Position numbers and translations under genes: made by a program. From a virus, in IMG/VR virus record IMGVR_UViG_3300037487_001247, positions 1 through 40,749 of that record: 40,749 nucleotides of DNA; one strand, given 5' to 3'. The notes under the pieces were generated by a model, which saw only the letters and a program-made list of their open reading frames with translations, did not search any database and was not told where the DNA came from. Below are positions 1-40,749 of the stretch, in pieces (within the stretch, counting starts at the first letter, position 1; each line of letters begins with the position of its first letter).

Positions 1-141
1 CGAGTAGTCAGAGCATCGCTTGTAGGCAAGTGTTTTTGCAAGGACCACATTCGTTGGTATCTAGGGGCAGACGAAGAACCTAGAAAGCCTCTTACTTACA
101 CGCCCTTAAACTTTCGCGGTCGAGATACCCTATCCGGGTGA
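1..141 (+). CDS. C-terminal end of an upstream gene (partial, unknown)
   Basis: Frame 1 is open from the window edge and ends at TGA 139-141, giving 46 residues that include KCFCKDHIRWYLGADEEP. It lies 28 bases upstream of the helicase gene on the same strand, with the tight spacing seen elsewhere in this region. No family is recognised from so short a tail. A second frame is also open for about 115 bases, so the reading frame choice rests on length and context only. Confidence 0.4.
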   Translation, partial: RVVRASLVGKCFCKDHIRWYLGADEEPRKPLTYTPLNFRGRDTLSG

Positions 142-169
142 ATCTAGGAAACATGAATGGAAGCCACAA

Positions 170-1534
170 ATGAAGTTGATGACAAAACCATTACCGTACC
201 AGAGAACTGGTGTACACAAAATAGAAGAGTTTAACGGGCGTGCTCTGCTAGCCGACGAGATGGGATTGGGTAAAACATTCCAAGCCTTGCTATGGGCGGT
301 GAAGCACCCGGAACTAACTCCCATTGTGATTGTCTGTCCGGCCTCATTGAAGTACAACTGGCAACGCGAAGCGAAGATGCACTTCCAACTAAGAAGCGAA
401 GTATTAGAAGGACGTAAGCCCTACAGTTCTCATGGTTTTGTTAAGCACCGAAACATTCTCATACTCAACTATGACATCCTCGAAGCCTGGCTCCCTTACC
501 TACACAACATCAAACCAGCGGTTATCATTGCCGACGAATGCCATTATCTTAGCAACCCGAAAGCCAAACGAACCAAAGCATTCCGCAGGCTAGCCGCAAG
601 CTGTCCGCACGTGATAGCCCTTAGTGGCACCCCGCTAGTCAGCAAGCCGTCCGAACTATGGCCCGTGTTAAACATCTTGCGGCCAGACGTAAAAATCTTT
701 AAGAACTACCATCCGTTCTGCGTTCGCTATTGTTATCAAGCAATCTACCGTGGACACATTCGCTATAGAGGAGGCAAGCGACTTAAAGAACTGCACGACA
801 TACTCAGCAACACTTGCATGGTGCGAAGGCTGAAGCAAGATGTAATCAAAGACTTGCCAAGCAAAATGAGAACGATGGTGCCCTTGCCTCTTTCGAGTAT
901 TAGAGAATACGACAAGGCAGTGAAAGACTTCTTTACATGGTTAGCCATGCAACGCCTGGGGAATTCCAAAGTTAAGAAAGCCAGACGCAATGAAGAGATT
1001 GTCAAGCAAGGATACTTGATTCGACTGGCTGCCAAGCTAAAGATGAAAGCAGTACATGAATGGCTCGACAACTTCCTACAAGAATCCGATGGCAAGATCA
1101 TTGTATTTGCCAGACACCGAGACGTCATCGAAGAACTACACAAACGCTATGAAAACCTTAGCCTACGGATGGATGGTAGCATCAAAGGAAGGAAACGCGA
1201 CAATGCCGTTTTGCAGTTTAACAAAGACCCAAAGATTCGAATGATGATCACCAACATTGGTGAAGGATGGGATGGTCGTGCTGCCTCTACTGTAGCAATG
1301 GTGGAGTTTGGATGGACGCCTGCCTACCACCTTCAACGAGAAGACCGAACGCATCGAATTGGAACAAAACAATCTGTCATGTGCTATTACCTATTTGCGA
1401 AAGGAACTATCGAAGACAAGCTGCTTAAGATTATTGAAAAGAAGCAAAGCATCTCCAACACCGCGTTGGATGGTGGCCTTGCCGAAGACACGTTAGATGT
1501 TCATACCCAATTGACCAAAGCACTAAGGAGTTAG
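170..1534 (+). CDS. SNF2-family DNA helicase/translocase
   Basis: This 454-residue protein has the full superfamily 2 SNF2 motif set. Motif I is DEMGLGKT (29-36), motif Ia is VCPASLKYNW, motif II is DECH (122-125) and motif III is LSGTP. Motif IV is IIVFARHRDVIEEL, and motifs V/VI run through NIGEGWDG to QREDRTHRIGTKQ. Such proteins use ATP to translocate on duplex DNA. Phage members are thought to act in replication, fork remodelling or recombination, like T4 UvsW, although this one is closer to the SMARCAL1/SNF2 type. The ATG at 170 follows a GGAAG about 8 bases upstream. It is followed after 2 bases by the ribbon-helix-helix gene and then the primase, so it probably belongs to the replication operon. 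The family is secure; the exact role is inferred. Confidence 0.9.
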   Translation: MKLMTKPLPYQRTGVHKIEEFNGRALLADEMGLGKTFQALLWAVKHPELTPIVIVCPASLKYNWQREAKMHFQLRSEVLEGRKPYSSHGFVKHRNILILNYDILEAWLPYLHNIKPAVIIADECHYLSNPKAKRTKAFRRLAASCPHVIALSGTPLVSKPSELWPVLNILRPDVKIFKNYHPFCVRYCYQAIYRGHIRYRGGKRLKELHDILSNTCMVRRLKQDVIKDLPSKMRTMVPLPLSSIREYDKAVKDFFTWLAMQRLGNSKVKKARRNEEIVKQGYLIRLAAKLKMKAVHEWLDNFLQESDGKIIVFARHRDVIEELHKRYENLSLRMDGSIKGRKRDNAVLQFNKDPKIRMMITNIGEGWDGRAASTVAMVEFGWTPAYHLQREDRTHRIGTKQSVMCYYLFAKGTIEDKLLKIIEKKQSISNTALDGGLAEDTLDVHTQLTKALRS

Positions 1535-1536
1535 TT

Positions 1537-1875
1537 ATGTCAACAGCAGATAATGAAACGGTATTGTTCTTGCGTCGTGTTCCTACTTCCCTGCGAGATG
1601 ACTTCAAAGCATGGTGTCGCCGTCGAGGCGTCTCAATGACCGAACAAGTTCTCAATCTAATGAAACGCTGTGTGCAAACAGCCGAAGAAGGAGAACGTAC
1701 TGATATGGCAAAAGAGAAGATGCGTCGTATCAAAATCCGAAAGGCTCGTATTCAACAAGAAAAGGAAGATGCGTTGCTGGCCGAACAAGAGGCGATTGCC
1801 CGTGAAGAACGTCGGACACGTCAACGTCTTTTGCAAAAGCAAATGAATCGGAAAAACCGTCGGCAGGAGGCATAA
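1537..1875 (+). CDS. Ribbon-helix-helix-like small protein with basic coiled-coil tail
   Basis: This 112-residue protein starts with a segment resembling an Arc/FitA-type ribbon-helix-helix. A short strand (VLFLRRVP) is followed by SLRDDFKAWCRRRG and a second helix, SMTEQVLNLMKRCV. Residues 55-112 are a highly charged Arg/Lys/Glu/Gln helix with no hydrophobic core, which could bind nucleic acid or a partner. The gene sits between the helicase and primase and abuts the primase ATG exactly (GGAGG inside its 3' end serves the primase). A DNA-binding regulator is plausible, but no target site is shown. The RHH assignment rests on pattern only. Confidence 0.6.
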   Translation: MSTADNETVLFLRRVPTSLRDDFKAWCRRRGVSMTEQVLNLMKRCVQTAEEGERTDMAKEKMRRIKIRKARIQQEKEDALLAEQEAIAREERRTRQRLLQKQMNRKNRRQEA

Positions 1876-2727
1876 ATGGATATAGTCGATGTACTACGAG
1901 AAGCGGGTGTGGAAGCCCATACGGAAGGGAGCCACACCCGCCCTGGATGGATACAGTTTGATTGCCCCCTATGTGAAGGACATCTCTACATGGGCTTCAA
2001 TACTGTCGGCAAGTATTGCAACTGTTGGAGGTGTGGACCGCAGAAGCTAATGCCCGTATTGCAGAAGCTGCTAAAGCGACCCTATCCCGAGTTAGTGGCA
2101 ATGGTTGCTAGTTTGGCACCTATGCCGCAAGTAAAGCGGGACAGCGGCGTACTACGGTTGCCTAGTGGCGTTAAACCGATGGGGGCGGTGCATCGCAAGT
2201 ATCTGCGACAGCGAGGGTACAACCCAAAAAGAATTGAACAGCTTTGGGGGGTACAAGGAATTGGAGCGAACCACCGGCTTCAATGGCGGTTGTTTATTCC
2301 AATTCACTACAAGGGTGAAATTGTTTCGTGGACCACAAGGAGCATTAGCGATGAAGTACAGACGCGGTACGTCTCGGCTAGTTTGGAACAAGAATCCAGG
2401 CCGCATAAGAGTCTTTTGTATGGAGAAGACTTTGCACGGCACAGTTGCATCGTGGTTGAGGGACCTTTCGATGTATGGAGAATCGGACCTGGTGCAGTGG
2501 GAACTTGTGGTGTCGGGTTCTCGAGAGCACAAGTTCTCAAAATGTCGAAGTATTCGGTTCGGGTGATTTGCTTCGATAATGAACCGAGAGCACAGAAACG
2601 AGCCAATGATTTGTGCGACATACTTTCGGTCTTTAATGGAGACACGTACAACGTGGTTCTAAGTGGAAAAGACCCCGGTGTTTCGCCGGAAGCAGAGATA
2701 GAAGTGTTGCGAAAACGATTCTTATAA
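1876..2727 (+). CDS. DNA primase (zinc ribbon plus TOPRIM)
   Basis: This 283-residue primase of the DnaG/T7 gp4 N-terminal type makes RNA primers for replication. A CHC2-like zinc ribbon is formed by C30-x2-C33 and C50-x2-C53. A TOPRIM domain follows, with EGPFD (E195, D199) and FDNE (D234, E236), which would bind the catalytic metals. The segment around RLFIPIHYKGEIVSWTTR matches the strand-rich part just before TOPRIM in primases. There is no helicase domain, consistent with the separate DnaB-like helicase at 4376. The start is immediately after the previous stop and has GGAGG 6 bases upstream. It is shorter than full bacterial DnaG, as is usual in phages. Confidence 0.88.
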   Translation: MDIVDVLREAGVEAHTEGSHTRPGWIQFDCPLCEGHLYMGFNTVGKYCNCWRCGPQKLMPVLQKLLKRPYPELVAMVASLAPMPQVKRDSGVLRLPSGVKPMGAVHRKYLRQRGYNPKRIEQLWGVQGIGANHRLQWRLFIPIHYKGEIVSWTTRSISDEVQTRYVSASLEQESRPHKSLLYGEDFARHSCIVVEGPFDVWRIGPGAVGTCGVGFSRAQVLKMSKYSVRVICFDNEPRAQKRANDLCDILSVFNGDTYNVVLSGKDPGVSPEAEIEVLRKRFL

Positions 2728-2746
2728 GAGTGTAAAGTATGGACTA

Positions 2747-2769
2747 GGGGTGTTGTTTACAACATCCCC
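2747..2769 (+). repeat. Inverted repeat, possible operator
   Basis: GGGGTGTTGT is followed by TT and then ACAACATCCCC. The 6-bp inner arms (TGTTGT/ACAACA) match perfectly, and a G4/C4 outer stem is offset by one bulged base. It lies 20 bases after the primase stop and about 65 bases before the next start. There is no T tract downstream, so a Rho-independent terminator is unlikely. An operator for one of the small HTH-type proteins encoded next is one option. Confidence 0.4.
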
Positions 2770-2833
2770 AAAACAGGGGGGTAGACTGGGTTTTATTATT
2801 CTGGTAAGGTACGCAACCGAAAGGGGTGTATTG

Positions 2834-3139
2834 ATGTCATCGTTTAATGGGGTATCGCTTAGTGAAAAAACAATGGAGTATATTTCGTCTCCACGATCTA
2901 CAAAAACAGATGTTGAAATTTTAATACAAGTGGCGACGATACAAGATCGTAATTCACAAAGCAAAGATCCAAACGACTGGGGATGCTCTTATGCCGAACT
3001 AAGAAAGTTTCTAAAAAGAAATTGGATGACATGTCATCAACGAATTCGTTTAATGAGTAAAATGAAACAATTGATACAAAAACGAGCAGCTGATAGAACA
3101 GTTCGTTTGTTTATTTGGGACCCAAAAATAAAGGATTAA
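2834..3139 (+). CDS. Small winged-helix-like protein, unknown function
   Basis: This is a 101-residue protein. The ATG at 2834 is preferred over an upstream in-frame start at 2750 because AAGGGG lies about 9 bases before it and the upstream codons run through the inverted repeat. The C-terminal half (CSYAELRKFLKRNWMTC, then an RIRLMSKMKQL helix and a strand TVRLFIW) has the helix-turn-helix plus wing rhythm of small replication or regulatory proteins. No family is recognised. It is 3 bases upstream of a second helix-turn-helix gene and precedes the palindrome array, so a role in replication control is inferred from position. Base composition is more AT-rich than the primase gene before it. 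Confidence 0.6.
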   Translation: MSSFNGVSLSEKTMEYISSPRSTKTDVEILIQVATIQDRNSQSKDPNDWGCSYAELRKFLKRNWMTCHQRIRLMSKMKQLIQKRAADRTVRLFIWDPKIKD

Positions 3140-3142
3140 GTC

Positions 3143-3487
3143 ATGGACGATTCAAAACGAGAGTGGGAGGGAAGTTTTATTCCCAAAGAAGCTTTTGATC
3201 TTTTGGAACAGGGATTGATAACACCAACAGAATTAGTATTGTTGACAATCATCAATAGTTTGGTAAATAAGAACAAGCAACATGGATGTTATGCTAAGAA
3301 TGCAACATTAGCAAGACTTATGAACCTAAGTCCAAGGCATACACAACTATGTATAAGTCGCTTACTTGAATTAGGATTGATTAAAAAGTATTGGGCACCT
3401 CACAATGGAGAGACATCTCGCTACTTTGTGACAGCATACAAAACACTCGAAAGATACAAAAGCGACCTTAAAATAAGAAATGGTTGA
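3143..3487 (+). CDS. Winged helix-turn-helix protein, candidate origin or operator binder
   Basis: This 114-residue protein has a clear winged-helix core of the MarR/replisome-organiser type. An N-terminal helix is followed by LITPTELVLLTIINSLV, then NATLARLMNLSPRHTQ as the turn-helix unit, SRLLELGLIKKYW leading into the wing, and a strand near TSRYFVTAYK. Family members act as replication initiator N-domains or as repressors. Only 14 bases after the stop begins the array of three 16-bp palindromes (3502-3571). This protein is therefore the best candidate for their ligand, either as an autorepressor or as an origin-binding protein. The link is inferred from position; no specificity can be read from the sequence. 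Confidence 0.7.
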   Translation: MDDSKREWEGSFIPKEAFDLLEQGLITPTELVLLTIINSLVNKNKQHGCYAKNATLARLMNLSPRHTQLCISRLLELGLIKKYWAPHNGETSRYFVTAYKTLERYKSDLKIRNG

Positions 3488-3501
3488 CGACCACGAGACA
3501 A

Positions 3502-3571
3502 GTGCTATACATAGCACAAAGATCGCATTCAAAGTGCTATGTATAGCACTTCAAAGTGCTATACATAGCAC
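3502..3571 (+). repeat. Three phased 16-bp palindromes (iterons or operators)
   Basis: Three copies of a 16-bp palindrome lie at 3502-3517 (GTGCTATACATAGCAC), 3534-3549 (GTGCTATGTATAGCAC) and 3556-3571 (GTGCTATACATAGCAC). Each has 7-bp arms around a 2-bp centre (AC or GT). Starts are 32 and 22 bp apart, close to three and two helical turns, so bound dimers would lie on one face. The second and third copies also share a TTCAAA prefix. The third lies just upstream of a TATAAT at 3575-3580, between it and a weak -35-like TTCAAA at 3550-3555 (19-bp spacing). The array may therefore control a promoter for the helicase operon, act as replication-initiator iterons, or both. Confidence 0.85.
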
Positions 3572-3612
3572 CCATATAATATGTATTATAAAGTTATGTA
3601 TAAAGTTAGGGG
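3572..3612 (+). promoter_or_regulatory. AT-rich segment with TATAAT and paired 10-mers
   Basis: Directly after the palindromes is an AT-rich stretch containing a perfect TATAAT (3575-3580). Two direct copies of TATAAAGTTA follow at 3587-3596 and 3599-3608, 12 bp apart. AT-rich direct repeats beside iterons are the usual form of a DNA unwinding element. The TATAAT equally suits a -10 box for the operon starting at 3643. Both readings are inference. A GGGGG ribosome site follows at about 3629-3633. Confidence 0.5.
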
Positions 3613-3642
3613 AAAAAATCAAAGTCTTAGGGGGTAAAAACA

Positions 3643-4386
3643 ATGGCATACAAAGGTTTCTTACCAGACGAAGTCTTTAACAAAAAACTTAGCACAGTCG
3701 CAGAATGCGATATGCTAATGGCGGAGCAACTGTTTGCCGCTTGCTGCAAAGCAAACGTAGCTCATAAGTATACCCAATCCACATGGGCTAAACACTTTGC
3801 TCTTCTAAGAAAACAAAAAAACGTATCCCAAAAGGAACTTCAAGAGGTCTTGGATTGGTATTGTAGTCATATAGGTAAAATTAAAAGAATGCCCCAAGCG
3901 TATGCAGCTTCGTCTTTTCATTCAAAATATGAAGCTATTTGTGCTGCTAAAGAAATCCATTCAGCTTCCGCCCAAGTTGCCGTTGGCAAAGACGCGGAGC
4001 GGATTGCCAAACGCTTAGAAGGATTTCCCTGGCCTAAAGGTTCCGCCAAAGACCTAGAAGCTGCCATCCAAATCAGTGTAACGAATGCTGTTGAACTAAA
4101 TCGTAGACTAAGAGAACCTCCCAAAGAGTATCCAGAACGGTTACTGCGGTTCGCAGAATTCGTAGATGGTAAATTGGGACCGCCACTTATCTGGGCAGAG
4201 AATTGGATGCACAATACGAATGTGCGAATAAACAACTGGAAAGAGTGGCACGGTGATTTACTAAAGATGGCGTTCTCTGTTGAATCATCTCGGTTTCGTG
4301 GAGAGGGAAGCGATTGGTCTACTGAATGGTGTGGAGACTACAAGATGTGGAACACACTAATGGAGTTCTTAAAATATGAAAATTGA
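3643..4386 (+). CDS. Unknown protein upstream of the helicase, possible helicase loader
   Basis: This 247-residue protein is not recognised. It is mostly helical and mixed-charge, with an N-terminal part of about 110 residues (ending near QAYAASSFHSKYEAICAAK) that recalls the small helical replication proteins preceding helicases in many phages. A more acidic, Trp-rich C-terminal part follows. It overlaps the DnaB-like helicase gene by 11 bases, which implies translational coupling. A helicase loader or organiser role is inferred from this position only. There is no Walker motif, so it is not a DnaC-type ATPase. The ATG at 3643 has AGGGGG about 9 bases upstream. Confidence 0.75.
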   Translation: MAYKGFLPDEVFNKKLSTVAECDMLMAEQLFAACCKANVAHKYTQSTWAKHFALLRKQKNVSQKELQEVLDWYCSHIGKIKRMPQAYAASSFHSKYEAICAAKEIHSASAQVAVGKDAERIAKRLEGFPWPKGSAKDLEAAIQISVTNAVELNRRLREPPKEYPERLLRFAEFVDGKLGPPLIWAENWMHNTNVRINNWKEWHGDLLKMAFSVESSRFRGEGSDWSTEWCGDYKMWNTLMEFLKYEN

Positions 4387-5779
4387 CCGTCGAGATGGTT
4401 CCGTTGAACGTCAAATCTTAATAGGGATGGTGGTCGATCCACAAGTTTTATCGCGTGTAGCATCCAAGTGGAACAAAGAAGGGTTGTTTCGCTCGAAGTG
4501 GTGCAACCTAGTTGGATCGTGGTGTGTGCGGTATTTCAACAAGTATGAGAAACCACCACGCAAGGACCTAGAGGGGATGTTCGAGAATTGGGCAGGCAAA
4601 AGCAAAGACAAAGAAACGGTACAGTTGGTTGAAAAGTTTCTCGAGAACATATCAGGTGAGTACGCTGCCCTCAAGCAGAGCCTAAATGCCCAATTTGTAA
4701 TAGACTCGGCAGCAGAACACTTTCGTCAGGTGCAGTTGCGAAGGCTAGCTGATGGGTTGACCGATGATCTCGATGATGGGAATGCAACTTTAGCCTTGTC
4801 CAAAGTAACATCGTTTGATAACCTTGAGATGGGCGTTGGTGCTGGCATTGATGTGTTACAAGATAAGATGGCCATCCAGCAGGCATTCGAGCAAAAGAAG
4901 GAACCGCTGATCGTATACCCCAAAGGAGCTGGAAAGTTCTTTGGCGACAGTTTAGAGCGAGATGGATTCATTTCGTTCTTCGCACCAGAGAAGCGAGGCA
5001 AGACGTTTTGGCTGTTAGACATGGCATGGAGAGGGTTGTTGCAACGTAGACGTGTTGCTTTCTTTCAGACTGGCGATCTAAGCCAAGGCCAAATGATGCT
5101 AAGGTTTATGGCTAGAGCAGCTAATAGACCTTTGCGAGCCGAAGAAATACAAGTACCACTTTCGATGAGTCGAATCGAAAACGAAAGAGCAGTTTCAGTT
5201 GAACATAAACGGGTGAATTTCAAAAATGAACTTAGCTGGCAAGAAGCATACAAGATGTGCAATGAAACCTTGCTGGCTAAGGTTCGTAGCAAAGAATCGC
5301 TTCTGCGGCTATCATGCCATCCCAACTCGACGCTAAGTGTTCCAGGTATTCATTCGATTCTCAAAGACTGGGATCGTCAGGGTTGGTCGCCTGATATCAT
5401 TGTTATCGACTATGCTGATATCATGTTGCATAACATTCTTGGTGGTGGTGCCGATAGTCGAGACCAAATCAATTCCACCTGGAAGGCATTGCGAGGGTTA
5501 TCGCAATCTCGTCATTGTTTGGTGGTTACAGCATCGCAAACAGATGCCGCATCTTACAATGCTTGGGTCATTACTCGATCTCACTTTAGCGAAGACAAAC
5601 GAAAGTTGGCTCACCTTACTGGTTGTATTGGAATCAATCAATCTGCCGAAGAAAAAGAGATAGGGGTTAGTAGGTTGAACTGGGTGGTGCGACGTGAGGG
5701 GCATTACAGCGAGAACGTTTGCTGCTATTTCGCCGGTTGCTTGGCGGTTGCTAACCCGGCCATAAGATCGCTATTTTAG
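4376..5779 (+). CDS. DnaB-like replicative helicase (RecA-fold)
   Basis: This 467-residue protein has a RecA-fold C-terminal domain. The Walker A is APEKRGKT (203-210), where the usual first Gly is Ala. An FFQTGDLSQGQMMLR segment corresponds to the conserved E/GMS region of DnaB. Walker B is DIIVIDYAD (D345), followed by LVVTASQTD as the Gln-sensor strand. It would unwind DNA at the fork as a hexamer. The N-terminal 170 residues are helical, like the DnaB N-domain. It overlaps the preceding gene by 11 bases. Its stop is followed by a 220-base non-coding stretch, so it probably ends a transcription unit. Confidence 0.85.
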   Translation: MKIDRRDGSVERQILIGMVVDPQVLSRVASKWNKEGLFRSKWCNLVGSWCVRYFNKYEKPPRKDLEGMFENWAGKSKDKETVQLVEKFLENISGEYAALKQSLNAQFVIDSAAEHFRQVQLRRLADGLTDDLDDGNATLALSKVTSFDNLEMGVGAGIDVLQDKMAIQQAFEQKKEPLIVYPKGAGKFFGDSLERDGFISFFAPEKRGKTFWLLDMAWRGLLQRRRVAFFQTGDLSQGQMMLRFMARAANRPLRAEEIQVPLSMSRIENERAVSVEHKRVNFKNELSWQEAYKMCNETLLAKVRSKESLLRLSCHPNSTLSVPGIHSILKDWDRQGWSPDIIVIDYADIMLHNILGGGADSRDQINSTWKALRGLSQSRHCLVVTASQTDAASYNAWVITRSHFSEDKRKLAHLTGCIGINQSAEEKEIGVSRLNWVVRREGHYSENVCCYFAGCLAVANPAIRSLF

Positions 5780-6000
5780 CCGCGTCCGCGTCGATTCGAG
5801 CGAATCGACCAAATAGGCGTTTGGCATTATATAGCAAGATGCGGGCAAAAAATACCCGCCAAAAAATCTTAAAATTTTGGATCTTGCCCCCGGCAGGTTA
5901 CGATGCTAGGGTGTAGACGCAATCGAACCACCCCCACGGGCCGTGTTCGTAAGTATCTTTGTTCAGTTTTTGGTACGTACCTGTAATTGGAGACCTTGCG
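5780..6000 (+). other. Non-coding region with palindromes and a probable promoter
   Basis: No credible gene is seen in these 221 bases. A perfect 20-bp palindrome lies at 5790-5809 (GTCGATTCG, AG, CGAATCGAC). A second structure nests GCGGG/CCCGC (5841-5845 and 5855-5859) inside GCAAGAT/ATCTTGC (5834-5840 and 5881-5887), with A-rich loops. Neither is followed by a T tract on the + strand, so neither is a standard terminator. TTGGAT (5877-5882) and TACGAT (5899-5904), 16 bp apart, form a plausible sigma70-type promoter for the gene at 6001. A GGAGACC ribosome site lies at 5989-5995. Confidence 0.55.
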
Positions 6001-6672
6001 ATGGACGTTACTCGAAGTGAAGCGATTGGTTTGTTGGTTTCGATGGATTTTGAGACCGCCGAAAAGTGGAAGGATGCACGAATCCTTGCCAAGTTGGAGC
6101 GACTTGGCGATTTGGTTGACGAGCCGGAGCAGAAGCAACCGGCAGACAAGGCCAATAAGGCTTTGTTGAAGAAGATCCTCGCTGCCATCGAATCGGAAGA
6201 CGGTTTGTTCGTTGTGGCCGATGCGGCAGAAGAGAAGCCCGCCAAGAAGGCTGCCAAGCCAGCGAAGAAGGAAAAGGTTGTCGAGGAAGAGGACGACGAC
6301 GAAGAAGAAAGTGACGACGACGAGGAGGAGACCGACGAGGAGGAGACCGACGAGGAAGAGGACGAAGCTCCGAAGAAGAAGGCCAAGCCTGCCAAGAAGG
6401 CCAAGGCTGACAAGCCTGCCAAGGCAAAGAAAGAACTCGTCGAAAAGGACGCGTTCAATTGCCGTGTTGGTTCGCAAGCCGCGGACATTAACGCTGAGAT
6501 CAGCGAAGACCCCGCGACTGTCGAAGAGATCGCCAAGGCTACGAAGCTGCCCAACACTCGGATCACGGGACATCTCCGTGCGATGATCGATCGTGGTTTC
6601 GTCGAGAAGACCGACGAAGGCTACGTGGTGGCTGGTGCGAAGAAGGCGAAGAAGGCCAAGGCCAAGAAGTAA
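6001..6672 (+). CDS. Acidic/Lys-rich linker protein with C-terminal winged helix
   Basis: This 223-residue protein has a short helical N-domain (1-75). An extreme low-complexity linker follows: Lys/Ala/Pro (KPAKKAAKPAKK), then a Glu/Asp run, then PKKKAKPAKKAKADKPAK. A compact C-domain of about 55 residues (ATVEEIAKATKLPNTRITGH then LRAMIDRGFVEK) reads as a winged helix, and the protein ends in a Lys/Ala tail. This suits a DNA-binding, possibly histone-like or transcription-modulating protein. The linker resembles tails common in planctomycete proteins. The start is ATG 6001 with GGAG 8 bases upstream; an upstream TTG at 5959 is less likely. The gene is flanked by a probable promoter and a strong terminator, so it is probably transcribed alone. 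It is more G+C-rich than its neighbours. Confidence 0.8.
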   Translation: MDVTRSEAIGLLVSMDFETAEKWKDARILAKLERLGDLVDEPEQKQPADKANKALLKKILAAIESEDGLFVVADAAEEKPAKKAAKPAKKEKVVEEEDDDEEESDDDEEETDEEETDEEEDEAPKKKAKPAKKAKADKPAKAKKELVEKDAFNCRVGSQAADINAEISEDPATVEEIAKATKLPNTRITGHLRAMIDRGFVEKTDEGYVVAGAKKAKKAKAKK

Positions 6673-6692
6673 CTTCGGATCGATGTCTTACG

Positions 6693-6732
6693 AGAGCCGG
6701 GAGGCCATGAACCCTCCCGGCTCTTTTCTTTT
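6693..6732 (+). terminator. Rho-independent terminator
   Basis: AGAGCCGGGAGG (6693-6704) pairs perfectly with CCTCCCGGCTCT (6713-6724) across an 8-base loop, followed by TTTTCTTTT. It ends the gene at 6001-6672 and separates it from the 7-deazaguanine cluster that begins at 6749. Confidence 0.93.
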
Positions 6733-6748
6733 CCCTAAAGGAATCACA

Positions 6749-7234
6749 ATGATAACAATTACACGGAAGTTTGAATTTGATGCTGGGCACCGTGTTGTTG
6801 GTCACGAGAACAAGTGTGCCAACCTACACGGACACCGCTACGTTGCCGAAGTAACAATGACAACGCCCACGCTCGACCCGTTAGGACGTGTTATCGACTT
6901 TGGTGAGATCAAAAAAACGATTGGTACTTGGATTGATATTAACTGGGATCATCGGATGTTGTTGTTTGATGAGGACCCGGTGTTCAAATACATTGAAGGC
7001 ATTCTTACTGACCTTGCTACCAAAGCCACAAAAGAAACGTTTCAACAAAACGCATTTAAGGCTATCTTTGGCCCCAAGCCTCCTGTCATGTTGAATTGCA
7101 ACCCGACCGCAGAGAACCTAGCAGAGATTCTATTCGGTATTTGTGACGACATTGTTCCCGAGCATGTGGCGGTGTCAAACCTTCGGCTTTATGAAACTCC
7201 AAACTGCTGGGCCGATTTCGGCTGTTGCCGTTAG
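6749..7234 (+). CDS. queD: 6-carboxytetrahydropterin synthase (QueD)
   Basis: This 161-residue T-fold enzyme converts 7,8-dihydroneopterin triphosphate to 6-carboxy-tetrahydropterin, the second step to preQ0. Zinc ligands H14 (FDAGHR), H27 and H29 (LHGHRY) and the catalytic C23 (KCANLHGH) are all present. DHRMLL and PTAENLAEIL match the conserved second half. The ATG at 6749 follows AAAGGA by 6 bases; longer in-frame extension would run back through the terminator. Its length is slightly above the usual 120-140 because of a loop near 85-105 (TKATKETFQQNAF). It leads a cluster with QueE and FolE, so the phage can make its own precursor for a 7-deazaguanine base. Confidence 0.93.
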   Translation: MITITRKFEFDAGHRVVGHENKCANLHGHRYVAEVTMTTPTLDPLGRVIDFGEIKKTIGTWIDINWDHRMLLFDEDPVFKYIEGILTDLATKATKETFQQNAFKAIFGPKPPVMLNCNPTAENLAEILFGICDDIVPEHVAVSNLRLYETPNCWADFGCCR

Positions 7235-7254
7235 GCTCATTACGATACTGTAGC
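7235..7254 (+). promoter_or_regulatory. 20-bp repeat upstream of queE (copy 1)
   Basis: GCTCATTACGATACTGTAGC begins directly after the queD stop. It is repeated exactly at 21030-21049, also in a short intergenic space upstream of a gene. It contains TACGAT, which can act as a -10 box. The start of queE lies 27 bases further on, with AAGGAGG as its ribosome site. No clear -35 box is seen. The probable role is a phage-specific promoter or regulator site. Confidence 0.55.
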
Positions 7255-7281
7255 GTAGGCCCCTATAAACAAGGAGGTAAG

Positions 7282-7965
7282 ATGCAGCCCAACCAACAAA
7301 GACCCGAACCAATATCAACAAGTGATACGTTGCTGGTTCATTCTGTGTGGCCTACTATTCAAGGCGAAGGTCCTTATGCTGGCAGTCCTGCTGTCTTCGT
7401 TCGTTTAGCAGGGTGCAACATCCAATGTCCAGCGTGCGACACGGACTACACGTCTGTTCGTATGCCGTACACAGCCTACAATCTATCTGGTCTAGTGTAC
7501 GCTACTCGCCGTTCTGGTGTGGTAGTCATTACAGGTGGCGAACCATTCCGCCAAGACATTGGTCCCTTTTGTCAACACTTGCTTGATTTGGGGTTCACTG
7601 TTCAAGTCGAGACCAATGGGATGTTGTACCGCGACAATGTCCCCTATGATAAAATCACGGTAGTGTGTAGCCCAAAGACTCCTTTTCTTGCTACTGCTTT
7701 GTTACCTCACATCAAAGCGTACAAGTACGTTGTTCAAAAGGGGTTCATATCTGATATAGATGGTCTGCCCACTTCTGCATTAGGACGCCACACTGCGGTA
7801 GCCCGTCCGTCTTGTTGGTCTCCTCTTGTTCCCATTTACATTCAGCCACTGGATGAACAAGATCCGATTCTTAATCAAGAAAATCTGGAGGAGGCCATTC
7901 GTGTCTGTAGCAAATATGATTATCGCCTTTGTTTGCAGATTCACAAAATCATAGGATTGGACTGA
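7282..7965 (+). CDS. queE: 7-carboxy-7-deazaguanine synthase (QueE)
   Basis: This 227-residue radical SAM enzyme rearranges 6-carboxytetrahydropterin to 7-carboxy-7-deazaguanine. The N-terminal substrate region WPTIQGEGPYAGSPAVFVRL is typical. The cluster motif CNIQCPAC (Cx3Cx2C) binds the 4Fe-4S cluster. VVITGGEPFRQ gives the SAM-binding GGE motif, and VQVETNG is also conserved. The ATG at 7282 has AAGGAGG 5 bases upstream; the upstream in-frame start at 7225 would run through the 20-bp repeat. Its stop shares one base with the FolE start, indicating coupling. The identification is firm. Confidence 0.94.
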   Translation: MQPNQQRPEPISTSDTLLVHSVWPTIQGEGPYAGSPAVFVRLAGCNIQCPACDTDYTSVRMPYTAYNLSGLVYATRRSGVVVITGGEPFRQDIGPFCQHLLDLGFTVQVETNGMLYRDNVPYDKITVVCSPKTPFLATALLPHIKAYKYVVQKGFISDIDGLPTSALGRHTAVARPSCWSPLVPIYIQPLDEQDPILNQENLEEAIRVCSKYDYRLCLQIHKIIGLD

Positions 7966-8531
7966 TGAAGACCATGACAATGACAATAGAAGCAATGAAG
8001 GCAGTTGAAACCCTGCTTGGATACATTTCGGAAGATCCGCAGCGAGAGGGATTAAAAGACACGCCGTTGCGAGTGGTGCGAAGTTACGACCAGATCTTTG
8101 GCGGCTACCTATTAAATCCTGCTGATGAAATGAAAGTGTTTGAAGATGGTGCTTGCGATGAAATGGTACTGCTCAAAGAGATCGAGTTCTACAGTGTGTG
8201 TGAGCACCACATGCAACCATTCTTTGGCAAGGCCCACATTGCCTACATTCCTAATGGACGTGTGATAGGGGTGTCTAAGCTGGCCCGTGTGCTTGACATT
8301 TATGCTCGGCGGTTACAGATACAAGAACGCATTTGTCAACAAGTGGTATCCGCTTTAATGGAACACTTGCAACCCAAGGGAGCGGCTTGCATATTGGAAG
8401 CAAAGCACTTCTGTATGGTATGCCGGGGCGTACAGAAACAAAATAGCGTGATGGTGACGTCGAGTCTAGAGGGTGTGTTTAAGAGAGACCCGGCCACAAG
8501 ACAAGAACTGTACTCGTTGATTAATTCTTGA
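7965..8531 (+). CDS. folE: GTP cyclohydrolase I (FolE)
   Basis: This 188-residue enzyme makes 7,8-dihydroneopterin triphosphate from GTP, the first step to preQ0 (and to folate). SVCEHHMQPFFGKAHIAYIP supplies the zinc Cys and His, GVSKLARVLDIYARRLQIQE the conserved core, and CMVCRGVQK the second zinc Cys. The ATG at 7965 overlaps the QueE stop by one base (TGATG). The N-terminal helix (AVETLLGYISEDPQREGLKD) is standard. With QueD and QueE it gives three of the four preQ0 steps; the fourth, QueC, is not in the window. Confidence 0.95.
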   Translation: MKTMTMTIEAMKAVETLLGYISEDPQREGLKDTPLRVVRSYDQIFGGYLLNPADEMKVFEDGACDEMVLLKEIEFYSVCEHHMQPFFGKAHIAYIPNGRVIGVSKLARVLDIYARRLQIQERICQQVVSALMEHLQPKGAACILEAKHFCMVCRGVQKQNSVMVTSSLEGVFKRDPATRQELYSLINS

Positions 8532-8541
8532 AAGGATACAA

Positions 8542-8826
8542 ATGGCTAAGGTAAAGACCATTGTAAGTTTTGAACACAACGACATTTTGTTGATTGCTGC
8601 TAATATACAAAAGAATATGCACAGTTTGAAACATGCTGTTGACAAAGATGGTTTGTTGACAGAAGTGAGTTATATTCAGCCTGTGGATATTATGCTTTTG
8701 AAAGAAGCTTTGATGAAAGAAGCCAAACAATCGGTGAATGCTACGCATTGTGTGAGTTGTGTTATTTTTCATGTGAATCAGAACTTAACTGCTACCGTCG
8801 AGATTACGGACATTCGAGCCAAGTAG
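8542..8826 (+). CDS. Small protein of unknown function in the deazaguanine cluster
   Basis: This 94-residue protein is not recognised. It has a mixed strand/helix pattern with a central amphipathic helix (IMLLKEALMKEAKQ) and a CVSC pair near the end. ATG 8542 has GAAAGGA about 6 bases upstream. It lies 10 bases after FolE and 7 bases before the T-fold protein, so it is transcribed with the base-modification genes. No function can be assigned. Confidence 0.7.
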   Translation: MAKVKTIVSFEHNDILLIAANIQKNMHSLKHAVDKDGLLTEVSYIQPVDIMLLKEALMKEAKQSVNATHCVSCVIFHVNQNLTATVEITDIRAK

Positions 8827-8833
8827 GTGGACC

Positions 8834-9730
8834 ATGCAATACGTTTTTTGCCGTACAGAATTTGAAGGAATCCATCGTTGGAAAGATGCCCCCGATGAGG
8901 TGGCATTTCTTCGTGAATGGCATCGCCATATTTTTCATGTGAAGTTGGTGCAACGTGTTACTCACGATGATCGACAAGTTGAATTCATTTTGCTTAAACG
9001 CCAAGTCGAAGATTACATTCAAGTTTGGTTTGCTGGGCAATTTGACTATTCTTGTGAACAGATAGCCCAAAAACTATTGATCGCTTTTAAGTGCGATATG
9101 GTTGAGGTTTCTGAAGATGGTGAGAATGGTGCTTGGGTAACAAAAGATCCAGAAGTGATAGAGATGCCCAAGTATTGGACAAGAACCGAACTTAACAAGC
9201 TACCTTCGATGAAGTTGAATTCTCGTATTTTTATCGGCCTAGAAGTAGAAGGGCCTTTTCGAGAACAATTGACTTTATTTATTCCTGGTTCCGTTACGGC
9301 ACATAGAGTTACAGAAGTGTTGAAATCACTTCTTCCTGCTTTGAAGGACAGGTATAAATTTCAATTTTACTATGGTGCCGGAAACAATCATTTGATTAAA
9401 GAATCGACTTTGCGATTCCTTGCTAAAGCAGCACGAGAATGTGGAAGTGAAATGTACGTTGAGTACAATCACGAGAAAGTATCAGAAGACCTTTCAAGCA
9501 ATGCTTTTGTTGGAATGAATGTAGTTTGTCTTGGTGGCTATTGCCCCGCTGTTGTTGCTTATGATAAAACGGTAGATACCAGAGCAGGAACAGTTACTTG
9601 GAAAAAGCCAGGTGGCGAAGAATGCTTTGTTAGTCAGCTGGACGATCCGTTGTACGCCCAAGATGTGTTTTTGGAAGGCAACCATAACTGGCCCGAAGAA
9701 CTAGCCGGTCTTTTAACAAAGGTGACTTGA
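8834..9730 (+). CDS. QueD-like T-fold protein lacking the catalytic Cys, with extra C-domain
   Basis: This is a 298-residue protein. The first 65 residues line up by eye with the QueD encoded at 6749: FEGIHRW against FDAGHRV, WHRHIFHVKL against LHGHRYVAEV, and QVEFILLKRQV against VIDFGEIKKTI. The three zinc-type His are kept (H14, H30, H32), but the catalytic Cys position is L26, so QueD chemistry is unlikely. A separate domain of about 200 residues follows (FIGLEVEGPFREQLTLFIPG, then FQFYYGAGN and VVAYDKTVD), which I do not recognise. It may bind a pterin or deazaguanine intermediate. Its stop overlaps the glycosyltransferase start by one base. The T-fold call is inference from pattern. Confidence 0.6.
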   Translation: MQYVFCRTEFEGIHRWKDAPDEVAFLREWHRHIFHVKLVQRVTHDDRQVEFILLKRQVEDYIQVWFAGQFDYSCEQIAQKLLIAFKCDMVEVSEDGENGAWVTKDPEVIEMPKYWTRTELNKLPSMKLNSRIFIGLEVEGPFREQLTLFIPGSVTAHRVTEVLKSLLPALKDRYKFQFYYGAGNNHLIKESTLRFLAKAARECGSEMYVEYNHEKVSEDLSSNAFVGMNVVCLGGYCPAVVAYDKTVDTRAGTVTWKKPGGEECFVSQLDDPLYAQDVFLEGNHNWPEELAGLLTKVT

Positions 9731-10965
9731 TGTTATTCTACATGCCACTCGAGAGTTATGCCGAAAGATACACTTTGCAATGGTCGGCCCCGAAAACGGG
9801 CTGGCTAGAACGTCGCTGGCTGGCCGCAGGCGTGCCGTATCTGCGTATCGACCCCAAAATGGAAGTTAGGGCCATTAAAACGGGCAGTGTCGTTGACGGC
9901 GTAGGACGAGCGGCTTATGCGTTCGCTCAAACTAAGCGGTTGCTGGAGTTGGCCGAGCTAGGAGGGGTAACTAGCGAAGACACCATTTACTTCGATGATT
10001 TCTGGCACCCAGGATTTGAAGCCATTCCTTATGCGTTTCATCTAATGGGCATTAAACCGAAGATGTACGCCTTCCTTCATGCCCAGACGGTGGACGAGTT
10101 CGACTTTACGTACCCCATGCGAAAATGGATGAATCCGTTTGAGAAGGGTATTGCTGCCTCGCTTGATGGGATCTTCGTGTGTTGTCAAACACTAAAAGAT
10201 TTAGTGTGTGATGTTCAGAATTGTGCTCCAATGGAATACGCAATTGCATCACCCGAGAAGGTCCACGTGACAGGACATCCATTTAACAGCGAAGAAGTAA
10301 TGGAGCGGATGCCCAAATGGTATAATGACTTCCGTATAGGAAGATCATACCCAATGCCAGAACGAGAGAACAAGATCATCTGGTCCAGTCGTTGGGACAA
10401 AGAAAAGAACCCAGACTTCTTTTTGCTGGTGGCTGATGCCCTTTTAACAGAGAAAGAAGATCTTACTTTTGTAATCTGTACGGGTGCCAAAGAGTTGCGA
10501 AGCAATGAACCAGAACTGCTTGGGTTGCTAAAAAATACGATGCGTAAGTGGCCCAAGAATATCATTCTCAAAGAGGGATTGACAAAAGAAGAATACTATG
10601 CTGAACTATGCACAGCTAAAGTGCAAATGAATACAGCAGACCAAGACTTCGTTGCCATCACCTTGTTGGAAGCTGCGGTAGCTGGTTGCTACCCTGTTTA
10701 TCCCAACTTCCGGTCTTTTCCAGAAACGCTGCGAGAGAATCCTTATATGCTCTATAAGCATCTAGATAAGAAAGATGCTATGCGTGCCGTGCGGTATGTC
10801 TTTCATGTGTATGGCAATGAAGCACTTCACACAGCAAAGTCAATTGAAATGCGAAGTTGGATTTACCGGCGATTCGATGATTCATGGGCACGGCAATTGA
10901 AGATCATGGGCATTGAGTCTGGCAAGGAGGTTCCCAGTGACCCGTTCGCACAATCTGCGTATTGA
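9730..10965 (+). CDS. GT-B (GT4-like) glycosyltransferase next to DpdA
   Basis: This 411-residue protein has two Rossmann-like halves. The N-half includes TIYFDDFWHPGFEAIPYAFH and FLHAQTVDEFDF. The C-half has IIWSSRWDKEKNPDFFLLV, LTFVICTGAKEL and the nucleotide-sugar region ITLLEAAVAGCYPVYPN then FPETL, which matches the GT4 ExxxxxxxE pattern. Family members transfer a sugar from an activated nucleotide. The gene starts on the stop of the T-fold gene and overlaps the DpdA-like gene by 29 bases, so the products are probably made together. T4 DNA glucosyltransferases are also GT-B fold enzymes, so DNA base glycosylation is plausible but unproven. A virion or cell-surface glycan target remains possible. 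Confidence 0.8.
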   Translation: MLFYMPLESYAERYTLQWSAPKTGWLERRWLAAGVPYLRIDPKMEVRAIKTGSVVDGVGRAAYAFAQTKRLLELAELGGVTSEDTIYFDDFWHPGFEAIPYAFHLMGIKPKMYAFLHAQTVDEFDFTYPMRKWMNPFEKGIAASLDGIFVCCQTLKDLVCDVQNCAPMEYAIASPEKVHVTGHPFNSEEVMERMPKWYNDFRIGRSYPMPERENKIIWSSRWDKEKNPDFFLLVADALLTEKEDLTFVICTGAKELRSNEPELLGLLKNTMRKWPKNIILKEGLTKEEYYAELCTAKVQMNTADQDFVAITLLEAAVAGCYPVYPNFRSFPETLRENPYMLYKHLDKKDAMRAVRYVFHVYGNEALHTAKSIEMRSWIYRRFDDSWARQLKIMGIESGKEVPSDPFAQSAY

Positions 10966-12214
10966 AGACGAATCGAGCCGAGATCTGTTTTTGGATTCGG
11001 GAGCCCATAGTCTTTATACGAAATGGGTGATGCGGAAGAAGCTAGAAAAGTGTGCCAAGACAGACCAACAACTAGAGAATCTGCTAAAGCTATCTTCTAC
11101 TGAACTAGCTGAAGCAGAAATGGCTAATCCGAAATACTTTCGATTGACTGATAAGGAGCAATGGGAGTTTTACCGCTCCGATGTGTTTTATGAATACGTC
11201 GATGAGTATGCGTCGTTCGTCAAAGAGAACCAAGATTGCATTCCCTACTTCGCAAATATGGATGCCATCTTCAACCCCAAGATTTCGTACTACAACCAAA
11301 AGTACATTGAAAAGAATTACGGTATTGTTCCCGTCCCCGTCATCCATGCAGGGACACCCATCCATTGGATTAAGAAGTACCTAAAGGAAGGATACGACTT
11401 TCTTGGGTTCGGTGGCCTTGGTCAAAAGATGTCGAAGAAGAGTTACTTTAGATGGGCAGACAATGCGTTCAGCTACATCTGCCCACCACCACACAGGACA
11501 CCCGTTGTGAAGGTACATGGCTTTGCTATGACTTCAATGCAACTGGTTTCGAGATATCCGTGGTGGAGTGTCGATTCGGCATCGTGGATTAAAGCGTCTG
11601 GGTTTGGAGCAATTTATGTTCCTTCTTTAGTTGACGATGAATTTTGCTTAACTAGACACAATCGACCACCAATGATTTTGTATGTTTCCGAAACATCGAC
11701 CCAAACATGCCACTATGACTTCCTTGGTAAGGCCCAGCAAAAGCGTGTCCGCCGTTGGCTTGCCATGTTAGGCGTGCCGTTCGGTACACCGGGCGAGGGC
11801 GGGGACAGGGGCGTTATCAACCACTATGCCGAACGGATCGAAGCCAACTTACGATACTATAGGATGCTGCAAAGGAGCCAACCACGGTGGCCGTGGCGGT
11901 TCCAGGTACAGAAGGAAAACACAGTCTTCGATACCCAAGGGGTTTACTACGAAGACCTAGAGCAACTACCACTTACCGAAGAAGGAATTCGGTTTTACTA
12001 TTCTGGTATGATCTCCAGAAGGCATTTGCCAGAACGTGTTTTGTATTTGGGTTTCGGTGAATCTGTAGATATGATGTTGACTTACAACGATATGCGGTTA
12101 GGTGGAGAGGAACATCGACAAGAAAAGTTACTGAGCCGACAGGAAGGACAACGAGAAGTGATCCAACGCTTCAAACGCCACAAGAAAAGAAAGAGGATGC
12201 AAAATGCTAGTTAG
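10937..12214 (+). CDS. dpdA: DpdA-like 7-deazaguanine DNA transglycosylase
   Basis: This is a 425-residue TGT-superfamily protein of the phage DpdA type, which swaps guanine in DNA for a preQ0-type base. Key features are the active-site DSGAHS (20-25), YFANMDAIFNPKISYYNQ and VPVPVIHAG. These are followed by HWIKKYLKEGYDFLGFGGLG, VVKVHGFAMTSMQLVSRYPW and SVDSASW (D213), matching the two-Asp TIM-barrel pattern. The C-terminal 60 residues are very basic (KRHKKRKRMQN), fitting a DNA substrate. The start is GTG 10937 with AAGGAGG 6 bases upstream; the first upstream alternative is a TTG with no better site. It overlaps the glycosyltransferase (29 bases) and sliding clamp (11 bases). DpdA identity is by pattern, not by search. 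Confidence 0.8.
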   Translation: MTRSHNLRIEDESSRDLFLDSGAHSLYTKWVMRKKLEKCAKTDQQLENLLKLSSTELAEAEMANPKYFRLTDKEQWEFYRSDVFYEYVDEYASFVKENQDCIPYFANMDAIFNPKISYYNQKYIEKNYGIVPVPVIHAGTPIHWIKKYLKEGYDFLGFGGLGQKMSKKSYFRWADNAFSYICPPPHRTPVVKVHGFAMTSMQLVSRYPWWSVDSASWIKASGFGAIYVPSLVDDEFCLTRHNRPPMILYVSETSTQTCHYDFLGKAQQKRVRRWLAMLGVPFGTPGEGGDRGVINHYAERIEANLRYYRMLQRSQPRWPWRFQVQKENTVFDTQGVYYEDLEQLPLTEEGIRFYYSGMISRRHLPERVLYLGFGESVDMMLTYNDMRLGGEEHRQEKLLSRQEGQREVIQRFKRHKKRKRMQNAS

Positions 12215-13229
12215 CCGTGAAGAGATGTTGCAATCACTGGAGTCGGTAAGTCCTGGATTGTCGCCTCAAGAAATTGTAGAGCAGACTTCTTGTTTTGTGT
12301 TTCGAGATGGTTTGGTGCATACCTACAACGAAGAGGTGGCTTGCCGATTACCAGTGAATTTGAAAATCACTGCGGCAGTTAAGGCTGAGCCTCTGTTAGC
12401 GGTGCTGAGTAAAATGACCGAAGAAGAAATTGACATTTCGGTTAAAGAGAGCGAATTGATTATCAAGGGAAAGAAACGGCTTGCAGCAATTTCTTTAGAT
12501 GCAGAAATTCGCCTGCCCATTGACTCGATTGATCGACCAAAGAAATGGGCTGACCTACCAGACGACTTTGTAGAGGCCGTGGCGGCGGTACATGAATGTG
12601 CTGGCACAAAGAAAGATGTTGGGTTCGCCACACTTTGCATTCATGTACATCCAAAGTTTATGGAGGCGTGTGACAACTTCCAAGCAATTCGGTACAAGCT
12701 CAAAACAACGATTACCGAAGAAACGATTGTTAAGGCATCTACCCTTCGCCAGATCATTCCTTTAGGTGTGACAGAAATGTCCGAGTCGGGAGCCTGGCTT
12801 CACTTTAGGAACCCCAATGGGTTGATAATTTCTTGTCGGCGGCACACCGAAGACTTAAATGAGTTTTCGTCGCTTGATACAGTGTATGAAATGAAAAATG
12901 CCGAAGGTGTTACATTACCACAAGGATTAAGCGAAGCAGCAGAGAAGGCCCAAATCTTTTCGGCAGAGAATACCGAAAAAGATTTAATTACTGTTTCGCT
13001 GGAAGAAGATCGTTTGATACTAAAGGGGCAAAGCATCAGCGGATGGTACAAAGAAGAAAAGAAACTGCGGTACGAAGGAAGACCAATCAAGTTTACCATT
13101 CGCCCAAACCTGTTGATTGAAGTTCTCAAACGACATAATGAATGTGAAATCAACGAAACAAAACTACGAGTAAACACTGCTAAGTTTGTTTACATGACTG
13201 TACTTAATATCGTGGAGGACAAGCAATGA
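12204..13229 (+). CDS. Sliding clamp (beta-clamp-like processivity factor)
   Basis: This 341-residue protein has the repeated strand-helix-strand rhythm of DnaN-type clamps. The first unit has FVFRDGLVHTYNEEVACRLP and PLLAVLSKMTEEEIDISVKE, then LIIKGKKRLAAISL. A third unit has LITVSLEEDRLILKGQSISG and IKFTIRPNLLIEVLKRHNE. It would encircle DNA and tether the polymerase at 16940. It overlaps both neighbours by short ATG/stop overlaps. A clamp loader subunit is encoded at 20108, which supports the assignment. Sequence identity to bacterial DnaN is low, so the call rests on pattern and context. Confidence 0.78.
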   Translation: MLVSREEMLQSLESVSPGLSPQEIVEQTSCFVFRDGLVHTYNEEVACRLPVNLKITAAVKAEPLLAVLSKMTEEEIDISVKESELIIKGKKRLAAISLDAEIRLPIDSIDRPKKWADLPDDFVEAVAAVHECAGTKKDVGFATLCIHVHPKFMEACDNFQAIRYKLKTTITEETIVKASTLRQIIPLGVTEMSESGAWLHFRNPNGLIISCRRHTEDLNEFSSLDTVYEMKNAEGVTLPQGLSEAAEKAQIFSAENTEKDLITVSLEEDRLILKGQSISGWYKEEKKLRYEGRPIKFTIRPNLLIEVLKRHNECEINETKLRVNTAKFVYMTVLNIVEDKQ

Positions 13230-14194
13230 GCGAGTATCGCAAGATAGCCGACCTCCGCCAGCGATACGCCGCCCTACGTTTACAGGTGGAGGAGCTTCAT
13301 CGTGACCGCGACCAATTACAGAAGTTGCTCGACATGCACGCGAAAGTCTGTACCCAGCCCGCCCCGCCAGTCGCAGCGGTGGAGGGGACTGAACCAGCCG
13401 TCTGGACAGAATACCACCGCATTCCGATTACCAAAGACGATGAGGCTGCCGCATGGAAAGCCGCAGCAGAGAGCGAGGGGGACTGGGAAGCCATCAAGGC
13501 CCTGGATGAGATTTTCACCGACCCGTTCCTGAACACCACTCTCAATTGCGGGACGTGGTTCGCACAGAAGGAACCAAACGGCAATCAGTGGACCGTGTTC
13601 GACGAACACGGGAACTTGACTCGCGGGAGTCAGGTCTTAGCCCAAGACGTTGCCCAATACAGGAACCTATTGCGAACGATTCGCAACCATGTGGACAAGT
13701 TCAAAATCGTCAAGGCTCGCATGGTGGCAGAAGGATTACTTCCACCAGCCACACCCCAGCCAGCCGCAGCGGTGGAGGGGACGGGGGAGCCGAAATGCCC
13801 GCAGTGCGGCGACCATCGTTGGGTGAATATCGGCAGTACGACCACGACCAACGATGGAGGTCGCTACCAATGCCAATGCGGATTCCTCTACAACTGGTGT
13901 CCGCCAGCCCCCGCCCCGCCTGCCGAGTGGAAAGTCGTTCAACGCAAAGATACCGCCGAATGGATACTCGAAATCGCTGGTCTGAAGCTAGCCACCCAAG
14001 CCGAGGCCGAAGCGGCAGCAGCGAAGGTGAACGGTACATGCCACCACATCTCAACACTCCAGCGAGAACACAAACAAATGGCAGCGGAAATCTCCCGTCT
14101 CCAGGCAGAGCTAGCGGCAGCGGAGAAGGACCGTGATGAAAATCTGAAGCTATATCAAGAAGAAGTGCAAGCAAACATGAACAGGAATAAATGA
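13226..14194 (+). CDS. Coiled-coil protein with zinc ribbon, unknown function
   Basis: This 322-residue protein starts with a coiled coil (LRQRYAALRLQVEELHRDRD) and ends with another (HHISTLQREHKQMAAEISRL). A zinc ribbon lies at about 190-230 (CPQCGDHRW then CQCGFLYNWC). Two Pro/Ala/Gly linkers each contain AAVEGT. The linkers are encoded by an 18-bp exact repeat (13372-13389 and 13765-13782), a sign of duplication. The gene is visibly more G+C-rich than its neighbours, so it may be a later arrival. It overlaps the clamp (ATGA) and the UDG-exonuclease gene. No function is recognised. Confidence 0.75.
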   Translation: MSEYRKIADLRQRYAALRLQVEELHRDRDQLQKLLDMHAKVCTQPAPPVAAVEGTEPAVWTEYHRIPITKDDEAAAWKAAAESEGDWEAIKALDEIFTDPFLNTTLNCGTWFAQKEPNGNQWTVFDEHGNLTRGSQVLAQDVAQYRNLLRTIRNHVDKFKIVKARMVAEGLLPPATPQPAAAVEGTGEPKCPQCGDHRWVNIGSTTTTNDGGRYQCQCGFLYNWCPPAPAPPAEWKVVQRKDTAEWILEIAGLKLATQAEAEAAAAKVNGTCHHISTLQREHKQMAAEISRLQAELAAAEKDRDENLKLYQEEVQANMNRNK

Positions 14195-15399
14195 TGCCTG
14201 AAGGTTTCTTTCCATTATCGGTATTGCAGCAGTCGAGAGGCTCGCTGTCTCGCGTTGCCCAGTGCGGTGCTTGCGGCTTGTACAAGACCTGCCGTTCGCC
14301 CAAAATGGCTGTGACAGGCAAAGGTAGGCGGGGTATTTTGCTTGTGGGCGAGGCACCCGGCACAACCGACGACGAGGAGGGATGTCAACTGTGTGGCGAT
14401 ACCGGACGAGTAGTTGAGAAAACACTTCGACGGTTTGATATAGATATGCGAAAAGATTGTTGGGCGACAAATGCGTTGATCTGCCATCCACCCCATGCCA
14501 GACAGCCAAGTGATGCCGAAGTCACTTATTGTCGTCCTAACTTGCAAAAGACAATTGATACACTGAAACCCAAAGTTGTGATTTGCTTTGGGTATGCCGC
14601 TGCCAAAAGTGTAATAGGCATGGCATGGAAAGGTGATATAGGAACGGCATCGCGGTGGACTGGTTGGCAGATTCCTAGTACCAAATTAAATGTATGGATT
14701 TGTCCAACGCATAACCCTGCCTATCTTGTACGAACTAAAAAGGATCGAGTCCTCGAGAAGGAGTTCGAAGACCAAATCGAATCGGCTTTTGCTTTAGAAG
14801 GAAACCCGTGGTCGGAGATACCAGACTACGCAAAAGATGTGGACGTTGTGATTGACCCTACTTTGGCCTGTAAAGCAATACGTGAAATCGTTGAACGTGG
14901 TGGTTTGTGTTCATTTGACTATGAAACAAACATGCTAAAGCCAGACAGCCCCAAGTCTCAGATTGTTTCTGCTTCTATTTGTTGGCGGGGGAAGCAAACC
15001 ATAGCCTTTCCCTGGACGCGAGCAACAGCAGAAGAGATGAGCAAGTTCCTGCTTGCTAAGAACATTAAAAAGATGGCCCATAACATGAAGTTTGAGGATC
15101 GCTGGACGAAAGCGATTCTTAAGCATCGAGTAGTTGGATGGGGTTGGGACTCGATGATAGCTGCCCATTTGGTGGACAATAGACCAGACATAACCAGTTT
15201 GAAGTTCCAGTCTTTTGTGTTGCTTGGAACCCCTAGCTTTGACGATCATATTAAACCATATCTACGAACGAAAGAAGGATCATACGAAGTAAATCGAGTT
15301 TCGAGTGAAATCGATCTTAAAGATTTACTGTTATACAATGGATTGGATTCGTTGCTTGAATACAAAATCGCCAAAAAACAAATGGAGCTGTTCAAATGA
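14191..15399 (+). CDS. Family 4-type uracil-DNA glycosylase fused to 3'-5' exonuclease
   Basis: This is a 402-residue two-domain protein. Residues about 25-190 are a family 4/5 uracil-DNA glycosylase. They include CGACGLYKTC, LLVGEAPGTTDDEEG, TNALICHPPHARQP and YCRPNLQKTIDTLKPKVVIC, with four Cys placed for an Fe-S cluster. Residues about 225-402 are a Pol I-type DEDD exonuclease: Exo I FDYETN (D243, E245), Exo II AHNMKFED and Exo III YNGLDSLLEYK. In SPO1-like phages a UDG domain is fused to a complete family A polymerase. Here the polymerase part is a separate gene starting 1.54 kb downstream. It probably proofreads with that polymerase. The ATG at 14191 has AGGA 6 bases upstream. Confidence 0.85.
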   Translation: MMPEGFFPLSVLQQSRGSLSRVAQCGACGLYKTCRSPKMAVTGKGRRGILLVGEAPGTTDDEEGCQLCGDTGRVVEKTLRRFDIDMRKDCWATNALICHPPHARQPSDAEVTYCRPNLQKTIDTLKPKVVICFGYAAAKSVIGMAWKGDIGTASRWTGWQIPSTKLNVWICPTHNPAYLVRTKKDRVLEKEFEDQIESAFALEGNPWSEIPDYAKDVDVVIDPTLACKAIREIVERGGLCSFDYETNMLKPDSPKSQIVSASICWRGKQTIAFPWTRATAEEMSKFLLAKNIKKMAHNMKFEDRWTKAILKHRVVGWGWDSMIAAHLVDNRPDITSLKFQSFVLLGTPSFDDHIKPYLRTKEGSYEVNRVSSEIDLKDLLLYNGLDSLLEYKIAKKQMELFK

Positions 15400-15977
15400 G
15401 AAAAGTATTCCTCGATCTCGGTGCTTACTACGGCGATTCGATCAACGAGTTTCTCAACACCCCCAAGCATTCAAATCGCCAGACTTTTGCTTTGCGGGAC
15501 GATGCGGCTCAGTACGATATTATAGCGGTCGAGCCGTGTGCCACTAACCTAAAACTGCAAGAACATCACCCCAACATCACCATCATTGAAAAAGTGGCGT
15601 GGGTGGTTGATGGCATGATTAGTTTCCGTATGGCAAAAGAGGGTCCATTTACTGTGGCGAGTTGCGTATCTCACTATCCTTTTATTGGAGACACAAGAGG
15701 TACTGAATATGTATCAATGCCATCTTTTGATGTGGCTGAATACATTCGTAAGCTACAATGCGATTATCTTGTTGTCAAAATGAACGTCGAAAGCAGCGAA
15801 TACGAGATACTTCCTCGTATGTTAGAAATCAATGCGATGCGAAAGGTGAATGAACTGTACCTTGAATTTCATCATCGAGGAGATCCAAAGTATGATAAAC
15901 AACGAATGGATCTAACAGCGAAGATCAAAGAGTGTGGAGTTAAATTGTACGAACATTGGTGGAGGTCTGTAAAATGA
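15396..15977 (+). CDS. FkbM-family SAM methyltransferase
   Basis: This 193-residue Rossmann methyltransferase has motif I VFLDLGAYYGDSINEF, an acidic SAM-ribose position in DIIAVEPCATNL, and the FkbM signature CDYLVVKMNVESSEYEILPR. FkbM enzymes usually O-methylate sugars or polyketides. Its start overlaps the exonuclease stop (ATGA) and its end overlaps the next gene (ATGA), so it is embedded between the two halves of the polymerase. The target may be a glycan made by either phage glycosyltransferase, or cell-surface sugar; this is inference. Confidence 0.85.
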   Translation: MRKVFLDLGAYYGDSINEFLNTPKHSNRQTFALRDDAAQYDIIAVEPCATNLKLQEHHPNITIIEKVAWVVDGMISFRMAKEGPFTVASCVSHYPFIGDTRGTEYVSMPSFDVAEYIRKLQCDYLVVKMNVESSEYEILPRMLEINAMRKVNELYLEFHHRGDPKYDKQRMDLTAKIKECGVKLYEHWWRSVK

Positions 15978-16285
15978 GTGCAAGGATAATTCACAAAGTT
16001 GAATTGTTTGATATTCGACGGCCATTAGATGACATAACACTGGTATTGTCGTCTTCTTTCAGAAAAGTATGGATTGGAAGGCAACGTGATAAAGTTGTTA
16101 TGTGGTATTCGGTCTTAGCAGACGATGATGGTAAAACACAACGAGAGCTTCGTTTTCGTGTATTAGGAACAGGGCAACGGTACGATGGTCATGCGGTGAT
16201 CCATCATGTCGCCACCATTGTTTGCGATGATATTGGGTATGTGTGGCATGTGTATTTTGCAGGGAAGGAGGACAAAGATGGCTAA
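15974..16285 (+). CDS. Small phage protein, DUF7352-like pattern, unknown function
   Basis: This 103-residue protein has the order: strand IIHKVELF, then ITLVLSSSFRKVWIGRQRDK, VVMWYSVLADD, ELRFRVLGTGQRY and YVWHVYF. This matches a common small phage family (DUF7352-like pattern) of unknown role; the match is from memory and unchecked. The ATG at 15974 overlaps the FkbM stop and follows GGAGG by 8 bases. It lies between the exonuclease and polymerase genes. Confidence 0.75.
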   Translation: MSARIIHKVELFDIRRPLDDITLVLSSSFRKVWIGRQRDKVVMWYSVLADDDGKTQRELRFRVLGTGQRYDGHAVIHHVATIVCDDIGYVWHVYFAGKEDKDG

Positions 16286-16508
16286 AGATGTTCTTAGTGA
16301 GGAAAATGCCAAAGATCGAACCTTGTTTCTTCTCACCAAAGAAGAAGCGATGTTGAAAGATTTGGTACGTATTGCTATGTGGAAGGACAACGATGTTGAC
16401 TTCAACGACGAAAGGATCAAAGAGTTGTGTTCGGTAGCAGCCGAGTATTTGCTATCGGATGTAGTAACGTACAATGAACAGTTTGCAAACCAAAAAGAGG
16501 GATCGTGA
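16278..16508 (+). CDS. Small helical acidic protein, unknown function
   Basis: This 76-residue helical protein (DRTLFLLTKEEAMLKDLVRI, IKELCSVAAEYLL) has no recognised family. ATG 16278 is preferred over the upstream start at 16206 because GGAAGGAGG lies just before it. It overlaps the previous gene by 8 bases and the next by one base, so it is co-transcribed with the polymerase. Confidence 0.7.
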   Translation: MAKDVLSEENAKDRTLFLLTKEEAMLKDLVRIAMWKDNDVDFNDERIKELCSVAAEYLLSDVVTYNEQFANQKEGS

Positions 16509-16936
16509 TGAAAACGAAAGAAAAGACCAGCAGTCAGAAGATCGAAAAGATCACCAGGAAGATGCGTAAGTTGACTCGTAAGGTTGACACGCAAGCTGCC
16601 GAATTGATGCGGTACATGAACAAGAAAACTGATCTGTTAAAAGGACGCGAACAAGAAAAAGAATTGGTGGTTTCGCTTGGCGAAGCGTTGATGCGTGCTG
16701 GTGGCTGGATCGTTACTAAGGTCGATGGACCGCAACGTTCCTTTGAGTCACTATTGTCCGTAGTGAGCTTGTATGCGGCCCAAACGGAAAACAGCAATGG
16801 AATGGAAACGGTACGAGCCGAGATGAGTGGCAGGGACAAACGATGTAGCCCCAAGTGTGGGTCGGAAACAAGTGTGGCAGACTCCGAAGAAGCGGTTTCA
16901 GAACATGAACCAGAACCCGCCCTCCAAGGAGTTTAG
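16508..16936 (+). CDS. Basic coiled-coil protein, unknown function
   Basis: This 142-residue protein begins with a very basic helix (KTKEKTSSQKIEKITRKMRK) that continues as a likely coiled coil to about residue 60. A short ordered part follows (LVVSLGEALMRAGGWIVTKV), then a polar tail with an acidic end. ATG 16508 shares one base with the previous stop; GTG 16505 is an alternative start. It ends 3 bases before the polymerase gene and its 3' end carries the AAGGAG site for it. It may be a polymerase accessory factor, but only position supports this. Confidence 0.7.
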   Translation: MKTKEKTSSQKIEKITRKMRKLTRKVDTQAAELMRYMNKKTDLLKGREQEKELVVSLGEALMRAGGWIVTKVDGPQRSFESLLSVVSLYAAQTENSNGMETVRAEMSGRDKRCSPKCGSETSVADSEEAVSEHEPEPALQGV

Positions 16937-16939
16937 TCC

Positions 16940-18343
16940 ATGCTGGCTGCATCTCTCGAAGCCTATAAACTGTTTCATGATGGTTCCATTGCTCTGTCGC
17001 AAGTCGAAGCTAATGGGATGCGTGTCGATACGGAGTATCTAAATAGGCAAATCGTGAAAACGGACAAGCGGATTAAGAAGCTTGAGATTAGGCTTCGAGA
17101 TGATGCAGTTTTTAAGATCTGGCGAAAGCAGTATGGCAACAGCATGAAGTTAACAAGCAAGGAACAGCTTGGCGTCATTCTGTTTAAGACAATGGGTTAT
17201 CGGGTTCCTTCCTATTCGGATAAAGGACGGCCCAAGGTAGATGAGACAGCATTGCGAACGGTGGACTTGCCTTTTGTAAATGACTACCTTACCATTGAAA
17301 AATTACGTAAAGCGAGTGGCACCTACTTAAAAGGAATTTTGCGGGAAGTAGACTCAAATGGATTTTTGCATCCGTTTTTTAATCTCAATACTGTCAAAAC
17401 ATTTCGCTCATCAAGCGACCACCCTAACTTCCAAAACATCCCAGTTCGTAACTCCGAAATTGCTGAACTCATACGAACTGCATTCATTCCACGACCAGGG
17501 CATTGTATTGTCGAGAATGACTTCGGTGGCATCGAAGTCCGAATCATGTCTTGCTACTCAAAAGACAAAGTGCTTGTCAACTACTTGCACGACTCATCAA
17601 AAGACATGCACCGGGACATGGCGATGATGGTTTACAAGTTGGGTAAGGGCCAAGTCACCAAAGATAGTCGTTACTGTGCCAAGAATATGTTTGTGTTTCC
17701 AGAGTTCTACGGGAGCTACTATTTGGATTGTGCCCGCAACCTATGGGATGCCATCGACCTGCGTAAGCTGCAAACCGCGGACGGCGTGCCTGTCAAGCAG
17801 CATTTAGCCAGTTTAGGTATAACTAAACTCGGCAAATGCGAGCCAGACAGCGACCCCAAGCGAGGCACGTTCGAGTATCATATTAAGGAAACCGAAGAGG
17901 CTTTTTGGAAGCGATTCAAGCAACACCAAAGCTGGAAACGCCAGTTCTACAATGACTACTTGTCCAACGGTTGTTTCAAGACACTAACTGGCTTTGTCTG
18001 CCGTGGTGTCTATAAGCGAAACGACGTTACGAACTATCCAGTACAAGGGTCTGCTTTTCACGTTCTGTTGTGGAGTTTGATACAGTTACAGAAAGAACTC
18101 AACCAACGAAAGATGAAGTCCAAGATCATTGGGCAGATTCATGATAGTATTGTTGGTGATGTTCACGAAGACGAGCTAGAACTGTATTTATCGTTAGTGA
18201 AGGAAATAACTACCGAACGATCAAGGGAGTGTTGGAAATGGATAATCGTGCCGATGGAGATCGAAGCGGAAGTGACCCCAATCAACGGTACTTGGCACCA
18301 GAAGGCAACTCATCGAGACGATGGGACGAGTTGGTTTCAATGA
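16940..18343 (+). CDS. Family A DNA polymerase, polymerase domain only
   Basis: This 467-residue protein is the Klenow-type palm/fingers/thumb without its own exonuclease. Motif A is ENDFGGIEVRIM (D194). Motif B is R244-YCA-K248 followed by FVFPEFYG, with one extra residue relative to E. coli Pol I. Motif C is GQIHDSIVGDV (H401, D402), where Ser replaces the usual Glu after the catalytic Asp. Thumb residues include SGTYLKGILREV, and FRSSSDHPNFQNIPVR is the typical template-binding segment. ATG 16940 has AAGGAG 10 bases upstream. The companion UDG-exonuclease is encoded four genes upstream. This is the replicative polymerase, presumably clamped by the protein at 12204. Confidence 0.93.
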   Translation: MLAASLEAYKLFHDGSIALSQVEANGMRVDTEYLNRQIVKTDKRIKKLEIRLRDDAVFKIWRKQYGNSMKLTSKEQLGVILFKTMGYRVPSYSDKGRPKVDETALRTVDLPFVNDYLTIEKLRKASGTYLKGILREVDSNGFLHPFFNLNTVKTFRSSSDHPNFQNIPVRNSEIAELIRTAFIPRPGHCIVENDFGGIEVRIMSCYSKDKVLVNYLHDSSKDMHRDMAMMVYKLGKGQVTKDSRYCAKNMFVFPEFYGSYYLDCARNLWDAIDLRKLQTADGVPVKQHLASLGITKLGKCEPDSDPKRGTFEYHIKETEEAFWKRFKQHQSWKRQFYNDYLSNGCFKTLTGFVCRGVYKRNDVTNYPVQGSAFHVLLWSLIQLQKELNQRKMKSKIIGQIHDSIVGDVHEDELELYLSLVKEITTERSRECWKWIIVPMEIEAEVTPINGTWHQKATHRDDGTSWFQ

Positions 18344-18606
18344 AGCAAGACCACACGGCTGAGATCGAAATGAAGTATGATGAAGCTGATGTGAAAAGCA
18401 TCTTCGCTGTCGTTGCCGAATGGGGGCCTCTCACCATCAGCGTGAATGACGAAGTGGTCGGTTATGGTTTGTTCAAGACCGGTGCCACAAAAGAAGAAGC
18501 TGACTCCGCCGCAGGTTTTTTGAATGCCTTGCATAAATCCTTGACGAATCCATGCACGTACAAAGAAGGTGCTGCTTGTTCTATTAGAAAGAAAGAAGAA
18601 ACATGA
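18340..18606 (+). CDS. Small acidic protein of unknown function
   Basis: This 88-residue protein is not recognised. ATG 18340 overlaps the polymerase stop as ATGA, the junction style used throughout; in-frame upstream starts (18229, 18238) would overlap the polymerase by more than 100 bases. It has two strands (SIFAVVAEWGPLTISVND, VVGYGLFKTG) and a helix (KEEADSAAGFLNALHKSL). Its 3' end overlaps the next small membrane peptide gene. Confidence 0.65.
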   Translation: MKQDHTAEIEMKYDEADVKSIFAVVAEWGPLTISVNDEVVGYGLFKTGATKEEADSAAGFLNALHKSLTNPCTYKEGAACSIRKKEET

Positions 18607-18689
18607 CACTAACAACTTTCATTTTGATGTGTTTGGTGATTCCTTTTGTTTGGGCTGTGACTGTCTTTTCGATTGAGTTCAAAAAATAA
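18603..18689 (+). CDS. 28-residue single-pass membrane peptide
   Basis: ATG 18603 overlaps the previous stop (ATGA) and encodes MTLTTFILMCLVIPFVWAVT followed by VFSIEFKK. A hydrophobic helix of about 20 residues with a charged C-tail is clear. Nothing in the sequence fixes a role; small phage membrane peptides include holin-like and superinfection proteins. It precedes a secreted peptidase-like gene by 25 bases. It is real if the ATGA coupling seen elsewhere applies; very short genes are easily false. Confidence 0.45.
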   Translation: MTLTTFILMCLVIPFVWAVTVFSIEFKK

Positions 18690-18714
18690 AACAACAGTAG
18701 CAAGGAAGCGTACC

Positions 18715-19677
18715 ATGCTGTCTGCTTTTCTATGTATTGCTTTGCTTTCTCAATTGTCTCCATTTCTTCCTCGTATTCACACAATCCGAGCAACTCGGCG
18801 TATTGATTACAATCAATACAAAAGCTTCAAGTTGGTAGACATAGAAGAACGAATGCCTGCTGGTCATATCTACGCTAATCGCAATGATAAAACAAATTGG
18901 GCTCATGAAACCGTTCATGGTCTTAATAGTCGATTACGAGGACAAGTAGGACCAGGAGTAAGTCCATTTTACATTGGCAATGGTAGATACTGGATTGTTG
19001 CGAACCCCAAAACAACATTGACCCGCGTGTCGCAACAAATAGACCCCAAATGGAGGCGTCATATTTATGATTTGTATTTTAGACAACAACTACCATCATG
19101 GAATGATACACCTTTGTATGTGTTAGATGAATGGACGGCTTACTTATCTGGAGCGGAAGTAAGTCGAGAGCTATGGGGCTACGATGCTACTAACACACCA
19201 GACGATAGGTATGCACCCGCTGACATTCTAAGTGCCCAGCTGATGTATCGTTATGCGGAGGCTTTAGTAGAAGCAATCAAAATAGACGACCCCAACTACA
19301 AAGACATGGAAAATCTTACGTCCTTTGTCAATTACAACAAACAACGGACTATTTCACTTGTAAAACAACGAGTTCCAAACAAACCGTATGTGCCTAAACG
19401 AGAAGTGATTACTTTAGCAACAACTGCTCATCGAATGTTTGGTCATTACGATAATAACGTAAAGATGCCATATTGGGTGCTCAGTTATTCTTGGCTCAAC
19501 AGAACCAAGTACAGTGTCTGGATGGTGACCAAAAGATACCCAGACGGAAAGATCAACAAAAAGAATGTAATGCTAATAGCAGACTTTGGTGAAAACAAAG
19601 AAGAAGCTTTTCGTTATGTAGAGTGGAAAAACGGACAATGGAGTATGAGCAATGTTCAACCCGAAGCAACAAAGTGA
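18715..19677 (+). CDS. Secreted HExxH zinc metallopeptidase-like protein
   Basis: This is a 320-residue protein. The N-terminus (MLSAFLCIALLSQLSPFLPR) is a typical signal peptide or anchor. A zinc-peptidase motif HETVH (H64-H68) sits in NWAHETVHGLNS, and a second acidic helix LDEWTAYLSG (E139) can supply the third ligand as in gluzincins. ATG 18715 has AAGGAAG 5 bases upstream. The C-terminal third is strand-rich (YSVWMVTKRYPDGKINKK). It would act outside the cytoplasm, perhaps on envelope protein or in superinfection control. The substrate is unknown and activity is inferred. It is unusual among replication genes. Confidence 0.7.
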   Translation: MLSAFLCIALLSQLSPFLPRIHTIRATRRIDYNQYKSFKLVDIEERMPAGHIYANRNDKTNWAHETVHGLNSRLRGQVGPGVSPFYIGNGRYWIVANPKTTLTRVSQQIDPKWRRHIYDLYFRQQLPSWNDTPLYVLDEWTAYLSGAEVSRELWGYDATNTPDDRYAPADILSAQLMYRYAEALVEAIKIDDPNYKDMENLTSFVNYNKQRTISLVKQRVPNKPYVPKREVITLATTAHRMFGHYDNNVKMPYWVLSYSWLNRTKYSVWMVTKRYPDGKINKKNVMLIADFGENKEEAFRYVEWKNGQWSMSNVQPEATK

Positions 19678-19831
19678 TGTAGACCAAGCAGCCGCTGAAA
19701 TTGGAGATAACCTTCCTAAGTTTTGGTTCCGTATTTACCGAGGATGTGTAGAAGCTGGGTTCACACAAGAACAGGCATTTCGTCTTTTACTTACATTTGT
19801 AGGGGGCAATCTCCCCAAGGAGGAAAAATGA
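19652..19831 (+). CDS. 59-residue small phage protein, unknown function
   Basis: ATG 19652 (GGAG 8 bases upstream) opens a frame to TGA 19829-19831. The product has a polar N-half and a helix pair (KFWFRIYRGCVEAGFTQEQA, then FRLLLTFVGG). The 'GFTxEQA' pattern is common in small phage proteins of unknown role. It overlaps the end of the peptidase gene by 26 bases in another frame and overlaps the next start as ATGA, with AAGGAGG inside its own 3' end serving that gene. Confidence 0.65.
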   Translation: MFNPKQQSDVDQAAAEIGDNLPKFWFRIYRGCVEAGFTQEQAFRLLLTFVGGNLPKEEK

Positions 19832-20118
19832 GCATGGTAGTGATAGCTCATTTCAATGACCCTAAGTTTGCAGAACTCTGTAGGCTCCTTCATTTAGATG
19901 AAATTCCTGCATTAGTTCGGTTTACTGTTCGGTGTAGTTGCGATGAAGCGGTTGTGATAGAAACCGAACAAATGATGGTCGATAAAAAAGACGAAGTAGC
20001 CAAAGAATTTGAAATATGTAGAAAGAGATATGTGTTAGTTGAAGAAGCAGCAGCACGGGCAGCCGGATTGTTTAGCGACCGTTTCAAAATTGAAGATAAG
20101 GTGATCGATGTCAAATGA
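19828..20118 (+). CDS. Small protein before the clamp loader, unknown function
   Basis: This 96-residue protein begins at ATG 19828 with AAGGAGG 7 bases upstream; a longer upstream start would cover the small gene before it. It has a strand-rich part (LVRFTVRCSCDEAVVIETEQ) and a helical C-half. It overlaps the clamp loader gene by 11 bases, indicating coupled translation. No family is recognised. Confidence 0.7.
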   Translation: MSMVVIAHFNDPKFAELCRLLHLDEIPALVRFTVRCSCDEAVVIETEQMMVDKKDEVAKEFEICRKRYVLVEEAAARAAGLFSDRFKIEDKVIDVK

Positions 20119-21025
20119 GCTATACAAGAAGTTTAGGCCCAAGACATTTAAGTCTGTGGTGGGGCAGGAAGCTGCGGTAGCCGTCCTTTCAAAAATGGTG
20201 AAGGGAAACAACATCCCCCATACCATTTTGTTTTCGGGACCAAGTGGTTGTGGTAAGACCACGTTGGCACGAATAGTAAAAGAGAAGCTGCTATGTGCTG
20301 ATGCTGATTTCAATGAAGTCAACTGTGCCGACTTTAACGGAATTGCAATGGTGAGGGAAATTCGCAATCGTTTGAGCTTATCACCTATTGGAGGTCCTTG
20401 TCGCATTTGGTTGATCGACGAATGCCATCAGCTTACAGGCGATGCACAAGATGCCTTTCTTAAGATCCTCGAAGACACTCCAAACCATGTTTACTTCTTA
20501 TTGGCGACTACCAATCCACAGAAGTTAAAATCTACAATCCGGACACGATGCACCGATATTAAGGTCGAATCGTTGTCAGCAAAAGATGTGGTCCTTTTGT
20601 TGGATACGGTCGCCAAGAAAGAAAAGAAAGAAGTAAGCAATGAAGTCTTTGAAAAGATAGCCGAGCATTGTGAGGGTTCGGCTCGTATGGCGTTGGTGCT
20701 TCTCAATCAAGTGATTGATCTCGACGACGAAGATCAACAATTGAATGTTATCATTAAAGCCGATGTTAAAGTGCAAGCAATTCTGCTTGCCAGAGCATTG
20801 ATGAATCCGAAAACCAAGTGGCCTGAAGTATCTAAGATACTTAAAGAGATCGACGAAGATGTAGAGTCGTTGCGTCATATGGTATTGGGGTACACGTCAA
20901 GTTGTGTCCTTAACAATCACCAACCGGCTCGCTGCTACCTAATACTTACCGCTTTCCGCGATGCCTTTTACGATTCTAAAAAAGGTGGATTGATAGCAGC
21001 CTGCTACGAAGTCATTAGCAGCTAG
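20108..21025 (+). CDS. AAA+ clamp loader subunit (DnaX/RFC-like)
   Basis: This 305-residue AAA+ ATPase would load the sliding clamp encoded at 12204. The N-terminus YKKFRPKTFKSVVGQE is the classic clamp loader start. Walker A is GPSGCGKT (44-51), Walker B is WLIDECH, sensor 1 is LLATTNPQKL and the SRC motif is TIRTRCTDI. The C-terminal part is the helical collar. The DECH box and SRC motif separate it from helicases. A single gene suggests a homo-oligomeric loader or a second subunit outside the window. Confidence 0.92.
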   Translation: MSNELYKKFRPKTFKSVVGQEAAVAVLSKMVKGNNIPHTILFSGPSGCGKTTLARIVKEKLLCADADFNEVNCADFNGIAMVREIRNRLSLSPIGGPCRIWLIDECHQLTGDAQDAFLKILEDTPNHVYFLLATTNPQKLKSTIRTRCTDIKVESLSAKDVVLLLDTVAKKEKKEVSNEVFEKIAEHCEGSARMALVLLNQVIDLDDEDQQLNVIIKADVKVQAILLARALMNPKTKWPEVSKILKEIDEDVESLRHMVLGYTSSCVLNNHQPARCYLILTAFRDAFYDSKKGGLIAACYEVISS

Positions 21026-21029
21026 CCTT

Positions 21030-21049
21030 GCTCATTACGATACTGTAGC
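21030..21049 (+). promoter_or_regulatory. 20-bp repeat upstream of a transcription unit (copy 2)
   Basis: This is an exact copy of GCTCATTACGATACTGTAGC at 7235-7254. Here it abuts AAAGGGGGTACTAT and the ATG at 21064. If TACGAT (21036-21041) is a -10 box, the leader would be only about 16 bases. It stands between the clamp loader and the run to the SSB gene, as copy 1 stands between queD and queE. The flanking sequences differ, which points to a functional site. Confidence 0.55.
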
Positions 21050-21063
21050 AAAGGGGGTACTAT

Positions 21064-21540
21064 ATGGCCGACGACGAAAACGATTTCTTAGGCATTGATC
21101 TGTATCAACTCGATAAAGAGTGGGTTCGCCAACCTTCTCTTGTTGGCGAGTTGGCTGACAAAGCTGCTCAAGTAAACGCTGACATTCGAGATCAAGAAAC
21201 CGACTTTGAAGTTCTCAAAGCCAAGGTAATGCAGTCTATTAGAGCCAACCCTGGTAAGTATGGATTGGTAAAAGAAACAGAAGCTGCTGTCAAGGAAGCA
21301 TTGACCCTCGATGATCGCATTATTAAACGGCAGAAGCGAATCAATGAACTCAAGTACAAAGCAGACATCATCAAGGGTGGACTTAACGCTCTCGAACACA
21401 AGAAACGTGCTCTTGAGAAGTTAGTCGATCTGCATGGGCGTGAATACTTTGATTCACCCAGAGCAAACATTGCAAACAAAGAGGTCATGGAAAAGATCGA
21501 AAAGAGGGCACTTCGAGCAAAAGGAAGGAGAACGCAATGA
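21064..21540 (+). CDS. Coiled-coil protein, UvsY-like in outline, unknown function
   Basis: This 158-residue helical protein has an N-terminal segment (DLYQLDKEWVRQPSLVGELA), a middle with SIRANPGKYGLVKETEAAVK, and a long coil ending in ALEHKKRALEKLVDLHGREY. Proteins of this shape occur in many phages near SSB and recombinase genes. T4 UvsY, a recombination mediator, is the closest analogue I can suggest, on shape and context only. The gene is 500 bases upstream of the SSB and 2 kb upstream of the recombinase. Confidence 0.7.
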   Translation: MADDENDFLGIDLYQLDKEWVRQPSLVGELADKAAQVNADIRDQETDFEVLKAKVMQSIRANPGKYGLVKETEAAVKEALTLDDRIIKRQKRINELKYKADIIKGGLNALEHKKRALEKLVDLHGREYFDSPRANIANKEVMEKIEKRALRAKGRRTQ

Positions 21541-21705
21541 GCAATACAGCGGTGGTGTTTTTAGTAATTGCAATGGTCATAGCCATCGCTTTTGTCTTGT
21601 TGATAATGATATGGATAGGTACTCAACTTGGAACTTATGCGTATCTGTTAGCAAGACAATCGTTCCGTCGTCGTAATCGTGAAATTTACAAAATAGGAGA
21701 CCACA

Positions 21706-23037
<1,332 letters not shown>

Positions 23038-23056
23038 TCGTTGTGAGTTATGATTA

Positions 23057-23104
23057 AAGTGGTGGGGGTAGTATATATACTACCCCCACCATTTCTTTGT
23101 TTTG
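23057..23104 (+). terminator. Rho-independent terminator after the SSB gene
   Basis: A perfect 30-bp palindrome (23061-23090, GGTGGGGGTAGTATA then its complement) is extended by A/T pairs on both sides. It is followed by ATTTCTTTGTTTT. It lies 20 bases after the SSB stop and just before the recombinase gene. The A/T-rich centre is a tight loop. The stem would terminate or stabilise the SSB transcript. Confidence 0.88.
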
Positions 23105-23112
23105 AGGGTACT

Positions 23113-24177
23113 ATGGACACGGATGCGATAGAAAAAGCCATGAAAAAGAAACCTAAAAAGATTCGCCCGTTGTCGTTGAGTAGTGGTTCGACCATGTTAA
23201 ACCTAGCGGTATCTGGCCGCTCAACCGAATGCTTTCGTGCTGGTCACTACTATTTGTTTGTAGGCGACAGCGACAGCGGCAAAACCTTTCTGGCGTTGAC
23301 AAGCCTTGCCGAAGCGGCCAACAACCCGGCTTTCGACGATTACCGTCTTATTTATGATGCACCCGAAGGCGGGGCCTTGATGGATATAGAGCGATTCTTT
23401 GGTAAGAAGGTAGCGAATCGCCTAGAAGCTCCAGGCCCCAATGACACCCATAGTGAGCTAGCCGAAGACTTTTACTACCATGTTGATGATGCTGTAAAAG
23501 AAGGCAAACCCTTTATCTACATCCTCGACAGTATGGACGGATTGAGCGATACTCAAGAAGCTGATGCTTTCGAGAACAGAAAGAAAGCACACCGCAAAGG
23601 GAAAGAAGCGACTGGCTCGTTTAACATGGGCAAGCCGAAGCTGAACTCGATGTACCTGCGACGGGTGATCTCTGGTCTCAAGAAGACCAATTCGATATTG
23701 ATTATCATTAGCCAAACTCGAGACGCCATTGGCACGTTTGGATATGGTGATAAGAAAACTCATGCAGGCGGCAAAGCATTGAAGTTCTATGCCACACTCC
23801 AGATATGGAGCAGTATCCGAGAGAAGATTAAAAAGACGGTAAAGGGGAAGCCCAGACAGCTTGGCATTCTGGCTAAGGTGCAGGTGAAAAAGAACCGGGT
23901 AACAGGCCGTGACCGTACTGTGATGGTGCCAGTACACCATAGCCACGGGATTGACGATCTTGGGTCGTGTATTGACTATTTGCTCGAAGAGAAGCATTGG
24001 TCGGGCACCGAAGGAAAGATCAATGCAATAGAGTTTGATTTCAAGGGTACGAAGGACAAGCTAATTGAATTGGTGGAAGAAAGCGAAGATGAAGTAACAC
24101 TAAGACAGTTAGCGGGTAAGGTTTGGCGAGAGATCGAGGAAGCCTCTACTGTTAAAAGGAAACGCCGTTATGAGTAA
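23113..24177 (+). CDS. RecA/UvsX-like recombinase
   Basis: This 354-residue RecA-fold protein catalyses strand exchange in recombination-dependent replication. Walker A is GDSDSGKT (51-58), FIYILDSMDGL is Walker B, ILIIISQTRD is the Gln-sensor strand, and HAGGKALKFYATLQIWSSIR covers the region after loop L2. KVQVKKNRVTGRDRTVMVPV is typical of phage UvsX. ATG 23113 with GAGGGT upstream is used; an upstream start at 23050 would run through the terminator palindrome. It works with the SSB and SbcCD-like proteins encoded nearby. Confidence 0.9.
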   Translation: MDTDAIEKAMKKKPKKIRPLSLSSGSTMLNLAVSGRSTECFRAGHYYLFVGDSDSGKTFLALTSLAEAANNPAFDDYRLIYDAPEGGALMDIERFFGKKVANRLEAPGPNDTHSELAEDFYYHVDDAVKEGKPFIYILDSMDGLSDTQEADAFENRKKAHRKGKEATGSFNMGKPKLNSMYLRRVISGLKKTNSILIIISQTRDAIGTFGYGDKKTHAGGKALKFYATLQIWSSIREKIKKTVKGKPRQLGILAKVQVKKNRVTGRDRTVMVPVHHSHGIDDLGSCIDYLLEEKHWSGTEGKINAIEFDFKGTKDKLIELVEESEDEVTLRQLAGKVWREIEEASTVKRKRRYE

Positions 24178-24250
24178 GAAAAACAAAGCATTGCCTAGCA
24201 AAAAGACCATTAAATCGAGTAAGCAAAGAAGAAGACAAATGGGTGGTTGA
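24170..24250 (+). CDS. 26-residue highly basic peptide (tentative)
   Basis: ATG 24170 overlaps the recombinase stop region, with AGGA 9 bases upstream, and encodes MSKKNKALPSKKTIKSSKQR ending RRQMGG. Ten or more Lys/Arg residues could bind nucleic acid. It fills most of the gap to the next gene. Its small size makes it uncertain. Confidence 0.35.
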   Translation: MSKKNKALPSKKTIKSSKQRRRQMGG

Positions 24251-24282
24251 AATACAAGTCGATCCTTAGAGAAAGGCTAGCC

Positions 24283-24495
24283 ATGTTGATTATCAAGATG
24301 ACGGATGAGTCCATTATTAAAGCATTCAAAGCAGCACAAGCTGATATTGTGCATACCGATGCTCCAACAGAAATGGAGCTGTGCGTGGTGAGAAGCAAGC
24401 TCAAGTCGATCATGGAAGAAGATCGAGAAGCAATTAGTTTGCATTGGCTTCGGAATAAGATTGTCAAGCTACGGAAGGCAGGTAAGTTAAAATGA
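24283..24495 (+). CDS. Small helical protein, unknown function
   Basis: This 70-residue, largely helical protein (ESIIKAFKAAQADI, ELCVVRSKLKSIMEEDREAI) starts at ATG 24283 with AAAGG 7 bases upstream; a TTG at 24247 would add 12 residues. Its stop overlaps the FEN start as ATGA. No family is recognised. Confidence 0.65.
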   Translation: MLIIKMTDESIIKAFKAAQADIVHTDAPTEMELCVVRSKLKSIMEEDREAISLHWLRNKIVKLRKAGKLK

Positions 24496-25397
24496 AGAAG
24501 TGGCTCATACTCGACAGCAACTATCTTTGCCATCGGGCATTCTACGCTATGGGTGGATTATCCAATGGTGAGGTACTAACTGGTGTGGTGTTTGGTTTTA
24601 TGAGGGACATTGTGTCCTTGCAAGACTTTCATCAAACAGACAACATTATCTTTTGCTTTGATTATGGCCGTAGCAAACGAGCTATTGACTATCCTGAATA
24701 CAAAGCAAACAGATATGAATCCATAGTGAATGGCGAGCAAGCCGATAAGATGGAAGAGCTGCTTGTCCAGATCAAAGCATTGCGACTTGACTACTTGCGG
24801 TCGGTTGGATTTAACAATGTGTTCTTTGAGAAAGGATTCGAAGCTGATGATTTGATTGCCCAGTTGTGTGCCGACATTAAAGAAGACGAAATCGTGATTG
24901 TGTCGAGCGACAAAGATCTATATCAATTGTTGTCGCCCCATGTGTCGATGCACAACCCACACAAGAAGACAACCATCACTGTGCAGGACTTCAAAAAGGA
25001 ATGGTTGATTAGTCCCATCCAATGGGTTGATGTGAAAGCCTTAGCTGGTTGCAATACTGATAATGTGAAAGGAATCAAAGGTGTTGGAGAAAAGACTGCC
25101 GCTAAGTTTTTGACAGGACATCTTAAACCAGGATCAAAAGCGTTCAAGAGTATTGTCGAAAACAATAAGATATGGCGAAGGAATCGCGGTATCGTACGTT
25201 TGCCGTACCCTGGCACCCCAAGCGTAAAGCTGGAAAGCGATTGCGTGACAAGGGCCAAATGGGTAGCATTGTGCGAACGATTGGGCATGAGTTCGCTGCA
25301 ATCGCAGCCGCCCATATCAAGCCGCACAAGTAGGAAGCAAATTCATGGAGGAGATATTGATGGAACAAAACGGAAACGCAGACCCGATAGTACCTGA
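24492..25397 (+). CDS. FEN-type 5'-3' exonuclease
   Basis: This is a 301-residue protein equivalent to the N-terminal 5' nuclease of Pol I or phage T4 RNase H/T5 flap nuclease, which removes RNA primers and flaps. It has LILDSNYLCHRAFYAMGGLS, an active-site FEADDLIAQLCADI, IVIVSSDKDLYQLL and the H3TH motif GIKGVGEKTAAKFL. The last 40 residues are Ser/Arg/Lys-rich and may be disordered. It makes the third separate piece of a Pol I-like set, with the exonuclease at 14191 and the polymerase at 16940. Its 3' end overlaps the next gene by about 40 bases. Confidence 0.9.
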   Translation: MKKWLILDSNYLCHRAFYAMGGLSNGEVLTGVVFGFMRDIVSLQDFHQTDNIIFCFDYGRSKRAIDYPEYKANRYESIVNGEQADKMEELLVQIKALRLDYLRSVGFNNVFFEKGFEADDLIAQLCADIKEDEIVIVSSDKDLYQLLSPHVSMHNPHKKTTITVQDFKKEWLISPIQWVDVKALAGCNTDNVKGIKGVGEKTAAKFLTGHLKPGSKAFKSIVENNKIWRRNRGIVRLPYPGTPSVKLESDCVTRAKWVALCERLGMSSLQSQPPISSRTSRKQIHGGDIDGTKRKRRPDST

Positions 25398-25635
25398 TTG
25401 TATTCCTGATGATGTTCATGTTTGCAATTGTGCAAGATGCAAACGGGTACTCATCGCTTTACAAGATGTAGCCCGCAAAGACATACCCTCGAGAGTAAGA
25501 ACACCCCCATACGGATATATCAACCGTAGACCCTATTGCAAAGAATGTTACGTCGAAGTGCAATCACCCGGATCGAAAAAAGAAGGGAATCGCAGCATGT
25601 CCTCTAATCGTCGTGGACTCATGGAGGATTCGTAG
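25360..25635 (+). CDS. Small zinc-finger protein, unknown function
   Basis: This 91-residue protein has CNCARCKR and YCKECY pairs spaced about 35 residues apart, consistent with one treble-clef or zinc-ribbon site. ATG 25360 has GGAGGAG 6 bases upstream; ATG 25345 would add 5 residues. The tail is Ser/Arg-rich. It overlaps the FEN gene end and its stop lies just before the GTG start of the nuclease gene. Confidence 0.65.
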   Translation: MEQNGNADPIVPDCIPDDVHVCNCARCKRVLIALQDVARKDIPSRVRTPPYGYINRRPYCKECYVEVQSPGSKKEGNRSMSSNRRGLMEDS

Positions 25636-25636
25636 T

Positions 25637-26236
25637 GTGGCAAGAGCAAGCAAGGGTAGTAAGTTTGAAAGAGATTTGTGCCGTCAACTTTCTATGTGGT
25701 GGTCGCACAATAAGCGAGATGATATCTTTTGGCGGTCATCGGCTAGCGGGGCTAGAGCTAAAGTTAGAGGCAGGGCAGGCAAGTCTACCTATGGGCAGCA
25801 CGGAGATATCTGTGCCACGGACCCCATAGGCGACCCATTGATAAGAGCTTTGTCTATTGAAGCGAAGCGAGGATACAATAGATCAACTGTGGCTGATCTA
25901 TTAGACTGCCCATCTTCTTCCGCCCCCCAAGTTCTGGAACAATTCTTAGCACAAACAATCGAGAGTGCTAAACATTCCAAATCTTTTAGTTGGCTACTAA
26001 TCACGAAACGAGATAAACGAGACCCCTTAGTCATTATGCCTTGGAAGCTTGTAACAGCGTTGATGGGGCATGGTTGCTTTGGTGATAAGCCTCGCCCATT
26101 CGCCACCTTCAGTACGATACTAAGGTGGCGGCAAGATACTCTTAAACGCATATCACTTTGTCGCATTTCGGCAATGAGATTGGACGATTGGTTGGAATCA
26201 GTATCGCCTTCAGTTATTCGGAGATTAACAAAATGA
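25637..26236 (+). CDS. PD-(D/E)xK-type nuclease, possible junction resolvase
   Basis: This 199-residue protein is read from GTG 25637, which has GGAGG 9 bases upstream; an earlier GTG at 25613 overlaps the previous gene. It has an N-terminal helix GSKFERDLCRQLSMWW, then IFWRSSASGARAK, an active-site region HGDICATDP and SIEAKRG. The D-x(n)-E-x-K order is that of PD-(D/E)xK nucleases such as Holliday junction resolvases. A role in recombination is supported by its place between the FEN and SbcCD genes. The precise type is not known. An intragenic hairpin lies at 26101-26130. Confidence 0.7.
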   Translation: MARASKGSKFERDLCRQLSMWWSHNKRDDIFWRSSASGARAKVRGRAGKSTYGQHGDICATDPIGDPLIRALSIEAKRGYNRSTVADLLDCPSSSAPQVLEQFLAQTIESAKHSKSFSWLLITKRDKRDPLVIMPWKLVTALMGHGCFGDKPRPFATFSTILRWRQDTLKRISLCRISAMRLDDWLESVSPSVIRRLTK

Positions 26237-26397
26237 GCTATTCTCTTTTCCCACCAAAGGCAGTAGACGAAGACGAGGATGATAATTGGGACGAGGAAAA
26301 TGACGACGATGATTCTGAAATAGAAGAAGATGAAGACGAAGATGATTGGGACGACGAAAAGGATGACGAATGGGATGACGAGGACGAAGATGATTGA
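26233..26397 (+). CDS. 54-residue extremely acidic protein
   Basis: ATG 26233 overlaps the nuclease stop (ATGA). After MSYSLFPPKAV nearly every residue is Asp or Glu, with Trp spaced along DNWDEEND, DDWDDEKDD and EWDDEDEDD. Such proteins can mimic DNA, bind SSB-like partners or chaperone basic proteins. It overlaps the SbcC-like N-half gene by 8 bases. A DNA-mimic or anti-restriction role is a guess from composition. Confidence 0.7.
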   Translation: MSYSLFPPKAVDEDEDDNWDEENDDDDSEIEEDEDEDDWDDEKDDEWDDEDEDD

Positions 26398-27274
26398 GTC
26401 CTTAAAGTTGATTAACTTTCAGGCCCACCGCAAGATCTTATTAGAGTTCGACCCCGGTGTCACTACGATAGTAGGGCGTACTGATGCGGGCAAGTCGTCT
26501 CTGCTGAGGGCTCTGCGGTGGGCCGCTTTGAATAAAGCACCTAGCGATTTCATTACGCATGGAAAGGAACAGGCAACCGTTCAACTTGTTGTAGATGGCA
26601 AGACCATCATTCGTCGCAAGGGAAAGAAAAACTCCTACCAGTTAGACGAACTAAAGTTCTTCGCCGTTAAGAGTGATGTTCCTGATTCCATTGCCAAGGT
26701 GCTTAACGTCAATGTCAACAACTTCCATCGACAACTAGATGGTCCTTTTTGGTTTGATAAAACTCCTGGGCAGGTAAGCAAAGAACTAAACCAAATAGTC
26801 AACTTGGGGATTATTGATGAAGCAGTTGCTCATTTATCTTCGCTAGCCCGTCGATCAAAGACAGAGATTGAGATATGCCGCAGTCGGTTGCAAACTGCCA
26901 GGAAGCAAAAGAAAGAACTAGCTTGGGTGCCTGATATGCTAGTTGCCGCCGAACGATTGCAGGGGCTGATCGACCTAGCGGCGACAATAACGGCCACCGT
27001 TGCCCGTCAGCGTTTGTTGCTTACCAATGCGGTGTTTGCCCGTAAAACCTACCGCAAGGCAAGACGGGGGGCTGTGGCTTGCGGTCATTTGCTAGCAATC
27101 GGCAAATCCATACTTGGAATGCGGACACAACATCAAACACTTTTCAACTTGATTGAAGAGATAGAACGAAAGGAAAAAGAGCTGTGCGAGTTAAAACAAG
27201 AACAGAAAACAAATCAAGCAAAGTTAAAACAAGTCAAGATATGTCCAGTGTGCGGACAACCTCTAAAGTCGTAG
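26390..27274 (+). CDS. SbcC/Rad50/gp46-like ATPase, N-terminal half
   Basis: This is a 294-residue protein. LKLINFQAHRKILLEF starts the ABC ATPase lobe, Walker A is GRTDAGKS (29-36), and NNFHRQLDGPFWFD follows. A coiled coil runs from about 150 to 280 and ends in a zinc-hook motif CPVC (285-288). There is no signature motif or Walker B. Those are encoded separately at 28845. A normal Rad50/SbcC has both lobes in one chain joined through the hook, so this is one half of a split protein. The nuclease partner follows directly, overlapping by 34 bases. ATG 26390 overlaps the acidic gene end. Confidence 0.85.
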   Translation: MIESLKLINFQAHRKILLEFDPGVTTIVGRTDAGKSSLLRALRWAALNKAPSDFITHGKEQATVQLVVDGKTIIRRKGKKNSYQLDELKFFAVKSDVPDSIAKVLNVNVNNFHRQLDGPFWFDKTPGQVSKELNQIVNLGIIDEAVAHLSSLARRSKTEIEICRSRLQTARKQKKELAWVPDMLVAAERLQGLIDLAATITATVARQRLLLTNAVFARKTYRKARRGAVACGHLLAIGKSILGMRTQHQTLFNLIEEIERKEKELCELKQEQKTNQAKLKQVKICPVCGQPLKS

Positions 27275-28167
27275 CAATTGTTTGCTCAGACCTTCACCTT
27301 TCTCAATTGCCGCCCGTTGCTCGTTCTGCCGAACCTGATTGGTATGAGGCGATGGCTCGACCTCTTCGTGAGTTGGATCTGCTACAAAAGAAGTATCGAG
27401 CTCCTATTTTGATAGCAGGGGATATTTTTGACCAATGGAATTCCCCTGCTGAATTGATTAACTTTGCAATAAAGAATTTGCCAAGAGATTGCTGTGCAAT
27501 TCCTGGGCAGCATGATCTGCCACATCATAACTATGAAGAATTAAACCGATCTGCTTATGGTACGTTGGTAGAAGCTGGTGCAATCCGAAACCTTATACCA
27601 AATGATATAGGCTCGATGATCTCTTCCAGTGTTTGTGTCTATGCGTTTCCGTGGGGGACTCCATTGAGAGCTTGTCCAAACCACCCATTTAATGGATTGC
27701 AAATTGCATTGGTTCATAAATACTGTTGGTCTGGAGATAATTCTTATCAAGATGCCCCTTCGGATAATCATGTTTCTTCTTTAGGCCGTATTCTTTCTGG
27801 GTATGATGTTAAAGCATACGGAGACAATCATAAAGGATTCCAGAGAGGATCGACTTTCAACTGTGGTGGGTTTATGCGTCGAAAGACCGATGAAGCTCTG
27901 TATGAGCCTATGGTTGGATTAGTTTACGCATCGGGCAAAATCATTCCACATAGACTAGATCAAAGCAAGACCTTGTTGCTTACAAAAGCAAAGGAAGAAA
28001 AGGAATTAGATATTCCTAACTTGAATCAGTTTATCGAGGAACTGAGCAACCTTAGCCACGATGCGATTGACTTTGTCGAAGCCTGCAAGAACTTTTGTGT
28101 TCGCCATAAGGTTGGCGAAAGGACTCAACAATTTATACAAGAAGCAATGGAGGCGAACAAGCAATGA
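27241..28167 (+). CDS. SbcD/Mre11/gp47-like metallophosphatase nuclease
   Basis: This 308-residue calcineurin-type nuclease has all metal motifs: CSDLHL (D, H), GDIFDQWN, GQHD (GNHD variant), LVHKY and GDNHKG. It would cut DNA ends in complex with the Rad50-like halves encoded on both sides. ATG 27241 lies inside the 3' end of the N-half gene; the ribosome site is weak, so an alternative start cannot be excluded. The helical C-terminal part (about 230-308) probably binds the ATPase coils, as in Mre11. Confidence 0.87.
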   Translation: MSSVRTTSKVVAIVCSDLHLSQLPPVARSAEPDWYEAMARPLRELDLLQKKYRAPILIAGDIFDQWNSPAELINFAIKNLPRDCCAIPGQHDLPHHNYEELNRSAYGTLVEAGAIRNLIPNDIGSMISSSVCVYAFPWGTPLRACPNHPFNGLQIALVHKYCWSGDNSYQDAPSDNHVSSLGRILSGYDVKAYGDNHKGFQRGSTFNCGGFMRRKTDEALYEPMVGLVYASGKIIPHRLDQSKTLLLTKAKEEKELDIPNLNQFIEELSNLSHDAIDFVEACKNFCVRHKVGERTQQFIQEAMEANKQ

Positions 28168-28403
28168 ACTATGAAGATTACACTCGTCTCAAAAAGATTG
28201 CAGAAAAGCTACAACGAGATGCCGACCGTCTCGAGGGTGAAGTTAGTTCGTTGACCGGCAGACTGTCATCCGAGTTTGGAGTGGAAACAATCGAAGAAGC
28301 TCGAACCGTACTGGCGAGCATGGAAAAGCTAACCAAAAAGACACAAACAAAATTGACGAAAGCCTCCGAATCGTTTGAAAACAAATATGGAGACTTACTC
28401 TAA
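28164..28403 (+). CDS. Small coiled-coil protein inside the SbcCD cluster
   Basis: This 79-residue protein is almost wholly coiled coil (RLKKIAEKLQRDADRLEGEV and onward). It starts on an ATGA overlap with the nuclease and its stop touches the next start. In a split Rad50 such a piece could replace part of the missing coil. This is inference from its position and heptad-like pattern. Confidence 0.7.
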   Translation: MNYEDYTRLKKIAEKLQRDADRLEGEVSSLTGRLSSEFGVETIEEARTVLASMEKLTKKTQTKLTKASESFENKYGDLL

Positions 28404-28891
28404 TGGCAGCCGGATGGGGTTTTAAGATACAGAAAGCCACTGACTTGTACGTCAACCACATGCGATTGTTCTGGGTACTTGAGATTCTGTTTCACCTAAA
28501 GAATCGGATCCAATCACGGCGTATGGTGCGAGGGGTGTTCTATCCACCTCAAATTAAAACAGAAGTAACGCAAGAAGTGATTGTGCTGCTATCAGAGATC
28601 GAACTTGAACTATTCCGAAAGCTGAGCAGCAGACAAAAATACAAGTTGAACTATACCACAGACCATGACCGCCAGATGCTGCTAGGCTTGCGGGTACATC
28701 GCTTGCGAGTTGAAATCTTTGACTATTGGATGCCCGTTCGAGAATGGGTACATCCGGACCTTAGCCAACCTAAGTATGAAAGAATAGTAAGTGTAGTTAA
28801 AGAAATTGAAGCATTGTTAAAACACAGAACCCCTACGGTGCTTGATGACATACTTGCCTTCCAAAAGCAAAGTAGACAAACTTCGAGTTGA
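28403..28891 (+). CDS. Helical protein of unknown function in the SbcCD cluster
   Basis: This 162-residue protein is helical, with aromatic and basic residues (YVNHMRLFWVLEILFHLKNR, MLLGLRVHRLRVEIFDYWMP). No family is recognised. It shares one base with the previous stop and overlaps the C-half ATPase gene by about 47 bases, so all five genes from 26390 to 29414 appear to be translated together. Confidence 0.7.
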   Translation: MAAGWGFKIQKATDLYVNHMRLFWVLEILFHLKNRIQSRRMVRGVFYPPQIKTEVTQEVIVLLSEIELELFRKLSSRQKYKLNYTTDHDRQMLLGLRVHRLRVEIFDYWMPVREWVHPDLSQPKYERIVSVVKEIEALLKHRTPTVLDDILAFQKQSRQTSS

Positions 28892-29414
28892 TTATGCCAC
28901 TGCGGTCGAAGCGGTAAAGAAAGAACGCCAAGCACTTACCACGGCTAAAGAAGGGAGCGAGAGTATCAATGAAGCCCATCAAATCGTGCAAGAGGTGGCA
29001 AAGGCGGTTCAGGCTAACGCCCATCAGAAAGTATCTAGTATCGTGTCCCGATGCCTTGAAGCCGTGTTCGACGACCCATATGAATTCCAGATTCTGTTCG
29101 AGCGAAAGCGGGGGAAGACCGAAGCCAATCTTGTTTTGGTACGGAACGGAATTGCCCTACAAGATCCGCTAGATAGCGTAGGTGGAGGCGTCGTGGATGT
29201 GGCGTCCTTCGCTTTGCGGGTGGCTTGTGTTTCGCTAACCCGCCCCGCCCCGCGTAAGCTAATAGTGATGGACGAGCCATTCAAACACGTTTGGGCAGGC
29301 TACCATCCGCGGTTGCGAGCCTTGCTAGAATCATTAGCGAAAGAACTAGGATTCCAATTCATTATCGTTACCCACATCAACGATCTGCGAGTGGGCAAGG
29401 TTATCGAGCTATAG
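28845..29414 (+). CDS. SbcC/Rad50/gp46-like ATPase, C-terminal half
   Basis: This is a 189-residue protein. A short coiled coil (1-60) leads to the second ABC lobe: DSVGGGVVDVASFALRVA (signature-motif equivalent), RKLIVMDEPFKHV (Walker B and D-loop) and FQFIIVTHIND (H-loop). The Walker A is in the separate gene at 26390. Together they would make one Rad50-type ATPase head. ATG 28845 is used; TTG 28842 is adjacent. It is the last gene of the + strand block. Confidence 0.87.
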   Translation: MTYLPSKSKVDKLRVDYATAVEAVKKERQALTTAKEGSESINEAHQIVQEVAKAVQANAHQKVSSIVSRCLEAVFDDPYEFQILFERKRGKTEANLVLVRNGIALQDPLDSVGGGVVDVASFALRVACVSLTRPAPRKLIVMDEPFKHVWAGYHPRLRALLESLAKELGFQFIIVTHINDLRVGKVIEL

Positions 29415-29456
29415 CTCTTTGCGATACGAAAGACTAGAAACCCCCGAAGCGGAACG

Positions 29457-29517
29457 CCGCCGGGTATGTAGCTGAGGAGGAGACCAGACCTAACTCAACC
29501 TTGAACATACCCGGCGG
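29457..29517 (+). terminator. Stem-loop between converging genes, possible bidirectional terminator
   Basis: CCGCCGGGTATGT (29457-29469) pairs with ACATACCCGGCGG (29505-29517) over a 35-base loop that holds GGAGACCAGA. It sits between the end of the + strand block (29414) and the - strand glycosyltransferase stop (29528). No strong T tract is present on either side, so the terminator call is tentative. Confidence 0.5.
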
Positions 29518-29527
29518 ACTTGTTCCC

Positions 29528-31507
29528 CTACTCTTTCGCTGCTTCTTGTAACCTTGCCCTCTTGATAGCAAGGCGAATCAGCGAACCCACAGGATCCAAC
29601 TTATCGTCCATTTCCCATACGGCCGATCCAGGAGTAAACGCTCCTGCCATCCCACCAGCCACCATCCTTAGCTTATCTTTCCATCCCCACTTCTCATAGT
29701 TTTCGTCGATTAGTTTTCTGATTTTGTCAAACTCAACTTCACATTCAGTAGGACCTATCTTATCCATCCAAAGAGCTGCCGAGTTACAAGAACAACTAGG
29801 CGTTGGGTTTACTCCTAGAGACTTTAAAAGTTTCTTAAGTTCTGTTCCAGCTCCCTTTCCAGGAGGCCACAAAATAATCGGTTCCTTTGGTTTGTCTTTT
29901 TCTTGCCTGCTCAAAAGAGTCATTCCTGTTTGATCTGGGTTGTGCCACATCACAAACCAATCTGGATTTGTTGCAATGAAATCTCGTATTTGCAAAACGT
30001 ACCCTTCGCCCCCATCATCGAGTCGCGTTCCATTACGATACGTATCATGCAAACCAATACAACGAGAAACATTAGGAGCCCACCGAGACAAATCATTAGT
30101 CAACTTCCCATATGAATGTGGCGTTTTGAAAAACAAGAAGTCACATGCCGGAATTTCTAACTGTTCTGGCATTGTTTCCAAAGAAGTAACGCTGTACTCG
30201 CATTGCCCGCTATCCGCCGCCAGTGCTTTGTATACCGGCCCATCGCCAATGCCCAGAGCATAGGTTGTCATGCGTTTCGGTTGCCCCGCCAGCAAGGCAA
30301 CCGACGTTTCGCTATATCGCGTGATATCGACAACTGTATCGCTCTCTGCTGCCATTGCTCGTATCAAATCCATGTGCGAAGTAAAATAAGAACTCTTATT
30401 AGCTTTAACCGTTTCGTAATGTTGGTCAAGGTTCATTTTCTTTACTCCATCCATCGGGTCTCTGCGTTGTAGGTTTGGGTTTTCGGGATTTGCTATCAAC
30501 GCATCCCATTGTTCTTGCGTAACCTTATCCTTTCCATCATTCGTTTTTTCTACAACAAAATGCTGGTAGACAGGAGCTACATCCCATCCTAACTCTTGAT
30601 GACCTAAGACATAGTTACGACATTTGTCAAAGTTGGTGTTTCGGTAAGGAACTCCTCCCGGACGACCAAAGCGATGCAACCATTTTAAGAAACCAAGACA
30701 CAAACATTCGCCTCCCGCTTGGCGAAACTTTTCGTGAATGTAAAGTTCTTCACCACCGAACGCATTAAAGTGAATGTTAAATCCAGGCCACGCATTCTTT
30801 CTAAATGCGAAACAACCAAGACCCTGGCCCGGCACTGCAAAGACATCTGTGTCTTTTCTTCCAAGAACCACGGCACCGGCTTTTAACAGGTGTGTTTCGT
30901 GGCCCGACCATCCAATGCCTTCTGGCATTAACGCTGGTTGTATTTTCTCAAACTTCATATCTAATGTATGGTACTCGACCTTTTGATTGACTTCAGTAAC
31001 GGCAAATGGCTTACCATCAGGGGCTTCCCAAGCCACACCCCATGTCCCGTACATCTCACTTCGCCAAACAGGATTAAAGTGCGTATTAAATAGAATAAGA
31101 TTATCCATTAGCAACGGCCCAGAAATAAGGTCAATTGATAATGGGTGTTTTTCAAAATAAGCAATCAACATCTGTATTGCATTTACATTTGGAAAAATAA
31201 CATGCGAATCCAAACATAAAACAAAATCACCTTTTGCTTCTTCGATTGCTTTCTGCCGTGGGGCGGCTGTCCCTTTTGGTTGATGCAAAGGAATGTACGT
31301 TGCCCCTGCCGTGTTGGCTAAATACTTCTGTGCCTCAAAATCAGACTTTAGTCTTTTGCCATGTGGTCCGTCTGGTTCGTTATCGACTACTATGATCTCT
31401 ACACCTTGCAAGTTTTGATAAGCCCGCAAAGCCTGAATGGTAAAGTAAGTACCATCAAAGTCATTTACAGTAGCCATCACAATCGAAAGTTTTGGTCTAG
31501 TCTTCAT
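29528..31507 (-). CDS. GT2 glycosyltransferase with C-terminal methyltransferase-like domain
   Basis: This is a 659-residue protein. Residues 1-300 form a GT-A fold: LSIVMATVNDFDGTYFTIQA, VEIIVVDNEP, FVLCLDSHVIF (DxH in place of DxD for metal) and FNAFGGEELYIHEKFRQAGG. Residues about 360-480 resemble a degenerate Rossmann methyltransferase (VVDITRYSETSVALLAG, CDFLFFKTPHSYG, CIGLHDTYRNG). A C-terminal extension follows. ATG at 31505-31507 has GGAGACC upstream, preferred over TTG 31519. It is the last gene of the virion block, directly after the Thr/Ser-rich Cys-rich protein, so glycosylation of that protein is the natural inference. Confidence 0.8.
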   Translation of the reverse strand: MKTRPKLSIVMATVNDFDGTYFTIQALRAYQNLQGVEIIVVDNEPDGPHGKRLKSDFEAQKYLANTAGATYIPLHQPKGTAAPRQKAIEEAKGDFVLCLDSHVIFPNVNAIQMLIAYFEKHPLSIDLISGPLLMDNLILFNTHFNPVWRSEMYGTWGVAWEAPDGKPFAVTEVNQKVEYHTLDMKFEKIQPALMPEGIGWSGHETHLLKAGAVVLGRKDTDVFAVPGQGLGCFAFRKNAWPGFNIHFNAFGGEELYIHEKFRQAGGECLCLGFLKWLHRFGRPGGVPYRNTNFDKCRNYVLGHQELGWDVAPVYQHFVVEKTNDGKDKVTQEQWDALIANPENPNLQRRDPMDGVKKMNLDQHYETVKANKSSYFTSHMDLIRAMAAESDTVVDITRYSETSVALLAGQPKRMTTYALGIGDGPVYKALAADSGQCEYSVTSLETMPEQLEIPACDFLFFKTPHSYGKLTNDLSRWAPNVSRCIGLHDTYRNGTRLDDGGEGYVLQIRDFIATNPDWFVMWHNPDQTGMTLLSRQEKDKPKEPIILWPPGKGAGTELKKLLKSLGVNPTPSCSCNSAALWMDKIGPTECEVEFDKIRKLIDENYEKWGWKDKLRMVAGGMAGAFTPGSAVWEMDDKLDPVGSLIRLAIKRARLQEAAKE

Positions 31508-31545
31508 TCTGGTCTCCAATTACGTTACTAACAAAGCATTCTAAA

Positions 31546-33810
31546 TTAAGGTGCTGGTGTGGTACAAGCATGGGGAGGGTCAGGGGGTTCTGTGCAGTAT
31601 TCACAAATACCAGTAAGAATACCCACTCCATTACTTACTGACCAAAAGTCTCCGTGTGAAATCCATGCACCAAGGTAACAAGCGTAGCATTTACAACCCC
31701 CCGCTAGTCCTCCAGTACAAGGAGTAGTCTCATACCAACGATTGTCAAGTGCTTGACCAAAAGAACAAGTGCTGCCCGGTTCGTCACATTCACAAGTGGT
31801 GGTGGTCGTCGTGGCTGTGGTTGTGCTTGAAGTTGTAGTTCCTGGATCACAATTTTCCTCGCACACTGCCTCACTTACGTGCGGACCACCACACGTTTCT
31901 ACTCCACCACCACAATTTATTCCCTGGACACAATGTTTAGTGTTTTGAGCAGAACATGGGTTTCCACAACACCACCAATTTGGTTCTACTGTTGTGGTTG
32001 TGGTTGTGGTTGCACAAGGTGCCGCACCCGACAAACATGCGGCTTCTGTTGCATAAGGCCCACCACACTCAAATTCAGCAGGGCCTTGCACGCACGTTCC
32101 GGTGTCGCAGTTGAAATCCTCCATGCCGTCGCAGTACCAAGGTTCTTCGGTTGTAGTAGTTGTAGTTGTAGTAGTTGTTCCCGTAGTTGAAGTTGTTGAC
32201 GGCGGCACTGTAGTCGTTGGTGGGTCAATGCTGATGCACTTTGTTATCGCCTTTTCGCATGTCTGTACAGGATCACCAAGGGGTTGAGGGCAATTACAAT
32301 CTCCTTCACATCCCGTAGAAGTAGGTATCCAAAGTAAAGTTTCATCCGTTTCCCATTCACAAACAGTTCCACAAGGATCAGCAGTTGTGGTTGAAGTTTC
32401 TGTAATTGTGGTCCCTTCGCATGGGTCATAGGTACTGCTGCTACCGTTACCATCACCACAATCTACCGTTGGTGGTTTTGCTGCGGCACAACCAATAGAT
32501 GTATATTGTCCACATTTCCCATCACAACTGTCTGACAAAGAACCACTGTTTAAACTACAACCAGAACAGCCCCAATTGTAATCACCCGCACAAGAAGGAC
32601 AACCTTTATAAGGAGTACCACATCCAGTACAATCCGAATAACTGATCATGTGCCAAGCATTATCAGATCCACAAATGAAAGAAGCACCTCCACGACATCC
32701 CGGGGCTGGCACCGCAGGAGGAACGGTTGGGTAAGTGACACATGGAGTAGAAGCCGTATCACATATATCTGGCGGCACAGCAGGACTCGCACAACCTCCA
32801 CAAGTATTGGCCCCACAATCATCAGCATTAAATCCACAACCTGATGTCGCATACCAATAAAGACCTACAGGATCAGTCAACCAATCGCAACCTCCATTGC
32901 ACCCGCCGCCTGGATCTTCATATTCGATATCCAGTGTAGTGGTAGTGGTATTACAATCTACTGTGGTTGAAGTAGTGGTGGGTATCTCTGGGTCCAATGT
33001 GGTTGTGGTTGGCGGCGGTCCTGTCGTTGTGCATTCTATGTCTGGGTCTTCTTCATTGTGAGCACAACGAGTCCGCGTGCAATCACCATTTGTCGTTCCA
33101 CAAAATAAGGGGTATGCACATTTCCATTCCGGTTCTACCGTAGTGGTACTTGTTTCTGTTGCTGTCGTCGTCGTGGTGGACGTCGTTGAGTTTTCGTCTT
33201 CTCTTGTCGGACATGTACATGGATTAGGATCTGGCGTTGTCGTGGTCGCATCTGCTGCTCCTTGGCAACAATCTTCGTTGGACAATACCCAATGATCAGT
33301 TAGCCATTCCCAAGTACATTCACAATCTGCTGAGTCAATCCCTGGTTCTATCGTTGTGGTAGAAGTGGTGGATGCTTCGGGTGCTTCGTATATGTCTGCC
33401 ACCCACCATTGACCATGCTTGTCTCTGGCTATCTGTATGTACTTTTCGGCAGGAGGATACAAAGCTGGAACGGCATCTGTGTTGAAGTTCCATACACGCC
33501 GTCGCATGTGTCTATTATCTGGATCAATTGGATCCATCAAAGGAACAATAGAAAACCCACCAGATGTATTTGCTATATTTGTTGGCTCAAGATGAAAAAG
33601 ACAACAATAAGCAGAACCTGGAATGTCTGCTACTCTAGCAGCAATGCCCTGCCCACAAGGAGGCATCGCTAAATAAACGTCTGGAGATGGAACTCCTATC
33701 GGTGCTTCCGTATAAGGTCTTTTGTTCGACAACTTACGGAGCTCTACCGCTAGAACGACTTTGAGATCGTCTACGTCTTGCTTCGACAGATAATATGCTT
33801 CATCGGCCAT
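31546..33810 (-). CDS. Thr/Cys-rich mucin-like repeat protein, probable virion protein
   Basis: This is a 754-residue protein. Residues 1-150 form a globular, probably structural N-domain (EAYYLSKQDVDDLKVVLAVE). Residues 150-754 alternate Thr-rich linkers (TTSTTTTTT) with Cys-rich modules such as CECTWEWLTDHW, CGFNADDCGANTCGGC and CDGMEDFNCDTGTC. Thr runs of this kind are typical O-glycosylation targets. Cys-rich modules suggest disulphide knots or metal sites outside the cell. It lies after the tape measure and two probable tail proteins, so a tail fibre, tip or decoration role is likely. No enzyme motif is seen. The gene has a start with little ribosome site. Confidence 0.75.
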   Translation of the reverse strand: MADEAYYLSKQDVDDLKVVLAVELRKLSNKRPYTEAPIGVPSPDVYLAMPPCGQGIAARVADIPGSAYCCLFHLEPTNIANTSGGFSIVPLMDPIDPDNRHMRRRVWNFNTDAVPALYPPAEKYIQIARDKHGQWWVADIYEAPEASTTSTTTIEPGIDSADCECTWEWLTDHWVLSNEDCCQGAADATTTTPDPNPCTCPTREDENSTTSTTTTTATETSTTTVEPEWKCAYPLFCGTTNGDCTRTRCAHNEEDPDIECTTTGPPPTTTTLDPEIPTTTSTTVDCNTTTTTLDIEYEDPGGGCNGGCDWLTDPVGLYWYATSGCGFNADDCGANTCGGCASPAVPPDICDTASTPCVTYPTVPPAVPAPGCRGGASFICGSDNAWHMISYSDCTGCGTPYKGCPSCAGDYNWGCSGCSLNSGSLSDSCDGKCGQYTSIGCAAAKPPTVDCGDGNGSSSTYDPCEGTTITETSTTTADPCGTVCEWETDETLLWIPTSTGCEGDCNCPQPLGDPVQTCEKAITKCISIDPPTTTVPPSTTSTTGTTTTTTTTTTEEPWYCDGMEDFNCDTGTCVQGPAEFECGGPYATEAACLSGAAPCATTTTTTTVEPNWWCCGNPCSAQNTKHCVQGINCGGGVETCGGPHVSEAVCEENCDPGTTTSSTTTATTTTTTCECDEPGSTCSFGQALDNRWYETTPCTGGLAGGCKCYACYLGAWISHGDFWSVSNGVGILTGICEYCTEPPDPPHACTTPAP

Positions 33811-33818
33811 GTTATCAC

Positions 33819-34325
33819 TTAGCAGGGAAATAGAATGGTGCGAGCCGATGCTGGCGAATCAGAAAACAAAGAACGAATCTGCAAAGACGACACATCACTA
33901 CAATCGGCAAACCATGCTTCGTTTGGATTGATCCGAAACTGCAATGATTCATTCCCTACTACAATAATGCGACGGGCATCTTCCTCTCGTTGTTCTTTTG
34001 TAGGTTGTACGCGGTAGCTACGCCCCGACCTGTTTTCGACCACCACCATACCAATTGCATAGGGCTTGTCAACGAATCGGCCTAGGTCGAGCGGCTCCCA
34101 GTTAGCAGTTGTATCGAAACGGCTGACATGCGGGTGTGTTTTGTTCTTTGTTAGCCGCGATACCGATGATCGGACTTCGATAGGATCATCGTCACAATCT
34201 TCATATACCATAAAGAACTGACCTGTTACTCTACTGCAACGTTCCGTCATTGCTTGTACAGGAACATCTTGTATTCTTTGTTTTAGTGCTTTGATGAAAT
34301 CAACAGAATTTACTTTTTCGGCCAT
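33819..34325 (-). CDS. Probable tail-associated protein, unknown function
   Basis: This 168-residue mixed strand protein has no recognised family. Features include FFMVYEDCDDDPIEVRSSVS, GMVVVENRSGRSYRV and LQFRINPNEAWFADCSD. ATG 34323-34325 has GGAGACC 3 bases upstream. It lies 13 bases after the 316-residue gene and 8 bases before the Thr-rich gene, so it belongs to the virion operon. A tail-tip or fibre-attachment role is inferred by position. Confidence 0.65.
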   Translation of the reverse strand: MAEKVNSVDFIKALKQRIQDVPVQAMTERCSRVTGQFFMVYEDCDDDPIEVRSSVSRLTKNKTHPHVSRFDTTANWEPLDLGRFVDKPYAIGMVVVENRSGRSYRVQPTKEQREEDARRIIVVGNESLQFRINPNEAWFADCSDVSSLQIRSLFSDSPASARTILFPC

Positions 34326-34338
34326 CAGGGTCTCCTCG

Positions 34339-35289
34339 TTATAACGAAGCAGGAATTCCTAAAACAAAGAAATTTGCTTCATCGTAATACTCAATGTCAA
34401 TAAGATGAACATCATCTTCGCTTTCTACTGCCCTGCCTTTACTGTCATGAAAACAAGGAGTATTGTTATCGTACTTGTCTTGGTAAACAATAAAGTTGTT
34501 CGGGTTCAAGTAGTTAGCTTGTCCGGTACTAGGGTCTATTGCATCGGGATCCATAAATGCAAAATCACCATTTGCTTCTCTAGTAAACATAAGACACCGC
34601 GACCCCACACTGGGAGCTTGTCGATCAAAGGTATTAAAGTTACATTCAAACTCATAGTCTACTGTGTAGTAGTAACTGCAAGTTCCATACACTTGTCGGG
34701 TCCACGTAGCATTACTTAGCTTCACCATTCGTGTTGACAATCCCCACATAGGACTATCGTTGACATGGTCTATCATTGGGGTAAATGTAGACAACGGCAA
34801 TGTCAACAAGTTCATTCCAACTTGCACAGTTGGGCGATTGTCATCAAACTCTGTAACGGCACCTCGCAACACTTCATGAGAAGTGGTCCGTAACAAATCG
34901 CCATTCCGGTCTTCGGCTACTTCTTTAGTGAACTTAACAAAGCTTCCACCCAACCGTATTGGTTCATCTAGTGGATTTTCGGGGGAACTATCTTGGCATC
35001 GCTTCCGTGGCTTTGTACTAAACGGAGTTTGAACGTACCAATACTTATTTGGTTCTCCTTCAAGAACAGGACTGAGTTGCCATTGTGGTTGACAGTAAGC
35101 AGAAAGATCAGAATCGTTTCCAATGTCCCAAGAAGAACCAATAAAAGGAAGACCCGACGCATTCAATGCAGTGTAAGGACCGTCCCAATAGTCAGTACAT
35201 TCGACCAACCATTTTGCTTCGTATTCTCGATGTCCATCCTCATCTCGGTTTAACGACCAAGAAAGAAGACCTAGCATTGACGCACTCAT
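34339..35289 (-). CDS. Probable distal tail/baseplate protein, unknown family
   Basis: This 316-residue, strand-rich protein has many Asp, Asn and aromatic residues (WLVECTDYWDGPYTALNASG, YGTCSYYYTVDYEFECNFNT). It directly follows the tape measure, with a one-base ATG/stop overlap. In siphophages that position holds distal tail proteins. No fold is recognised, so the role is inferred from gene order. Confidence 0.65.
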   Translation of the reverse strand: MSASMLGLLSWSLNRDEDGHREYEAKWLVECTDYWDGPYTALNASGLPFIGSSWDIGNDSDLSAYCQPQWQLSPVLEGEPNKYWYVQTPFSTKPRKRCQDSSPENPLDEPIRLGGSFVKFTKEVAEDRNGDLLRTTSHEVLRGAVTEFDDNRPTVQVGMNLLTLPLSTFTPMIDHVNDSPMWGLSTRMVKLSNATWTRQVYGTCSYYYTVDYEFECNFNTFDRQAPSVGSRCLMFTREANGDFAFMDPDAIDPSTGQANYLNPNNFIVYQDKYDNNTPCFHDSKGRAVESEDDVHLIDIEYYDEANFFVLGIPASL

Positions 35290-38200
35290 TATAAGGACCT
35301 CACGTTTGCTGGCATTAGGACAACTGGCCTGGGCATGTTCTTGGGGTCTGTATTGGCGGCAATTGTCTCTAGCGTCTTTTGCTGTTCCTTCTCTTTCTTA
35401 TCTTGTTGCTGGGCGGGCGAGACCCACTTGCCTTCTTTGTCTTGCACGTTGCCTTTGTTCCGTTGACGTACGCCTTCCATCATCTCTTGTTGTTTACTAA
35501 CAGAACTGGCTACAGCATTAGATCTTCTAGCTTGCGATTCAAGTAACTTTTTTTCACGTAATTTTTCACGATTTTCGGGTGAATCATTCTTTAATCCGTA
35601 TTTGGCAAATTCTGGATCGTTGATTCTCTTTTTGGCATATTTCTCAGCTAAGATATGACCTCGCATTTGCTGAGCCAATTGGAGCTTCCTGATAGGCTCC
35701 ATCGTTTTATCTTGTCGAGCCATTGCTTCTGTAGAATCAGTTAATCGACCTGCCATAGAGGAATCTTTATTTATAGCACGGGCAGCCAAGCGAGCGTCCT
35801 TTATTGGTCCATCTTTCATCTTTGCTAAAGGATCATACGCTGTTTTGCCTCCTCGTCGTTTAGCCGCAGCAGCTTCTCTTTGTTGGTACAACTCAGCTTC
35901 TGATCTTGGTCCTAAATACGGTTTGTCTTGTTTGATTAACGCAAGAGTTTTCCAGTCCATACTACCTGTTGGATCATATCCTTTTCGTCGTCTGGCTGCT
36001 CTATCCCATGCTTTTTTACTACTAAGAAGAGGAGTTGGTGGATGAAAAGTATCAGGAAATTTTGAGGGATCAGCAGGAGCAGTAGGGAGAGTTGGAGCAG
36101 TTGGAGCAGTTGGAGCAGTTGGAGCAGTTGGAGCAGTTGGATCAGCAGGAGCAGTAGGGAGAGTTGGAGCGGTAGGGAGAGTTGGGGCTGCGGGAGGGGT
36201 GCTGGCGGCGGCTACTGCATCAGCAGTCTTCTTTGCATCTTTAACTTGTTGGGTATTGCCAGCATCATTAATTTTCTTTCTATCCCGCATGTATTCATAA
36301 AACATACGAAGTGCTTCGGCACTATCTTTTTCAACAGCCGTTACATTTGTGGGGCTGAGGTCGAGTTTGTCCTTCTTGTTAGCAGCGTCAATCTCCTTTT
36401 GAATATCCTCAATCGCCATGTTGTATTGAGTAAGAGTGATCTTATTCTCTTTCAACATCTGATCAAGTTTTTCTTGGGCAGCGGCCAAGAGGACAACTTT
36501 CGGGGTATACTTCTTAATTAAAGCATCGGCCTCTGCTTGTAATTCTAAGTCTTTTTGTTTCAAGTCAAAAGCACGGGTGGCATCATCAAATGCTGTTAAT
36601 TGTATGTCGGTATATCCTTGTTCGATGAACTTCAATCGTTGAAGTTCATGTCCTTTCTCTTTCATGTACTTCGTTTCTTCTTTGATCTTATCAACAGCCG
36701 ATGCAAGCTCCATTTCTTTCAAAGTGGCTAGTAAGTCTCGAGCCGGTTTTAATTGCTCCTCGGTAGCTCCCTTCCTAGCAAGTTGGGCTACCATCACCGC
36801 AGCATGTCCTTGCTTGTATGCGTCGATTTGAGCATGGAGTTTGGTGGTGACGTTCTCAATTGCTTGAGCTAGATCAGTTTCACCAACGAAGAACTCATCT
36901 ACGTAAGCACCCCATTGATTTTCCTGCATTGCGGCATCGGCTTTTGCTTTCGCTTTTGCAATTTCTTCTAATTGTTCTCTAACTTTTTTCCCAACCTCTG
37001 CCGGTACTCCAGTCAACACATCATTCAATGCACCTTGATCGCCCTTATTTGCCGCTTCATATATAGCGTCCGTTTCCTTTCTAATTTTCTGAAGGGCCAT
37101 TTCTTCTTGCGACAATTTATTTAAGATGTCAGTCAAGTTATCACTGGTGTGTTTGGTCATGTCGTTCTGGTGTGTGCCAGATAATGTCAGGGTGCCTACC
37201 AAGTTCTCCCAAGATAAAACACTATCGACCCACATAGCACCAAATTTTGTAGCATCCGCGTATTCTTTTTTGATAGCTCTTATATTCTTTAAAGCTTCTT
37301 GTTCTTCTTTTCCTTTTTCTAACAGCTTGGCTTCTTTCATCAAATCATTTAGATGCTTTTGAAGACCAATAGAATCAACTAATTTTTTTGCGTTAGCATC
37401 TAGTCGCACACCAAGGGGACCATAAACAGTTTCTAAATCTTTAATAAGACCAATTGCTTCAAATTGTTCTTCATTAGTGAGGCTCTGTTTTTCAATCAAC
37501 TGCATCAAACGGGATGCTTGGTCTATGTGTCCCTTTCGTAAGTCATCGTTTGCCTTTCCAAGATCTCGAATTGTTGTTTCTACTATAGCTGCCGTTGTTC
37601 CAAATGTACTGAGCCAATACACAAAACTAGCAAGAGCAGCAGCAGCAACGAGCAAACCTAAAGTCCATGGATTTGCTACAAGGACAAGACCAGCAATTGC
37701 AGTAGACATCAACCCAAGTGCAATCAATGCAGGACCAACGGCGGCTGCTACTGATGCAAGAATAATGATCCACTGCTTACTGGAAGTGCTTACCGTAGAG
37801 AACCATTTGGTAAGTCGTTTGAGGTGTTCTCCTGCTTTAACGATCCAAGGGGCCATCACCTGCCCAATTTGGATGCCAAGTTCTTTAACATGGTTCCAAA
37901 GAATCTTAAGTTGACTAGCAAACGATTTCAATTGATCGTTAGATACTTGTTCAGTTACGCCTGCGGCATGAAGCAAAGAATCTTCATAGTTCTTAATCTT
38001 CTCAGACACACCAAGCAAAGACATAATGGCGGACAAAGAACGATCTTGGAAACCAAGCATTTCAAACGTCATTCGACGTTGCTTATCAGTCATCCCTGTT
38101 AAACGAGTTTCCAAGTCCCCAACAATATCTCCCATGTTTCGCATCTTGCCTTTAGCGTCGTACACCGACAGGCCCAGCTTTGCCCAAGCATCTTTGCTGT

Positions 38201-40199
38201 CAAGCGAAGCACGCTGGAGATCTCGCAAAACCATCCATAGTTTTTCGCCAGCTTCTTCTCCCTTAACACCCTGGTCAGCATAAGCAGCAAGAACGGCAAC
38301 ACCTTCTTCGACTGTCTTATTTGTGTTTCTCAAAGCAGCAGCCGCTTTATTAGTCAAAGCGTGGGCAAACTGTTCAACAGATGCTTGCGATTCATTAGCT
38401 GCCTTAACCAACACATCCGACACCCGCGTCATGTTAATAGCATTCTGCGTAGCATCTTTTGTTTTCAATCCCAATGCCGATTGTGAATCACCCAAAAGTT
38501 CTGTTGCTTGTGACAGGTTAAACATACCCGCCGTGGCGAACTTAGTCACAACTGGCAATGCGGCCATTGACTGTTCAGCATTCAAACCAGCCGAAGCTAG
38601 GAAGTAAAAAGCTTCACCTAATTCGTCGGCTCCTTGGATTGTGCCCAATGCCATTGAACGAGCTAAACCTGACATTTGAGTTTTCATTTCACCAGTCACT
38701 CTTCGCATAATAGCGAAGGACCGGGTCATGGCATCATCAAATTTAGCAAACTGCCTTACTCCTAATGTAGCCATTGCTACAATAGGAGCGGTGACGTACA
38801 TCGCCAGCCGACGACCGTCAGCCGTTAGTCTGCGTCCCACTCTGCCAAAGGCCGCACCCATCGCAGCCATTCGTTGAGCAGCAATACTAGAGGCAGGACC
38901 AATTGCCTCTAGTTCTCGTCTATACGTTTCGGCAGGCATTCCTGCCGTTCGTTGTAGTTGGATGAGACGAGCTAGACGACCAATTCTTTGTTCTTCGGGA
39001 GTTCGCAGTCGTTCCGTCATCGCAGCGACTTCTCGCAGTCGTTCAGCATGTAGCCGTTCTTGTTCGACCACCCGCGGAAGCAATTGGTACTCCCGATCCA
39101 TAGCAGCTCTGTACTGAGCAGCTGTCATATTGGTGGTGCGATAGATACGACCAAGTTCTGCAATCGCTTGATTGTAGCGTTGCTGCGGAGTCATTCCTTG
39201 TTGAATGATTTGATTGAGACGTTGCTGGTCTCGGTTACGTGCTTGAATGGTTGGGTCTTGGGCATCGAACTCTCTGCCAAGACGTTCAACTTCGCGGCGA
39301 TAGTCTTCAAGCGGAATACGATCAGCCATCCAATGACGCCAAGCCCTTTCGAGTCCGGCATTGTATCTTTCAAGGGGACTGACATTAGCAGCAGTGATCT
39401 GAGCAGCATCTGCCAATGCTGCATTATGAGCAGCGGTAGCCGCAGCCGCAGCAGCCGAGGCTTGAGCTTGCTGTTGAGTGGCAGCGGCACGGGCCGCTAT
39501 GACGGCAGGGTCTGTATTGTCTCTCGTCACAACCGCCGCCGCAACTGCTCTATTGTACGTTTCTTGGTCAATTGCTCTTTGTCGCAATCGCATCCCTAAG
39601 AGACCAAGAGTAGCAGCGTATCGCTCCGTGTGATTCTCCATCTCTGTTGTAATACGAATACCATCTTGGATGGCGGCAGTTTCTTCTTGTTGTGCGAGTT
39701 GTACATGCCCCAAACTATTATGGAGTTTCTGTTGGGCTCTAATGTAAGTCTGGGTGGTGATGTACTTTGCATTCAGAGCTTGAGTGTTGCGTTGCATAGC
39801 CCGATGATACAGTTCCATCGGGGATTGCATCGCCGTGGTCAATTGCTCGGCATGAGCCAACAAAGCATTCTGCCTTTGAATCGCTGGATTCAACGCTTCG
39901 ATTGCAGCGTGCGATTCTTTCATCGCACGATTCCAAGTTGTCTTTGAGATACGAGCACTATTCAAATGGCTCGTCAATTCGACAACTAAGTTCTTATACT
40001 TCTCCATAGGGGTGAGTACTGACTGCGTAATCCTGGCGGCATCAGCCATCAGTTTATTTTCCGCAGCCAGCACTCTGGTGCCATTCGCTTCAATCGCTCG
40101 TACATGAGCACGCAAAGCCTTTTCCGTTGTTCGCAGAGTGGAAGTGAACGTAAGGTCTTTTGCTGTCAGTTGCAGTACGAGCGTATCGAGAATGTTCAT
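35289..40199 (-). CDS. Tail tape measure protein (TP901-like core)
   Basis: This 1636-residue protein sets tail length and forms the inner tube ruler. It starts with about 430 residues of Ala/Gln/Arg-rich coiled coil containing repeated PxERY-like units (SPLERYNAGL, TPQQRYNQAI). The TP901-type core follows: FDDAMTRSFAIMRRVTGEMK, LGEAFYFLASAGLNAEQSMA and LGFQDRSLSAIMSLLGVSEK. A hydrophobic segment (WIIILASVAAAVGPALIALG and beyond) comes next, then a long coil and a Pro/Thr/Ala repeat at about 1350-1380. By the usual 0.15 nm per residue the tail would be about 245 nm. It overlaps the GT chaperone stop (ATGA) on the - strand. Confidence 0.93.
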   Translation of the reverse strand: MNILDTLVLQLTAKDLTFTSTLRTTEKALRAHVRAIEANGTRVLAAENKLMADAARITQSVLTPMEKYKNLVVELTSHLNSARISKTTWNRAMKESHAAIEALNPAIQRQNALLAHAEQLTTAMQSPMELYHRAMQRNTQALNAKYITTQTYIRAQQKLHNSLGHVQLAQQEETAAIQDGIRITTEMENHTERYAATLGLLGMRLRQRAIDQETYNRAVAAAVVTRDNTDPAVIAARAAATQQQAQASAAAAAATAAHNAALADAAQITAANVSPLERYNAGLERAWRHWMADRIPLEDYRREVERLGREFDAQDPTIQARNRDQQRLNQIIQQGMTPQQRYNQAIAELGRIYRTTNMTAAQYRAAMDREYQLLPRVVEQERLHAERLREVAAMTERLRTPEEQRIGRLARLIQLQRTAGMPAETYRRELEAIGPASSIAAQRMAAMGAAFGRVGRRLTADGRRLAMYVTAPIVAMATLGVRQFAKFDDAMTRSFAIMRRVTGEMKTQMSGLARSMALGTIQGADELGEAFYFLASAGLNAEQSMAALPVVTKFATAGMFNLSQATELLGDSQSALGLKTKDATQNAINMTRVSDVLVKAANESQASVEQFAHALTNKAAAALRNTNKTVEEGVAVLAAYADQGVKGEEAGEKLWMVLRDLQRASLDSKDAWAKLGLSVYDAKGKMRNMGDIVGDLETRLTGMTDKQRRMTFEMLGFQDRSLSAIMSLLGVSEKIKNYEDSLLHAAGVTEQVSNDQLKSFASQLKILWNHVKELGIQIGQVMAPWIVKAGEHLKRLTKWFSTVSTSSKQWIIILASVAAAVGPALIALGLMSTAIAGLVLVANPWTLGLLVAAAALASFVYWLSTFGTTAAIVETTIRDLGKANDDLRKGHIDQASRLMQLIEKQSLTNEEQFEAIGLIKDLETVYGPLGVRLDANAKKLVDSIGLQKHLNDLMKEAKLLEKGKEEQEALKNIRAIKKEYADATKFGAMWVDSVLSWENLVGTLTLSGTHQNDMTKHTSDNLTDILNKLSQEEMALQKIRKETDAIYEAANKGDQGALNDVLTGVPAEVGKKVREQLEEIAKAKAKADAAMQENQWGAYVDEFFVGETDLAQAIENVTTKLHAQIDAYKQGHAAVMVAQLARKGATEEQLKPARDLLATLKEMELASAVDKIKEETKYMKEKGHELQRLKFIEQGYTDIQLTAFDDATRAFDLKQKDLELQAEADALIKKYTPKVVLLAAAQEKLDQMLKENKITLTQYNMAIEDIQKEIDAANKKDKLDLSPTNVTAVEKDSAEALRMFYEYMRDRKKINDAGNTQQVKDAKKTADAVAAASTPPAAPTLPTAPTLPTAPADPTAPTAPTAPTAPTAPTLPTAPADPSKFPDTFHPPTPLLSSKKAWDRAARRRKGYDPTGSMDWKTLALIKQDKPYLGPRSEAELYQQREAAAAKRRGGKTAYDPLAKMKDGPIKDARLAARAINKDSSMAGRLTDSTEAMARQDKTMEPIRKLQLAQQMRGHILAEKYAKKRINDPEFAKYGLKNDSPENREKLREKKLLESQARRSNAVASSVSKQQEMMEGVRQRNKGNVQDKEGKWVSPAQQQDKKEKEQQKTLETIAANTDPKNMPRPVVLMPANVRSL
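36067..36170 (-). repeat. Tandem 9-bp and 32-bp repeats in the tape measure gene
   Basis: On the + strand GGAGCAGTT is repeated five times in tandem (36094-36138), flanked by two 32-bp copies (36067-36098 and 36139-36170) offset by 72 bp. They encode a TAP/TLP/ADP repeat linker in the tape measure protein. Repeat number could vary by slippage and alter the linker length. Confidence 0.85.
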
Positions 40200-40564
40200 T
40201 TCGTTTTCCCCTTTTTACTACCAACAGAAGCCAAAGCCATCCAAAATCCTTTTGACTTAGCAAGACGATCAGCTCTCGCTTTTCGTCTTTGTTTCTTAGT
40301 CAACTTTAGTTTTGGCTTTTCTTGTTTGAACAGGAAGTCGTCGAGCTTCATTACTTTCTTGGAGTAAGTGCTACGGACTTCCATAGCAATTTGAGCAAGA
40401 TAGTAATGCTCTGGTTTCTTCTTGTCTTCGTTTTCTCTCAAGATGACAAGCCATTCTAAAAATTCAGTGCTTGTCGTCTTTTGCATTAACTCTTGCAGCG
40501 GAATGCCGAGGGCAGTAGCTAGACGGAACCACCCTCTTCGCTCTCCGCTGTCGAGTCGTTTTTT
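40196..40564 (-). CDS. Tail assembly chaperone GT extension (read after -1 frameshift)
   Basis: This frame has no useful own start for its first part. From the slippery site it reads KRLDSGERRGWFRLATALGI, then PLQELMQKTTSTEFLEWLVI, then a Lys-rich tail. WFRLA..LG...QEL....S..EF.EW is the standard lambda gpT-like pattern. It would be made as a -1 fusion to the G-type chaperone (40519-40749) and bind the tape measure during tail assembly. An internal ATG at 40486 could give a shorter product. Its stop overlaps the tape measure start as ATGA. Confidence 0.8.
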   Translation of the reverse strand, partial: KKRLDSGERRGWFRLATALGIPLQELMQKTTSTEFLEWLVILRENEDKKKPEHYYLAQIAMEVRSTYSKKVMKLDDFLFKQEKPKLKLTKKQRRKARADRLAKSKGFWMALASVGSKKGKTK

Positions 40565-40749
40565 GCTTCACCTTCAGCAGCATCGTCCAGGCCACACAAC
40601 TTCTGGCACATTTCATGGATTGCGATCTGCACGGATGCGGGCCACTTCTGAATAGTGTTCACCGACACTAGCTTGTTCTCTTCGTCAAACAAGCAACGGG
40701 AAATGAGGTCTGCCTGCATCCCAGTAAAGTTTTTGATCCCACCCTGTTT
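40519..40749 (-). CDS. Tail assembly chaperone G (partial at window edge)
   Basis: The frame is open from the window edge: KQGGIKNFTGMQADLISRCL, then FDEENKLVSV, WPASVQIAIHEMCQKLCGLD and an acidic Ser-rich tail, ending at 40519. The pattern of an 'FTGMQADLI-RCL-DE' segment plus an acidic tail matches phage tail chaperones of the lambda gpG type. A -1 frameshift site lies near its 3' end. The true start is outside the window; ATG 40719 is an internal Met. Confidence 0.78.
   Translation of the reverse strand, partial: KQGGIKNFTGMQADLISRCLFDEENKLVSVNTIQKWPASVQIAIHEMCQKLCGLDDAAEGEAKNDSTAESEEGGSV
40558..40564 (-). promoter_or_regulatory. Programmed -1 frameshift site AAAAAAC
   Basis: On the - strand the frame reads GCA AAA AAC GAC, giving the heptamer A-AAA-AAC, a perfect X XXY YYZ slippery site. 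A -1 slip leads exactly into the GT frame (CGA CTC GAC). The next 0-frame stop is 39 bases later at 40519-40521. Tail chaperone pairs of this type use such slips. No stimulatory fold was tested. Confidence 0.85.

Follow-up and report, generated by a model that had tools for sequence, protein, structure and literature searches.

A viral gene cluster is described here that is predicted to make a 7-deazaguanine other than preQ0 and to install it in DNA, with a paralogue of QueD in the place of QueC and with a probable glycosylation. The QueC-free deazaguanine part of this reading is well supported; the combined reading, glycosylation included, has in our view an even chance of being right. The cluster lies at positions 6749-12214 of IMG/VR record IMGVR_UViG_3300037487_001247, a stretch of 40,749 bases that is called the window below. 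This record is linear and partial: replication and tail genes were seen among the scanned ORFs, and no match to a terminase, portal, or capsid gene was found among them.

Gene content and order of the cluster

The genes of the preQ0-type pathway that encode FolE, QueD, and QueE are all present in the window (Table 1), and the established pathway leads through these three enzymes to 7-carboxy-7-deazaguanine, or CDG (PMC13329287; PMC6884629). In the alignment, QueD retains Cys23, the zinc histidines of the H27-G-H29 motif, and the Asp67-His68 pair. QueE carries the motif GCNIQCPACDT and could also start at a TTG at 7225. The product of the 10937-12214 gene is matched by the DpdA of Enterobacteria phage 9g (tblastn E 1e-16, with 39% of the query covered) and contains the motifs DSGAHS and VDSASW; DSGA and VDS(A/T)SW are conserved in the DpdA alignment, and by analogy with TGT their aspartates are probably catalytic. 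Because the profile comparison left the DpdA classes apart, with one other class (f4) matching the DpdAb class and the other classes not joined to that of the window, DpdA is typed here by HMM group only.

A first-pass annotation had read this region as a phage 7-deazaguanine DNA modification cluster with a DpdA-type enzyme and without QueC, a reading that the family matches support; the profile search and the phage 9g match likewise place the 10937 product inside the DpdA family. It had also implied that DpdA comes directly after QueD, QueE, and FolE. All four genes are on the plus strand. Three ORFs (8542-8826, 8834-9730, and 9730-10965) separate FolE from DpdA, and two of these are members of a recurrent cassette. 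For the first, ORF4, no relative was found in the related clusters compared. The end of the glycosyltransferase gene overlaps the start of dpdA, whose own end overlaps the sliding-clamp gene, an arrangement consistent with a single transcription unit. Among 55 related clusters, the sliding-clamp family is present in 25 and the family of the winged-helix-like upstream neighbor in 16.

Table 1. Features of the modification cluster and its two neighbors in the window.
Feature	Coordinates	Strand	Basis
Acidic, winged-helix-like protein (upstream neighbor)	5959..6672	+	TrmB/ArsR-type HTH
QueD (6-carboxytetrahydropterin synthase)	6749..7234	+	PF01242, E 7e-32; TIGR03367, E 1e-22, below its cut-off
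QueE (7-carboxy-7-deazaguanine synthase, radical SAM)	7282..7965	+	phrog_2076, E 2e-47; best QueE NCBIfam, E 7e-24
FolE (GTP cyclohydrolase I)	7974..8531	+	PF01227, E 6e-70; NF006825/TIGR00063 above cut-off
ORF4, 94 aa	8542..8826	+	Without family match (Pfam, PHROG profiles)
ORF5 N-terminal domain, QueD paralogue	8834..9145	+	phrog_17812, E 1e-25
ORF5 C-terminal domain	9158..9730	+	Encoded separately, in the same position, in other clusters
Glycosyltransferase, GT-B fold, GT4-like	9730..10965	+	PF00534, E 1e-5
DpdA-type DNA-guanine transglycosylase, phage 9g type (predicted)	10937..12214	+	phrog_887, E 8e-34
DNA polymerase sliding clamp (beta-clamp type), downstream of dpdA	12204..13229	+	phrog_947, E 4e-24

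A QueD paralogue and the exclusion of QueC

The first 104 of the 298 residues of ORF5 match phrog_17812, a family to which no function is attached. In a comparison with the QueD profile, this domain reached an hhalign probability of 94% (E 1.4e-7), and its predicted structure aligned on Escherichia coli QueD with a Foldseek TM score of 0.74 by target length; its matches among PDB sequences were weak, with QueD-type proteins first. Conserved positions are His14, His30-Arg-His32, Glu50, Ser73-Cys-Glu75, and Glu94-Asp-Gly-Glu97, the zinc ligands His14, His30, and His32 being invariant. The domain is a QueD paralogue with the PTPS/QueD fold and its zinc histidines. The position of the catalytic Cys of QueD is occupied by an invariant Leu26 in all 18 sequences aligned, and the Asp-His motif is absent from the paralogue alignment. 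With this Cys lost, the paralogue cannot perform QueD chemistry by the QueD mechanism. Some phages reportedly contain 7-carboxy- and unsubstituted 7-deazaguanine, and a decarboxylase, DpdL, is said to have been predicted for them; we take the paralogue to be a candidate DpdL, that is, a CDG decarboxylase.

The remaining 190 residues of ORF5 had no Pfam match, and a relationship to QueE or other radical SAM proteins with loss of the cysteines was not supported, the profile match having just 5% probability. A radical SAM protein adjoins the glycosyltransferase or the paralogue in ten clusters, and the ORF5 C-terminal domain does so in others; the radical SAM (f3) and ORF5 C-terminal families seem not to co-occur, in the few cases available.

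Nothing was found when IMG/VR was scanned with the whole of ORF5 as a single protein. A scan with an alignment of the paralogue domain gave over 580 relatives, and 80 loci were retained from these. When the glycosyltransferase alone served as query, 14 loci were recovered; DpdA and the QueD paralogue are encoded in all 14, and QueC in none. Full-length relatives show the order QueD, QueE, FolE, paralogue, glycosyltransferase, DpdA, and clamp with small variations, and the repetition of this order in many independent contigs indicates that the cluster is not due to chance. In the cultured Pseudomonas phage vB_Pa-PAC2, of the PA5oct type, genes for a TGT/DpdA-like protein, the glycosyltransferase, the QueD paralogue, an epimerase-domain protein, a phosphoribosyltransferase, and QueE stand in a row, and no QueC was found.

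The absence of QueC from the window, already noted in the first-pass annotation, was borne out by a search of all 40,749 bases, which gave no PF06508 match. Since this record is partial, its own lack of QueC proves little and the argument rests on its relatives. In paralogue-bearing records searched over their whole length, some of them 50-470 kb long, QueC scored above cut-off in 0 of 21, in 0 of 50, and then in a single one of a third batch (1 of 108 distinct records), the exception being a weak partial match in Vibrio phage D479. An independent sample was drawn from IMG/VR by a QueE DNA motif, without selection for the paralogue, and comprised 50 records with a length of at least about 18 kb; here QueC was above cut-off in 37 of the 44 records without the paralogue versus none of the six with it (Fisher p 1e-4). 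QueC and the paralogue are mutually exclusive. Many of the records compared are fragments, which weakens single absences of QueC, not the contrast between the paralogue and QueC. The cassette is recurrent and its apparent QueC gap is a defined alternative branch. The proposal that QueC lies elsewhere, outside the partial record, is disfavored by these relatives. The alternative that CDG or another derivative is inserted fares better, and the QueD paralogue and the glycosyltransferase, both previously missed, point to another derivative.

It could also be supposed that the QueC of the host is used and preQ0 inserted, the paralogue being a divergent QueD or a pseudo-enzyme. Hosts often carry QueC, and the QueC-less phage Bipper was put in the preQ0 group, with CDG as the alternative (Hutinet et al., 2019; PMC6884629). 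We judge this explanation to be very improbable: 107 of the 108 paralogue records lack QueC while most other phages with QueE have it, a complete QueD is encoded in the window alongside a paralogue with invariant residues of its own, and the retention of FolE, QueD, and QueE together with a consistent lack of QueC would be left unexplained.

The route that we favor would dispense with QueC. FolE, QueD, and QueE would convert GTP to CDG; the paralogue would replace QueC and bind CDG in a pterin-type pocket, where its zinc site, by analogy with the predicted DpdL, may decarboxylate CDG to 7-deazaguanine; and DpdA would put the product into DNA in place of guanine. With a nucleotide sugar as donor, the glycosyltransferase would glycosylate the base or an intermediate, before or after insertion, and the resulting bulky glycosylated deazaguanine might block restriction enzymes.

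The linked glycosyltransferase and its possible acceptor

The glycosyltransferase scored 25.5 bits against PF00534, just under the cut-off of 26.4. Its residues Arg221, Lys226, and Glu314 are invariant in the alignments and correspond to the donor-site Arg, Lys, and Glu of GT4 enzymes. The AlphaFold model is confident (pLDDT 85) and has a GT-B fold, and the nearest PDB structures are MshA and BshA (Foldseek E about 2e-11). The nearest named viral protein is that of Acidovorax phage ACP17, and a scan of cellular genomes gave no close relative.

The gene is linked to the paralogue. Both are present in 54 non-redundant loci and lie within 1.5 kb of each other in 50 of them. The paralogue is found whenever the glycosyltransferase is; the converse fails, as the loci with a phiST-type transglycosylase (DpdAc) demonstrate. 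Among the 80 paralogue loci, the glycosyltransferase accompanies 18 of 24 with the DpdA class of the window, six of six with DpdAb, and none of 29 with DpdAc (p 3e-11, a value that treats loci of shared ancestry as independent). In the sample drawn by the QueE motif, strong glycosyltransferase matches occurred in four records, all among the six with the paralogue, and in none of the 44 others (Fisher p 7e-5).

Several points speak against the combined reading. All 29 DpdAc loci have the paralogue without the glycosyltransferase; the glycosyltransferases of jumbo phages are as a rule linked to surface polysaccharide (PMC7824862); and the acceptor atom is a weak point, since CDG, once decarboxylated to unsubstituted 7-deazaguanine, would have no side-chain hydroxyl at C7. 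The sugar would then have to sit on a ring carbon such as C7, on an exocyclic group, or on a group introduced by an accessory protein, for instance the ORF5 C-terminal domain or a radical SAM protein. An alternative is that DNA contains plain 7-deazaguanine or CDG, as reported for other QueC-less phages, and that the glycosyltransferase, despite its place in the operon, has its target elsewhere, such as the host surface. This is doubtful, in our opinion, if still worth weighing: clusters with the paralogue and DpdAc function without any glycosyltransferase, and phage glycosyltransferases often modify envelope sugars (PMC7824862). Against it, the gene lies between or beside those for the paralogue and DpdA in phages as different as a 41 kb contig, cyanophage BUCT-ZZ01, and jumbo phages, and the four records of the QueE sample in which it was strongly matched all bear the paralogue.

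A further alternative is glycosylation of CDG itself or of its carboxylate, which would yield an acyl glycoside or attach an amino sugar, with the paralogue catalyzing some other step on CDG than decarboxylation. The carboxylate, if kept, would serve as a handle, and the best structural matches of the glycosyltransferase, MshA and BshA, are N-acetylglucosaminyltransferases. Deacetylase-like ORFs, recognized at the motif level, and PAPS-reductase-type ATPases moreover accompany the pair in Xanthomonas phage X1 and in one other cluster (L216). However, these deacetylase-like ORFs had no Pfam match, the combination is confined to these two clusters, and the paralogue is always there when the glycosyltransferase is, all of which makes such a route unlikely.

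Genes that might supply or alter a sugar occur nearby, which supports a sugar step as part of the cluster. NAD-dependent epimerase genes lie inside three clusters (L036, L051, and L056), and in L048 and L051 the glycosyltransferase gene is flanked by genes of the Gfo/Idh and alcohol-dehydrogenase types, the Gfo/Idh assignment in L048 resting on clustering with the L051 gene.

It might be argued that the glycosyltransferase targets hydroxymethylcytosine or hydroxymethyluracil, in the manner of phage T4, as a second and independent modification. To our knowledge, the well-known phage DNA glycosyltransferases all act on hydroxymethylpyrimidines, and the protein has a distant fold match to the DNA alpha-glycosyltransferase of cyanophage S-TIM5. 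Of 26 records with the glycosyltransferase, just 2 nevertheless had a match to PF00303 (thymidylate synthase/dCMP hydroxymethylase), and the window had none, which speaks against a hydroxymethylpyrimidine acceptor. Such an acceptor is disfavored, and we regard this possibility as barely credible.

Implications and comparison with known systems

QueC-less deazaguanine phages are already known in outline. The glycosyltransferase linked to them appears to be undescribed: no description of its link to a QueC-less deazaguanine cluster was found in the open-licence papers searched. We know of no glycosylated bases in phage DNA so far other than pyrimidines. That phages carry a glycosylated 7-deazaguanine made from CDG by a QueC-free route, with the sugar perhaps at carbon 7, seems to us to fall somewhat short of an even chance; what can be reported is a phage glycosyltransferase family linked to a probable purine modification. 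Were the glycosylated product real, DNA glycosylation would extend beyond pyrimidines and phages would gain a bulky shield at guanine. The prediction is testable by mass spectrometry, as the module is carried by cultured phages, namely those of the PA5oct type, Xanthomonas phage X1, Acidovorax phage ACP17, and Synechococcus phage BUCT-ZZ01.

MshA and BshA, GT4 N-acetylglucosaminyltransferases, share the GT-B fold with the glycosyltransferase of the window and are its best solved-structure matches; identity is about 12-14% over the alignment, and their acceptors are small molecules. Like the T4-type glucosylation of hydroxymethylcytosine, the present system includes a phage glycosyltransferase for which DNA is the presumed target. 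However, the window lacks a dCMP hydroxymethylase, and the acceptor would be a 7-deazapurine, whereas that of T4 is a pyrimidine.

With the QueC-less phages in which CDG or 7-deazaguanine has reportedly been found (Cui et al., 2023), the window shares the CDG pathway without QueC. In Cellulophaga phage phiST, gp40 lies within a QueD-QueE-FolE cluster and belongs to phrog_17812 like the paralogue of the window; the phiST cluster differs in its transglycosylase-like gene and has no linked glycosyltransferase. The preQ0 and G+ systems of Enterobacteria phage 9g and E. coli phage CAjan share with the window a cluster of FolE, QueD, QueE, and a 9g-type DpdA (PMC6884629), whereas the window has neither QueC nor Gat-QueC and has the QueD paralogue and the glycosyltransferase instead. 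In the PA5oct-type Pseudomonas jumbo phages, which have been described just as having a system for deazaguanine synthesis and incorporation (PMC7824862), the glycosyltransferase, the QueD paralogue, a TGT/DpdA-like protein, an epimerase-domain protein, and QueE are found together without QueC, and the sequences are distant from those of the window.

Glycosyltransferases in other clusters

A cluster that differs in kind from that of the window, in Xanthomonas phage PhiXhv-15, carries a glycosyltransferase related to the window's GT4-like family (E 8e-31). Next to this gene lie those for a QueC-domain protein annotated as a glucosamine-fructose-6-phosphate aminotransferase, possibly Gat-QueC, for a GlcNAc deacetylase of the PIG-L type and for a Gfo/Idh dehydrogenase. 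QueC-bearing phages may also have glycosylated deazaguanines. Two contigs from the QueE sample, L139 and L187, both encode QueC with a weak glycosyltransferase match nearby, which in L139 adjoins an ORF with an HPDDE motif.

In Synechococcus phage BUCT-ZZ01, an additional glycosyltransferase-like gene was found within the same cluster as the first, and the sugar might therefore be a disaccharide.

Radical SAM and transglycosylase variants

In 10 of the 55 related clusters, a member of a radical SAM family (f3) separates the QueD paralogue from either the glycosyltransferase or DpdA; none of these ten has the C-terminal domain of ORF5. The two are possibly alternative tailoring enzymes.

In several glycosyltransferase-bearing clusters, DpdA is replaced by a TGT/DpdA-like family with a DSGGFQ motif (f4), for which the profile match to the DpdAb class was 94%. 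The phiST-type clusters, seen in L006 and in Cellulophaga phage phiST, lack a glycosyltransferase; downstream of the paralogue they encode a small ATPase that resembles kinases and then a DpdAc protein.

Other genes of the window

Upstream of the cluster, the window encodes a low-complexity protein that is very acidic and ends in a winged helix; relatives of it occur near the cluster in 16/55 cases. A family A DNA polymerase is apparently split across two ORFs, which match consecutive parts of phrog_17.

Coordinates of the features discussed
Feature	Record	Positions
Cluster with QueC-domain protein	PhiXhv-15 (L223)	6594-10719
Second glycosyltransferase-like gene	BUCT-ZZ01 (L001)	7001-8341
f3 (examples among others)	L008	9063-10001
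f3	L010	8635-9555
f3	L046	10248-11669
f4	L051	2507-4138
f4	L222	7367-8998
Acidic protein	window	5959-6672
Polymerase: uracil-DNA-glycosylase domain, 3'-5' exonuclease part	window	14191-15399
Polymerase: polymerase domain	window	16940-18343

PA5oct-type phages

The module of glycosyltransferase and QueD paralogue is also present in PA5oct-type phages, such as Pseudomonas phage vB_Pa-PAC2 (L222). These phages grow on strain PAO1, which makes them a handy system in which to test this module.
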